DNA from: Panorpa germanica
Taxonomy: Eukaryota > Arthropoda > Insecta > Mecoptera > Panorpidae
Length of the DNA stretch: 64,000 bases
NCBI GenBank assembly: GCA_963678705.1
Contig: OY783220.1
Coordinates: 3,555,001-3,619,000, forward strand
Direction: 5' to 3'
Position 1 is the stretch's first letter; each line of letters begins with the position of its first letter. The position numbers and the translations under genes were made by a program. The notes below the pieces were generated by a model. That model was not told where the DNA came from. It did no database searches and was given only the letters and a program-made list of their open reading frames with translations. This document shows positions 1-64,000 of this stretch, in pieces.

Positions 1-95
1 TTTTTTTTTTATTTAGGCTTTGGCTTATTCAACCTTCTTGCCGATCATATTTTTAATTTGTCTTTTAATTTTAATCAGTCTTTCTAATTTGTTTC
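1..95 (-). mobile_element. LINE 3' end, cut by window edge
   Basis: The first bases are a T run followed by ATTTAGGCTTTGGCTTATTC. The same block ends the full-length LINE at 27.6 kb, where it follows the poly(T) at 27642-27658. Read on the minus strand it is a LINE 3' UTR and poly(A) tail. After about 35 bases it diverges from the long copy, so this is a related subfamily or an old copy. No coding sequence is left. The right edge is approximate. Confidence 0.7.
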
Positions 96-211
96 ACATG
101 TAACGTGTATTTTTAACATCATATCTACAGAGTGTTTATACGGTTCAAATTCTTATCTTATTTGTTTTAATACTATCAGTCTCAGTTCATTTGTTTTAAT
201 ACTATCAAATT

Positions 212-288
212 AAGTTCATAATAACCAAACCCAGAAAATATCTATCTGGTCCGGGGATCGAACCCGAAGACACAGCAGTCGGCGTAAC
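212..288 (-). mobile_element. tRNA-derived SINE, truncated
   Basis: This is the reverse complement of the SINE head seen whole at 8241. It keeps the pol III B-box core (GGTTCGATCCCCGGACC on the minus strand), the following TTTTCTGGGTTTGGTTATTA block, and the TGCTGTGTCTTCGG block. The A-box side and the 3' body are missing. Confidence 0.75.
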
Positions 289-299
289 GTACATTGCCG

Positions 300-1418
300 G
301 TAGTATATTGGTCACAAAGAAAACAATGCACTGAAAATGTTCCCATTCAATATACCTTACCCCAGTAAGACCGGAAACTTTTAGCACATTTTTGCCATTG
401 CACTTTAAAGCTGATAGAAAGAATAAAAGAGTAAATGTGGTTGCATACGACCATCATATTCTCAAATGGGAAAAATGTCTCCATCGAGAATTATATACAC
501 AAGCAATTTATGGTGTTTAGCTGCAAGACAAGTTGTGTGAAAATATAACCACACTTTTCGCCACGAGAAACCAAGAACCTGGTAAACTGATGACGCCCGC
601 AGTGTTTGTTCTGCACTTGTATTTTTATAGACTGTGCACCAAGCATGTACCGCTTAAACGTGTTGGAAATTTCTTAAGTATGTTAATTATTAAGAAACTT
701 AATTTCTTAACCTGTTATTACTAGAGTAAAGATAACACAGACATTTTAGCATAGCGGTCGGTGTCTGGCGTTATACAGTGAATACATACAACACAATATA
801 CAGGGTATAATTAAATAAATGAATGTTATTTATAATTTAATGTTTTATTATACCATTAAACCATAGAATCATGCATCTTATGAATGTAATATTAACGCCA
901 TAGTTCATTTCACGTTCGTTTCTTTCTATAAGCCGAGAAAATCCACATAAAAAAGTTTTTATACGTAATATTCTTACCATAAATCCTATTTTTTAGAGAT
1001 TGTATTTTTTGTCCGTGGAAATATAATGTTCTATCATTTAACTGTGGTAATGGTTCTCTGCATACACACTCGTACCGTATATTCGTTTAGTAAGTAAACC
1101 ACATTTTTGTGCAAAGCCATGCAGACCATACGAAAACGGTCAATACGGCAAACATGGAGGAGATTATTTTGCTGTAATAATTTATATTATGAAAATGTGT
1201 TCCATATATTTTCTGAGGTCAGTAATATGACAACAGATTTGGCACAAGTGCACTTTGAACCCATTTAGTGTGCTGTATGCGCTCTGCATTGTATTCGCTT
1301 CAGAGAATATTATAGGATTCTGTTACTCGTGTTTATTTGAGTTTAGTATTGAGTATGTCGTATGTTTTTATGATTTGACTTTTAAGTAATCTATAATGGT
1401 AGTAATTTCCGTTATACG
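300..1418. other. AT-rich intergenic, nothing recognised
   Basis: I see no convincing ORF, splice-site pair, repeat or RNA gene here. Short open frames near 533-724 look like chance in AT-rich sequence. Confidence 0.5.
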
Positions 1419-1438
1419 TATATATATATATATGCGTA

Positions 1439-1504
<66 letters not shown>

Positions 1505-1516
1505 ATATATATATAT
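1419..1516. repeat. (TA)n microsatellite
   Basis: Nearly pure TA dinucleotide with a few interruptions (TATGCGTATATT near 1431, ACC near 1503). It can fold on itself and is probably length-polymorphic. Sequence from here to 2227 is AT-rich with nothing recognised. Confidence 0.95.
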
Positions 1517-2227
1517 AAAGTTATTTATTTAAATAATATAATGGAATTTTGTAATTAAAGATATAAATGTATATTGTTGTACTCGAGAGCTTTTTTGAAT
1601 TTTACAAAAACTTTTTCAAAATGATAAACTTTTCAATTAAATTTTTTTTCCTTTTTATGTTTTATGTTTAACCATTATTACCTAATTTTATATGCGTAAT
1701 TATATTTTTCTAAGCGAATATTTTATTCTGAAAAAAAAAGTAAAAAGAAATATAAAAATAAAACAGAATAATACAATAATAATCATAATATGAAATTATG
1801 GAAAGCTTTGAAGAAATAATAATATATTTTGAGTTAAATGTTAATTTTCACAACATGTAACAACATTCCGACTATTTTCCGGAATTATAAGTACGAAATT
1901 GAAATATTTAATATTAGACTGTCAAAAACATGAAATATATCTACCATTCGTTTATAATAATTATTTTCTAAAATTGGATTTCATTAACTGTAAAAGCTGT
2001 GCTTTTGAATATTCGATCATATAAATCGTGGCAGGTTTCGTTTATTTAAGTTACTCATTACATAAAAAGTTATTTTTTAAAGTGTGAATAAATAATGTAA
2101 AGTTTGATTTTAGAAATTACACTGGATAAAAAGGAAACTTTCGGAGAAGTTATTAAAAAAAGTTGTCTCTTATTTTTAAAACACCTTAGATACTAAAATA
2201 TGTAAATGATACTTATATATAAAAATA

Positions 2228-2442
2228 CAGCAATGGCAAGAAATGGACTCCAAAGGGCGGTGCTAAAATTTCGCAGACGCTTCCTATTAACACCGCCTTT
2301 TTAATTGAGAAACCGAAATTTGTAACAACAGTGGCTTTGAACAGATCATTCTTGTTGTCGGGATATAAAGTATAAGAAGAAGCAGAACAATATTAGGGGC
2401 GATAAAAGGCTACGTGCCTAGGAAGCCCGAGAAATTATAATT
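2228..2442 (+). mobile_element. LINE family B, 5'-truncated 3' end
   Basis: Closely matches 19230-19450: ATACAGCAATGGCAAGAAATG at the start, then ACCGCCTTTTTAATTGAGAA, and the terminal GCCTAGGAAGCCCGAGAAA. It encodes the last residues of an ORF2-type protein, but with base changes from the better copy at 19 kb. A purine-rich tract follows at once. Confidence 0.8.
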
Positions 2443-2454
2443 CAACAAAAAAAG

Positions 2455-2745
2455 ATACATATTTATATAGTTCAATGGAAGACGATAATGACGAAGAGAA
2501 ATCAGAGGATAAAAGAACGAGGATAAGAAGTATTATAACGAGGATAAGAAGTAGAGAAGGATAATAGCGGAAAGACGGTAGTTCAGACGCAGTATAATGG
2601 AATGGAAATAAAACAGAATACAAATTGGAAAAGAAAGACTAGATCTAATTCAAGAAAGGATGGGGAAGCGGAGAAGGTCAAAATAAAGATTAGAAAAAGG
2701 GAAAGGAAGACTATGAGAAGATGAAAGAGAGAGAAATGTTTAAGA
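2455..2745 (+). repeat. Purine-rich tract after LINE B 3' end
   Basis: Nearly all A and G on the plus strand (runs such as GAAGACGATAATGACGAAGAG and GGGAAAGGAAGA). It produces spurious open frames on both strands. A similar purine tract follows another LINE B 3' end at 50.8 kb. It could be old expanded tail sequence or an independent microsatellite-like tract. Confidence 0.55.
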
Positions 2746-2749
2746 CTCT

Positions 2750-4227
2750 TTTACAAATACGATACGTAATGTAAATTAATGTTATTGTTAATTACAGAAC
2801 GAAAGAACCATTGCCCTAAAATTTCATCTAATTATATTTTAAAAGAGATATAAGAATTATAGTTCAATGGAATTAAGTAGTGGAAGTTCGCCATCGAACT
2901 GTGCATTTTGGGTAAGTAACAATTCTCCTTTTTCATAATATAAAGAAATCATTCCTGAGTTAAAATAAGGTTGCAATAAGTTTTCCTCGTTCATCTTCAA
3001 AACTAAAAATTTTGTGAAGAGCCTTTTTGTGGATAATAATATTATCCACAACTTTTATAAATAAATTCAAATTATAACTTTTATAATAAAAAAGTTACAA
3101 GCTAAAATGAATTTTAAATTATTTAGACTAATATTATTACTATTGCAGTAAATAAGATTAAATTCAACTAGGTTTTGCTTAAGTAGAATATTATATGAAC
3201 ATAAGGTAACATCCATATTTAATGTTCTGCAGGTTAAATAAAAATATAATGACAATATTGATAATTAAAAATATGTAAAATACATTGTGAGAAAATAAGT
3301 CTGTAATAAAAATATTCATATATTCCAATTCTTTGTTACTTTATCTGAATATATTTGCATAAAATGAATTTATTTCACGTGTTAATTGTTCAAACACTTC
3401 TGTTTTTAACGGGTTACTGTACATGTACCTATGTACAGTGTGGTCAACAAAACCATAACTTCGTTCCATATCAAATTTTTTTGTTATGAAAAAATAATAA
3501 CTCAATTATATGATTATTTTGTTAGTTATGAACCGAAAACCATTTTAACATGAAACAAGCTCTCTGGGGTGCTTTTTATTTTATTACATACTCATTTGGG
3601 TTATTGTTAGTATTATATTAACCCGTTTCATGTTTTAAATATATCGTGCCGTGACGTGTGCTGCTACTCGTAAACATATTCTTTTGTGGTTGCGTCTGTC
3701 TGTGGCTTTACCTTTGTCTACATCAGTGGGTATACTCACACCAATGTTAATATGACATTAAACCTAAAAGCATTACATTTTTATACACTCGTCCATGTAT
3801 TTGATATGTTTATAACTAAATAACAATTTATAATATTTTAGCGCTATTATCTAACGTGTATTTATATAAAGATTTACTTTATAAAAAATTAATTCAATTT
3901 TGTTGCACGAAATCGACTTCTGAACTCGGAATAATCACGTGATTAAGTTTTACGCAATTAAAAATAAAAATTAAATTGCTGATAAATAAAATATCGATTA
4001 ACTTGAAGAAACATACAAAGTTTCGAACTGAAATAAAGTTAAACAATTAATAAGTGTAGTAATTATAATTTTAGTAAAGGAAAGAAGGTTTAAAGACTAG
4101 TCCTGATAAAATTATATTAACTATAATAAGAATTAAAAGTATTCATTGAAAAATTCGAGTTGGTATTTTCAAAATAAGATTATTTAATATTTCAATCTCT
4201 AAATTTTACGTGGAATAATAAATGCGA
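2750..4227. other. AT-rich intergenic, nothing recognised
   Basis: No coding exon, RNA or clear repeat seen. The short minus-strand frames at 2857-3051 and 3067-3255 lack any recognisable motif and have A/T-driven composition. Confidence 0.5.
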
Positions 4228-4395
4228 TTAAAACCTTTCAAACGAATACTATATTTTTGTTAAATGATTTTAAATTAATTAGTGAATTATTTAAATATAC
4301 GTTTTGTATTAGAAGAAATCAAAATAGGTTTATAAATTATATTTAAAATAATTATATTTATAAAAAAATTAACCATGTTAAAGAATATAGTAATG
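4228..4395 (+). mobile_element. Decayed LINE 3' end (family D)
   Basis: The stretch TTTTTGTTAAATGATTTTAA followed by AATTAGTGAATTATTTAAAT aligns by eye with 6505-6560 in the better preserved copy (6371-6660). Heavily mutated, with no open frame. Confidence 0.4.
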
Positions 4396-4424
4396 GAAGT
4401 GCTAAATAATGTTACTGTATATAA

Positions 4425-4680
4425 GTAACCAGTAAATGCAAATCATCATGTATTATTTAACGTAATATGTTTTACATAACGTTACGTTTTATTATTTACA
4501 TGTAATTAAATAAATGCAAAACAGATTGAAATTTATTTTCTACTATATAATTTATTAAAAAATGCTGCATAAAAGAATTTATTGACGTCAAAAAATATTA
4601 ATTTATGTGGAGAAATTACTTTTGTTATGTAATCTTATATTATATTAACCTAAAAAATTGTATGTACGGGTAAACTTTTT
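4425..4680 (+). repeat. Old dispersed repeat, copy 1
   Basis: Resembles 5925-6240 in order and content. Shared blocks are TATTATTTAACGTAATA.., ACGTTACGTTTTATTATTTA.., AATAAATGCAAA.. and TTTATTGACGTCAAAAAAT... The family is unknown. A shorter trace of the same end (TTGTTATCTTAAATAAACC) occurs near 50220. Confidence 0.4.
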
Positions 4681-5397
4681 GTAAACATGTTTATAATTGT
4701 ACTTAATGTGTTTAATATATTTATATAATTAACATCATATAGTCTTACATGACAAGTTTTATTTATGCGAGGAAACGTAAAGTTACTTCAAAGAATATTT
4801 TTATATTAACCCAAAAAAAATTATTATAAGAAATAAACCAATGTACCTACATATGTGTATTGCAAGTAACTGGTCAAATAGCGAAATATTGCATCGGAAA
4901 TTCTCTAATTTACTAGTCTTTCACGATTTAGCATTTTATAAACTTGCGTAGCAGAAAGCTACAACAGTTACAACAATTCTTCTGACTCGAAATTTTTCTA
5001 AGCGACATTGATACTGCACTGTAGATTCTTTGGAATAATTCTATAAGGGTCGTTATACTAATTCTAAATTTATTTCACTTTTAATTGATCTTAATCATTA
5101 AGATATTAATTGCTTCATAATTAGTAAGTTCCAATTAAAATATTCATTTAACACAAATAAGTAGGTACTCCTATTAAACTAAGGGCCAACCTAGTCTTAG
5201 TAAGCTGAGAACAACTTACATGCATTATTAATAATTATTCAATTCAAACGTTTCTCAAAAATGTTTTAAGTATAATAAAAGCGATAATAAAAATTTTGTA
5301 AGTTCTGAAAAACTTGGAAAAGTGTTTTCGGTTTCTTACTTAATAAAATCATTAGTAATTAAAATATAAAATATTTGATAATAATATTAAGTTGAAA

Positions 5398-5523
5398 ATG
5401 AAATTAGCAGCATTTGAAAACTGTGTAACAATAAAACAAGATGCTGCAGCACCTGAGTTGGAAAATAATAGGGCTAATGAAGTGTTAACACCATCCGGAA
5501 GCAATATGGTGCTGGACTATTAA
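5398..5523 (+). CDS. Possible short ORF, 41 aa, unrecognised
   Basis: An ATG at 5398 opens a 41-residue frame ending at TAA 5521. Its composition is less A/T-driven than the surroundings: it begins MKLAAFENCVTIKQDAAAPE and ends SNMVLDY. I recognise no domain, signal peptide or membrane segment. It may be a terminal exon, a pseudogene fragment or chance. No upstream splice acceptor was convincing. A longer hydrophobic frame begins at 5529 but is probably spurious. Confidence 0.2.
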   Translation: MKLAAFENCVTIKQDAAAPELENNRANEVLTPSGSNMVLDY

Positions 5524-5924
5524 GGATAATGTTTCTGTTAAAGACATTCGAATCGTTATTATTATTCTTATTAATTGTTCTGGTAATCTTAAGTAATTAT
5601 AACTTTATTTGTTTATACCGATACTTATTTTGGTGTAGTTGTTGTAAGGTAAAAACATTTTCCAAATTCTGTTACATATTAACCTGCTTAACACAATTAT
5701 ACGTATATATACATGTATATGTATATATTTTACATCAAAAATATTATAGCAAAAGTATTGAAGTATTTTCAGTATGTAAAGAATTTTTACATATAGTTTT
5801 ATTATACGTAATATATCAATATTTTTAATTTATGTGGTTTATGCCACTAAGTAACTTTTATATAGCAGACACGTTCAGTAACTAATTTATAGAAATATAT
5901 ACCTACCAAACACAAAATTTATAT

Positions 5925-6240
5925 TCATGTAATATTTAACGCATAATTTTTATCTAACGTCACCTTTTATTATTTATTGAAGTTTAACATCATTCTGTTA
6001 CCGCATTGTTATTTAATAAATGCAAACGATATTGAAAATCTTTTAATAACATATTAATGCATTATGTACGATTATATAATCTGGCAAAGAAAGTTTTATT
6101 AACGTCAGAAAATGTCATTTTATGTCGAAAGATAAGTTTTGTTAAAAGATAACAGCAAGAAAAGATGAAAGATAAAATGTTATGTAAACTTATTTATGTT
6201 AGATAAACCTTAAATGTATGTTACTGCGATTAGCGGGTTA
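5925..6240 (+). repeat. Old dispersed repeat, copy 2
   Basis: Partner of 4425-4680: ATGTAATATTTAACGCATAA, ACGTCACCTTTTATTATTTA, TTTTATTAACGTCAGAAAAT. The region ends with TAGATAAACCTTAAATGTA, which also recurs near 50235. Confidence 0.4.
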
Positions 6241-6370
6241 TATTCTAATAAATTAGTAATAAAAAAGAAATTGTATTCTTCCTGAATGTTGTTCATATAT
6301 AAATTAAATTATACGACAAAATTTTACTTAACTACGAATAACGTGTTCCCTTGTATAAAATTAATATTAA

Positions 6371-6660
6371 ATCTGACGATAGATGCCAATGTGGCGAACT
6401 ATGAACTTTAGATAATATTATATTTGAATGTATAAATTATAGTGAATACAGATAAAAATTCAATAGTGAAATATTAGATGTGACTAAAACTTTCTCTGTT
6501 AATTTAAAATTTTTGTTAAGTGATTCAAAATGAATTAGTGATTATTCAAATATTTAGACAATTGTAAAATAGAATTATAAATTTCATGTAAAAGTATATA
6601 TAAAAAATAGATGATGGTGGCTACGGTTTATAAATGTCAAGGTTAAATAAATTAAATTAA
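6371..6660 (+). pseudogene. LINE ORF2 C-terminal remnant and tail (family D)
   Basis: A broken plus-strand frame reads RCQCGEL..LDNIIFECINY. This resembles the C-terminal cysteine/histidine motif after the RNase H domain in the intact LINE here (CRCGEEGSLDHIILGC). Several stops follow, then an AT-rich 3' UTR ending GTTAAATAAATTAAATTAAA with an A-rich tail. It is a 5'-truncated, dead insertion. The tail resembles the end of the SINE in this window, which suggests this LINE type may have mobilised the SINE. Confidence 0.5.
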
Positions 6661-7000
6661 AAAAATACACCAAATTTTAAATATTTTTTAAAATTGCATT
6701 AAAACGGACAGTAATAATAATAAAAATACAATAAATTAACAAACGTAATACCATTTACCCACTAAGCGTATTAAATTTCAGAACAAATAAAAATGTACAA
6801 TAATACAAAAATTTTACTTTAACTATTTTTAATGTGTAGTACATGTTATTCTAGCTGCAAATTTTTCAAAATATCTTTACTAAAAAGTAATCCATAAATT
6901 TTATTATATGTATCAAAAAACATATTGTTAAAAGAAATTGCTTTCTGCCACTAAAAATCTTTACTCAAAAATATTATTATCTTTAAATTAATTCGTCTTC

Positions 7001-7001
<1 letters not shown>

Positions 7002-7080
<79 letters not shown>
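7002..7080. repeat. (TA)n microsatellite
   Basis: About 80 bases of nearly pure TA with one AAATA interruption. Flanks 6661-7001 and 7081-7980 show no gene. The stretch 7300-7375 carries near-repeats of TATCGT (GCCGTATCTTATCGTATCCT). Confidence 0.95.
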
Positions 7081-7087
<7 letters not shown>

Positions 7088-7980
7088 ACACACTTAAATA
7101 ATAATGAAATTAACACTTACTTTAAATCAGTTTCAAGAAATAACAGTTTATCCATTAACACCATAAAATAATATACCACACAATATTTATAATAAATCCA
7201 TTAGCAATAAAAATAGAACAATTCCATAAGTGTCAAAGCACCACACTCTCCGTGAAGACGCAAAGGATATCACGAATAAATTTAAAAGACAAGGACACGG
7301 CTGTACGATATCGTGCGCTACGGCAATACGGCGATAAGACTCCTGCCGTATCTTATCGTATCCTGTCGTATGTATTACATGAAATAATCTGCTAGCCTGT
7401 AACAACGTATAAGAACGCGAACGTTTTGCCCGGGCTCTAGACCAGCACTGACTTTATCCCAACGTTTTACAACCCTATATCAATGATAAGGTTGCGCAGG
7501 ACCAAAAAGAAAATTCATCCCCACTCAAAGTTTCTGTATATCTCAAAAAAAAAGTGGGGGGGATTTGATCTGTTGCGAGCTTTAGGAATGAGATTTAGGG
7601 GGTAGTTGAAAGCATCATCACAGCAAGAGGAGAACGAGAATGATCGTGTGTGTGGGGGCGGAAGGCGGGGGACAATGCGTTTGAAGAGATCTTTCCTGAG
7701 GGACAATTGGAGGACTTTGGTTTACAATATATATAGTGACTAGGGTAATGACACTATTTAGTAAATTGAGTCGTCTCAAAGAGGATGACACAAGGATTCA
7801 GCCTGCCGAAGAAATACGCTATTATATACGTTACTATTTCCTATGTTTTGTGTCAATTCTTTTTCTTGCCTTTGCTGGATTTAATGACTAATTTCTAATG
7901 AAGCTACTACACATCACAGTACCAGTATGTTTTGTTGAAACATTACAATGTTAGGTTTACTGTTTAACATTTTTATGATT

Positions 7981-8224
7981 AGGGGTCATCCATTAATTGC
8001 GTCACACATAAAAGGAGAGGAGGGGATCGTCAAAATATGACAAATAGGAGGTAATAGGCAGCGTAACGTTACATTTAAACTAAAATTTGAAATGCATAAA
8101 AAACAAGTCCAAATAAAAAGACTAGGATTATTTTTTCAAATGAGTGACATCATGATACTGCGGGTACACATAGAGTGACAAATGGGGAGTAAAAACCATT
8201 AAATTTGTGTGACGCAATTTATTT
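7981..8224. mobile_element. Short TIR element (MITE), family T
   Basis: The left end GGGGTCATCCATTAATTGCG continues TCACAC. The right end, read in reverse complement, gives AATAAATTGCGTCACACAAA. These are imperfect terminal inverted repeats around a 240-bp non-coding body. The right terminus appears clipped where the SINE target site begins. A longer relative with similar ends lies at 62247-62946. Superfamily not assigned. Confidence 0.6.
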
Positions 8225-8228
8225 ATAT

Positions 8229-8240
8229 ATAACTTTTGTA
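8229..8240. repeat. SINE target-site duplication, left
   Basis: ATAACTTTTGTA, repeated exactly at 8513-8524 on the other side of the SINE. Confidence 0.85.
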
Positions 8241-8512
8241 GACGACACAGTGGGCGAGAGCATTGATGCTTGACGCCGACTGCTGTGTCTTCGGGTTCGA
8301 TCCCCGGACCAGATATATATTTTCTGGGTTTGGTTATTATGAACTTATATTGATTATGGTCATACATAATCGTACAGTTATTAGGCAGTGGTGTAGCCCA
8401 CATATATGAGGCCACGACACCATAAATACTGCCAACATTGAAGGAGGTCGTCGGTGATAGGACTCAGCATCGGAAATAGACCGACGTTAAATAAAAAAAA
8501 AAATTTAAAAAA
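8241..8512 (+). mobile_element. Complete tRNA-derived SINE
   Basis: The best SINE copy in the window. The head is tRNA-like: GACGACACAGTGGGCGAGAG contains the A-box region, and about 35 bases on GGTTCGATCCCCGG is a perfect pol III B box. The body includes TTTTCTGGGTTTGGTTATTA, and the 3' part is GACCGACGTTAAATAAA followed by an A run. Perfect 12-bp target-site duplications flank it (8229-8240 and 8513-8524), which shows target-primed reverse transcription of a whole unit. It encodes nothing. Other copies: 212, 15735, 20672, 24554, 44144 and 44356. Confidence 0.9.
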
Positions 8513-8524
8513 ATAACTTTTGTA
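8513..8524. repeat. SINE target-site duplication, right
   Basis: ATAACTTTTGTA, identical to 8229-8240 and directly after the A-rich tail. Confidence 0.85.
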
Positions 8525-9404
8525 ATATTTATTTGAATGTATCAACTTCCATAAGTTATTTGCATTTAAAACAGTATAGGGTGTCCCAAAATTCAACGAT
8601 AAGCGGGCACCAAAGGGTGGTCCTGCTTATGACTACACGAGAAAAAAAGAAGAAAAAAAATTATCTCATTTCATATCTTCATTCGAAAATTGAAACACCT
8701 TAAGATGGTTTTAACTACCATGACCACAATTTTACAAATATTTCAAATCAAAACAAATAGCTTATGCAAAATAATTGAATTGAAGTGAACAAACAGCAGT
8801 CAGTACTAAATGAAATGTACATAGCGAAAATATAATTAAAAAGCGGAAACATTATGGTCACTGTAAGCTGCCACTCTTACACCTTTGGGGCGTGCAAAAA
8901 GAAAAGAGTAAGGGGGGAGGCAGATTGTAGATTATTAAGAAATTAGATAAGAATTGTTATTACGAAGTTGTGCGAGGGTTGGACTTATATCATTGGGTGT
9001 GAGGAGGGGGAAGATCTTTACGTAGACCCGATAGTAATTAAGGCATCCAAAATCTCATTAAGTTAGTCCGGAGGGACGCAGACCAGATGCTGCGGACATA
9101 CTATATATATTTATATCATAATATAGATCGATCAGAATGCTACGATGAAGATAAGATGTTATTTATGGAAATTGTATATGTAGCTGTCTTTATTTTCTAC
9201 AATATTATTGTGAAGATAAATGTTGTCTTCTTTTAACGTTTCTTGAAACTTTTGGTGCAATCTTGTTGTACGTATTTATTAATTGATTTGTCTCACGGTA
9301 TTGCAATTAATTTTTATTTATATTTCTCTATACCACAACTTGAACAACAATAACAATAATAACAGCAATAAACAAAATAATATAAAACTAAACTGCTCAG
9401 TAAA
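8525..9404. other. Intergenic, nothing firm
   Basis: Holds GGGTGTCCCAAAATTCAACG near 8579, which resembles a transposon terminus, but no inverted partner was found. A G-rich segment lies at 8995-9100. No coding sequence seen. Confidence 0.4.
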
Positions 9405-9505
9405 CAATTTGGTGAAGTATCCTGTTTTGTGACGTTTCTATCATTATGTCACTTCAATTATAGTTCGCATCAACTTTATCTTCATTTGTATTCCAACATC
9501 TATAT
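9405..9505 (-). repeat. Dispersed repeat K, copy 1
   Basis: TTTGGTGAAGTATCCTGTTT, then TTCTATCATTATGTCACTTC and TAGTTCGCATCAACTTTATC. This is the reverse complement of 15604-15722 and 61201-61317. Family unknown; non-coding. Confidence 0.7.
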
Positions 9506-9509
9506 TCTC

Positions 9510-9745
9510 TATATTCTTTAATTTCCTCCTCTTTCGCTACCATTGTCTTCCTTCTTCCTTCTCTTCCTCTTTTTCTATACGCTCCTTCTTTCTATCAGCC
9601 ATTCATCTTCCTGCTTACTTTTGTCATAACAAAATCCTCCTCTTTGTCCTCTTAATATGTTGCTACTATTCCTTCTCCTCCACTCATATGCTGCATACTC
9701 TCAACATTTCCTCTTTCCAATAACTATTACAGTTCTATTTATTTC
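9510..9745 (-). repeat. Pyrimidine-rich tract
   Basis: Strong C/T bias on the plus strand (TTCCTTCTTCCTTCTCTTCC), equivalent to the purine tracts at 2455 and 50830 on the other strand. It begins just past the end of repeat K. No ORF claimed. Confidence 0.5.
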
Positions 9746-12632
9746 TTATCCCTCCTCAGGAGTCAAGATAAAATAAGAGGACTATTCTATCTTGACTCCT
9801 CTAATTTCTCTACTTAGCTGCAGTGTCGTTATTTTAAAATTAAATTCTTCCAAAGCTTTTCAGTATATTTTTTAGAACAAACTGTCCACTTTAAAAGCGG
9901 TTTCAGTTTCTAATCCTAGACGCATGTCAAAATGTCAGAACTGATGAACTGTTAAATGATTCAAGGAACCCTAATCTCTAAAATGAGCTGTATTTGTATA
10001 TCAGTATAGCCTACAAGTTGTCGTGGCTACGTGTAGCTTTAAGACCATTTATCAAAGCACCGTACACGAACATAATGATGTAGGACAGGTTGCCTATCCT
10101 GGTTAAAGACAACGAAAAACTGAACGAAGGAGTGAATGAACCTGTGATAATTTGAAATTTGATAGGAAGCTGTATCATACACCTATGCTGCGAAGTATTA
10201 AATGTGAATTAATATTTATTGTAAAATGTTGTCTTTTTCTTAATACCCATACTTTTTACTTATATACTTTACTTTTACTTAATACCCATAACTTTTATTT
10301 ATATGTAGCAGTACATATGGAAATGCAGCATATATTGCAAAAATATATATGACGTATATATGAGATACATTTTTAAACGAGACTGATGCTACTGTAGATG
10401 AACTACGCATACGCCGAAGTTATATTACCGACTGATGTGTAGCGTGAACCCTGCTATTTCGACAGCGGGCTCTCACGTTTAAAAATAGCCACACTTAGAA
10501 GGCTGAAAAAGCTAAAGCCAAAATAAATATGTTGAATGTCGAGTGTTGGAGTCGCGCTAGTTTGTACCAGGTCTATTAGAAGGCACTAGTATAAATCAAA
10601 TCATAAATATAACTTTAACAAACTAGTGCATGCGAGTATATACTTATAACAAAGGTTTCGTGACGAAGCCACACTTAGCACTTTGGAGGAGTTCTTGTTT
10701 CGTTTCGATAGTTAATGCTCCGCTCCGCTCTGCTCCCATTGAGTAGAAAATAAATGCTAAGTTATTCATGATACTTAAAGGTGGTAGAATGCATTGACTG
10801 ACTGAATACAAAGCTTAACTTAAAATGGTAATTACATTTGGAAAAACTTTTACCACAGTTCTGAGATGAAATGCATTTAAATAGGAACTGCAAGTTACTA
10901 ACGTAAAGAACATTTAATGGAGTTTCATATTTAAGTTTAAACCTGTAAGAAACTGTTTGGATTATCAGTAGCGGTTCGTGACGGTTCTTAATGGGCGGGA
11001 GCGGAATTAATAACTAAAGAGAAAATATACAATGTGTACTACGAAGAAATGAATCGTGAATGACAACATAGTTTAGACTAGTGAACATAAAAAGAGAAAG
11101 CAGGTATTGGGGGAAAATGGACGAGAAAACATACATAAGTTACACTTTAGTCAAGCGAAACAAGTAATATTTAATCTAAAAGGTTTTACTTTATTATTTT
11201 TTAGCTATTCTACGACACTTAATCCTTAAAAATAGCTGGAAGTAATTAATATGTACACTTCTTATGAGTCATACAAATCTCACTCATACCTACTTATTCA
11301 TAGGAGAACCACAACCAATATGTTAACAATGTAACACTAACGGTAAAGCATATTATTCTTCGATGCTCAAGGTACTCGTCGCACAAACAAGGCTGCATTA
11401 TGCCTTAGAAATACAGCCAAATATTTGAAAGCACGAAAAGTCTGAAAAACCTTATTGACTTTATCAATAAAACCAATTTAATCTCTTTGTTTTAAGCACC
11501 CATACTCGTATCTATAAGTTGTAAATTATGTTTTATAAACTCTTATAAATGTATATATTGTTTTAGGTGCTAATAACTTGTGAAAGTTAATGCACTCAAA
11601 TAAATATTAAAAAAGAAAATCCTTAAAAATGATATCTAAAGATTTTATAATCCTTAAAAAGGTGTTCGTAAGAAATTTTATGAGTGCGTAAATGAGTAGA
11701 TTTATTTTTCAAAAATTAGTAATATATGTCACAAAACGTTTTACATTAAGTAAGACAGTTTACGTAGTAGGTAACTCTTATTATCTTGACAAACCTTAAC
11801 TGAAAGTAGCTGTGTTTCCTGTCAGTAGATAAACACTGTCTTAGTAAAAATCTTTAATCAAAAATTAAAACTTTTTTTTCCATAATACGAGTACTAATTA
11901 TATTTCAGAAAGTTTTTTATATCCCTAAACCCAATATATTAAACTTGAAAAAGCCGGGAGACTCAATTGTCGTAGGGGAATCTGCCTTTTTATATCAGCT
12001 CATTACAAAAGCTATTTCACGGTAATGACAAATTACAGAGAAAAATGTGAACAGTTATTGAGTATTAGAAACGCCTCAAGTGGAGAATGATGCAATTTAT
12101 GTAATGGAATCGGAAATTCGAGAACATGCTAACACCTCTATTTGATTTGTTATATTTATATTTTAACAGATTCTACTTTTTTGCTTCAGGCTACTTTTGT
12201 AGATTTCTATTTTCAGTTCAATTTAGCCCACGTTTGTGGAAAAGATTATTTCTTGAATTTTTTAAATTGGGTAGTGAACCATAACTAAATTTATATAAAA
12301 CCGCACAAAGTTGGCAATCAGAGCCTCAAATATTCAATTATTTTTAATGAATTCGCAATTCTATAGAAGGTATTAACCTTTGAAATTATTAAAAATCATT
12401 ACAAAAAGTGACAAACTACTTAACGTTATTTCTCACTCTACTCTGTTCTTCACTACCATTGCCATCGCTGTCAGTAGTCGCAACAACTCTTTAACTTATT
12501 TTCTACATACTTTGTGATGCATATAGCAAAACATTTGAATCTATTTTTTTTTTTCTTTTTTCTGAGTTTTCTTTTTTGTCTAAGCAGATGTAGGTTACTT
12601 TTCTTATTATAGACATATATGACATTTTATTA
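9746..12632. other. Long gene-free stretch
   Basis: No exon, RNA gene or recognised transposon seen. GC-richer patches occur at 10660-10745 (with CGCTCC near-repeats, CTCCGCTCCGCTCTGCTCCC) and 10975-11000. These could be regulatory or old repeat, but nothing supports a call. Confidence 0.4.
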
Positions 12633-12860
12633 GGAATTGTAAATTTTTAATCAAACTTATTTCTCTCGTCTTTTATTTTAGTAATTTACATACACAATAT
12701 AATAATTACACTGTTAAACTTAAATCATACACTCTTACCTGAAATTAAAGAAACGACATTTAAAGTTTATTATTTCAATTACCAATTCCTTTTTATCTAA
12801 TTTTATAATAATTTAACATTATGCACAGTGAGTTCTGTCAGCTCCAAATATCAACTCTGT
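12633..12860 (+). repeat. Dispersed repeat J, copy 1
   Basis: GGAATTGTAAATTTTTAATC, then TTTATTTTAGTAATTTACAT, ACTGTTAAACTTAAATCATA, and ATTATGCACAGTGAGTTCTG. Matches 25330-25470 on the same strand and 33465-33680 on the opposite strand. Unknown family. Confidence 0.65.
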
Positions 12861-12920
12861 TGGCCGTTATTCCTTATAATGTTACTCGTTGCACTACCGC
12901 TAAATATACCGTTAGCTCAC

Positions 12921-13589
12921 CTGACCAGTATGCAATGGGCTTGTGTCCTCATTTTTTAGTGGTGGCTTTTTCAATTGTTGATTGAAATTGATGTTAATAA
13001 ATGTGTATTGGCGTGTCTATTTTATTAAATATCTAAATATTGACGGAGATATAGCAATTAAAAATTTGAATTGTAGTTTTAGCGCTAGAAATGGTCGGCC
13101 ATATTTGTATGACATGAAATGCATTTTAACGTCAGTTATTTGTTGAGTAGGTCAGTGCTGTGGTAATGTTTTGTAGCTATAGGTACTCAAATAATCCAGT
13201 CAAGTCAAAGAATAATAAGTTTTTACTTTATTTAACCCTGTTAAGGCAGACATAATTTTGAAATTTTATTGTTCCTTGAAATAGCTGTAAATAATATTTG
13301 ATATTTTGATATATAAATACATATAGCAGAGATTTATGATATGTAAGGTTGGTAACCTTACACAAGGATTGTGATGTCACATGCATTTGGAGTTTGTACA
13401 ATGTTGAATCCCTTTAATAATTAAAGAGACAAAATGACTTTTTTAATTGTTAATATCTCCTAACATATAAGGAGTTATTAAAAAATAATTGAACATTTGA
13501 GGTTCTAGTAACCCACTTTATCAATATATAGTACACTTTTATAGAAATTAAGACATAGGACACAAGCCCATTGTAATATCTCTGGTCAG
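12921..13589. mobile_element. TIR DNA element (MITE), family M
   Basis: The left end CTGACCAGTATGCAATGGGC continues TTGTGTCCT. The right end in reverse complement is CTGACCAGAGATATTACAAT then GGGCTTGTGTCCT. These are imperfect terminal inverted repeats of about 30 bases with a small indel. The 670-bp body is non-coding and AT-rich. Its internal blocks recur at 21496-21830, and its right terminus with flank recurs at 48918-48970. Terminal similarity may extend outside the coordinates given. Superfamily unknown. Confidence 0.65.
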
Positions 13590-13737
13590 TGTTACCAACT
13601 AAAGAAATTTAATTTCTTTACATACACATAATCCTTGGTTCCATTTTTGAGTTTTACACCCAGTTCTACCAAATATCTCAATATCTGGGTCTTTTGGTAA
13701 TTTATACTTAATATTTCGGTTATACTCAGCAGATATT

Positions 13738-13872
13738 GTGTATCACTACTAATCTCAGAGTTTGTACCTCAGATTAAAAAAAAATTATCACCAATTTTCA
13801 CAAAAATATTGCGTTTTCTGTTCATCTATAATGACAGCTCTTGTTGAAATGCTTTTTTACATATTTTTACAT
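13738..13872 (+). repeat. Dispersed repeat H, copy 1
   Basis: CACTACTAATCTCAGAGTTT, then AAAATATTGCGTTTTCTGTT and ATGACAGCTCTTGTTGAAAT. Aligns with 15950-16082 on the same strand at moderate divergence. Unknown family. Confidence 0.6.
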
Positions 13873-14047
13873 CCCAAACACATTTACGTTGAATAGAAAT
13901 ACATACATTTGAGTTGAAAGTGTAGATTGTCAGATCACTCCAGTCATCAAATTTTAACAGATATAAGCATTTAGTACTTAAAATCTAATTCTTGAATTCA
14001 GGCGATATGTTCCAATTAGTAAACATTTTATGTCGTTTTTTTTATAT

Positions 14048-14190
14048 ATATAATTTCTCGGGCTTCCTAGGTACGTAGCCTATTATCGCCCCTAATATTG
14101 TTCTGCTTCTTCTTATACTTCATATCCAGACAACAATAATGATCTATTCATTTCTACGGCTGTTATAAATGTCGGTTTCTCAAATTTTAT
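14048..14190 (-). mobile_element. LINE family B 3' end fragment
   Basis: TTTCTCGGGCTTCCTAGGTA followed by TATTATCGCCCCTAATATTG and TTCTGCTTCTTCTTATACTT is the reverse complement of the 19.4-kb copy end. Only the terminal 140 bases are present. Confidence 0.8.
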
Positions 14191-15603
14191 GTCGTTTGGA
14201 TTTTATAAATATGTCAAATTTGTGCTCCCCGTATAGTGCAACGTATACAGCTGCAGATGTCAGCCATAGTTGTGCAAAATGCACAAATTATTAATTGTCT
14301 TTTCCTAAATTAACCTTTGATTTAACCAATGTGTACATTGGAGCATTTATCATATAAGTTTTCATCCGCTATATTAGGTCATGTTCTTCTATCTCCTGTC
14401 GCGTATAATTCGTTGGTGAATCGGAATAGACAAGATCTCCATTTAGTGCTCAAACATTTATAAATTCAGAAAGAGTGTAATAAGGTATAACTAGTTATCG
14501 CGTGGAACCAATAAAAAAGTAATTTATGGCAAATAAAAGTGCTAAGTTTTTTCTGGGTTTATTTAAAAAAATTAAATGGGAGCACCGCATATCATAGGTA
14601 TGACATCAATAACATACCTAACACAGTTGACATGAACACCCTTACAACTTACATAATATATATTAAAATTTAAGTTATAGTAAAGACCTATTTTTTGTAA
14701 AAATTTTTGTCCTACATAAAGAGAAAATTTATGAACTCTTTAAAACAAATAAATCAGTTTTTTATGTGTTACACATCTGAGAAAATGTTTCCTATGGGAC
14801 ATCGGCATCGGGCTCTGGATCTGGATCTGGGTGGGAATGGGATCTTTTAGTCCTCCGAATCACAAATAGAATGCCAGCAGTGTGACAATGATAAAGTATT
14901 TAGTAAATTGGACTTAGTTTTGCAGTGGCATGTTCGTTTAGCTTCGTCCGTGCTGTTGCTGTTGCTGCTGCTGTCAACTGTTTCTTTCATTTGCCGTTTC
15001 AACGTAGCAGTGTTCAGTCGGTTTTTTGCTTTAAAGTCAATTAAATTTATTTTATTACAGTTAGTCAGTTAACATATAAACAGTTTTTATTTCCGTATTT
15101 TTTTATAATTATTTTGTAATTGTTTTTACAACGAGATAAAACGAAGTTGAAGTTATTCTCCAAAGGAACTGCTGAAACGTTTCTGCTTAAATTTCTTAGC
15201 TGGAAAATTATATTATGTGATACACTCATTCGCTGTAGAGATCGTCATAAATAATATATATTCAGAGTCTGTTTTAAAGTAAAGTTATTACAAAGGTGCT
15301 GGTCTTTTAGTTACACTTGCTAGCTTACTACAAGCTAATTAAAGTGTTACATTATTTACCTGTGAATCGATAAAATTAAAAATACACTGTATTTACTTTT
15401 GAAATTGTAATAGGGTACACTTTTTAACTATACAACCGTGACAAGACAGTGGACGCGAACATTAATGCAGTAAACATTTTAGAGTCACTTTGCCTTTATA
15501 TTGAAGATGCTTATGATTGATATTTTTGTCATGAAAGATTTCATTTACAGTTCAGTTTCTCACAGTCGTTCATATGAGATGTCTATTTTTTCATCAACAA
15601 ATG
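14191..15603. other. Intergenic with a GC-richer patch
   Basis: Mostly AT-rich. A patch at 14805-15030 is richer in G and C. It holds ATCTGG hexamer repeats (14815-14830), a CTG/TTG run (14948-14970) and TTCAGTCGG near 15014. It could be a promoter or 5' UTR, but no TATA box, ORF or splice donor supports this. Confidence 0.3.
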
Positions 15604-15722
15604 GCGAAACCACCACACCTATCGGAATACAAGTGAAGATAAATTGGTGCAAACTATAATTGAAGTGAAATAGTGATAGAAACGTCACAAAACAGGACAC
15701 TTCACCAAATTGTTTACTGGAC
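15604..15722 (+). repeat. Dispersed repeat K, copy 2
   Basis: CGAAACCACCACACCTATCG, ATACAAGTGAAGATAAATTG, TAATTGAAGTGAAATAGTGA, GTCACAAAACAGGACACTTC, ending AAATTGTTTACTGGA. Parallel to 61201-61317 and inverted relative to 9405-9505. Confidence 0.7.
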
Positions 15723-15734
15723 GGTCTCAATCAC

Positions 15735-15906
15735 AGAAATAGAGTAATATTTTCTGGATTTGGTTGCTGTCAAGATAAATTGATTAAGTACCAATTATTA
15801 TGTATAATCATAATCTTATCAGGCAATAGTGTAACCCAAATATATGATTGTAGACAACATAGTGGAAAGTTGTCGGTGATAAAAGGCCGACGTTAAAGAA
15901 ATTTAA
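15735..15906 (+). mobile_element. SINE, 5'-truncated and diverged
   Basis: Lacks the tRNA-like head. It keeps ATATTTTCTGGATTTGGTTG, TTATCAGGCAATAGTGTAAC and the 3' end GTTGTCGGTGATAAAAGGCC GACGTTAAAG, in the order of the complete SINE at 8241. Confidence 0.75.
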
Positions 15907-15949
15907 TTTATAACAAACATACAACCGTCATCGTGATGACATTTGACAG

Positions 15950-16082
15950 ATTTTGTATTTCATTACTAACCTCAGAGTTAGTACTTTGGATTAAAATAAA
16001 ATTGTCTTTATTTTTCACGAAAATATTGCGTTTTCCTGTTGATTTAAAATGACACCTCTTGTGGAAATACGCCAATATTTAT
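15950..16082 (+). repeat. Dispersed repeat H, copy 2
   Basis: TTTCATTACTAACCTCAGAG, AAAATATTGCGTTTTCCTGT and ATGACACCTCTTGTGGAAAT, matching 13738-13872. From here to 17226 I see no gene. Confidence 0.6.
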
Positions 16083-17226
16083 CGTACATATGTTTTATCT
16101 TTGTTATTTATGTATTTATTCCGTTTCAATGTCATCAAGCAAATAAAAACTAGTTTTAATATCTTTCCATTTTAATTTTATTTAGTCTGACTTCTTCTCT
16201 CTGAGAAGTTCCGCTTCTCAGTTTTAATAAAACGTCGGGTTTTATTTTATATAACAAAAGACAGATATTGAACGTAAATGTTGTAATTTTTGATTTGCAT
16301 TACTTGCAATTACTACTTAATGATTCCAGACGTCTACCACATTACAAAACTTAATGGTCGTACTAAATTTTATACCACGATAAAGTTAATTATTTCATTT
16401 AATGCAATTCTGATCTACAACTACACAAATTTTACTTTCTTAGACAATTAGTCGTTTTTACTAATTAGAAAATGGTTATTAAATTTCACGTTTACAGAGG
16501 TAATAAAAATATACAATAAAATTAGTATAAGTTGGAAAGGTTAGCAGATTACACTCGTTAGAGAAGTGCACTAAACTAACTAGCGACAAGAGAGATGAAG
16601 CTGATAGTTTATGTAAAAGAAATGTTATCAGTGGTGTTCAGGCGGAAGAATGTAATGCCTAACGACAGGTATGTTAATTAGGTAATTGGATAATTGGAAC
16701 GAAACATAACTGCCTACCTAGTTTATGTTCTAACAGGTATTTATCAATAGCCTCTCTTTGAACCTTAACCTTAGAAGAACTTTTATTAAAAAACCATTAT
16801 TGATCTCAGATACTATATTACAAAGTAATTTTTACTGCGCTTTTGCACAGTGTAGTAATACCTGAGCTTCGGAGTATTGTTCTAATTAAAAGTAACCCAC
16901 ACATGTTAAAAAAAAATGGTAACTATAAAAGCAATTCCAAACTGTTGGAGCTCGCGTCTTGACTTTGATAATATGTACAGCTTCCCGGTGCTGTAATAGT
17001 GCTGCAATTGAATATACAAATAACGGACCACTATCTTCTACCTATGGTTTACATATATGACCAATTTCGGTCTGGATGTAGCGATATTAGCACTCCTTTT
17101 TCAAAATCCAAATCCCAACAAAACTTTAGTCAAAATGTCTGCAAAACATTTTAGGTTAATTGTAAAATATTGTCAGTATGTAAATTCACGGATAATATCT
17201 AAATACTCATAGATGTAAACTATAAA

Positions 17227-17281
17227 GCCGTCGCCGGCCGTAGAGGCGCACGTATCTTGCGTACAACAGAACGGCGACGGC
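17227..17281. other. GC-rich perfect inverted repeat
   Basis: GCCGTCGCCG at 17227-17236 and its exact reverse complement CGGCGACGGC at 17272-17281 surround a 35-base loop. This is a GC island in AT-rich DNA. Function unknown. No gene is recognised between it and 18187; the region 17590-17990 is alternating TATATGCATA-type low complexity. Confidence 0.7.
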
Positions 17282-18187
17282 GACGCTGCGGTATTATTGG
17301 CGTGTAGCGTCGTAGTACGTCAACATTCTCTTAATTGATTACATCTTTGTGTACCCGCAATTACTCTGTAAGCTAAACTATCTTCAAACATAACTCCCCG
17401 TGGGCTCGTCCTTCTCTCACTTGTCCCTTGGTCCCGCTCCTCGCTTTAGAAGTTTTCCTAAAGTACGTTGAGGTAGAGCACTAACGCTCTTTGAGGGATT
17501 TTCGTGACCAGAAACAACGTTAAACAATTTCCCGTTATGAGTAGTCCAGTCGAAATATGTCAGCAAGGTTATATTTTCATAAAACAAAAGTTATACACAA
17601 AATGCCCCTAAACACGTTGAGATATTAGAGTGAGGAATCCAAAATTTAAGGCTTCTGTAATTACCTATCACCATATATAAATACAGAATCTTTGATTTTG
17701 ACGACGACAAAAGACGACATATACCCCAAAGAGATTTGGATATACATACTATATTCAAAGTATATACATCCATGTATATTGCATATCCTATGTATATGCT
17801 GTAGTAATGTAAAAGCTGCACTATATGTTATATACATGTGCAAATGCAAAAGTATATGCATATGTATATATTACTGCATGTACATAATATGTACTGTCAT
17901 GTTTATTTATTTCAAGTGTATGCAAAATATATACAGGATATTATATTCACATTATGGAGCATATGAATACACAGGGAATATCTAATGTTATGTTGGATTT
18001 AACGTATACTTAATATTTAAAAAAAACCTATTCTCAAGTACATATCACACCTATAAATTAATGTATATGAATATACTTAAAGCAATAGGAGTATTTTTCA
18101 TTTAATCGTATCTATATTTAGAGAAAAATTTTATGGAAAAATTAAAAACAGGCAAACAAATTCTTTCTTTCTATGTTCACATTACTT

Positions 18188-18934
18188 TTAAGGGGTCTTC
18201 TCACTTTAGGCACCTCGAAAATAGGCCATTTTCGCAATTTTTTTTCGAGCCTTTTTGCACAAAATTATGGGATAAAATGGATCCTATGTAATAAACACAT
18301 CTTTCAAGTACAAGAAAAATTTTTTTTTAAATTTTTTTTAACAATTATTATAACAAAAAAGTAGTATCGAAAAACTCGTGTAGAAATGTAATGTTCGTGG
18401 CTTGTTGATGGTATCTCCGAGACAGGTCATTTAAAATAAAAAAATAAAACAGTTTTAGATTCAGTATATCAGTGGCTATAGCGCATACCATCAGATTTTT
18501 GATATTCGCGAAAATAACAAAATGGCGCACTTTTTTTTGAAAAAGTACCAAAAAAAACGCGTTTTTTTGCAGTTTCTGCAATATTTTTTTAAAAAAATAA
18601 TACTTCAAATAAAAATTTTAAAAATCTGATGGTTTGCGCTATAGCCATAACTATGAAGAATATGTCATTTAAATTTCATGACAATCGGCCGGATAGTTTC
18701 CGAAATTTCATCAACAAGGCACTGAAAAACCTTGTTTTCAGATAAAAGCGTTTAAAGTTTGCTCCTATAAAGCCGGGTGCTCTGAGGTAGTCACCTAACG
18801 GTCGCCCAAAAATGTAGTTAGACTTGTCCGATCTTTATGAAATTTTGATATAACATTTTTGATGATATGTACTTTCAAAATTACAAAAAAAAAAATCGAT
18901 TTTTTAAAATTTGCAAAGTGAAAATACCCCTTAA
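18188..18934. mobile_element. TTAA-flanked foldback TIR element
   Basis: TTAA occurs at both 18188-18191 and 18931-18934. The left end reads GGGGTCTTCTCACTTTAGG; the right end in reverse complement reads GGGGTATTTTCACTTTGC, giving imperfect terminal inverted repeats. Inside is a second inverted pair: TGGCTATAGCGCATACCATC with AGATTTTT at about 18471 and its reverse complement at about 18627-18655. No transposase frame is present. A TTAA duplication points to piggyBac- or Kolobok-type transposition; I cannot choose between them. Confidence 0.7.
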
Positions 18935-19059
18935 CTATACATTACAATATCTACATAGATAATAATGCCAAAGCAACTAGCCCTTAATAATCAATGCCTC
19001 AATGAGTGAGAGGGCAGGGTTAGGAAGGCAAAGGGGTCTGGTCGTGAATCCGTCTGTAT

Positions 19060-19462
19060 CCACCATCGATGCAGATCCTCGTGGTAGTGGCAAAATTGTA
19101 AGTAAAAAATTTATAAAAACCCATTTTCTGGAGATTGCGATTTGTTACTATTCGAAAAATCAAACATCGGGGTAACTCTAAATGCGAATGTGGTGAAGAG
19201 GAGGCAGACCCTGACCACATTCTGTGGCAATGTAAAAATACAGCAATGGCAAGAAATGGACTCCAAAGGGCGGTGCTACAGACTTCGCAGACGCTTCCTG
19301 TTAACACCGCCTTTTTAATTGAGAAACCGAAATTTATAACTGTAGTAGCCATGAATAGATCATTCTTGTTGTCTGGATATAACGTATAAGAAGAAGCAGA
19401 ACAATATTAAGGGCGATAAAAGGCTTCGTGCCTAGGAAGCCCGAGAAACTATATATAAAAAA
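19060..19462 (+). pseudogene. LINE family B ORF2 C-terminus and 3' UTR
   Basis: The best copy of LINE family B here. The frame 19135-19389 reads through the C-terminal cysteine/histidine motif of non-LTR retrotransposon ORF2 (KCECGEEEADPDHILWQC) to a normal stop. It is followed by a 60-base UTR ending GCCTAGGAAGCCCGAGAAAC and an A-rich tail at 19456-19468. Upstream of about 19120 the frame is broken. Insertion by 5'-truncated target-primed reverse transcription is the likely origin. The ATG at 19135 is internal to the old protein, not a true start. Other 3' ends of this family: 2228, 14048, 40795 and 50758. Confidence 0.75.
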
Positions 19463-19479
19463 AAAACATCGGGGTGGTA

Positions 19480-19605
19480 ATATCTCCTTAGCAATATCAA
19501 CCAATAACAATGGTGTATTAAAGTGTAAACTTGCTCTCATGATAAAGTGTGATAGTGCGAAACAACTACAATACACAGAACTTTATATAGTCGTGCATAA
19601 GACAT
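19480..19605 (-). repeat. Dispersed repeat E, diverged copy
   Basis: AATAACAATGGTGTATTAAA, GTAAACTTGCTCTCATGATA and CGAAACAACTACAATACACA resemble 49955-50040. The orientation is that of the 49.9-kb copy, opposite to 36115-36329. Confidence 0.45.
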
Positions 19606-20420
19606 TGATTTTTTTATCCCAATCAAAAGGAAAAGCACAAATCAATTGCTTATAAACATTGCCATTGCAGTACTAAAAATATTGAATTTATATTTGGTTC
19701 CTAAATTAAAATTTTCCATGTGCCTCAGAAGGCTATATATTTTTATGATGTTTTGCTAGAATATTTCGGTTGACGATTTTACTTGTAGATCATATTATTT
19801 TACTGGGTAACCTGGACTATAGTCCCTGTTCTTTTACATCCGCTGTTTAGACATCACTGCCGTTCAAAACATCATCGTTCACCTAGCCTTTGCGTTGCCT
19901 TTACTGTTGCCATTGCCATTGCCGTTGTCGGTGCCCCACGCGGTCTTGGCTTACGCAACAATGGCCCCTGGTTCCACGACACAATGGTTAAGTCGTTATT
20001 CTCTATATTATCAACACTGAAGTAAATTTGAATGAAAACAATAGAGATACAGGATATTTGGTAGGACAGGATGTAAAAGTTCAAAGTAACTTCATAGCTC
20101 CCTCAGCGTCAGTAGTCTAGAGCCTGCAGCAGAAATTGGGTGAGTGGGGAAGAGCGGAGGTTTTGTTTCGTTAAACAATATGATGAACATTATGTTAGGG
20201 TCTGGTTTTTACTTTGTTGTGTGTGGTAAAGTTTGATTATGTTCCAAGTCAAAAATATTTCAATATTTCATTTAGAATGTACATAAAGGAGAAAACCTAT
20301 AGATTCTAAAATATAGTCGGATCCGGAATAAGAAACTAGTGTCATGAATGTTATTGGCGGAATTCTGAAACTTTATTGTTTTTCAACGATCTACAATTTT
20401 TGTTACCGCAACCTTTACCC
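19606..20420. other. Intergenic, nothing firm
   Basis: Contains a GCCATT/GCCGTT hexamer-like run at 19905-19930 and a patch at 20090-20165 with GGGTGAGTGG, which could mimic a splice donor. No exon is supported. Confidence 0.35.
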
Positions 20421-20660
20421 AGGTAGAAAATAAATCTTGAAATTAGCTTGTCGCAAACTATCAAATGTGAAGCTTGCACTGCAAGACAATTTCTATATGA
20501 AAACTAGTAAATGAACCTTGTAATTAATTCGTGGCAAACTATCAACTGTGAACTAAGTACTGTAAAACTATTTTTATATGAAAACATAAAATTACAATTG
20601 AAATTAACTTGAGGCAAGCTATCATGTGTTAAACTTGCTTTGCAAGACAATTTTCTACCT
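20421..20660. mobile_element. Modular short element, 3-unit form
   Basis: Begins AGGTAGAAAATAAATCTTGA and ends CAATTTTCTACCT, so its termini are inverted copies of AGGTAGAAAAT. Between them are three diverged direct units of about 80 bases. Each carries a CTTG/AATTGAAATTA block, GGCAAACTATCAA, and TTGCACTGCAAGACAATTT. Non-coding. One- and two-unit relatives lie at 24924 and 36334. See findings. Confidence 0.7.
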
Positions 20661-20671
20661 GCCAAAATATT

Positions 20672-20738
20672 AGGAGATCGTCGGTAATAGGACTCAACAT
20701 CGGAAACAGACCAATGTTCAATAAGTTAAAGAAAAAGT
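20672..20738 (+). mobile_element. SINE 3' end fragment
   Basis: GGAGATCGTCGGTAATAGGA then CTCAACATCGGAAACAGACC and AATGTTCAATAAG match the last 65 bases of the SINE at 8241. It starts 11 bases after the modular element. Confidence 0.75.
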
Positions 20739-21495
20739 ATATATTTAAAAATAGAAAAGTCTTCTTACGAATAACCAGATGTAATACATAATAGCAAACT
20801 GAAAATCTTCAATAATGAAATAACTGTTCATATTTAAATTATACAAAAAAAAAATGTTATCTGGCAACGAAATTCTTTCTAGAATAATTTCCAAAGTTCC
20901 GAATCGTTGGAAACTTTAAGTAATCCTTCTTCTATTGTATATCTGGGTACACGAAGCCATTCACACGCACACACATACATACAGAGTGCGCACGCATCCA
21001 CCGGATGATGATGTCATTGAAGATATAACGGGAAATTGATTATGTATACCAGTTTCAGTTTAGGGTTTCCGGTACATGTTATTAAGTTATATTGTATTGT
21101 CAGTCAAATCGATTCATCTGATATGAATTGCTTATGATGATTATTAAAGGAGACGTCTTACGAATCCAACGAACCCAGCCAAGATACAATGAATACAAAT
21201 ATCTTCATTATAAGGAAAACTTTACAGATTAAGGAGACTAGTATCACATATTGCCCAAAAAGTTTAACGCGTCATCGTATAATGTGAAATTACGCCGTAA
21301 GTATTTTAATTTTAAACTTTGCTTATTGAGCATCTTTAAAGCTTCCATTTATGTTAACCATAGTTCATAAATCTTAAATTTTATAAAATCGTATGTCTAT
21401 ATTGATAAGGTTGATTATCATCACTACCACATATCAACCATCTGATTGAGACAATTCCGAATATAGTTTTGAGATAAAAACGAAAACTGTTTACT
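20739..21495. other. Intergenic, nothing recognised
   Basis: AT-rich sequence with a short CA-rich run (CACACGCACACACATACATA) at 20962-20981. No gene or named repeat seen. Confidence 0.45.
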
Positions 21496-21830
21496 CATTT
21501 TTCAGTGGTCGATTTTTCAAATTGTTTATTGAACTTGATATTAATAAATGTATATTGGCGTTTTTATTTTAATAAATATCTAAATGTTGATGGAGATATA
21601 ACAATTAAAAATTCGAATTAACGACGTAACATGTCGGTTTTTTTTCTATCAATAAGATTTCTGTGTTGAATATGCTATCTCTTTTACTCTCTGTTGTATA
21701 AAAGAGATAGAAACGAAACAAACTTAATGTCACATGCATTTGGAATGTTCTATAACGTTTATTCCCTTTAATAATTAAAGGAACGAAATGACTTTTTCAA
21801 TTATTAATATCTCCTAACATATAAGGTTCA
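21496..21830. mobile_element. MITE family M, deleted copy
   Basis: TCAAATTGTTTATTGAACTT, AATAAATGTATATTGGCGTT and ATTAATATCTCCTAACATAT match blocks at 12967-13085 and 13371-13490 of the TIR element. Termini were not found. Confidence 0.6.
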
Positions 21831-22559
21831 GGTTCTAGGTTCAGATTACGTCGCTTGGTCTCTAATGCAGAGCTCCATACGCATTCCAGAGTCTTAGAGT
21901 GCAATATCGCTAACACTAATAGGTAACATTTAAATAATAACACGGTGTGGTAGATATTGTGCAATGAACAATTCTGCATGTTGCTCGCGTTATTTAGTTT
22001 ACAAGTCTTTTAGTACAAGGATGAAGTACCTGAGTTTTTATCTGAGTAATTTCAAATTATCTATTTCAAAGCTATACTTTTAGATCTGTACTTAAAAAGT
22101 ATATGACTATAGATTTAAGTGTGTGAAAGAGGTTGGGGGGAAAGTATAGGATAGACACAAAAACTTTAACATCAAATTAATAAATTGTATGAATTATTCC
22201 TAAAACTGAATGCTTTGTTAAGTTTTTCACATGAATAATTTTTTCCCAGTTATACAGTACTCAAGAGGAATTACTCGTATTTAATGTCGGTAGCGTTAGT
22301 GTGAAACCGTGTATTTTGGAATCCCAGTTTGGTCATAGTAAATACACGGAGTAAGCAAACATAGCAGACATAGTGGTCATTGGAGACGCAGTAGCGCACG
22401 CAGAAAAATAAGACAGGAGGGATTCTGCCGAATTTGCGCAATTAATCCTCTTGCACAGGAACCACAAATTATTTTAAGCATTGGTGTGATTAAAAATAAA
22501 CATGATGTTTGAAAAAGTGTTATTTCTACAAAAAACAAATTCTATGTGCTACTTTCTTC
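21831..22559. other. Intergenic, nothing recognised
   Basis: No exon, repeat or RNA gene that I can support. Confidence 0.4.
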
Positions 22560-22790
22560 ACTGTAAAAATATTGGTTGATGCCTGTTTCTTAGACTAAGG
22601 ATGCACTGCGAAAAGAAATAGCGTGAAATAAATTCGTAGTTCTGTAATGCATTGAATTATATATAAATGTACACGTACTTTGCACGCACATTGATACAAA
22701 TTTGCAAAAAAGATACAAAATTGAGTCTTTTAGTCTAACAAGGAAGCGTCAAAAGAATTTTTCGACCAATTATTTTTACAGAGCAGCTAT
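22560..22790. repeat. Dispersed repeat F, copy 1
   Basis: CTGTAAAAATATTGGTTG, TTTCTTAGACTAAGGATGCA and AATAGCGTGAAATAAATTCG, with GATACAAATTTGC further on. Same order in 60233-60475. Unknown family. Confidence 0.5.
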
Positions 22791-23734
22791 TACCATTGCT
22801 TACAAGAATTTTTTTATTCTTTTGCTTTTGCCGATGCTACAAGTTGCGTTAAAGAAAATTTTCCTTTAGTGGTATACCAGTTATGTACCATTTAAAAACA
22901 CGTTGACACCACGGATTTTTTCACACAGTACGCTACTGTCAGCGTACGGTCCAGTCATCGAGCATCCCACCCACTGAATGTGTGTCCCATACATTTGAGG
23001 CTTCCTTGGGAGTTATCAGGACGCATGAAGGGCAACACAGGATAGAAATCACACATATGCCGCGTATTGAATATTGAACAGCACTCTAGTACTCCACCGC
23101 GACGCCGACGCCGCCATCACTGATGATAACAGTAGAATTGACGATGCTCCAACGCTGCGATTCAAACACTGATCGGTTATATTCGTTTGGTGAAACCCTA
23201 TAGAGGATATATCGGTTTACGGTCTGTATTTATAGGCATTTGGGTATTTGGAATTGGAAATTCAGTGGGAGATTCCGTTCACAGGATTTACTCTGTGTAA
23301 TATATGTACAAGTGGATCTGCTTACTTCATTGAGTATTAATAACAAAAATGTTGAAATAAAACTCTTTTTTTAATGGATGGCATCAGTGCCGGATTAGCC
23401 ATATAGCAGAAGCCCACGCCTAGAAGAGAAAATGTTCACCTTGTAAAATTATGGTTTAAATATTTTTCTTTAGCTCTAGCATTAGAGCAGCACAGACGCG
23501 TGAGATACTGGGTTATACCATCCTTAATCCTTCCGGTTTTGTACTTTTTTACTTTTTGATATTTGCGTTATTTAAAAAATTTCACAGTAAATACTGTATT
23601 ACTTTTGGTAATACAATGAAACTACATGAAGCGATCCTTTATTCGTATAAACTACAATTTTGTAAATTGTAAAAGTAATGCGCAAGCACTCGGTGTAACA
23701 AGACTGCTACAAATATAATGAAATTACAATCATA
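22791..23734. other. Intergenic, nothing firm
   Basis: A GC-richer patch at 22920-23180 includes a CGACGCCGACGCCGCC run. No frame or splice pair is convincing. Confidence 0.35.
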
Positions 23735-24245
23735 TTTTTGAAAGAGGCCCTGCTAATTTTTAAAACGATACTGAAACCTGTCTGGACTTACGGCATTGAA
23801 CTCTGGGGAACATCACGTGTTTCAAACATAGAAATGCTAGAAAGATTTCAGTCAAAGACAGTAAAAACCATTATAGATATCTCGTGGTATATAAACAACA
23901 AATACATAAACCATGACTTCGGCATTAGAACTGTAAAAGAAGAAATTAACAAATTCCGCCAAAGATACCAGCAGCGTCTAAACAAGCATCCTGACTATCT
24001 ATCTGTTAATTTACTAGATAAACATACGTCTGACTTTAAAAGACTAAAAAGACATAGTGTGTTAGAGCTACTACAACGTTTTTAATTGTCATTCATAGAT
24101 ACAGCCGTCACTGGACGAATATTTCTTATCTAGGTCAGTTTTCATTTTCAGCATAGGTAACTTTACTTTTACTTATTGTTACAGATTGTAACGTGGCATA
24201 TTATTACAAAATAAAAAAGAGAGGCCCTATTCTGGTTTAATCCAG
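23735..24245 (+). pseudogene. Jockey-like LINE ORF2 C-terminal remnant
   Basis: A 115-residue open frame (23738-24085) matches the region after the reverse transcriptase of Jockey-clade non-LTR elements. It shows IFKTILKPVWTYGIELWGTS, then an ERFQSK..I motif, TVKEEI.KFRQRYQQRL..HP, and a terminal LKRHSVLELLQRF. The stop is followed by a UTR rich in AATAAA-like sequence to about 24245. The catalytic domains are gone, so this is a 5'-truncated insertion with an undamaged tail. The apparent first Met is not a true start. Confidence 0.75.
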
Positions 24246-24553
24246 CTCTGGATCGTATGAATGAAATAAAGATTCTTTCCCATTTTACAGAGAAATATTC
24301 CCTTGATATTAGCTAGTTTAAATTTCAGAGTTGTTCCCGTCTTACGTCAAGTGCACACACACACAACATAAACGAATGTCAAATAGTATGCGAAGCTGTA
24401 TTACACACATAGATTCATCTGTTACATAATTAATACATACACATTCCTGCTGTAAATCTTCTGTTAGTACGAGTCAATTTATCCTATTTACGTTATATAT
24501 GTACTGCGTTACTGTAAAAACTATAAACTTCCACTAAACAAAAACTTAGGATT

Positions 24554-24742
24554 GACAACACAGTGTGCGAGAGCATTGATATTTGACGTAAGACATCTGT
24601 CTCTTCAGATTCAATTTCTATCAGTATTATCAGATTAAATTGATTATATATAACCGTAAACTTATTAGGGAGAAGTGTAACTCACATATATAATGCCACG
24701 ACACATAAATTCTGCCAGGCCAATGTTAAATAAATTAAATTT
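24554..24742 (+). mobile_element. SINE copy, diverged, 3' deleted
   Basis: GACAACACAGTGTGCGAGAG starts the tRNA-like head. The B box is mutated (AGATTCAATTTCT). The body is ATTAGGGAGAAGTGTAACTC, and the end is GGCCAATGTTAAATAAATTA AATTTG. Part of the region before the tail is missing. Confidence 0.75.
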
Positions 24743-24787
24743 GAAAAGAATAAACATGTTGTCATAGTTGACAACATTCATTGCTGT

Positions 24788-24923
24788 AACTTCATGACGA
24801 TGATGGTGGTCTTCAAAGTCATATGGTGCTGGGTCAGGAGAATAAGGCGGGCGTTGTACTTTGCTATAAACGTATTGACACACAATGCAGTGTAAAGTGG
24901 CGTGTTGTCCTGATAAGAAGCTC
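24788..24923 (-). pseudogene. Mariner-type transposase remnant
   Basis: The minus strand reads HATLHCIVCQYVYSKVQ then RPPYSPDPAPYDFE. The PPYSPD.AP.DF motif is the hallmark around the last catalytic Asp of mariner (DD34D) transposases. Nothing before or after is alignable: the upstream part runs into the modular element at 24924, and the downstream part ends near the SINE. The consensus Leu in PDLAP is Pro here. Inactive fragment of about 45 codons. Confidence 0.65.
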
Positions 24924-24989
24924 GGGTAGAAAATGAATCTTGGAATTAGCAAGTTTTAAACTTTCGCTCTAAGTCCATTTTCTACCTGG
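24924..24989. mobile_element. Modular short element, 1-unit form
   Basis: GGGTAGAAAATGAATCTTGG at the left and CCATTTTCTACCTGG at the right are inverted termini around one shortened unit. It is the smallest of three relatives (20421, 36334). Confidence 0.65.
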
Positions 24990-25009
24990 ATGGAATATTC
25001 GTACCTTGA

Positions 25010-25300
25010 CAGGAAACTTAGAGAGCATGAACAGAGAATCCGTTTTCAAAAACGAACAAAATACTTTCGGTTACAAGACCCACTCTGCGACACCTGTAAC
25101 AAATAATAGAACAGAGGAACACCTACTCCTACAATGTAACTAATTCAACCATATAAAACAAAACCTACAACTGGACAACAACATTACTGACCTACATAAA
25201 GACATGATTCTAATATAAAAAATTTACAGAGATACCCACACCACTAAACTAATTAACTCCATATAATAAATAAGACTAAGAAAAGACTCTGTAATTATAA
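25010..25300 (+). pseudogene. LINE ORF2 C-terminal relic
   Basis: A broken plus-strand frame reads RIRFQKRTKYFRLQDPLCDT CN, then TEEHLLLQCN. This is the cysteine/histidine region common at the C-terminus of non-LTR retrotransposon ORF2. In-frame stops occur soon after (LILI., near 25216). No tail was found. Clade not assignable. Confidence 0.5.
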
Positions 25301-25329
25301 TATCCTTATAATATATACGAGTATAAGAC

Positions 25330-25470
25330 ATTTTAGGAATTGTAAATTTTTAATTAAACTTATGTGTTGCTCCGAAATCAAAGACTTTTATTTTAGTAAA
25401 TTTACATACACATTATAATAATTACACTGTTTAACTTAAATCATACTATCTTACCTGGAATCACGAAAAA
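25330..25470 (+). repeat. Dispersed repeat J, copy 2
   Basis: TTAGGAATTGTAAATTTTTA, TTTATTTTAGTAAATTTACA and TGTTTAACTTAAATCATACT. Same strand as 12633-12860. From here to 25950 there is AT-rich sequence with no gene. Confidence 0.65.
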
Positions 25471-25971
25471 TCAAATAAAAAGAAAAGTCGCTACTTGCCA
25501 TCACGTTTTCCTACCCTACTGTGTGAATACCTTTTCCATAAAATAAAATTAAAATGTAATTTAAATATATCTATGTACTCGTATTATTCCCACTTTGTTC
25601 ATTTAATACCTTTTAGCGCAATATATTTTCTTAAAAGATAAAGTCATTTTTTTTTTGTATTTTATTCTAAAATAGTTTTATTACATTTATTTATCTTGAT
25701 ATATTTTCTTCTTTTTCTTTTTTTTTTGTTATTGTCACAGTCTACTTTCAATTGAATTTCTCTCAATTGATATTACACCCTTTCTAAATTCGTATACCCG
25801 TATTTCGAAGTACATACAGGGAATATTTTCAATATTCTGTTCATTCCAGTCCACATCATATCTGTACTCCACGTATCAATGTCGGGAGCAGAAGAATGAG
25901 AAACTGAGAATGTTTGAACACTATAAGGAAATTGAATGGTACGTATGTATATATATATATATATATATATA

Positions 25972-27611
25972 CTAGCGGACCCGACAGACGTTGTCCTGTA
26001 CACACGTCTTTAATTTCATACTTTTTTTAATGAGCTGAAACAATCTGGACCGCTTTGATGAAAATTATTAATGAAAAGTTATTACTTTGTTAAATAAATA
26101 ACAGCATCGTAAATGAAAACTTTAACTCATTTTAATGAAAGGTGAAAAAGCTTGCACTCAAAACATTTTATAACATATATATTTATTTATTTTTAATTTA
26201 CAAAAACTTAATTTAGCGTAATGCCATTGGATGTACAATATTTTTAGTTAGTCCATGAGGAGTATAAACAAACAAACTCGATGATTTTCCAAAATGTCCA
26301 CAATTTCTCGTTCCTCCATCTGTTCTATATGGTTGTAAACGCAGCGTAATTTACGAATTTTCCGTAAAAATAATTTCGATTGAGATGTGATTCCAGCTAA
26401 AAGCGTTTTTAAAGGTTCTGGTGGTGCTTTTAGCGGTGGCAGTGATATTTTTCCAGATGCGCAACATAAACCAGCTGATTCACCTTTGTACTTGAAAGCA
26501 TGACAATGTTGACACTCTTTGTCCATACTACCAATCGTGATCAATGCATGTGATGAATAATCTATTTCAGGATCATATTCAAACGCGAGACGATTAAGTG
26601 ATGCTCGTGCCAATGCTCGATTATCTTGTACTCGCTGTTGGTTACGTTCTCTATGTGCGTTGGTCGCTCGTTGACGTGCCTCTCGTTGTCTTAATGTATT
26701 AGCACGAAGACGTTGAGCACGTTGCTCTAAATTTTCATTTGCACGTGTACATGCAGCTCGATCTCTTAAATTTACATTATCCATAGAATGTTCTTCTACT
26801 GTTCTATTCAATCGATGATCATGAACTAATTGCGCGTGCTGAGTACGTCGACCAATATTTCTTGCTCTTCCACGAAGACGTGGCATTTTTCTACAAAAAT
26901 AAAATATTGCAAAATAATATACAATTAATATGAGTTACTTATTGATAATGAATTTTTAATTAATTAACTCAAAAGATTTATTATGACAAATTTTAGATAA
27001 AGAACATGTAATCGCATTTTATGAGTTTTTTTATTTAATATCTCCAAAAATGAATTAATTGTCAATAAAAATAATTAAAAAAATTCAATCCTCTAACTAC
27101 ACAAATAAACTTGAAGGTTATGTTGGTTGTTAATAAACGCATGATAGCGCCATCCGTCGAATCTGATGTAAAACATTCCAAAATCAAAAACTCCTTACAA
27201 ATAAAAATTAATTAAAAAAACATCTGAATTCACAAAATTATTTATACACACTTCAAAACTCTTTAAAAAATAATTACATTTAATATTTTAATCAGCACAT
27301 GAATTGAATAACAAAATTTTTTTCAAATTAATCGTAGCACCATCTGTCGGGACAAACTAAAATTGAAATAGAATAATATTGAATGCGATGATAGCGCCGT
27401 CCGCCGGATCTAATGTAAAACATTCCAAAATCAACAACTCCTTATAAATAAGAAATTAATTGAAAAAACATTTTCCAGTAGACCAAACTGTAAATCTAAA
27501 CCATTCTCGAATCTCCACGAACACACACAAAAAATTTCATCAAAATTGGTCCAGTCGTTTAGGAGGAGTTCAGTCACATACACACGCACACAAGAAATAT
27601 ATATATTAAGA
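25972..27611 (-). mobile_element. Helitron, internally deleted
   Basis: On the minus strand the element begins TCTTAATATATATATTTCTT and ends GACAACGTCTGTCGGGTCCG CTAG. It is flanked by A on the 5' side and T on the 3' side, the A^T target expected of Helitrons. Length is about 1640 bp, against several kb for autonomous copies. It carries the N-terminus of the Rep/helicase protein and a trace of its C-terminus. Two similar segments (27141-27221 and 27388-27472, both with GATAGCGCC and ACATTCCAAAATCAA) indicate an internal duplication. A 349-bp relative lies at 33721. Confidence 0.85.
26248..26886 (-). CDS. Helitron Rep/helicase N-terminal fragment, 212 aa
   Basis: This ORF encodes the front end of the insect-type Helitron replication initiator/helicase. 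Residues 1-100 are a basic, Arg-rich low-complexity region. Residues 120-170 hold the conserved zinc-binding block with ECQHCHAFKYKGES and GLCCASGKISLPPL, then LKTLLAG. About residue 180 (LFLRKIRKLR) the normal protein would continue into the HUH endonuclease and helicase domains; here they are deleted. The last 30 residues come from sequence near the original C-terminus read out of frame. In the +1 frame the downstream bases encode TPHGLTKNIVHPMALR followed by a stop, which looks like the genuine helicase tail. It cannot be an active transposase. The start at 26886 is the first Met and fits the family. Confidence 0.75.
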   Translation of the reverse strand: MPRLRGRARNIGRRTQHAQLVHDHRLNRTVEEHSMDNVNLRDRAACTRANENLEQRAQRLRANTLRQREARQRATNAHRERNQQRVQDNRALARASLNRLAFEYDPEIDYSSHALITIGSMDKECQHCHAFKYKGESAGLCCASGKISLPPLKAPPEPLKTLLAGITSQSKLFLRKIRKLRCVYNHIEQMEEREIVDILENHRVCLFILLMD

Positions 27612-27631
27612 TATATATTAGCTATACCTAA

Positions 27632-27641
27632 TTCATTGTAG
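27632..27641. repeat. LINE target-site duplication, left
   Basis: TTCATTGTAG, identical to 33405-33414. Confidence 0.85.
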
Positions 27642-27658
27642 TTTTTTTTTTTTTTTTT

Positions 27659-27830
27659 ATTTATTTAGGCTTTGGCTTATTCAGCCTTCTTGCCATTGCT
27701 TTTATTTGTAAAATTATATAAAAATTTACATATAAATTATAATTGTTCTAATAAATACAAAACAAAATGATTCTTTTAAAAAATTAAACTTAAAATTAAA
27801 TACATACTAAATAAAATATTTTAACTTAAA
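27659..27830 (-). other. LINE 3' UTR
   Basis: AT-rich tail between the ORF2 stop and poly(A). Its last bases on the minus strand are GGCAAGAAGGCTGAATAAGC then CAAAGCC, with AATAAATAAA just before the A run. The inverted GGCT/AGCC blocks could form a small hairpin used for recognition by the reverse transcriptase (inference). The same end is seen at 1-95. Confidence 0.7.
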
Positions 27831-30800
27831 TTACACTTCTATATTATTTTCTATCACAAAGTTTGTTAATATTTCCGCCGTTGCTTCACTTGTCATTAAA
27901 CAGGACATATTGACTGGGAACTGTGTTACATTACATAAATCATTTAAAAGTCTATCAATTTTTGATGTTAAAAGATGACACCCTAGAATTATATGGTCCA
28001 AAGACCCTTCTTCTCCACATCTACAATTTGGTGTGTCTTTTATATTTATTTTGTATAGATGAGCTGGACATCTAGAATGCCCAGATTTCATTCGACAATT
28101 TGTTGAAATATATCTCCGTGAATGATTTTTATTAAACCATGTGGTTGTTGGAATTTTTTGATTCGCTGCAAAAAAAAATTTTCCAGTACTTTGACTTTTC
28201 TCATTATATATATTCTGCCATTCTGCCATACAATTTTCTTTAATTATTTTTTTGGAATCATTTATTGACCAATTTATTTCGATTATTTCCCCATCTACAC
28301 AAGCTTCTTTGGCCAGTTTGTCAGCCATTTCGTTTCCTTTTATGCCTACATGTCCAGGAATCCAAATAAGTTTAACATTGATATCATTTTTTTTCATTTT
28401 TAAAAGATATTCTTTAATTGAACATATTTTGTTATTATTATTGTTTTTGAATTTATTGTTATTTAAAGATACACAAACACTACGAGAATCTGTGAAGATT
28501 AATATATTTTTATTGTCAGTTTTTTGTATTATTTCTAGTAATTTCATAATTGCTGTTATTTCTGTATTATAAGAATTTGTGATGTTGTTAAGTTTGTATT
28601 TGTACTGTTGATCTGTATTATAATTGAAAATGCCAATTCCTCCAGTTTTAGAGTTTTTTTCGAATGAACCATCGGTAAACCATATACTCCAGTTTATATC
28701 ATCTTTTGTTATATATTCCATATATTTTTGATAAGTTATTTCCTTACTGTCATTCTTCTTGAACAAATTTATTTCTGTATGTATTGTTGTCATGCTTATT
28801 TCTAATGGAAATTTGAAAAAAGGTATAATGTTGTGTACCTCTAAGTTCAAGTTATTATATCTATCAAAACTAGTTAAAAGTGCCGGTTTTTTATGAGTTG
28901 TCCAATATGGTTTATTATAAAGAACATATAGTTTAGATAATCTTGTATTTAAGGGGCCACATGAGTTATGTCTGTTTTTACAAAAGAAACTGTCTGATAT
29001 TTGTTGTATTCTGATATTTACCGGAGGAATATTAGTTTGATAGTTGAGGATTTGGATTGGTGTTGAAACCATTGCACCTAATATTATTCTTAAACATTTG
29101 TTTTGTATAATTTCAATTTTTTTTAATCTTGAGTTATTTGCGGTGCAGATCATAGTACTAGAATAGTCAATATGCGGTCTAACAATAGCTTTATATATTT
29201 TTATTAAGGTTGTTGGGTGTGCGCCCCATTTGTATCCTGCTATACATCGCATCAAATTTAAGCCTTTTTGACATTTGTTAATAATATGTGCAATTTCTTT
29301 CGCCCAAGTGCTTTTCGTATCAAAGAATATACCCAGAAATTTGGTATTTGAAGTAACAGTTATATTTTTATTTCTGATGGTTATTTTTGGACTGCAGTTT
29401 ATTCTATGCCTTGTAAATATAACTATTTTACTTTTTTCTGACGATATATTTAATTTGATTTCCTTTAATAAAATATCTAGTTTTCTTAATTTCGATTGTA
29501 ATCTGTTTTGAGCTATATCTTGTGTATGACCCATACTATAAATAACCATGTCATCTGCATACATCAGTACTGTTGTGTTGTTATCTGATAATGTTGTTAA
29601 CTTTTCTGTGTATATGTTGAATAATAAGGGAGATAATATTGAGCCTTGTGGAATTCCGTGATTACATAGTATAGGACCAGTTAACTTATTATTGTATCTA
29701 ACTGTTATTTCTCTATTTTGGAAGTAGTTTATAATCCAGTTGGATATTTTGGAAGATATACCTATGTTTTCTACTTTTTCTTTTAATATTTTTAGATTAA
29801 CATTGTCATAAGCAGCTTCAATGTCAATGAAAGCAGCTATCATATAATGATTTTTACTGTATGTTCTTTGAATATCGATATTCAATATGTTTAAATTATG
29901 CTGTGTACTTCTTGTTTTTCTAAACGCAAATTGTAACTCAGGTAATCTTTTATGATGTTCGAGATACCACTCCAGTCTGTTTTTGATGATGGATTCCATA
30001 GTTTTGCCCATACATGATAGTAAAGTAATTGGTCTGAATGATTCTTCTTTGTTTGGATCTTTTCCTGTTTTTAATATAGGAACAACGATATGTTTTTTCC
30101 AGTCTAATGGTATATCAGCAGTGTTTAATGACAGATTGTATATTTGTGTAAGATGATTTATTGCATTGTCAGGTAAGTTTTGTATCATTTTGTAATTTAT
30201 TCTATCAAATCCTGTGCTACTGTTTTTATTATGATTTAACGCGAATTTTACTTCATTTTTATTTATGTTATTATCTAGAAAATTATCTTTTACGATGGTG
30301 GTGGTAGTAATATTTAAATTGTTGTTCTGTGGAAATTTTTTTTTAATGAATTCTTCTATTAAATTTTCATTATCACTTATCCTTTTAGTACTATAGCTTT
30401 TATTGTTAATTTTTCTTATATTATTCCAGACAATGTTGGTTGTTGTGTTTGGGTTTAAATTCTCGCAGAAATTTTGCCATTCTATTTTTTTTCTGGCTCT
30501 AAAATATCGTCTGGTTTTAGCTTGATGTTTTTTATAATTTAAATAATTCGCCATTGTCATGTTTTTATTAAAAATAGTTAGTGCTAATTTTCTTTGAGCT
30601 ATCATTTTATTGCACTCAGTGTCCCACCAAGACGGTTTTATTTTATTAGGAGTTATATTATACAATCTGGTAGATGGGATATGTATGTCTGCCGAATTAT
30701 TAATAACATCTCTAAATTGGTTGTATTTGTTTTCAACATCTTGGGGATTACTTGTGATTCCATTTGTGCTAAGGTTTGAAATTCTGCTTTCTATTTCAAG

Positions 30801-31559
30801 GCTATATTTCTCCCAATCTACTTTTCGGAAATTTCTCCTCGTTAAATATTCAGATGTACGGTAACGGTCTTTATTATAGTCATTCAAACAGAAAAAAATT
30901 GGGTAGTGATCACTACCTAAGCTATCTGCAAGAACTTGCCACGAAGTAATTTGTTGTGTTAACGTCATTGATACCAATGTGAGATCCAATATACTGTCCC
31001 TTGTACTGAGATTGCTTACTCTAGTTGGTTTATTATCGTTGATAATATTTAGATTTTCGTTTTCTATGAAATCTAACAATTCGTTACCTTCATACTGACT
31101 ACCTGGACAATTTATATCCCAAGCAAGATTAGTCGCGTTAAAATCTCCAGCAAGTATAACAGGAACATCTATTTGTTGTTTTATCTGTGACCAATTAGAA
31201 TTAGATAGTTTATGATTCGGTTTAGCATAGATTGATAAAATACATATTACATCAGTTTCGTTATGTGTTAAAATTATTCCAACTATTTCGACCGAATTAA
31301 ATGGGTTATTTAGCATTACTCGTTTATATTTTATAGATTTATGAATCAAGATAGCAACACCCCCGTGGGGATTATAGTTTGTATTCTGTATCCTATCTTC
31401 TCTTTCAATAAAATAACCTTTGATGTTGAAATTGATATTTTTTGTTAAAAACGTTTCTGATAGTATGCATATATGTATGTTATGCTTCTGTAACATATGT
31501 TGTAGTTCCTCTTTAATATATCTGACTCCTCTGCAATTCCATTGAATAAAATTTATCAT
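27831..31559 (-). CDS. LINE ORF2: endonuclease, reverse transcriptase, RNase H (1242 aa)
   Basis: Replication protein of the LINE: it nicks the target, then reverse-transcribes the element RNA there. Residues 1-222 are an APE-type endonuclease with N8, E35, D139/N141 in GDFNA, D192 and SDH at 216-218. Residues about 480-760 are the reverse transcriptase: FRPITLLS near 508, FIDIEAAYD with D579, GIPQGS at 635-640, YADD at 667-670, FLGIFFD near 741. Residues 957-1090 are RNase H with D963, E1000, D1024, D1080 and H1070, a full catalytic set. The C-terminal motif CRCGEEGSLDHIILGC spans 1179-1194. The Met at 31559 directly precedes the endonuclease fold, so the start is secure. Length is normal for such elements. 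No stop or frameshift is seen. How it is translated after ORF1 (206 bases upstream) is unknown. Confidence 0.93.
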   Translation of the reverse strand: MINFIQWNCRGVRYIKEELQHMLQKHNIHICILSETFLTKNINFNIKGYFIEREDRIQNTNYNPHGGVAILIHKSIKYKRVMLNNPFNSVEIVGIILTHNETDVICILSIYAKPNHKLSNSNWSQIKQQIDVPVILAGDFNATNLAWDINCPGSQYEGNELLDFIENENLNIINDNKPTRVSNLSTRDSILDLTLVSMTLTQQITSWQVLADSLGSDHYPIFFCLNDYNKDRYRTSEYLTRRNFRKVDWEKYSLEIESRISNLSTNGITSNPQDVENKYNQFRDVINNSADIHIPSTRLYNITPNKIKPSWWDTECNKMIAQRKLALTIFNKNMTMANYLNYKKHQAKTRRYFRARKKIEWQNFCENLNPNTTTNIVWNNIRKINNKSYSTKRISDNENLIEEFIKKKFPQNNNLNITTTTIVKDNFLDNNINKNEVKFALNHNKNSSTGFDRINYKMIQNLPDNAINHLTQIYNLSLNTADIPLDWKKHIVVPILKTGKDPNKEESFRPITLLSCMGKTMESIIKNRLEWYLEHHKRLPELQFAFRKTRSTQHNLNILNIDIQRTYSKNHYMIAAFIDIEAAYDNVNLKILKEKVENIGISSKISNWIINYFQNREITVRYNNKLTGPILCNHGIPQGSILSPLLFNIYTEKLTTLSDNNTTVLMYADDMVIYSMGHTQDIAQNRLQSKLRKLDILLKEIKLNISSEKSKIVIFTRHRINCSPKITIRNKNITVTSNTKFLGIFFDTKSTWAKEIAHIINKCQKGLNLMRCIAGYKWGAHPTTLIKIYKAIVRPHIDYSSTMICTANNSRLKKIEIIQNKCLRIILGAMVSTPIQILNYQTNIPPVNIRIQQISDSFFCKNRHNSCGPLNTRLSKLYVLYNKPYWTTHKKPALLTSFDRYNNLNLEVHNIIPFFKFPLEISMTTIHTEINLFKKNDSKEITYQKYMEYITKDDINWSIWFTDGSFEKNSKTGGIGIFNYNTDQQYKYKLNNITNSYNTEITAIMKLLEIIQKTDNKNILIFTDSRSVCVSLNNNKFKNNNNNKICSIKEYLLKMKKNDINVKLIWIPGHVGIKGNEMADKLAKEACVDGEIIEINWSINDSKKIIKENCMAEWQNIYNEKSQSTGKFFFAANQKIPTTTWFNKNHSRRYISTNCRMKSGHSRCPAHLYKINIKDTPNCRCGEEGSLDHIILGCHLLTSKIDRLLNDLCNVTQFPVNMSCLMTSEATAEILTNFVIENNIEV

Positions 31560-31765
31560 TTTAACTGTTTTAATTAATTATTGATTTTTATATCTGTCCT
31601 TGGTCTTGTTGTTAGATTTATTTATATATTTTATTTTATTTTATTTTCTCTCCGTTTATATAATTATTGTTGATTTAATATTTTAGTAAATTTATTAAAC
31701 GATTAGGTTTAGTGATGTGAATAGATTTTTTTAAAAATAAACTTAATTTATATATCGATGTTTTC
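31560..31765 (-). other. LINE inter-ORF spacer
   Basis: A 206-base AT-rich gap between the ORF1 stop and ORF2 start, longer than the overlaps or short gaps of many LINEs. A 78-codon frame at 31675-31911 overlaps the end of ORF1 in another phase but has no recognisable content. Confidence 0.6.
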
Positions 31766-33193
31766 TTACGAGTTTGGCCATTGTACACTAGATATTTGTT
31801 TCTTGTAGCTTCTAAGGGATTGGGATGTAATATTTGGGTCTTTGTTTGTATTTTTAATTTTGTCATCATTATTTTTATTATATATTGATGTATAGCAGGT
31901 ATCATTATCATTGTTTTCCATTGTAATATCAGGTGTCTCTTGGTTGATTTGCTTTCTGTTTTTTCCTTGATTAGTTATCTTAAGGTATGTGTCGCTTTCT
32001 TCATTGTTAGGTTTCTTTTCTTCTCTTCTTCTTTTTGGAATTGGTTCTTTAGTGGATGTCGTAGGTTGTGGTTGACTGTAAGATCTTTGTAACGAGTTAC
32101 CTGTATTTGATTTATTCACTCTGGTATTAGTTCTTCTGGTTAAAGGGTTTGGTTTGTATGTTGGAATTATGTTGATACTATTGTATTTATTAGTGATATT
32201 GGGAAAAGTCTCATTGTAGTTTAGAGCTTCAAAAGAGTTTTGAGTTCTTACTGAGTATAAATAGTCTGTATTTTTTTCTGTTAATTCTAATTTTGCTTCA
32301 TAAAAACTGAGATTGTGTTGGGCCATGAGATCTTTTATCTTGATTTGTCTTTTTTTTTCAGGACATTCATTGTCTGTAGCCTCGTGGTTAAGTTTACAAT
32401 TTATGCATGTCGGATTAGGAGATGTGCATGCAGTACGTAAATGATCTTCACTTCCGCAGAATTTACATTTTGCTACTTTTGCTCTACATTTTGTGGCTGC
32501 ATGTCCAAATTTAAAACAATTATAACATTGTATCGTCTGTTGTACAAATGGTTCACATGCTCGTCTCACTCTCCACATGTAAACATAAGCAGGAATAGCA
32601 AGTCCTTCAAAGAATAATTTCACTGTTGTACTGGGTTCATATTTAATAGCTCCGTCAACTCTTAGTTTTCGATTTAACCTTTGCACTCTCGTTACTTTAA
32701 AAGGTGGACACTCTATATTATTTAAAATTGTATCTTCCGAATATTCAATATCAACACCTTTTATAATAGCAACTTTTGTGCACCAGTAAAATGGGATAAA
32801 CGCTTCATACCCATTGTTTTTCAGCAATGTTGATTTGGTAATTTCGTTAGCTAGTACTGCATTAGCACATTGAACGATTACTCTATTTCTTCCCACTTTT
32901 TTAATTTCTATTATATTAGATTTATTGCTAATTTTACATATTATTTCTGCTAATTTAAGAGAACTAAAAAATGTATTTCCATCACTATTATTTTTAACTA
33001 TCATTACTTTATACGAGTCATATTTTGTTTCTGTGTTGTATAAATTATTAAATATTTTTTTAACATTGTCACTATTGTTATTTAAGTTTTCTGTTATATC
33101 ACTGGATGTTTTATCTGTAGGAATTGATTTGTTAGTCACAGAGTTGTTTTTATTGATCGGATTTTTATCGGGAGGTTCAACCTCCATATCCAT
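31766..33193 (-). CDS. LINE ORF1, gag-like nucleic-acid-binding protein (475 aa)
   Basis: Packages the element RNA into a ribonucleoprotein. Residues 1-55 are polar and Asn/Lys-rich. Residues about 58-215 look like the RRM-like fold of arthropod LINE gags. Three zinc knuckles follow: CYNCFKFGHAATKC (223-236), CKFCGSEDHLRTAC (243-256), and CINCKLNHEATDNEC (263-277, with the shorter CX2CX3HX6C spacing). This triple arrangement is usual for ORF1 of the Jockey/I/R1 group. The C-terminal 180 residues are low-complexity, basic and Asn-rich. The start at 33193 has a second Met two codons later. No defects are seen. Confidence 0.9.
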   Translation of the reverse strand: MDMEVEPPDKNPINKNNSVTNKSIPTDKTSSDITENLNNNSDNVKKIFNNLYNTETKYDSYKVMIVKNNSDGNTFFSSLKLAEIICKISNKSNIIEIKKVGRNRVIVQCANAVLANEITKSTLLKNNGYEAFIPFYWCTKVAIIKGVDIEYSEDTILNNIECPPFKVTRVQRLNRKLRVDGAIKYEPSTTVKLFFEGLAIPAYVYMWRVRRACEPFVQQTIQCYNCFKFGHAATKCRAKVAKCKFCGSEDHLRTACTSPNPTCINCKLNHEATDNECPEKKRQIKIKDLMAQHNLSFYEAKLELTEKNTDYLYSVRTQNSFEALNYNETFPNITNKYNSINIIPTYKPNPLTRRTNTRVNKSNTGNSLQRSYSQPQPTTSTKEPIPKRRREEKKPNNEESDTYLKITNQGKNRKQINQETPDITMENNDNDTCYTSIYNKNNDDKIKNTNKDPNITSQSLRSYKKQISSVQWPNS

Positions 33194-33404
33194 ATTGTTA
33201 ATTAACCAGTGATAATTAAATAGAAGTTACTTCACTTCTAATTAATAACACTTAATAATAATATAAATTATAATTTAAAAAAAATAAATCACGAAAAAAA
33301 AATATTATAATTTGCAAAAAAAAAAAAAAAAAAGATAACTATTTATTTTATTGTTTTGTTTATTGTAAATACGTGCGCTCACCAAGAAGACTCGATGTAA
33401 ACTG
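33194..33404 (-). promoter_or_regulatory. LINE 5' UTR and probable internal promoter
   Basis: The sequence between the target-site duplication and the ORF1 ATG, read on minus. It starts CAGTTTACATCGAGTCTTCT. A first-base CAGT is like the initiator of internal pol II promoters in arthropod LINEs (family knowledge). A T run (A run on plus, 33317-33334) splits it. Promoter function is inferred. Confidence 0.55.
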
Positions 33405-33414
33405 TTCATTGTAG
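33405..33414. repeat. LINE target-site duplication, right
   Basis: TTCATTGTAG, pairs with 27632-27641. Confidence 0.85.
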
Positions 33415-33464
33415 TGTGTGCCAACGATATGTTGATATTTAATTTTGGAGTTGATATTTGGATT

Positions 33465-33682
33465 TTGAAGACAGAACTCACTGTGCATAATGTTAAGTTA
33501 TTATAAAATTAGATAAAAAGGAATTGACAATGTAAATAATAAACTTTGTCTGCTGTCGTTTCTTTAATTTCAGGTAAGATAGTATGATTTAAGTTAAGTA
33601 TGTAAATTACTTAAATAGAAATCTTTGATTTCAGTAACAATACACAAGTTTGATTAAAAATTTACAATTCTTAATGTAGCTC
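33465..33682 (-). repeat. Dispersed repeat J, copy 3
   Basis: CAGAACTCACTGTGCATAAT, TATGATTTAAGTTAAGTATG and AAAAATTTACAATTCTTAA are the reverse complement of 12633-12860. The LINE is inserted just beyond its outer flank. Confidence 0.65.
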
Positions 33683-33720
33683 GATAAAATAACGAAACTG
33701 ATGATATATTTATAAATATA

Positions 33721-34069
33721 CTAGCTGTCCCGGCCACGCGTTGCTGTGTCTAACGTTTTTGTCATATTACATTACATAGCGCCATCTATTGAATATTTAC
33801 TCAATCTAGTCAACAGAATATTTACTCAATCTAGTCAACAGATGTCGCCATCATCGTCGCCAGATGTCATCGTTTGGAGCTAACAGATAATTAATAGACA
33901 AATAATTTGCAATAAGATAATATTGCAATCATAAATTGAGATGTAAGCTATCCTATCTTTCAAGTTGGATCAAACTGCACACGGTGTACAAATTTGATTA
34001 AAATCGGTTAAGTAGTTTAGGAGTCCATCGCGGACGAACAACGTGACACGTAATTTATATATATTAAGA
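33721..34069 (-). mobile_element. Short non-autonomous Helitron, 349 bp
   Basis: On the minus strand it begins TCTTAATATATATAAATTAC and ends GCGTGGCCGGGACAGCTAG, inserted between A and T. The 5' 60 bases, including CCTAAACTACTTAACCGATT, resemble the corresponding part of the Helitron at 25972 (CCTAAACGACTGGACCAATT). Non-coding. A 25-base block starting GAATATTTACTCAATCTAGT is duplicated in tandem at 33801-33842. Confidence 0.85.
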
Positions 34070-34307
34070 TTACGTTAATTAATTTTAATGAATATTTACT
34101 CCGACTGTACCTTACAGTAAGTACTTGGGTATAAAATATAACCCAACCCTGCCCAGTCACTTTCATTTCATGCTTTATATAATTCAACAATACTTTATTA
34201 AGAACATTACAACAAATAATATAATCTGTTAGTGTTTATTTACTTTCTCACTAGAAATTTAACATTCCCTATGCGTTCCGGCAGCATTTACCATCTAACA
34301 ACAACAG

Positions 34308-35426
34308 CAGTGGTTCTCAATCCTAGTTGCACCCTACAAACATTTTTTCGTATCGCAGTAATGTCAAATAGCCTGATTACAATTTGAGTAAGATTTTTCG
34401 AAGCATGTTCTAAGCATGTTAGAAAATATATTTGGGTACGTCAAGGAAAAAAAATTTCGTATTTTAAACTTAAGGTTATAGGGTGGAGTAAAACATTTTT
34501 GCTTCTGAAACTTTTGCCTCCGTTTTTGATCCAAAATGCCTTCGAAACGGATACTCTTTTTTTGTTGTCCATAAGTCACTCTATATCGCCTAAATGTCAA
34601 TTCCTTTACTAGCTCGTATTCAAAAATATCGTATTCGAATTTTATACGCTTCGGATACAAATTGTTTGTAAGTAGTTGATAAATAAAAACCAGTAAGAAT
34701 ACAGCTGCCTAAGAATTGTATTTGGTTTATAGTCAATTAACCGAAATAAAAAAAAAATTCATTTTAAGACGTATACAAAATCTGACTCTGAATCGTTTAT
34801 GAACATATCTCTAAACATATCCCATGGATGCCCCTTATCACCATTTTTTATCATTTATTTAAGGTGCAACCAACTTCTAAAAGCGGTACCTTTTTAAATA
34901 TTACACATCTCAAAGTAAAAACTATTTTATATACAATTTTTTGCTTTTTGGTAAGTTATGTTTTAAGTTTTCTAAATTGTTAAGTAAGAACTGTGTCTGA
35001 TCCTTGTTAAATGTACAATTTACAACGCAGAGGTCAAAAAAGTACGAAATTTTTGAAAATTTTTTGATTTGTTTTAAATATCTCCGTATTGGTTGGTACT
35101 AAAACTTTGGTAGTTATTATCAATAATAAAGATAATACAATTTTGAACAAATCTCACATTTGCAATTTTTCTCTGAACCCAATAACAAGCGCGCTGTATT
35201 ACCAGAAAGAATGACACATCTTGTGCTTTGTATAAATTGGCGGAAAAAACTTAGATTTCAAAGTTTTGCGCGATTTTCATTGTTCCCAATTTAGGAAAAG
35301 TTTCAGTTAAAAATAAATCATTTTAGTATATGTTCATTACGTTTTATTTCGTTTGGAGTATTTACTCACTTCTTTATGTGAGTAAAAATTAATTCCTTTA
35401 CTCGAATCACCTGTTGAGAACCGCTG
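34308..35426. mobile_element. hAT-like non-autonomous element
   Basis: The left end CAGTGGTTCTCAATCCTAGT and the right end, in reverse complement CAGCGGTTCTCAACAGGTG, are the TIR type of hAT/Charlie elements. The 1.1-kb body has no recognisable transposase or BED finger. I could not find a matching 8-bp duplication (flanks ACAACAG and AATTGTAA), so the insertion is old or the ends are slightly off. The 98-codon frame at 34364-34660 is not recognised. Confidence 0.65.
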
Positions 35427-35631
35427 AATTGTAACAGTTACAGAGGAACGCAGAATTCCTTGTCTTTGAGGTCGGAAACATTCAGTGGTACTCAAGAGAG
35501 TTAATTCGAGTTTCATTTCAAAACGTAAGGCGCAACAACTTTAATTAAACAATAAATTCACTTAGTTGTGAACATGATCGCGTCACATAAATCTCCATCA
35601 GGAACATCCTGGGATACAGGAAGCACCGCGA

Positions 35632-35690
35632 CGTTAGCATCGGCGTCGGCATCAGCATCAGCATCAGCGTCGACGTCGACTGTTAGAATA
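35632..35690 (+). repeat. Hexanucleotide tandem run
   Basis: GCATCGGCGTCGGCATCAGC continues as ATCAGCATCAGCGTCGACGTCGAC. Units of GCATCA, GCGTCG and variants. The surrounding 35427-36114 shows no gene. Confidence 0.7.
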
Positions 35691-36114
35691 ACACTCGAAA
35701 CGCAATGGGATCTTCAAGGAATCAGACTCGCACAAGCGTAAGCGTGAAATGAATTCACAGATGAAGCATCACATTCAATTAGAACAGCTATATACATTAA
35801 ACATAGAAGTGAAATTAATGGGTTTGATTATATCTCGCGATTGTTTTACCCAGTTACTCTGTTACTGCTGTGTTACTGTGTTACTGCGTTAGTCAAATCC
35901 GGGATTGGAAGTTTATTAATCAATCTAGGTAATGCGATTAAGTTACACTAATATCGCATGTCTAATTTATATAGAATTCATGTACGTTATTATCAGAAAT
36001 AATATTTAGCCAATGTAGTAAGAAGAGGATTATGCAGCGGGCGAACAAACAAGATATCTGAACTTAGAAAATAGATAATTATTGTTTTCGGTTACCCAAA
36101 ATGAGCGGCTAGAA

Positions 36115-36329
36115 CTCTCAAAGCAAGTCAACTTCTGTGTCTTTGCATGTGTTGTTTCACAATACATACATACTACGTACCAATACGATAGTACGCCAAG
36201 TCAAAGTTATGTACTGTAGGGTGTATTGGAGTTATTTTGCACTAGCATAATTTATAATGAGAGCAAACTTTTACTTTAATTTGTATCGATACACCACTGT
36301 ATGAAAGACACTATTGCATTCTCTTTGCA
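36115..36329 (+). repeat. Dispersed repeat E, copy 1
   Basis: TTTGCATGTGTTGTTTCACA, ACGATAGTACGCCAAGTCAA, TAGGGTGTATTGGAGTTATT and GTATCGATACACCACTGTAT are the reverse complement of 49918-50130. About 200 bp, unknown family. Confidence 0.7.
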
Positions 36330-36333
36330 TCCC

Positions 36334-36470
36334 AGGTAGAAATTGAATCATGGAATCATTTTGTAGCAAACTGGAAACTGTTAAAATTGCATTGCAAGAC
36401 AGTTAACTTTTTATTAACTTGTGGTAAGCCATAAAAAGCGAAACTCGCGTTTTAAAATAATTTTCCATCT
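36334..36470. mobile_element. Modular short element, 2-unit form
   Basis: AGGTAGAAATTGAATCATGG at the left and AATTTTCCATCT at the right (a mutated AATTTTCTACCT). The inside has a unit with TAGCAAACTGGAAACTG and GCATTGCAAGACAGTTA, then a second with ATTAACTTGTGGTAAGCCAT. Between the 1-unit (24924) and 3-unit (20421) forms in size. Confidence 0.6.
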
Positions 36471-36742
36471 GAAAATCAACTTATATATTTAATTTATCAA
36501 GTTGAACCATTTGGAACATCTTTATAACACAACTGAATTCCGCACATCTCCGTCTGACCGGTGAAATTTCGTTACACGAGCATTGTATCATATTTGACAG
36601 TAGCTCTTTTTGTAAACGGTCCACTAGTCACAAAGCTTTCGTTCCGCTGACCAAACACCGTTTGATAATATGCGTAGTACTCGTAGAATGAAATCAACTG
36701 GGCCCAGTGCGAGCCAATGAAGATGTTAATTGGCCAGTTCAG

Positions 36743-36780
36743 AGCGGATGACCGGAGCGAACCGCTCCGTAGCGGAGCGA
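36743..36780. other. GC-rich perfect hairpin
   Basis: CGCTCCG (36763-36769), loop TAG, CGGAGCG (36773-36779), preceded by another GGAGCG at 36753. Related CTCCGCTCCGC sequence occurs at 10728. Function unknown. Confidence 0.6.
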
Positions 36781-36852
36781 AGGCAATCACTGCCAACTGA
36801 ATTCTCTAACTTCTGCCATTAGTAAAGCTATTTGTCTGTAAGTGGGTGAGTT

Positions 36853-36880
36853 GGATGGACATGGACATGGACATGGGGAC
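36853..36880 (+). repeat. GGACAT hexamer run
   Basis: ATGGACATGGACATGGACAT, four near-perfect hexamers. From here to 38549 there is no supported gene; a 9-base near-repeat (GAAGGCAGTGAACGCAGTGA) lies at 38047-38072. Confidence 0.7.
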
Positions 36881-38548
36881 CCCAGGCCTGAAGGAAAGCT
36901 TAATAGTAATAGAACGTGAATTCAATAGCTTTCGTGTTAGGAAATAAAACTACTAAGGGTATTGAGATTAATTGTATAGTTAAAATTAATTTCGGAAAAG
37001 TGTTAGAAGGTTTTTATTTTATAATTAATTAACACGTGTTTATTAGACTTTATTGTTAATATCTATAATTTAGACGTAAAAATGACACATTGACAGAGCA
37101 TAAAGATTTGATATCAGTAGCTGAATTACTTAATCTATTGATGGCTAAAATATACAGTTAACAGACAACACATATTTATATTAATTAGAATAATTTATAT
37201 TAAATAAAGTATATTACTAACGAACTACGCATGATTTCACAAGGTGAAACTTTTATTTATGGTTTGAAACTAAAATTAAAACTAAATCTCAGTTTCTGCG
37301 AATGGGGCTTACCGATGGCCCATTTCATTTTCTTTAATATTTATGTACTGTCATGACTGTAGCAATGTGTACGTTTTTTTTTCTCACCGTTTCGCCCTCA
37401 ATTACACAATGAACATAATGGACAGCCTTCAAATGATCACGTGATCTACGTAAAGGCATGTATCAATGTCAAGATGTATGAATCATATTATGAATACAGG
37501 CTACTTTTCCAGTCAGGAAATATAGTTATAGCTAAGTGTTAGAGTCTACGACCTAAGTACCTTAACCACAAAGAGGACTACAATATTATTTGTTGGATAC
37601 AAAAATGTTTCATCTTTTTTTATAATTTGTAGAATTATATCCTAAAAAAGACCTCAAAACACACCATCTACTTCATAGTTCTGAAATTAATGAAAAATAA
37701 TTATACTGAAAGAATCATTTCAAATTAAAACCACAAATATAATTATTGCTAGTTATATTAATGTAATGTGATCCTTAAAAACGAATTTCCTGTTACAAAA
37801 ATAAAGACTTCTAACAAACTGTCTTTCAGATCCTTTAAAATATTCAGATGGCAAGTTCCTAAAAGCTCATTCCCTAAACTGGAAGAGAAACCATATAAAG
37901 GTGCTACAGATGAGAAAGAGAGAGAAGGTAGTTTCTATCCTTCTCATACTCATTGATAACTATTTGGAATCGACTCGCGTGCCTCCATAATGGTTCGATT
38001 GGAACGGCAAGTAATGGCACCTCAAGTGCTGCGAGCTATACGAGAATGAAGGCAGTGAACGCAGTGAAGGCAGTCAGGTGTCTTTCTTTTTCTTCTCTTA
38101 TTTTTCTTGCCCTTCTATCCTCTACTCCCTGAGAGGCTTAAAAGAGTTTAAGTATAATGTTGCTAATAATACGGTGTGGAACGGTTGAACATACTTTTAA
38201 AACGCCTATATTTGTGTAAGTACTTGGAATATTAAAGATTTAAATAAAAATAAGTATTATTTATTTCTTTTAAATACGACTGAACTTACTTTTTGTGTTG
38301 TACGGTTTCATTATATAATACGAGTATATAAATATAAATCAAATTGAAGGGGTGCATGGTGTTTAATAAAATAGCGGGTTCGAACTTGCCACAAGGCGTC
38401 CTCATGGATAGGCAGTCGAAACCAGTAGTCATATGGTTTTAATTATTATTTCATTTAATTTAACGTAAATATACATTTAGTGGATAATTATTCTAATAAA
38501 TAGATGTACTATTTAAACGATTTCCTCTATATGACAATGTTAGAATCA

Positions 38549-38640
38549 TGGGCCCTATTCCTGAGTCTTGCGAACAATGATTGTGATCGAACAGATTTGA
38601 TTTATATGAGTGAAACATTTTATAAATAACTTTTGCCTTT
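38549..38640 (+). repeat. Dispersed repeat L, copy 1
   Basis: GGGCCCTATTCCTGAGTCTT, GCGAACAATGATTGTGATCG and GAGTGAAACATTTTATAAAT. Same strand and order as 61073-61160. Unknown family. Confidence 0.65.
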
Positions 38641-39331
38641 TGCAAGACATTAGTGTCTTGGCAAGACGTTACCTTATCTCGTTTGATTTCAATACCTCAT
38701 ATAAACTAATCCTCATTTGTACGTAAAACATGTTATAACCCAAACACCAATCAAAAACAGTATTTCATGTTATTAACCATAATATGAATATTACACAATG
38801 TACAATTTGCTAAAGCAGGTCCGTTATGCCGTCATAGTCATAGCCATAGCAATGAAGCAATCATCTATTAATATTTATATAAATGATATGAAATGGTACG
38901 TAAATATTAATAATTAAATTTATATTATCATTATGTATGTAGTGTAACAATAGGAACATTAATGCACACAAATTACAAACATGAATAATTTCAGCCACCG
39001 CAATAATGTAATTCGTTGGCAAAGCATTCCATTTCGTCATTTATAATTACAGAAACATATACAGTTACAGTTCACGATTCCACGTATTTAGAGTTCAGGG
39101 AAGAATGGTTTTACAAAAGTAACTTGATCATTTGTTAAATACGCATGTTTCAAAATGATTAAATAATTATATAAATTACTGCTTAATCATTTATACATAC
39201 GAGTATGATATCAATGATTAGAAATTATACATTCAATGACTTCACTGACGTTTGCTGTTCATGATTTAATTCCACAATGTCTTTTTACACTGTCAGTTCT
39301 ACACCATACAGTGTTGCGTTGTATTTTACAG

Positions 39332-39523
39332 TTGAATAGAGCTCAAAAAATGCCACCATAAGCCGCAGATAAATCAAATAATAAAGAGGACGAAAGAGGA
39401 GATAAAGAGGATACGTTGGAGCTAGTACAAACTTCAGGCATCAAGTCTTTCGATGAAGTCAATGCCATAATAAATCCAAAAATCTGGAATTATTATACTA
39501 AATCGTCAGAGATTGCAAAATAA
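39332..39523 (+). pseudogene. Coding-like fragment with one early stop, unrecognised
   Basis: A good acceptor-like sequence (TTGCGTTGTATTTTACAG) ends at 39331. In frame with it are LNRAQKMPP, then a TAA at 39359, then 53 open codons to TAA 39521. The open part is strongly protein-like: charged at first (AADKSNNKEDERGDKEDTLE), then LVQTSGIKSFDEVNAIINPK, ending IWNYYTKSSEIAK. I do not recognise the family. Either one base change has disabled a protein starting MPP., or the real start lies elsewhere. No downstream exon was found. It could be a processed or partial pseudogene, or a terminal exon entered from an unseen acceptor. Confidence 0.35.
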
Positions 39524-40439
39524 AACATGTCTCTTTAATTCTACCGATGCAGGTTTATAAAACTAGACTACCTTAAAGCGATTGCTTATAGAGAAACATC
39601 TGAGTGATATACCTAAGAATATTAAGCCATGCGTTACTCAGATATAAGTACATACACTTTTGTATATGATACTGAAGTAAATAGCATTTAATTTTATCAG
39701 GAGATAAAAGATTCGCAACAAATGGGAACAAAGAATTATTCATTAATCTCAAAGCATTTTATACATTTTTTATTTCTTTTCCGTAGATAAACTGCTTTGA
39801 AACTGTAGCATATTTCTGTCTTTTAATTTATTGCTTCTTAACCTTTTTTATTTTCCCATTCCCATTCTCCAGACCAAAACATACCGAGCATTGTGTCTTG
39901 TCTCTTGGGTTTGCAACTGAGACACACATACTTTTAAGTAAAGAGAAGAGAAGTACACGTTATTTATTGGAACGAAATGGGAAAAGGGATAAAGGAAAGG
40001 GATGGATAGATTTAATCATTCGGATCATCTCCACGGTACACTGTTTTCATTTGATTTTGTTTCTCTGACGTCACTTCCTAATTATTTACTTATTCGACAT
40101 CGGATGTAATGGAAGCTGACCCGTCAGACCGACTTCCTGTCACAGAACAACACAGCACAGGACTCCCTCCCTCCCTCTTAGACGTAGCTGTAGTCCATTG
40201 CCTTTAGGTTAATGGCATCGCTATTGTTCCGTGTAAATTTCACTCTTGAATGAAGGTAAAAGGAAAGAAGGAAGTAGTTTATGTAATACTGGATGGTAAA
40301 TAAAAATAGTGGACAAGGGGTCAAGTCCCTAAAGGGACTGCGATGGAAATGGATGAGAATAAGATAAAGGGATAATTTTAGTCTGTTTCCGAACTTGCTT
40401 TATCCTAAGTAATAATTTTGACATGTATTTTAAAGTTAT
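39524..40439. other. Intergenic, nothing recognised
   Basis: Some purine bias at 39938-40010 and 40240-40380. No exon or known element. Confidence 0.4.
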
Positions 40440-40740
40440 TAAGTAGTTCAAATTATTAGTAGACTTCAGCGGTAACTCATGTACGGTAAAAGAGGTTATA
40501 TGAACCGTATAAATCGACGCAGCGAGTGTGAATTTTATCTTATTCGTTGCTATATACATTATAAAAACATTAACAAGTAACTACTTTTTGATTGTATAGC
40601 AGACTTATACGGCACAACTTGTTTTAAGCTTGAGTCACTGCAAAGTTTCGTAATTTGAACTACAATTCATTTTTGCTATCATCAAGATCTCTACCAATTG
40701 CGGCTCCAGGCAATCTCACGACCATGCCGTTCTGCTTGCA
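40440..40740 (+). repeat. Dispersed repeat I, copy 1
   Basis: CGGTAACTCATGTACGG, GGCACAACTTGTTTTAAGCT, TCGTAATTTGAACTACAATT and ATCATCAAGATCTCTACCAA parallel 59555-59860. Diverged. It includes a 21-base block at 40505-40525 shared exactly with 43210-43230. Confidence 0.45.
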
Positions 40741-40794
40741 TCATCGTAAGTTACTTAAAGATGTCGACCACATTGACGGCATATTTTAACAATA

Positions 40795-41110
40795 ATTCTT
40801 TATTTTTAATTATGATTTCTCGGGCTTCCTCAGGTAGCTTTTTATTGCTCCCAATAAAGTTCTGCTCTATTTTTTTTTTTTTTTTTAATTTTACATTCCG
40901 AATGATCTATTCATGGCCACTGCGTTATAAATTTCGGTGTCGCAATCAAACAGGAAGCGTCAACAAAGTTTGTAACACCGTTATTTGACATCAATTTCTT
41001 TGTATTGCTGTATTTCTGCATTGCCACAGAATGGGTTCAGGATCTGCCTACTCTTCACTACATTCGCACTTAGTGTTGGTAATGATCTTCTACTATGAGT
41101 TCTATTATGA
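40795..41110 (-). pseudogene. LINE family B 3' end, decayed
   Basis: On the minus strand it keeps the order of the 19-kb copy: the TGCGAATGTAGTGAAGAGTA and CCATTCTGTGGCAATGCA blocks of the cysteine motif region, GACGCTTCCTGTTTGATTG, AATAGATCATTC, and the terminal GAGGAAGCCCGAGAAATCAT. An A run has been inserted inside the UTR. Frames are broken. Confidence 0.7.
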
Positions 41111-42780
41111 TTCATTCTTAGTTTCGAGGTCATTGTCATTCTTTGCCATTTTAGTTTGGAAAACCATACTCTACATTCCAGTACTGGTTGTATTTTATAG
41201 ACTTACCTACCTTTATCAGAATTATACCTCTTGTGTTGCCAATTTTTTTCTAGTTCAGCTTTCATATCTGATTATATAAACAACAATTCTTTATTTTATA
41301 ATAAATAAAACATTTATTTATATGTGGAAGGATGATAGTAAATAAGTATAGTTATAAGTTTTAATGTTATTATAATTATTCTTAAGTTAGCATTGAACTT
41401 TTATAATTCCTCCTATGTTTGATTAAGGATTTATCATAAGCAGGTAATATTTCGCAGTAAGAATTAAAAAGTCAGGCTAATATCTATGATATTTTTCATT
41501 AACTATTAATGTTTAGGATTAAAATTATGTGTAAGCTAGATTAGTAGTGTCTCTCTAACATTCTCTCTTGTAATTTTATCTCTCATAGAGTGAGGGCTCG
41601 TTTTGTAGCTGCTGAATATTAAAAATGAATTTTAATTGGTAATTTCAAGTTTTATATTTCTTTGAGATGACGTTAATATACTTATACCTTACGATTCACT
41701 TCTTAATTCTTAAAATGCACAATTTATTTCATTAATTACATGTAATTGTCTATTTACCTTCAAGCTGCAACTATTTTTAAAGTGAACATCTGCTTCTTGT
41801 TCCATATTTTTTGTTTTTTCATTACCGTTAACATCGTACGATTAAACCATAGCGCATACAGCTTGTAATTTAAAATTTAATGACATTTTTTGCTCTTGCA
41901 GTTCCTTTACTTTAGTTTTATGCAGGTATACATAATTTTAATAAAATAGAAAATATAAAAGAAAGCTTTAATGAGAATATGGAATAATTTCATATCCTGT
42001 TTCAACAATTTAACTTTTCTGAGAGGAAGTCAGACTTTTTATGATTATTTTACAAGATTTTAATACTTAATCCTTTAGATTTTTAACTGTTCTTACATTT
42101 ACCTAACTAAATTAGTTTCATTTAAGTATTTGCTTGACATAAAATTATTTTCTTTGATTAAGTTTAATCTGCTTAACTTTTACTTACAATTTTAAAAATA
42201 ATTTAATTAATTTTATTTAATTACTTTCCACTAATTTCTTGATTCTATATTAAAATATATTAAATCGAATACACTCCTACTCAAAAATCTGCGTTTCAAT
42301 GTGAAACCGTCCTACGCTCTTTCATGTCAAAGGTTGTAAAATTGAATTTCCCGCCATATATTTATTGACTTTGATACAGTAATACAATTTCATTCAACCC
42401 GCTATAAATGTTATTATTTTTTTACTTTGAACAACATTTTCACATAGACTTTAATACTTTTTACTTACAAATGAAAAGATTATATTTCATGTAGACAGAC
42501 GTATGGGGTATATGCAATACGAACACGAAACTTGTAGGTACGTAGCGTCCGTCATTAGATCGCGTATGATATTATTCAAATTTCTATTCGCTGTCAGGCA
42601 CGTCAAAAATATGAATACTCGTACTATACCAGAAGGTTTAACTTGAATATAATCAGTGCCATTCACACGGATTTTATTGTAAGGTACTTGAAAGCATACT
42701 TCAGTAAACGATTTCTTGAAAAAAGAAATACAAGTATTGTATATATGTATATTTATATATGGAGGAACGAAACGAAGTAG
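41111..42780. other. AT-rich intergenic, nothing recognised
   Basis: Long T/A-biased stretch without splice pairs, exons or recognised repeats. Confidence 0.45.
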
Positions 42781-42800
42781 GGGAAGCGCAGGGAGTCTGG

Positions 42801-42861
42801 CTCTGGAACCTTCTATGGCATCAAATATTATAAATTTGTCAACCCTTGCTCTAGAACCTTC
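42801..42861. promoter_or_regulatory. Two heat-shock-element-like sites
   Basis: CTCTGGAACCTTC at 42801-42813 and CTCTAGAACCTTC at 42849-42861. Each is one base off the three-unit HSF site TTCnnGAAnnTTC. They lie beside a (TAA)n-tailed fragment. Binding is inferred only. Confidence 0.35.
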
Positions 42862-42928
42862 TATTACACAGCGGAACTAATACGAACAAAGATTGCACTA
42901 TTTACAGACTTAATTTCATTAGAAAAAT

Positions 42929-43130
42929 ACAAAATACAACTATTTTTATATTATTATTATTAATTGTTGTTTATTGTTCGCCTTTCGGCTTTACAATCTA
43001 CATTTCATATACTTCAACTTACAATTAAATTTAAATTATTCTAGACCTTTTTATTTCCAAAAGTACTTTCTGCTTCTTCTTCTCTTGACGCTCTTCCTTC
43101 ATTTTCCCTAGTCTTCCTTCTGGACTGGTC
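42929..43130 (-). mobile_element. (TAA)n-tailed retroelement fragment, copy 1
   Basis: On the minus strand, GTAGATTGTAAAGCCGAAAG precedes AATTAATAATAATAATA. A simple TAA tail after a conserved 3' end is typical of I-type LINEs. ACAAAATACAACTATTTT at 42929 is repeated at 43230. The part at 43070-43205 is pyrimidine-rich. No ORF remains. Confidence 0.5.
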
Positions 43131-43209
43131 TATTCCCTAGTCTATTTTTCTGGGCTGAAGTTTAACTGTTTCCTCGCTACTTCTTTCTTTCTCCTGCTTC
43201 CCTTCACTG

Positions 43210-43570
43210 CCGTATAAATCGACGCAGCGACAAAATACAACTATTTTACAACTACTGTTTAGTCCTTCATTTCACTGACTCTTTATTACTGTTGACTACT
43301 TATTATTATTATTATTATTTATTATTAATTGTGTGTGCCTTTCGGCTTTACAATCTACCGTATTCTATTTCTTAATACATTTCATTCCTATCTTAACAAT
43401 TCAACCTTAAAACTAAACTTTATTATTATTTACTTAAAACTAAACTTTATTTACTTTCCTCTGACTGTGACTCGGTACTCCTGGTCCTTATATAGTCCCT
43501 GGTGGCGTAGACAAAAATACCCCTACTCTTTCCAGAACCTTCGTGTTATGATGCCGTCCTAAATAAAGAA
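43210..43570 (-). mobile_element. (TAA)n-tailed retroelement fragment, copy 2
   Basis: The same GTAGATTGTAAAGCCGAAAG then AATTAATAATAAATAATA arrangement as 42929-43040, about 300 bases on, so the region is duplicated or holds two insertions. A second TAA-rich patch is at 43418-43450. It contains the perfect heat-shock-like site at 43530. Confidence 0.5.
43530..43542. promoter_or_regulatory. Perfect three-unit heat-shock element
   Basis: TTCCAGAACCTTC fits TTCnnGAAnnTTC exactly. Same core as 42801 and 42849. Function inferred. 43571-44143 holds no recognised feature. Confidence 0.4.
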
Positions 43571-44143
43571 ATCGAACGGAGTCGAAGAACAAATTAGGAG
43601 TATGACCAAAGATGCTACTACATATTACGTTCTGATTATCATATAATAAAATGGAGTACATTTTTCTATATATTATATGAAAAATTCCAAAGGTATTTTT
43701 CCGGAAAACTGGAACTTTTAACGCTTGATTTGAGTCCTTAGGTACTAATGGATTCATGATTAAAAGTATTATTAAAAGCTATTTTTAGGAACGTAATATA
43801 AACCGATCTGTGTATTCACATTTTGTATTTAGCGGTTTTGATTAAAAGTAAAGCACAACGACAAAATTCTGTATTTTCATATGACTTTGCGACAATACTA
43901 AAGAATAGGTTGTTTTATATCTGTATAGAATGTAACATTATTATGTATATTTGACTATAAAAGTGTGATAAATCGAGTTTCTATGGAACACCTGCTACAC
44001 TCGTTATCAAGTGTTGTAGTAGAAAACAGCGCTTCAGGTAAATAGTCCGTTTTTCTACGTTGTATTAAACTAATGAAAAACATATTGCTTTTATAGAATT
44101 TGTTATACTATACATTGTGTTAATACTATTATAAGAACTAATT

Positions 44144-44337
44144 GACGACACAGTGGCCGAAAGCGTTGTTCCTTCATTCCAGACAGCTGTGTTTTCGTAT
44201 TCCATCCCCGAACCAGTATTATATTTTCTGGGTCTGGTTGTTATCAACATTAGGCAACATTTATTAGGCAGCGGTGTATTTGAGGTCATGATGACACAAA
44301 TACTGCTAACACATTTAGGTTTGACTGTTATTAAATG
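44144..44337 (+). mobile_element. SINE copy, tandem pair member 1
   Basis: GACGACACAGTGGCCGAAAG, a mutated B box (ATTCCATCCCCGAACC), TATTTTCTGGGTCTGGTTGT, TATTAGGCAGCGGTGTA, and CACAAATACTGCTAACA. The 3' tail is missing, and a second head begins 19 bases later. Confidence 0.8.
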
Positions 44338-44355
44338 TCTAACATAATCAATTAT

Positions 44356-44478
44356 GACGACACAGTGGGCGAACGCAGTGATTTCACTGACTGCTGTGTT
44401 TTCGGGTGCTATCCTCGGACCAAAGCTATATTTTCTGGGTTTGATTGTTATCAAGTTAAATTAATTATGTACATACAA
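44356..44478 (+). mobile_element. SINE copy, tandem pair member 2
   Basis: GACGACACAGTGGGCGAACG, GACTGCTGTGTTTTCGGG, CTATCCTCGGACC and TATTTTCTGGGTTTGATTGT. Truncated before a (TA)n run at 44497-44512, into which the LTR element inserted. Confidence 0.8.
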
Positions 44479-44512
44479 CACCACAAAAACGGCTTACATA
44501 TATATATATATA

Positions 44513-45135
44513 TGTGGAAACGATAGTACAATGCCACCTCTGATGTGGTAAACGAGAACTATCCAACTTCTTATGTGGAAAACAATAACCAATCCGCTAA
44601 TCTGATGTGGAATCAAGGTACTCTTATTTAATTTAGGGCAAATGTCAATTCAATTAATATTCAACTATGTAATATCTTAGTTGGTTTGTCAGGATGATAA
44701 AGAATCACATAATTGGTTTAATACATTTATTGAATAAAATAATAACGATGATAATAATAATGATAATAATAATGCTAATACAATAAGGTTACAATATAAA
44801 CGTTGATGTTTACTTTACAAATACAGAACAATGAATGCACAAACAACCTTAAATTCTAGCTAATATATACTCGGTCCTACATTAGTTTTTTCAGCTTGGC
44901 TTAAAAGGTTTGTTATTTTAATTCTAAGAATACGCCTGGTTAATTTCAATAACACATCCCCTCATGTATTCAATCAGTGGTTTAAAGTTCCACACATTAT
45001 AATTGCTTTTAACTTGTCACTTGGTTTCTACTTAAAATATATACCCTCATTAATCACACTATTTTACGACTTTTCTAGCTCGGGTGTTATAGTTACGCCT
45101 ACTTTGTACGCTTGATGTATTTTTACGATCCTACA
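44513..45135 (-). repeat. 3' LTR (623 bp)
   Basis: On plus it starts TGTGGAAACGATAGTACAAT and ends TTTTTACGATCCTACA. It has near-repeats of TGATGTGG (44537, 44599) and an ATAATAATGATAAT run near 44750. The ORF stop codon lies in its first bases: the terminal GTG TAG on minus overlaps the TGTAGG end. Confidence 0.93.
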
Positions 45136-47260
45136 CGGCCATATGACCTTGCTTTGGCCTCCAAAGACGATACGTTACTGCTGTCATCTGTTTGCTGTTC
45201 GGCACCTGACCCATAACATCTCCGGTTTCAGAATCACTGTCGTCTGAGAATACGTCCCATGGTTTCATGTGATCGGCCTTTGAAAGTGTATTAGAAGAAC
45301 CTTCCCCTTCACCGATACGTCTTACCCTATACCGTTCATTTGGGTCAACTCCTGTAATTTGATACGGTCCTAAATATTTATTATGCAATTTCAATCCAGT
45401 ACCAAACTGAGTTCTTTTTACAGCTACAATGTCCCCGACTTTGTATGTCCTAGCTGGTTTCCTATTTCTATTGAAATTCTTGCGATTCTCTTCCTGTGTT
45501 TTTAATATTTGTTTCTTGGCGTTAACACGTAACTCTTGCAAGTCATCCTCTCGCATTTCTCGATTAACTTCTTCTAACAGCTGATAGATATGCATCTCAT
45601 CTTCTGTTTTCATTGTCACACCTGTTAACAACTTGAAAGGTGTAGTATTTATGCTGCGCTGATAAGTTTTGTTTAATGCTTGCTCTTCGACCTTGCCGTC
45701 GTTCAACCAGGTTTCTACATGTTTCTCAACTTCTTCTTGTTCGCAGTAAGCCATACGTCGCGAATTTTGAAAAACAGGAACCTCATCGGTCATGTATATT
45801 TCTGCTGCTTCAGTAACCCTTGTTACTTTTGGTTCATAGGTTTCAACAAGTTCCTCAACTTTAGCCCTGGCACCTGGACTAATGTTATTACCCATGACGA
45901 TTTCGTCGTCGGCTACACCTAATTTTTTATACTGTTTACTTTCCACGTACTTTTTTCGCATGGTAATACCGTCTACGCTTATTATAGTTTCTACTTGATC
46001 TAGCAGAGGTTTACCGATTACAACACTATGTCTAGTTGTACTTGATGGAACTATTAAAAAGTTAGTACAGTACTGTTCATTGTCTACTTTTACTTGAGCA
46101 CTAAATTCACCCAAAACTTTGATTTGAAATCCTCCGATTCCAGTCAATACAGTATTGTTTTCACGCACAACCACACTGCTGTTTAATTTAAAGTAGTCGT
46201 CAGCTCTAATCAAATTCTGATCACTTCCGGTGTCAATCAGACATTTAAAACTGATACTGTCTATACTCATGTCTTTTGTCATATCGCATGTTTTATTTGT
46301 GTTCACTAACAAAGTATCACCCGTTTTATTCGCGGTACAATTTCTCGAAATATGTCCCTCTTTTTGACATTTGAAACACCTTATTTTACTTTCACTTTTA
46401 ATGTTTTTCTCACTTGGTTCGAATCTTTTAGTCCTACTGTCTTGGTTGCTTTTTCGGCACACGTTTGCCTTGTGTCCGGTTTTATTACAATTAAAACATT
46501 TTATCGCGTTTAAGTCTTTTGGTCTGTCTTTACGTACACTAAAATTATTCCTTTCTTGCACTTGTAATAGTGTCGAATCATACCGTTTTACTTTTAACAA
46601 CAAATCAGGCACTGTTTTAAAGTCACACATTGATAACACACTTATCAAGTCTTTGTTGTTTAGTCCGGCTATTATGTATTTTATCACGGCCTTTTCACTG
46701 ATATTATCACTCTTACTGGCGATCGCTTTCACCGAGTATACATAATCTTCTATTGCTTCGTTTTTTTCTCGTCGTCTCTTCATTAGTTCCATGTGTACGT
46801 CAGATTCATCGTACTCCACTGGAAAATTCCTGATTAACTCGTATTTGAACGTCGTCCAATCCTTTACTACGTTCAAACTAGCATCAAACCAGTTTCTCGC
46901 GGCACACTGCAACTTGTTGGCACCTTGATGAAGCTTCACTTTATCACTCCATCCATAAATGTCCGCTATTTCCTCCAATTTTCGCACCCAAGCTGTAGCC
47001 GTCAATACCGTGGTTGCTGGGTTAAACACAGGTATGCATTCCAGGTTCTGTGTCGGCATAAACCCATGATGATTCATTCTCTGTTCCTGTATTGTACTGT
47101 TCCTGATACTCATCTGCAATAGTTCCTTCCTAAGCCTCGTCAGCTCTGCTTGTACTCCCAACCAACTATCTTCATTAGATGTTGAGTTACCTGAGCGTCC
47201 AGCTAACAAACTATCTTCAACAGTAGTATCGTTCATGTTTACGTTATATGCCATTTTCAA
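45131..47260 (-). CDS. Gag-protease-integrase C-terminus fusion (709 aa)
   Basis: Structural polyprotein of the LTR element. Residues 1-235 are a gag-like helical region (retrotransposon gag features such as AARNWF at 120-125 and ESDVHMELMKRRREKNEAIE near 152). Two CCHC knuckles follow: CFNCNKTGHKANVC (255-268) and CFKCQKEGHISRNC (295-308). An aspartyl protease core is at 340-420 with LIDTGSD at 341-347 and a later VVIGKPLL. Residues 490-525 match the lead-in to reverse transcriptase. At about residue 527 the sequence jumps to integrase C-terminal material (TYQRSINTTPFKLLTG at 532-546, then VGDIVAVKR at 608-616 and the YLGPYQI GPY/F motif at 629-635). The whole RT, RNase H and integrase core is missing, yet the frame is kept. 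No internal stop. The ORF ends inside the 3' LTR. Confidence 0.88.
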   Translation of the reverse strand: MKMAYNVNMNDTTVEDSLLAGRSGNSTSNEDSWLGVQAELTRLRKELLQMSIRNSTIQEQRMNHHGFMPTQNLECIPVFNPATTVLTATAWVRKLEEIADIYGWSDKVKLHQGANKLQCAARNWFDASLNVVKDWTTFKYELIRNFPVEYDESDVHMELMKRRREKNEAIEDYVYSVKAIASKSDNISEKAVIKYIIAGLNNKDLISVLSMCDFKTVPDLLLKVKRYDSTLLQVQERNNFSVRKDRPKDLNAIKCFNCNKTGHKANVCRKSNQDSRTKRFEPSEKNIKSESKIRCFKCQKEGHISRNCTANKTGDTLLVNTNKTCDMTKDMSIDSISFKCLIDTGSDQNLIRADDYFKLNSSVVVRENNTVLTGIGGFQIKVLGEFSAQVKVDNEQYCTNFLIVPSSTTRHSVVIGKPLLDQVETIISVDGITMRKKYVESKQYKKLGVADDEIVMGNNISPGARAKVEELVETYEPKVTRVTEAAEIYMTDEVPVFQNSRRMAYCEQEEVEKHVETWLNDGKVEEQALNKTYQRSINTTPFKLLTGVTMKTEDEMHIYQLLEEVNREMREDDLQELRVNAKKQILKTQEENRKNFNRNRKPARTYKVGDIVAVKRTQFGTGLKLHNKYLGPYQITGVDPNERYRVRRIGEGEGSSNTLSKADHMKPWDVFSDDSDSETGDVMGQVPNSKQMTAVTYRLWRPKQGHMAV
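45670..45692 (-). other. In-frame deletion junction of the polyprotein
   Basis: The point, near residue 527, where pre-RT sequence (ETWLNDGKVEEQ) meets integrase sequence (ALNKTYQRS). An intact gypsy-type pol would hold roughly 2 to 2.5 kb more here (family knowledge). The exact breakpoint cannot be set without the parent copy. Confidence 0.7.
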
Positions 47261-47625
47261 TTTTCTCCTCGTAAAACAGTTTACACACTTTTCTGATAGA
47301 ATTCACTTGCTAGTCCTATTATAAAGTCCGTCTTATAAATTCTCGACTATTCCGCTAATGAACTATCACTTGAAAGCACTGTTTGTAGAAAACTATCTTG
47401 TATTATTCTTCTCTGTATTATTCACTTGTGTATAACTCGTAGATAACTAATCCGCACTTAGTTCAATTCGCTATGAGTTACTAATCCGCACTTCTTTGTA
47501 TTATTCACTTCGCGCACTTAGTTCAATTCGCTATGAGCTGCTAATCCGCACTTAGTTCAATTCGCTATGAGTTACTAATCCGCACTTAGTTCAATTCACT
47601 ATGAGTTACTAATCCGCACTTCTGA
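47261..47625 (-). promoter_or_regulatory. 5' leader of the LTR element
   Basis: Between the 5' LTR and the ATG, read on minus. It starts TCAGAAGTGCGGATTAGTAA, with no TGG-type primer-binding start, and contains the 34-base repeat array described next. The leader would carry packaging and dimer signals (family knowledge); none can be pinpointed. Confidence 0.6.
47441..47625 (-). repeat. 34-base direct repeats in LTR-element leader
   Basis: Five copies of CTAATCCGCACTT (plus strand) begin at 47447, 47481, 47541, 47575 and 47609, mostly 34 bases apart. Each unit also has AGTTCAATTCGCTATGAGTT or a variant. The 60-base step carries an extra partial copy (CGCGCACTTAGTTC). The position resembles the binding-site arrays in gypsy leaders, but the motif differs. 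Confidence 0.85.
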
Positions 47626-48248
47626 TGTGGAAACGATAGTACAATGCCACCTCTGATGTGGTAAACGAGAACTATCCAACTTCTTATGTGGAAAACAATA
47701 ACCAATCCGCTAATCTGATGTGGAATCAAGGTACTCTTATTTAATTTAGGGCAAATGTCAATTCAATTAATATTCAACTATGTAATATCTTAGTTGGTTT
47801 GTCAGGATGATAAAGAATCACATAATTGGTTTAATACATTTATTGAATAAAATAATAACGATGATAATAATAATGATAATAATAATGCTAATACAATAAG
47901 GTTACAATATAAACGTTGATGTTTACTTTACAAATACAGAACAATGAATGCACAAACAACCTTAAATTCTAGCTAATATATACTCGGTCCTACATTAGTT
48001 TTTTCAGCTTGGCTTAAAAGGTTTGTTATTTTAATTCTAAGAATACGCCTGGTTAATTTCAATAACACATCCCCTCATGTATTCAATCAGTGGTTTAAAG
48101 TTCCACACATTATAATTGCTTTTAACTTGTCACTTGGTTTCTACTTAAAATATATACCCTCATTAATCACACTATTTTACGACTTTTCTAGCTCGGGTGT
48201 TATAGTTACGCCTACTTTGTACGCTTGATGTATTTTTACGATCCTACA
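47626..48248 (-). repeat. 5' LTR (623 bp)
   Basis: Same length and, by eye, same sequence as 44513-45135. It should contain promoter, cap site and poly(A) signal. Read on minus, a GGTTTATTATTCAATAAA-like AT-rich stretch (47830-47850) is a possible polyadenylation region. Confidence 0.93.
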
Positions 48249-48917
48249 TATATATATATATATATAGGTTAGAGGTCCGTACCAGACCGAGAGGGTGGTC
48301 GATTTCCCACTAAAAACTTTCGTACGATTTATACGATTACGACTATATACAATTTATTTCGCGTAAAATTTAGAAAAGGTATTTTCGTATAAGATGACAG
48401 GCATTTGTGAGTAGATACAATTGATTTCGAGTGCGAGGTAAAAAGAGAGCCCCTAAATTAAGTAGAGTTCCGACCTTCTTTTAGTCTCGGTGCACACCTG
48501 ATCCGTACAAATTCTATGTGCATACGCAAATTTCCATTTGGATAATTTCTGGCCACCCGATACTTTAATGTAGTGAAGGTAAACACATTTAAAATACTCG
48601 TACAAGTAGCCAAAGAGTCTACACAAATTATAAAGTAAACACAGTAAACAAGTTATTCTAATTTAATGTCAGTTTAATGCGTTGAACATTAATCAATAAT
48701 TCAAACACTTTATACTTTGGCTGTTGCAATAAATAATCACCCTCGTTGACATCAGATTCAACTCGTAAAACACGTCCAGACGGACTGACGGACAGACAGA
48801 CATGCAAAAACACGTTCAACTTGGGTAAATACACAAACCGTGTGATTACAGCAGTCCTCATTGGTTTTAAATAGAACAGCGAGACTAAACCTTTTGTCCT
48901 AGAAGAATAATTGGAAA
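48249..48917. other. Intergenic, nothing recognised
   Basis: Starts with the remainder of the (TA)n target (to 48266). No exon or repeat identified. Confidence 0.4.
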
Positions 48918-48970
48918 TATATGTAAAGAAATTATATTTCTTGAGCTGGTAACACTAACCAGAGAAATTA
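48918..48970 (-). repeat. MITE family M terminus fragment
   Basis: TGTAAAGAAATTATATTTCT then GGTAACACTAACCAGAGAAA TTACAAT is the reverse complement of the right end and flank of the element at 12921-13589 (13566-13622). The similarity runs past the proposed TIR edge. Confidence 0.5.
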
Positions 48971-49754
48971 CAATTGCATTCTGATTGCAATAGATAAATC
49001 CTTGTAGGGACAGTAGATTATGAAATTATAACTTATATGGTAAGTAAAACCAGTATTTTTAGATATTTCTAATTTCAGTTTCTAAGGTTATCGCAACTAA
49101 ATTATTTACGCATATACTATGTTTACAAACCCTGACCTTCAACATCAGATGGGTGATTTTATTAGCGCATAAAGTGACTTCTGCTTCCACAGACTATTTT
49201 GCTATATTTACATTAACGAATATCTGGGGTTTAACGTTTGGCTAATAATGTGATAGGCTATAACCATTTTAACAATAGTTAAAGGCCAATTTGTTTTACT
49301 TTAATTAAAGATATTAGGTTATACATTATATACAAACTCTACATACATTTATTTTAAAGATAATAAAGCCAATTTGACATCTTAAAGGTAAGCGTTCACT
49401 AACCTTATGGAACTCATTTGATTTTGGTTTTTATATTTATTTCAGTGCACTTGCTTATAGTTATTATCACTAAATGCAAACATAGTCGATGGATATTTTG
49501 CAAGAAACGAAGAAGGAGGACGAGAGGGAAAGTATATTCAGCGAGAACAAGTGTATCCGTATGTTTAGTCGTATAAATGTGTTGCTGTCAACATCGCACT
49601 CTTTTAAAGGTGTAAAGATGATGAAAATAAACTGAAAATAATAGCTGATCTTAAAAGCTGGCTCAGAATACTTGGCGCGACTACCACTTTCCATTTCTTT
49701 CATGTTTATACGATAAGTTCAATGCGTTTCAAAGTAAGTACAGCCTAAGGCCTG

Positions 49755-50130
49755 TCGTACACTGCAAGAGTATTTAAGCGAATTTTGACCGGACGTAACC
49801 GCGCTACTACGTTTTACCTATCAAAACCCTGTAAATGTAATGAACCTCGCACACTGCAAGCGACAAAACCGTCCAAATACGGGCGAACACATGAAATGAA
49901 CCAAACAAATACACTGGAAAGGGTATGAAAGAGAATGCAATAGTCTCTTTAATAACAGTGGTGTATCGATAAAAATTAAAGTGAAACTTTTCTCTTATGA
50001 TAAATTATGTTAATGTAAAACAACTCCAATACACCCTACAGGACACAAGTTTGACTTGGCGTACTGTCGTATCGGTACGTGGTGTATATGTATTGCGTCA
50101 CAACACATGCAAAGAACACAGGAGTCACCT
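49755..50130 (-). repeat. Dispersed repeat E, copy 2
   Basis: 49918-50130 is the reverse complement of 36115-36329 (AGAGAATGCAATAGTCTCTT, GTGGTGTATCGATAAAAATT, CAACTCCAATACACCCTACA, GACTTGGCGTACTGTCGTAT). Just before it, 49757-49880 holds two near-repeats of a terminus-like sequence (CCTGTCGTACACTGCAAG and CCTCGCACACTGCAAGCG), perhaps a transposon end. Between 48971 and 49754 nothing is recognised. Confidence 0.65.
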
Positions 50131-50757
50131 GTTCACCTGACGCGAGTTACATGCGTTTAATATTTCAAAATGTAGTGAAATAGTAAAAATCGGTAAAATT
50201 GTTTACTTAACGGAAAACTTTTGTTATCTTAAATAAACCTTAAATACACGTAACTGTGTTTAACCAAAAATAATAATCGAAATACTAATTATCTTAAAAT
50301 TACATCAAAAGAGTAATGAAATATATAAATACCTCAAAACCCATTTCTGAATAATTCACTAAGGCAAATGACTTTCCTAATCAAATAGCTGCTTACAGAT
50401 TGGTAGTAGTCAAAACTTGAACACATAAAACTTCTACCAATCACAATTCTACTTCAGAATGTCTAAGCAACTCTTGCAAACAGAATTAGTTTTACCATTA
50501 TGAGATCACATCATTCTCATGCATAAAACATTTTCTAACATCTAACATCTAACATGAGAGTTTGACATATTTACATATGACATTTGTGGTTCTGACATGT
50601 TAGATCAATTCTTGTAAAGTGGAATAATATATTAATAACATAAGTTTTTCCTACTCCCACGGAATTTAATAACGTTTAGAGGTTCTATACTTGTATGTAG
50701 ATAAAGTGTTGTTGATTTTGAAAGCGGGGTAAGTTCAATTTTTAACAAAAATAAGTG

Positions 50758-50825
50758 TTAAAGAAAAAGCAGAATATTATTAGGAGCTACGTGCCTAAGA
50801 AGCCCGAGAAATCATAAATAAATAA
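50758..50825 (+). mobile_element. LINE family B 3' tip
   Basis: AGAAAAAGCAGAATATTATT AGGAG, then CTACGTGCCTAAGAAGCCCG AGAAATCA. Only the last 65 bases of the family remain, directly before a purine-rich tract. Confidence 0.75.
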
Positions 50826-50829
50826 AATT

Positions 50830-51185
50830 CAAAAAAACATGAAGTAGATATGATTTAGTTGCAGAATGGGAAATAAAAAAAAAGGCAGTAGATATTGGGA
50901 AAAAGGGAGGAAAATAATGTGCAACAGAAGATTAGAGGCGTTGAACCATATAAAGAAAATGTGCGAGTGTAAAATAAAAAGTGAAAAGAAGATAGAGGAA
51001 TAATGAGAGGAGGAAACAAAATAAAGAGGTGGATTTTGGAAGAGAGTAGTAGAAGGAGAACAGTAAAGAAATTAAGGTTGTCAGTGAAAAGATCTAGAAA
51101 GAAGGAAAGAAGGAGGTGGATGACAGAGGTACAGAAAAGAAAAACGGAAAAGAAGGAAAAGATAGAAAATCATGCAGTTGCAATA
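50830..51185 (+). repeat. Purine-rich tract after LINE B tip
   Basis: Long A/G-biased stretch (for example GTAGAAGGAGAACAGTAAAG, GAAAGAAGGAAAGAAGGAGG). The 64-codon Lys/Arg-rich open frame at 51003-51197 comes from this bias and is not called as a gene. Confidence 0.55.
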
Positions 51186-52296
51186 TTGAAAACTTGACAG
51201 TACACCCGTCGACAAGAACAAGAGCGACACGAGAGAAAAAAATATTTTTAAAATTTATAATTGATTAAAGTTTAGTTTATGTTAGTTTTACTAGTTAGTT
51301 AGGTAATAAGGAACTTTGCTTAATCCGTCATAATGCTGCATGTGACGTCATTTCTGTGTCAGTGTTCTGACTTTAAAGGGCACTTCTTTAGCGGTCGAGA
51401 AAAGCAGCATGTAACGAGGACTGCTGTGATTACTTGTAGTTCGCGGTCTATTAAAAGACTAGATAAAATTTTGAATAATGGACTTACACCACTTCCAAAA
51501 TGAACAGCTCAAGTATAACATATTTACTTCTTCCAAGGCTAGGTGGGTTTAATATAATTATTCAGATAGCTTCTGTTCAAAACTTTATTTTGTTTACCAA
51601 ATCAAACCCTTACGCATTTACCCGTTACATGTGGAACAAGGGGGTGGTTAGGAGAGGCAATAGCAGGCGTGCGATATTGTTGTTCGCTTAGAAACGCATG
51701 TTACTTATTCATTTATTTATAAGTTTTAGACAAACTTTAGATTAACTCTCAGACTGAAAATTAAACAACTTTAACTTGTATGATTTAATCTAAACTTTTA
51801 GAAACTAAAATTATTTGGTGTAAAGTTATGTTTTCCTATTTTGCAAACGCAGTGAATATGAATGACATTTATGTGTGCCATAGAATCTCTGGCGCGTTAA
51901 CTGTTAATTATTATTATTATTTAATTTAATGTTTTTGCCATTAGGAACTACATTCTTCCGTCTTAAATCATTACATTACATATCATTGTGAATAATTACA
52001 TTTCATTTGTGTTTTGTAACTCTTAAATATGATGCTCACCTACTGATTTAGTTTTCTGTGATCATTTCTTGTATATGTTTTAGTTTTAATATTAGTTTTA
52101 TAAGTATGCATATTTTTTAACTTTATAAAACTTAAAACATTATAGTACAGTGTTCTTTTTTTATCAATTAGCACATTAATAATCCTCTGCAAAATAAGCT
52201 CCAGTTTTGACGATAACTAAAGCACTGACTTACTATTTTTTCTATAATGTATATAGAAATGAATAAGATAAAATTCATTATCGTATTATAGATTTA
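51186..52296. other. Intergenic, nothing recognised
   Basis: AT-rich; no splice pair, exon or named repeat. Confidence 0.4.
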
Positions 52297-53095
52297 CTAG
52301 AGTTTACCCCCGTCGCAAGCGACGACTGTCTTTTGTGTGTGAATTGAATTTCATTTCAAATTTTAGTTCCATTTTTAAATTAAAATAATAAACTCGTTCT
52401 GTATTATTTTACATATAACAACAACAAATTTTTCCTATAAACTGACTAAAAAAATATTTTTTTTTCAACAAAATATAAAATATTTTTAATTTATTCGGCA
52501 TTTGACCAATTTTTTTTCAAAATTTAAGATTTTTTTTTCGATTCGTAAATTAGGTACTAAGGTTAGCTCATATACAAAATTTCAACTTTCTAGCACAATT
52601 TTTACTCTCGGCAAAAACCGCCCCCGTGCCCCCAAATAAAATTTTTGAATTTCAAATTTTTTTTTCTTAGTAAAATATTTCATTATTATGTAATCCAAAA
52701 TTTGAGTTTTCTCCAAAGTTTCCTACCGAGCCTCCCAATTTTTCGACGCCCCCTTTTCCAATTATTCAATTTCTAATTTTCAAAAAGTGTTAGCATTGAA
52801 CACCATTATACACATGACAAATATCAACTTTCTATCTTTTATGAATTAAAAGTTATAGAGCAAAAAGAAAAAAGAAAGTTTTTCCAAAATTACGGGTTTC
52901 CAGGAAATTCAGGGGGAAATTCGAGGACGCCAAAAGATTTTTTTTCTCTACAACATAAACAATTTTCAAGAAAATTATGAAGAAAGAATGTTTTCAAGCT
53001 ACCATACGAATCGCGTAAACATATAAATTATTAAACAAACAAACAAATAAACATATAAACATATAAACTTTCAGTTGGAACATTATAATATAAGA
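52297..53095 (-). mobile_element. Helitron-like non-autonomous element
   Basis: On the minus strand it ends GTCGCTTGCGACGGGGGTAA ACTCTAG followed by T. The perfect GTCGC/GCGAC stem sits about a dozen bases before the CTAG end, as in Helitrons. The other end begins TCTTATATTATAATG, but the preceding base is G rather than A. The body is non-coding and includes AAACAAACAAACAAATAAAC. A partial relative is at 58448. Confidence 0.6.
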
Positions 53096-55724
53096 CTATT
53101 ACAAACTAAAATCAAATATAAACCCACAGTAGTCCCAAAACCCTCAAATGTCCATTACTGATTAAAGATAAATTTATCTGATGTTCAAATTTTATAAAAG
53201 TAAAATTTAATATTGTAGTCCATTAATGAACTCCTATTGTTTGTTTTCTTTCTTAGAGTATTTTTATTACAGCCAAGGAAGGTCTATAACTGACAAGGAA
53301 GCAGTTTGCATATGCATTCGTTATATTAAATGTATTAATATATAATTATCATAGTATGAATATATAAAAGTTCGATTGTAAAACTTAGGTGTTTAAATCT
53401 CCCATCAACCTACGTTTGATACAAATGTAAAATTTTAATATTATATTCTATAGCGTGCAATCATTAGTTCAGGTGGTGTAACTACTTCAGCACTCAAAAC
53501 TTTTAATTTATTTTTTCAATAACTGCTACAAAATCAAGATAATACAAAGATTCTGATATATAATTCATTTTATATTATGGACTTGGATTGGAATATTATG
53601 TACGCTGTTCATGCTGAGTTACTACTTATATTCTCATATTTTAAAAAATATGTTGCTCCAGAAAAGTGAGTACTGAATGAGTAAAAATATGTAAAACTAC
53701 TAATTTCATATAAGGATTTTGAAAAAAACATGGATCAGAGCTCATTACATCAGAGTATCTTTGTCTAACATTAATTGACTATAAATATTTCAACAAAAAC
53801 ATGCTTATTACAAGGAAGAGAACTTACCAATAGCAGTCAACACCTGGAGCAGCTTCTTCTAAATTTGGATGTGCATATACACAACAAATTCAATCACACA
53901 AATCACTATATTTTAAAATTATTTAAATTAATATTTGCATGATGAGAACATGAATATTTGCAACAAAGATTTATGTGGACATGATATATGTATGTTTGGA
54001 AATAGGAGCATCTGTACTTATAAATCTATAAATCGATTTACTAATTTAAGAGAATAGGGGCAAGATGATAAGAATAAAGATTTATAATTATTATTTTGGA
54101 ATCTAAAGAAATATATATTTAGAAATCCAAACAAACAAACCGAAGATAATATAGGCTTTTTCAAAAAAATGTTGAACACAATATTCCTGTTAAAAATGCA
54201 AAATTTGGCAGAACACTCAAAGTTAGGTTAGAGCAATTGCTTTTAAAATTAATAAAAACATTAGATGCAATCTTTATTAAAATAATAATATAATCATATG
54301 TCTAATTATTAAGGTATTTAAACTACAAGTTCAAACCAAATTTTTCTTTCAATAAGAAACTGTACAAAAAGATTCGAGTATTGGAATAAGTCCTTAGCAA
54401 AAAATAGTACAAGTCCAATACCTTATTTTGTTAAACTCGATGGTTAAATGATAACACACTGTTATACACAAATAATTAGCACTACGTAATCTATTAAAAT
54501 GAATTTAAAATATATTAATTAGCACTACTACACTTTATGAAAATGAAAACGCCACGATTACTAAATGAATACCAACCACCAAACATTACAGTCATGAAGA
54601 TGGTATATGGTAACAGATAGGCGGAAGCAAAGCCACACACTTATTCGTAGTTACATAAATTACTTTTAGAAATAATACATATTAATTATTAAATTCATAA
54701 AATAAATTATTAAAAACATAAATAAGGTATAAAATTTCTTGTTAATTATATAATTGTTATTAAAATTAATTAATAAATAGGTCACGTCACCTCTTCCACG
54801 TCCACATCATTTTCTTCGCTGATTGGATTGTGACTTTGCTAAGTGTTACCAACGCCTAAACATACAACTATTTTTGCCGACAGTGTTCGTTACGTAAATT
54901 GTTTCTAATTAATAATTTTTTTAATAATAAATGTGTATATATGTGATTTGTGATGGTTATCCAGTGCTTATTAACTTTATTTGTATAATTACTTAGAACA
55001 ATTTCAACGCGAATATTATTTTATCGTACTAATTTCATAAGTTTGAGGTTATAATCCTTTCACGTTATTGCGCAATATGTCGTTTAGAAAATTTAGAAGT
55101 CAATACAACAAAAAGTATTCCTTGTTCATTTTAAAGATCTTTAATATATTGATTAATTATTTGATTAGTCTGAGACACAATCTTTAGTAAAGCAGCTCTC
55201 TTTTGTGTCTGTACTAAGTATCTAGGAAACACTATCTGTTCCTATTTTATTATTCAAAATTCTTAATGCAAGAAAGATTCACTTTCTCTTAAAAGAAAGC
55301 TTTAACAAGTTTAGTATCCCATACAACACAGTTCTGGTTTTTTTTAAATATATTATCTATTTCCAATTCACTTTAATCTTTCAAATTTATTAAGGTAGTC
55401 CATGTTGTTCTGGTGCTTAGTCAAACACAATCCTTTTTGTAGAGTTCATTAAACATTGAGCAATAACAAATCTTAAAAATTAAACTATTATAAATCTAGT
55501 AAATATGTTTCCTATGAATAATATTAAACAATCCTTATGATCTAGTTCTGTTCCATTACAAATGCATGGTGATTTCTTTGAGGATAGGTTTTAAATTATT
55601 GTGTAAATTAGAGTGAGTGCAAATGCAGATATAAAAGATAGTGCCTGTTGTAAGCACACTTTAGCTAATTTAATACTAATAATATGTTGTCCTTATTCTG
55701 GTTTAATATTCCTATTTGTTGCAG
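53096..55724. other. AT-rich gene-free stretch, possible upstream region of an exon
   Basis: Mostly AT-rich. 54780-54900 is GC-richer, with GTCACGTCACCTCTTCCACG and an inverted CCAAT (GATTGG). It could be a promoter for the exon at 55725, but no start site is defined. Confidence 0.3.
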
Positions 55725-55788
55725 ATCCTATTCCTTGTGTACTGGAAGAAATGAAGCATGAAGCGGCTTCTGAGACGACTATTGAATG
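55725..55788 (+). CDS. Candidate internal exon of a host gene
   Basis: A pyrimidine-rich acceptor (TTCCTATTTGTTGCAG) precedes and a consensus donor (ATG|GTAAGTGC) follows a 64-base open segment. With one base supplied by the previous exon it reads D, then PIPCVLEEMKHEAASETTIE, and a split Trp or Cys codon. Both splice sites match consensus and the composition is protein-like, unlike the flanks. The short acidic peptide is like the linker exons upstream of C2H2 zinc-finger domains in insects, but this is a guess. Neighbouring exons must lie outside the window or be too short for me to see. Confidence 0.5.
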
Positions 55789-57480
55789 GTAAGTGCAACA
55801 AATATATTTATTGTCCAAGTATCTGCATGCTCCATAAGCTTTTACATTAACTTATAACATTTCCATACGTGTAGTACTTATTTTTAATTATATTTAAAGT
55901 ACGCGAGTTACAGACTTTTAATAACTATTTAGTAAATAAATACTTTAGATATATTAAAATAAGTAATATATATTTCTAGCTTCATTGTTTTACATTGCAG
56001 TACTTATATTTAGATTTAAATTAAGGTAAATTCACTTAATTGTTATAGATCCAGATCAAGTTATTGATATAAAATAATATTTACATCATATTTAGTTATT
56101 TCTTCTGAATAAATTTAAGTTCCACACAATAATTATTACTATTATATAGTATTTTCGAAATCCATCATTAGTAAAAATTGTAAACCCATTTAATATTTGG
56201 TATTATATTTTTCTAATACGTGACTGTAAATTTGTATGAATTTCCTTGGCAGATATAACTCTTTAGTAAGTCTTTTGGAAACTTACAACTAACTTTCCGT
56301 ATATTCTTTAATCTACACTTTTAATTTCATTATTTTGAGATGTATAGAATGCATTTCTCTTGTGGTGTATCATAAATGTTTATTTTTGTTAATGCTTGGA
56401 TTATTATTTAAATTTAGTATTATATAAAAATATCTGCATCCTTTGTCGACGCAGGACATTCTGATTGCAATCCTCTACAAATGTTTGTTTAATTTCTGTT
56501 AATAATTTGGCACATAATGTCTTGTTGCAACTTCTTGTTGTGAATATATTAGACAATTCTGAAAGAAATATATCACTTGTTGATTGTCTCTAAAAATATT
56601 TATAAAATTATGTTAAATTAATTATAATTTTACCTAACTTTGAGGTGTTTACACCATCATTTATTATGATTCCAATCATAATTCTTATTGCAGGTAAAAA
56701 TCTTTCAGAGTAAGAGTTTTTATGACATGTTCTGTGTGTATACTAATATTTTTGTTATTCTTTCTACAGTTTGTATACTCTTAATAATCTTTTATAGTAA
56801 TCTTTGTTGTATATGGTGTACTTATCCACTCTGTTAGTCTTCATTTCTTTATTTTCCTCACATTGTTGATATGAGGTGTTAAATATCTTACTTGAAACAT
56901 ATTGGCATACAGTAATCAATTTTGTTTTCAAAATATACGGGTCTTCTAAAACTGGGAAAAGAAATTATAAAACCATATGGATACTACATAATATTGAATT
57001 ATATTGAATTATAATAAAAATATAGTAGTTGATCAATGAAATATGTACATACCCAAGTGAAAACAATGTGTATATTTGGCTGTTGTATTAGAATTGTTCT
57101 GACATTCGGGGAATCCCTAATTTCAATGACCTACTGAGTGAACGACCTGCTCTGCAGATTTGGTTTAAAACTGTGAAACTATGACATAGTGCAGTTATCG
57201 TCTATTAGATGGAATTTATTATTATTTATATCTAGTTGATCGAACACATAGTCGAGGATAAATTTGTTATTTGGCTTGGATCAGTTTGCTCGGAAGGAAG
57301 TTCGGCTTGACGTGGTGTGAAACATATCTCAAGTTTTTATTATTTTGTAGTAGTAACTGTGAGCACAATAATGTAATTTGGTGATAATGAGAATGTTGGA
57401 TCGAATTTATAAGTCTGGAGTGGTCACTGTGGGACGCAATTTGCATATTAAAGAGAGACAGAGAGAGTTACGATATCATA
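55789..57480. other. AT-rich, possibly intronic
   Basis: No second exon found. If the exon above is real, this is intron. A frame near 57378-57470 (MVIMRMLDRIYKSGVVTVGR) is somewhat protein-like but unsupported. Confidence 0.35.
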
Positions 57481-58000
57481 CTTTTTTTTTAATAAATTTA
57501 TTTAATATTCTAAAGCTAAAATGGAATTGCTATTTTCTTTCTTCATTGTTTTACGGTGATTTGAACTGCTAAGTCCTATTTGCCGATTGTCTTGATCAGA
57601 AACTTTCGTAGTGCTGCAATTTAGATCGCGTCCCCCGCCATGATATTTTGTAATTTTCATCTGATGGTGTTTTTCTCGGATGGCTTCGTGCATGTTATCA
57701 GTGTTATACTGTTATGTGGCAATTACATGTATTGCATTGAGGTCAAGGTTCTGTCTTCAGTAGGTGTTGAATTGTTATCTTAGTGTGTCTTATTCTTAGC
57801 CACATCTGTGCTTTCTGGAATATTCTGTCCTGGTGGTTAGAGGTATTCCATTTTATAATTATCGGTTTTATTTCTTGTAACTTATTGTTGGAAGTTTGTA
57901 TCCATTTATTTATTTTCAGCTTCGAGTAGAGTTTGTTATAGGCAGTTGATAAGATCTGTGCGAAAAACTTCATTGGCAAGATATTCTTATTTTGAATGAT
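57481..58000 (-). pseudogene. LINE ORF2 C-terminal relic with poly(A)
   Basis: On the minus strand 57979-57743 reads NKLYSKLKINKWIQ.., KPIIIKWNTS, then AQMWLRIRHTKITIQHLLKT. Past a stop come PQCNTCNCHITV.H. This is the LRIGHTRLTH..LL / P.C..C....TV.H region near the C-terminus of many non-LTR retrotransposons. Stops interrupt the rest. A poly(T) at 57481-57490 marks the poly(A) end of the insertion. It lies in the presumed intron of the exon at 55725. Clade not determined. Confidence 0.65.
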
Positions 58001-58447
58001 TCAATAATAACAATTAGTTTTACATAAAGAAAAATATTATCCTATCATTTTTTCACATAAATATAAAAAGTAGATCAATTAAAATTTAAATATTTTAATT
58101 ATTTTAACTATTATATGAAGGTCGCGATACTTGCTGGTTGAGTGAGGTTGGTCAAGTGTGAACCGCGTGCGTGCTCAGTTCGAAGTGTATGAAAAAAACG
58201 TTATTAGCGAGCGATACTCGGAATCAGGACCCTTGGAGCAGACCGAGCCCAACATATTCGAGTGTGTATTGGGCCTTTAACTTTGAGAGGAATGTACGTA
58301 GGGAATGCAGTGGTCGCATAAAAGTGTGGCGTATATTTTTTATTATACCCTTGCTAATTATCAAATTATTTGGTCGGTCTTCATGGAACAAAATGACTAA
58401 TTCCTGGCAGCAGAGGGTGGTGACGTCATTTTTCTTGCGTTATAATT

Positions 58448-58830
58448 AATAATTCGGAATTACATTTCATATATAACTCTATTTTTAAATTGAAATAATA
58501 AACTCGTTCAATAATAAAATAAATTTAAAATATATTTTTTTATCAAAATAAAAAATATTTTCAACTTATGCGTTATTTGACCAACTTTTTTTCAAAATTT
58601 GGGATTTCTTTTTTCGATTCGTAAATAAGTTACCAAGGTTAGCCTATATACAAAATTTCAACTTTCTAGCACAATTTTTACTCTCGGCAAATACTGCCCC
58701 CGTGCTCCCCAATAAAAATTCGAAATTTTGAATTTTCTCTTATTAATAATATACTTAATTATTCTAGAATCCAGAATATGAACTTTCTCCAAAGTTCCCT
58801 ACCGGGCCCCCGAATTTCTATATGCATGTT
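58448..58830 (-). mobile_element. Helitron-like element, partial second copy
   Basis: AATTGAAATAATAAACTCGT, CTTATGCGTTATTTGACCAA, AAATTTCAACTTTCTAGCAC, AATTTTTACTCTCGGCAAA and CTCCAAAGTTCCCTACCG follow the order of 52360-52740. Both ends are missing. Confidence 0.65.
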
Positions 58831-59130
58831 CTTCCTTTCATTCAAATTTTTCTGTCCTGACAATTACATCTTTCCTTACCTTTTCTCTCGTCCATTTATT
58901 TCTTTCAGTAATTTTCTTTTTATTCTGAGCAAAACCGGGTACTTTTAGTTAGTAATCAATAAATTTTCAATTAATTTTAACATTTATTTGAAAATACTCA
59001 ATTAAATTAAAAATGACTTTGAGTAAAATATATGAGCTTTGCTACGTGATAAAATAAATCAATCATGTGTGAAATAAACAAATAGGATAGCATTGTTGAA
59101 ACATGCGTTCGTTTATATTGTAGCGGTTCA

Positions 59131-59157
59131 CACACACATACACACACACACACACTA
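59131..59157 (+). repeat. (CA)n microsatellite
   Basis: CACACACATACACACACACA and on. The surrounding 58831-59554 has no gene. Confidence 0.9.
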
Positions 59158-59554
59158 ACACTCATATCAAACGTTTTGACAGGAAAATTGAAAATAACTG
59201 TGCCGATATTACATGAATTAATTTCTAAAATATGTTCGCTCTGAATTCGTTCACGACAAATACCTCATTCCTCATGCCCCATCCCATTCCCGGTGCTGAA
59301 ACGTGCCAGATGCATTCCCAATGGTGTCCTTATTGAAGCATCATGCATTGTAATTTAGAGATGTGTTCACAAATAACAAATTGATGATTAAAATGTTGAA
59401 TAGTAGTTCATAATGAATTTTATATATTTAAACATCGAATTCCGTCGCTAAAATGAGGCTACTAGCAATTGCAATTGTTTTGTTTAAAAGGATCATACCT
59501 GAATTTTAATTTTGGTATTTGAGGCTTTTCCACCCGAGTGTTATCATAAATAAG

Positions 59555-59860
59555 CGGTATAGTTCAAATTACGAGAGTTCGGCGGTAACTTATACTCAAA
59601 ACAGGTTTTGAAAGTTTGAATTTTGTCTTCTTGGCTTCTATATATTATTAAACAATGTGTGATACATTGCATATTCTTTGTGTCGTAGATTTGTACAGCA
59701 CAACTTATTTTACTCTCGTAATTCGAACTATAATCACTTTTTTGTTTTTAGATCTATTTATTCAGATTTAATTGATAAACATTTTGTAATGAGCTCTTAT
59801 GTAGATAGTATTTGCTACTATCACCAAGATCTGCACCTTTTGCGCACACCACCACGAACC
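59555..59860 (+). repeat. Dispersed repeat I, copy 2
   Basis: CGGTATAGTTCAAATTACGA, CGGCGGTAACTTATACTC, CAGCACAACTTATTTTACTC and CTATCACCAAGATCTGCACC match 40440-40740 at moderate divergence. Confidence 0.45.
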
Positions 59861-60232
59861 TTCTACTCATTATGGCTTTATAATAACCAAAACGCAAGTT
59901 ATAATTATTTCTCTTGACCCAACGACTGAGTATGGGCGCTGAACATAACGTTTCAGCGCCATCCATATTCAGAGTTAGTAAAAAAATATTATGTAGTACT
60001 ATTATTAACACCTTTGTGTTGTAGCTTTTAAAAAGAAAGATTACAAGGAAAACACATCTTAAATGTGTATTTCACCACTTAATTTAAGATTTACTTTTGC
60101 AATTATTTTATTATATATACTACAACAAAATTATCTACAAAAAAGTTCTTTACAAAATTGTTGTGGAAGTTATAGTTTTTAAGATGAAGCTTTGACTCCT
60201 TCTTGTGATGAGAAACAAAAATTGTTGCCTAC

Positions 60233-60475
60233 ACTGTAAAAAGAATTGCTCAAAAAGAGGCTTTAGACAACTCTTTCTTAGACTAAGATTACACTGTGAT
60301 AAAATAGCGCGTAAATAAATCCGCATAATGTACACGCTGATATTAAAATCGTGCGAAACAATCTAAAGTTTGATACAAATTTGCGGAGCGAATTTGTTTC
60401 CACGAGATTTTCTTTCTGAATTCAGACAAATCTAATGCAAGTATTTGATCAATTGTTATGCAGTCGATGACGTAC
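60233..60475. repeat. Dispersed repeat F, copy 2
   Basis: TTTCTTAGACTAAGATTACA, GATAAAATAGCGCGTAAATA and GATACAAATTTGCGGAGC match 22560-22790. Sequence to 61072 is otherwise unrecognised. Confidence 0.5.
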
Positions 60476-61072
60476 TCGTATTTACTCAATCCCTAAGCTA
60501 AATATAGACTTAAGCTAAAGCCTTGTAAAAATAGTTAAGAATAGAAAGACTTCATTAATAATTTCATATATATTTTAAAAAAGACTTAAAAAGACTACCC
60601 CTTAAGTATAGTAGTTTAAGAACTGCTATATTTCTTATTTAAACAATTCGCGTTCTGTAATGCATTAGCGAGCCACCTACAACCCTTCTGACACCCTTGA
60701 AACTGGAGACACTCCTACACCTACGACATTCTAGCTAAACCACAAATGTGAATAATAACTCGGCACCATATCATAGCACAATAACGATTATATATTTCGT
60801 ATATGAACATTTGAATCGTAAATCGTAGACTGCCGAGCAACAGCAGGTTCTCCGTACGACCAGTGCCTTCTAAAGCAGTGCTGGGCACAGTACTGCATAC
60901 AAAGTACGTACACATGAACATAAACACATTGTCAGTTACACAGTAAAATGTCATCCTGATTCTAAGCTGAACGAATTCATTTTGTGTTATAAATAGATGT
61001 TTTATTAGAGTCATGGTAAAGAGGATTAGTAACAAAAGCGAAGCTGTATTGCGCTTTGAGAAATGTTACCAG

Positions 61073-61160
61073 GGGCCCTATTCCTGAGTCTTGCGAGTAA
61101 TGATCGTGATCGAACAGATCTGCTTTATTTGAGTGAAACATTTTACAAATCACTTTTAAA
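61073..61160 (+). repeat. Dispersed repeat L, copy 2
   Basis: GGGCCCTATTCCTGAGTCTT, GCGAGTAATGATCGTGATCG and GAGTGAAACATTTTACAAAT. Parallel to 38549-38640. Repeat K begins 40 bases on. Confidence 0.65.
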
Positions 61161-61200
61161 AGAGTTTTAATATTATTATAGTTCAGAAATACTAATGTCG

Positions 61201-61317
61201 AAACTATTCCACCTGTGGGAATACAAATGAAGATAAAGTTGATGCGAACTATAATTGAAGTGCAATAGTGATAGATGCGTCACAAAACAGGACACTTCAC
61301 CACATTGTTTACTGGGG
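61201..61317 (+). repeat. Dispersed repeat K, copy 3
   Basis: CGAAACTATTCCACCTGTGG, AAATGAAGATAAAGTTGATG, TAATTGAAGTGCAATAGTGA, GTCACAAAACAGGACACTTC and CATTGTTTACTG. Parallel to 15604-15722. Sequence to 62246 is AT-rich and unrecognised. Confidence 0.7.
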
Positions 61318-62246
61318 GGGGTTCATATCTAAAACACTGTTAAGCGAGGGTTCTTTTGTCTATCCTGAACAGATCCAGTACTCTGAATTAGTGTTTTCAT
61401 TATTAAACTTATGTTATTACTTTTATATTCCTCAATATTCTATATTCTTGCTTCCAAGACTAAAGTTTTATCTTTTGTTATTATCTGTGGTTGAAAAATA
61501 ATATTCGTTGTAATTAATTAGAGTCCAATTTTACAATAAATATCATTTTACCTTGAATCTAATAATAATTAAGATGTAAATTATACATATATTTCTTTAT
61601 GCAATCAATTATTGATAAACTTTTTAAAATAATTTAACATTACATGACCTAGTTTTAAACTTGTTTTAGCAATATTTTTATTATACTTTATTTAATCCAA
61701 AAAAGACAATCAAAACTTAATTTATTTAGTTATGTTTTGCATATCAAGAAAATATTTTTAAACAAAAATGATTATATTTTACTAATTTAACCAATAAATC
61801 ACGATTATTTAAAAATATTTAAATTGTTACAAGTTATAATCTTGTCCACACCTGCACACTATCGTTAAAACAGTTCGCCAAGCACTATCGCCAGCTTTAG
61901 CGTAAATTTACGTGTTTCTAGTTGCCCACATTATTTAGTATTCCCATTCTGTAGTACTCGTATGTAAATGTTGGATATAAATACATCCACAAGCTGCAAT
62001 ACCTTTAAATATGTTTTAAGTTCACGCTTTACGAAAGCACAACAATTCAGCACACAGTTTTCATGTCTTTTAAGTTTATATTTAAACATGAAAATATTTA
62101 ATATTAAAAAAAAGAGGGATGAAAAAATAATTCAATTATTTAAAATTTTTAAATATGAAAAACAATTTCCTGTACATTTACATAGAATGAAATTATGAAA
62201 ATTAAATTTTGTTGCTTTAGCAAACTGTATATTAAAGAAACTATAA

Positions 62247-62946
62247 GATGCCATCCATTAATTAAATCACACGCAAAGGGGGGTCTACAAGTTGTGACAA
62301 GATAAAAGTACGACTTCTAAATATTAATATATTTAAACAATATGTTGTTACTTCTGTTTCTGAGCTCATATTTTTATTCGAGTCGCACATAACTGTAGTT
62401 CAACCAAGTCAAATACTTTCGTTATAGTTTTCCTCGGTTACACCTGTTATTGGAGATATACATTTCCTCTTTTATACAGAATTCTTAGAGCCATTATAAA
62501 GATTTAAAGAGAAAGACTTTTACAGTTTCTGAACAATGCATTTTGAAGTTCGTTGTCACTTTGTGTTGAGGTTTTAAAACCTCGTCTTCTTGTATTTTGC
62601 ACCGCGTTCCTTCAACGTTCATACGGGAATTATTAACTACGGTTTGTGTGAAAATAAAAGCTCCATATGTAACAAACTCTGACAGAACTCTTTCTCACAG
62701 GGTAGTAGCGGGATAAATATTAGATGTGTTCATGGTGTCACCGCTACGCCAATACGAACAAATTTTGTTACCCATTTATTTCGGTTAAACGAAATACTTT
62801 CTTCAAAATAAAGACTTCATAAAATGGAGTTTGAAGTGAATGGATGGTATCATTAAAAAGAAAATTTGTTGGACTACAAAAAACATTTATAAATAATGGG
62901 AATAAAAAACCATGAAATTCGTGTGAAGTAATTTATGGATGAATGC
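62247..62946. mobile_element. Longer TIR element, family T
   Basis: The left end GATGCCATCCATTAATTAAA then TCACACG, and the right end in reverse complement ATTCATCCATAAATTACTTC then ACACG. The inner right part (AAAAAACCATGAAATTCGTG) matches TAAAAACCATTAAATTTGTG near the right end at 8195. About 700 bp, non-coding. Exact termini uncertain. Confidence 0.5.
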
Positions 62947-63026
62947 TAATATTTATGTGCTACTTACTATTGCACCCCTGACCCATAAAATATTTGTCTA
63001 CATTGAAGTCTAAATGCAATACCAGA

Positions 63027-63058
63027 CGTACGAGAGCGAGAACGAGAACGAGAACGTT
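63027..63058 (+). repeat. GAGAAC hexamer run
   Basis: GAGAGCGAGAACGAGAACGA GAACG. Tandem hexamers in unrecognised sequence. Confidence 0.75.
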
Positions 63059-63433
63059 CAAGTGTACAATAGTTATTTAGTGTGATAGTAAATTGAAGTG
63101 AATACACTACGTTATACGTTCTGCTCATACGAAGAGATGTTGTACGTACAAAATACATCGTACTTTGTGCTGGAAGAACTTCCGAAGAGTACAACACCCG
63201 GTACACGGAAATACACTCGATATGAGCACAGCTTTCGCTAGAGCTATTGCTGCTGCTTCTACTAGAATGCTACTATAAACTTTAAGGTTTTCTAAAAACA
63301 AAATCCTCCCTCCTTCTGACACTCAACAACCACCCCTCCCTCTGCGTTACGTTCCGTTACAAATGACATTCAAATTTAGTCTGTCTGGAGAATGTACAAC
63401 ATTTCAATATGTTTTAAATTCATCCCCTACGAC

Positions 63434-63466
63434 TGGAGCTGGAGTTGGAGTTTGAGTTGGAGTTAA
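63434..63466 (+). repeat. GGAGTT hexamer run
   Basis: CTGGAGCTGGAGTTGGAGTT TGAGTTGGAGTT. About five hexamer units. No gene is recognised between here and 63850. Confidence 0.7.
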
Positions 63467-63849
63467 GAGGGGCTGCGGCGCGGCGTCACAATCAAATTTT
63501 CTAGTTTATTTTATTCGGTCTATTTTTTTATATCTTATATCTTGCTAAAACACATAATAAACTTCGTATACTCGTAGTCAACGTTTTTTAAGATTCTTTT
63601 TTTTAGTTCCAGGTCATAAATTATATATAGATGTATGTATCTAGATGGAGATAAACTTTGACCTCGATATTTTGATGAATATGCATGTTTTAGGATATTA
63701 GGAAGACATAGTTCAGTTAAGCTAAGACCCCTATTATAACTTACTTCTGTTAACTTGTGCTTGTATGGTACTTGTGCCAATTTCAACGTATTAGATTTAC
63801 TTTGATCTTTATTCAGCTGATAGTTTTGGGTAAACTTAAGCAGCCTAAT

Positions 63850-63903
63850 TTACTTCAACTACAGTTCGCATCAACTTTATCTTCATTTGTATTCCGACAG
63901 GTG
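63850..63903 (-). repeat. Dispersed repeat K, truncated copy 4
   Basis: TACTTCAACTACAGTTCGCA then TCAACTTTATCTTCATTTGT ATTCCGACAG, the reverse complement of part of 15604-15722. The final 100 bases of the window show nothing further. Confidence 0.65.
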
Positions 63904-64000
63904 ACGTAGTTTTGCCTTTTGTAGCCGATAAAATAGACGTTTAATATGGCAGATTAAACTGAACTGAAAATTGAACTGAAAATTAGCTTTTTCATTTCAA

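Follow-up and report, generated by a model that had tools for sequence, protein, structure and literature searches.

A multi-copy Ty3/gypsy-type retrotransposon lineage that probably descends from one internal deletion and appears to preserve gag and protease

The window that we analyzed, a stretch of 64,000 nucleotides from an arthropod genome, contains on its minus strand (positions 44513-48248) an LTR retrotransposon of 3,736 nt that consists of paired LTRs and a single ORF of 709 codons. We put at roughly 80% the probability that this element represents a non-autonomous, recently active, multi-copy lineage of the Ty3/gypsy type that descends from one founding deletion and makes a Gag-protease product, with reverse transcriptase (RT) and integrase provided in trans. 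Non-autonomous LTR elements that keep gag pose the question of why selection would preserve a gene whose product others can share. In the family described here, this question becomes measurable in a single genome that offers at least 40 copies, which presumably go back to one deletion event, together with a contrast within the ORF between gag and protease, which are preserved, and the linker and RT stub, which are not. The published examples available for comparison come, in the sources cited below, from plants and the mouse.

The 5' LTR (47626-48248) and the 3' LTR (44513-45135) of the element are each 623 nt in length, the former being bounded by TG and CA, and their alignment revealed identical sequences; the original prediction of a young LTR element at this position is thus confirmed. 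All features of the element given here lie on the minus strand. The ORF (45131-47260, stop codon included) possesses 709 codons when counted from a TTG and 707 when counted from the ATG at 47254, and encodes in this order gag, two zinc knuckles, protease, an RT stub and an integrase tail. Its capsid region (residues 85-250; 46511-47008) matches PF03732 at residues 119-201 and deviates from the relatives at 8 of 20 conserved columns, while the nucleocapsid region (residues 251-315; 46316-46510) carries two CCHC knuckles, each recognized as a stretch matching PF00098. The aspartic protease (residues 322-435; 45956-46297) was recognized through a fold match, and the effective coverage of the fold comparison is restricted to these residues. 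A linker with a remnant of the RT start follows (residues 436-526; 45683-45955), which can be aligned with the beginning of the RT of full-length relatives. The post-core part of the integrase with its GPY/F module (residues 527-670; 45251-45682) was assigned from its identity to the relatives and a match to Ty3; this tail is 45-54% identical to 19 of the 22 relatives from our first protein search and 43% identical to the lowest of them. Paired LTRs, a CCHC-type gag and an aspartic protease are thus found within one element, as is characteristic of the Ty3/gypsy type. A protein search with the whole ORF gave no match at E 0.001, and no relatives were detected in the collections of viral contigs and genome contigs.

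The untranslated leader contains a tandem repeat with a 34-nt unit (47446-47621; 5.4 copies according to Tandem Repeats Finder), and a 13-mer from the presumed primer-binding end, AAGTGCGGATTAG, occurs five times in the leader. The primer site may resemble tRNA-Leu, and the element is a candidate member of the gypsy/mdg3 group. A search of the LTR for a complement of the primer site (self-priming, at least 7 nt) found none, the 64-kb window contains no tRNA genes, and a plain polypurine tract is not obvious directly adjacent to the 3' LTR. A 66-nt direct repeat with 80% identity (44182-44247 and 44389-44454) adjoins the element. Elsewhere in the window, an intact-looking non-LTR retrotransposon (27831-33226, minus strand) possesses two long open frames; one of 1,248 codons has endonuclease, RT and RNase H domains, and the frame of 486 codons in front of it shows CCHC-like motifs by eye and no Pfam match. 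A further open frame of 228 codons (26248-26934, minus strand) likewise has no Pfam match.

To define what the element lacks, we compared it with 71 relatives collected in two protein searches (22 and 49 proteins); those with names stem from arthropods (Drosophila, Bombyx, Choristoneura, Anthophora, Colletes and Araneus). By profile, 35 of the 71 are complete in the order CA-PR-RT-RH-INcore-INtail, and hence have the pol order PR-RT-RH-IN, whereas the window element, without RT and RH, reads CA-PR-INtail. At the join, 34 of the 36 relatives longer than 1,200 amino acids have 644-654 residues (about 1.95 kb) more than the window element, and the remaining two have 577 and 752. These data substantiate the earlier claim that one ORF fuses gag-protease to the tail of an integrase. 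The relative P0023 ranks first for both halves of the ORF, which argues for one parent lineage and a deletion of one kind and against a chimera of two elements. In this protein and the other full-length relatives, a single ORF comprises the corresponding gag, protease and integrase tail along with the RT, RNase H and integrase core that are absent from the window element.

The missing part could alternatively be an intron, in which case the founder would be a reverse-transcribed spliced RNA comparable to the short GAG mRNAs of other elements. Drosophila copia produces a spliced short GAG mRNA of this sort. Since shGAG splicing is known in Ty1/Copia (PMC8892269), an origin via spliced RNA is possible by analogy; furthermore, the gene models of P0006 (CA(part)-PR-INtail) and P0048 skip similar parts, and P0016 is a similar fusion with a different join (P0016 and P0048 both read CA-PR-INcore(part)-INtail). 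However, the joins are not the same in these three proteins, and sequence is often skipped in transposon gene models, as may be the case through predicted introns in the annotated models P0006 and P0048. We consider a spliced founder unlikely.

Our search of the window's own assembly (464 Mb in 249 contigs) for other copies yielded 389 first-look candidates, the best 40 of which were scored; being the best-scoring ones, they form a set tilted towards young and intact copies. Each of these 40 matches the ORF along its whole length (query 1-2128 or 1-2130) with 93-100% identity, and together they are spread over 21 contigs. The same deletion junction, located in the window at 45682-45683, is present in all 40 scored copies, as had been proposed as a check of the original prediction; the 12-mer GTCGAAGAGCAA spans it in 37 copies, and the other 3 have one-base variants. 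In 19 of the 40, the LTR pair is free of base mismatches (a few with gaps), and in 34 the LTR divergence is at most 1%; the maximum of 2.4% was found in L038, where only 167 positions could be aligned. The divergence between copies has a median of 3.3% and reaches 6.1% at most. Codons 3-655 are open and free of indels in 34 of the 40 copies, and among the others four have one stop, L038 has three, and L039 has one stop along with 11 missing bases. In many copies the C-terminus is altered by an 8-nt or 2-nt indel close to codon 680, so that ORFs reach 736 amino acids.

Because the junction is common to the 40 copies, the differences among them postdate the deletion, except where recombination with undeleted elements has occurred. 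We determined pN/pS for the 19 copies whose LTR pairs are free of base mismatches (drawn from the best 40 of 389), and used as a neutral control the relocation of each variable column to a randomly chosen site occupied by the same base; raw ratios are not comparable with 1, since the median of this control lies at about 0.67. For the whole ORF, pN/pS was 0.38 compared to a control median of 0.67, and none of 60 relocations was as low. With each segment tested singly and no correction applied for the number of segments, the N-terminus plus capsid (residues 3-250) gave 0.21 (0 of 100 relocations as low) and the protease (residues 330-430) 0.18 (2 of 100). The value of 0.45 for the nucleocapsid (20 of 100) is not distinguishable from neutral, and the linker and RT stub look neutral (0.79; 53 of 100). 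Gag and protease thus look as if they have been preserved by natural selection after the deletion. Estimates of dN/dS from 13 copies intact over 700 codons were 0.35 for the whole, 0.19 for the capsid, 0.16 for the protease, 0.28 for the RT stub and 0.45 for the tail, with wide ranges throughout; in a test with 15 copies, the RT stub alone gave 0.33, which is inside the control range. Stops in codons 1-655 were found in one of 15 young copies taken from the first 30, whereas relocation gives 12-13, with 13 as the maximum possible.

The original prediction had singled out the retained integrase tail as unusual, and our data do not bear out a special value of this segment: its pN/pS of 0.58, which 17 of 100 relocations equalled or undercut, does not differ discernibly from neutrality. 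Stops in the tail are rarer than expected, though, with 1 of 30 copies affected vs. 19.1 expected and a count as low in 70 of 2000 controls; this hints that keeping the tail open is still slightly important. The stop test is weak by segment, and for residues 3-250 it gave 3 stop-codon sites in 30 copies compared to 4.1 by relocation, a number this small arising in 793 of 2000 controls. We also considered whether the RT stub has been relaxed over the long term in comparison with the relatives (regression z -2.51, rank 2 of 35; the tail has the opposite sign, z +1.73); such a relaxation is not claimed, since the branch shares from the column bootstrap overlap between segments.

The low ratios for gag and protease might also reflect a different process, namely that these genes stay good only through refreshing by template switching from a complete partner, their protein being useless to the deleted lineage. 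One copy on another contig (L002) is a mosaic, with an ORF 100% identical to that of the window element and an LTR only 97.75% identical, which points to sequence exchange between copies by template switching or gene conversion and is consistent with refreshing. However, refreshing should have reached the tail too, and its pN/pS lies above that of gag and protease. This contrast is weak, and refreshing as the sole cause appears improbable to us.

With regard to the insertion sites, the 40 copies correspond to 39 loci, since locus L035 (positions 1-8100) contains two tandem copies, the 3' LTR of the first being followed by leader-like sequence. In none of the 741 locus pairs are both same-side flanks shared. 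At 34 of the 39 loci, both flanks carry TA repeats of at least four units no more than 70 nt away; together, these two findings show that the copies are independent insertions into TA repeats, with a marked preference for TA microsatellites, and because the flanks are TA repeats, a target-site duplication is unreadable. Segmental or tandem duplication in place of retrotransposition, which could draw on the tandem pair and on a partial similarity of one flank in 16 of the 741 locus pairs, is accordingly rejected as the source of 40 copies at independent sites, and LTR pairs are near-identical within copies whereas copies differ among each other. It is equally improbable in the extreme that we are dealing with a dead-on-arrival derivative, one copy that lost its middle and owes its open frame to luck and youth: a frame is retained by chance one time in three, and identical LTRs mean that there was no time for decay, but a one-off deletion as an account of the family is refuted by the junction common to 40 scored copies at independent sites. 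The original prediction had argued from these same two facts, a frame kept against odds of one in three and young LTRs; both hold, yet alone they are insufficient to establish a lineage. A domesticated host gene is rejected on account of the position of the ORF between LTRs in 40 copies. The shared junction, the mismatch-free LTR pairs, the independent sites and the low pN/pS uphold the proposal that the lineage replicates, is non-autonomous and has kept gag and protease.

We suggest that such a lineage would operate as follows. A single in-frame internal deletion of about 1.95 kb would have removed most of the RT, the RNase H and the integrase core from the founder. The genomic RNA driven by the LTR would double as mRNA, its most likely product being a Gag-protease polyprotein that ends in an idle, vestigial RT-integrase tail. 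The Gag of the deleted lineage might form particles alone or together with that of a complete element, and the RT and integrase of the latter would copy and insert both RNAs in trans. In a lineage devoid of RT, selection for gag and protease implies that the RNA benefits from its own encoded protein, and selection on Gag requires some preference for its own RNA; Gag would thus somewhat prefer the RNA from which it was made. It is also conceivable, but rather doubtful, that the full-length parent has died out or been supplanted by the deleted lineage, which would now depend on the RT and integrase of another family for its mobilization while its own Gag-protease acts on its own RNA. The best 40 of the 389 candidates include no undeleted copy, but the ranking disfavours a full-length parent, whose match would be split into two pieces.

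Several known systems resemble the family that we propose. In the mouse, a 1.9-kb internal deletion created a single gag-pol fusion ORF in IAP 1delta1, whose RNA is reported to profit from its own encoded protein (PMC6466679, PMC7411935). Both elements are non-autonomous, have a fusion ORF created by an internal deletion, and have made many recent insertions; the in-frame deletion of the window family is common to all 40 scored copies. IAP 1delta1 loses part of gag and keeps most of pol, unlike the window element, and its need for help in trans and the cis effect of its fusion were reported from experiments, whereas we infer both for the window element. TR-GAG elements of plants have LTRs around a single gag ORF without RT and integrase (PMC8704663) and share this layout with the window element, whose ORF is not GAG-only, as it also encodes protease, the RT stub and the integrase tail. 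For the insertion sites, a parallel is provided by Spoink of the gypsy/mdg3 group, which inserts at ATAT-rich sites (PMC10965091), as the window family does at TA repeats; a Culex mdg3 family is described with a Leu primer and a 4-bp target-site duplication (PMC3286476). Among titles and abstracts of the open-licence literature, we found no arthropod lineage with gag, protease and an integrase tail. Closest in content are RLG_Sabrina_SA and RLG_WHAM, two semi-autonomous Gypsy families of wheat whose coding capacity comprises gag and protease and lacks RT and integrase (PMC9744471). Like them, the window family combines an intact gag-protease ORF with the absence of RT and integrase core and with many copies, and the wheat elements are thought to feed a shared system. 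They differ in their plant hosts, in having no integrase tail in the parts of the report drawn on here, and in having a proposed autonomous partner, RLG_Wilma, whereas a supplier in trans is presumed for the arthropod element. Gag-protease elements are already known from wheat, gag-only elements from plants and a gag-pol deletion fusion from the mouse, and the window family is a new example of this known kind.
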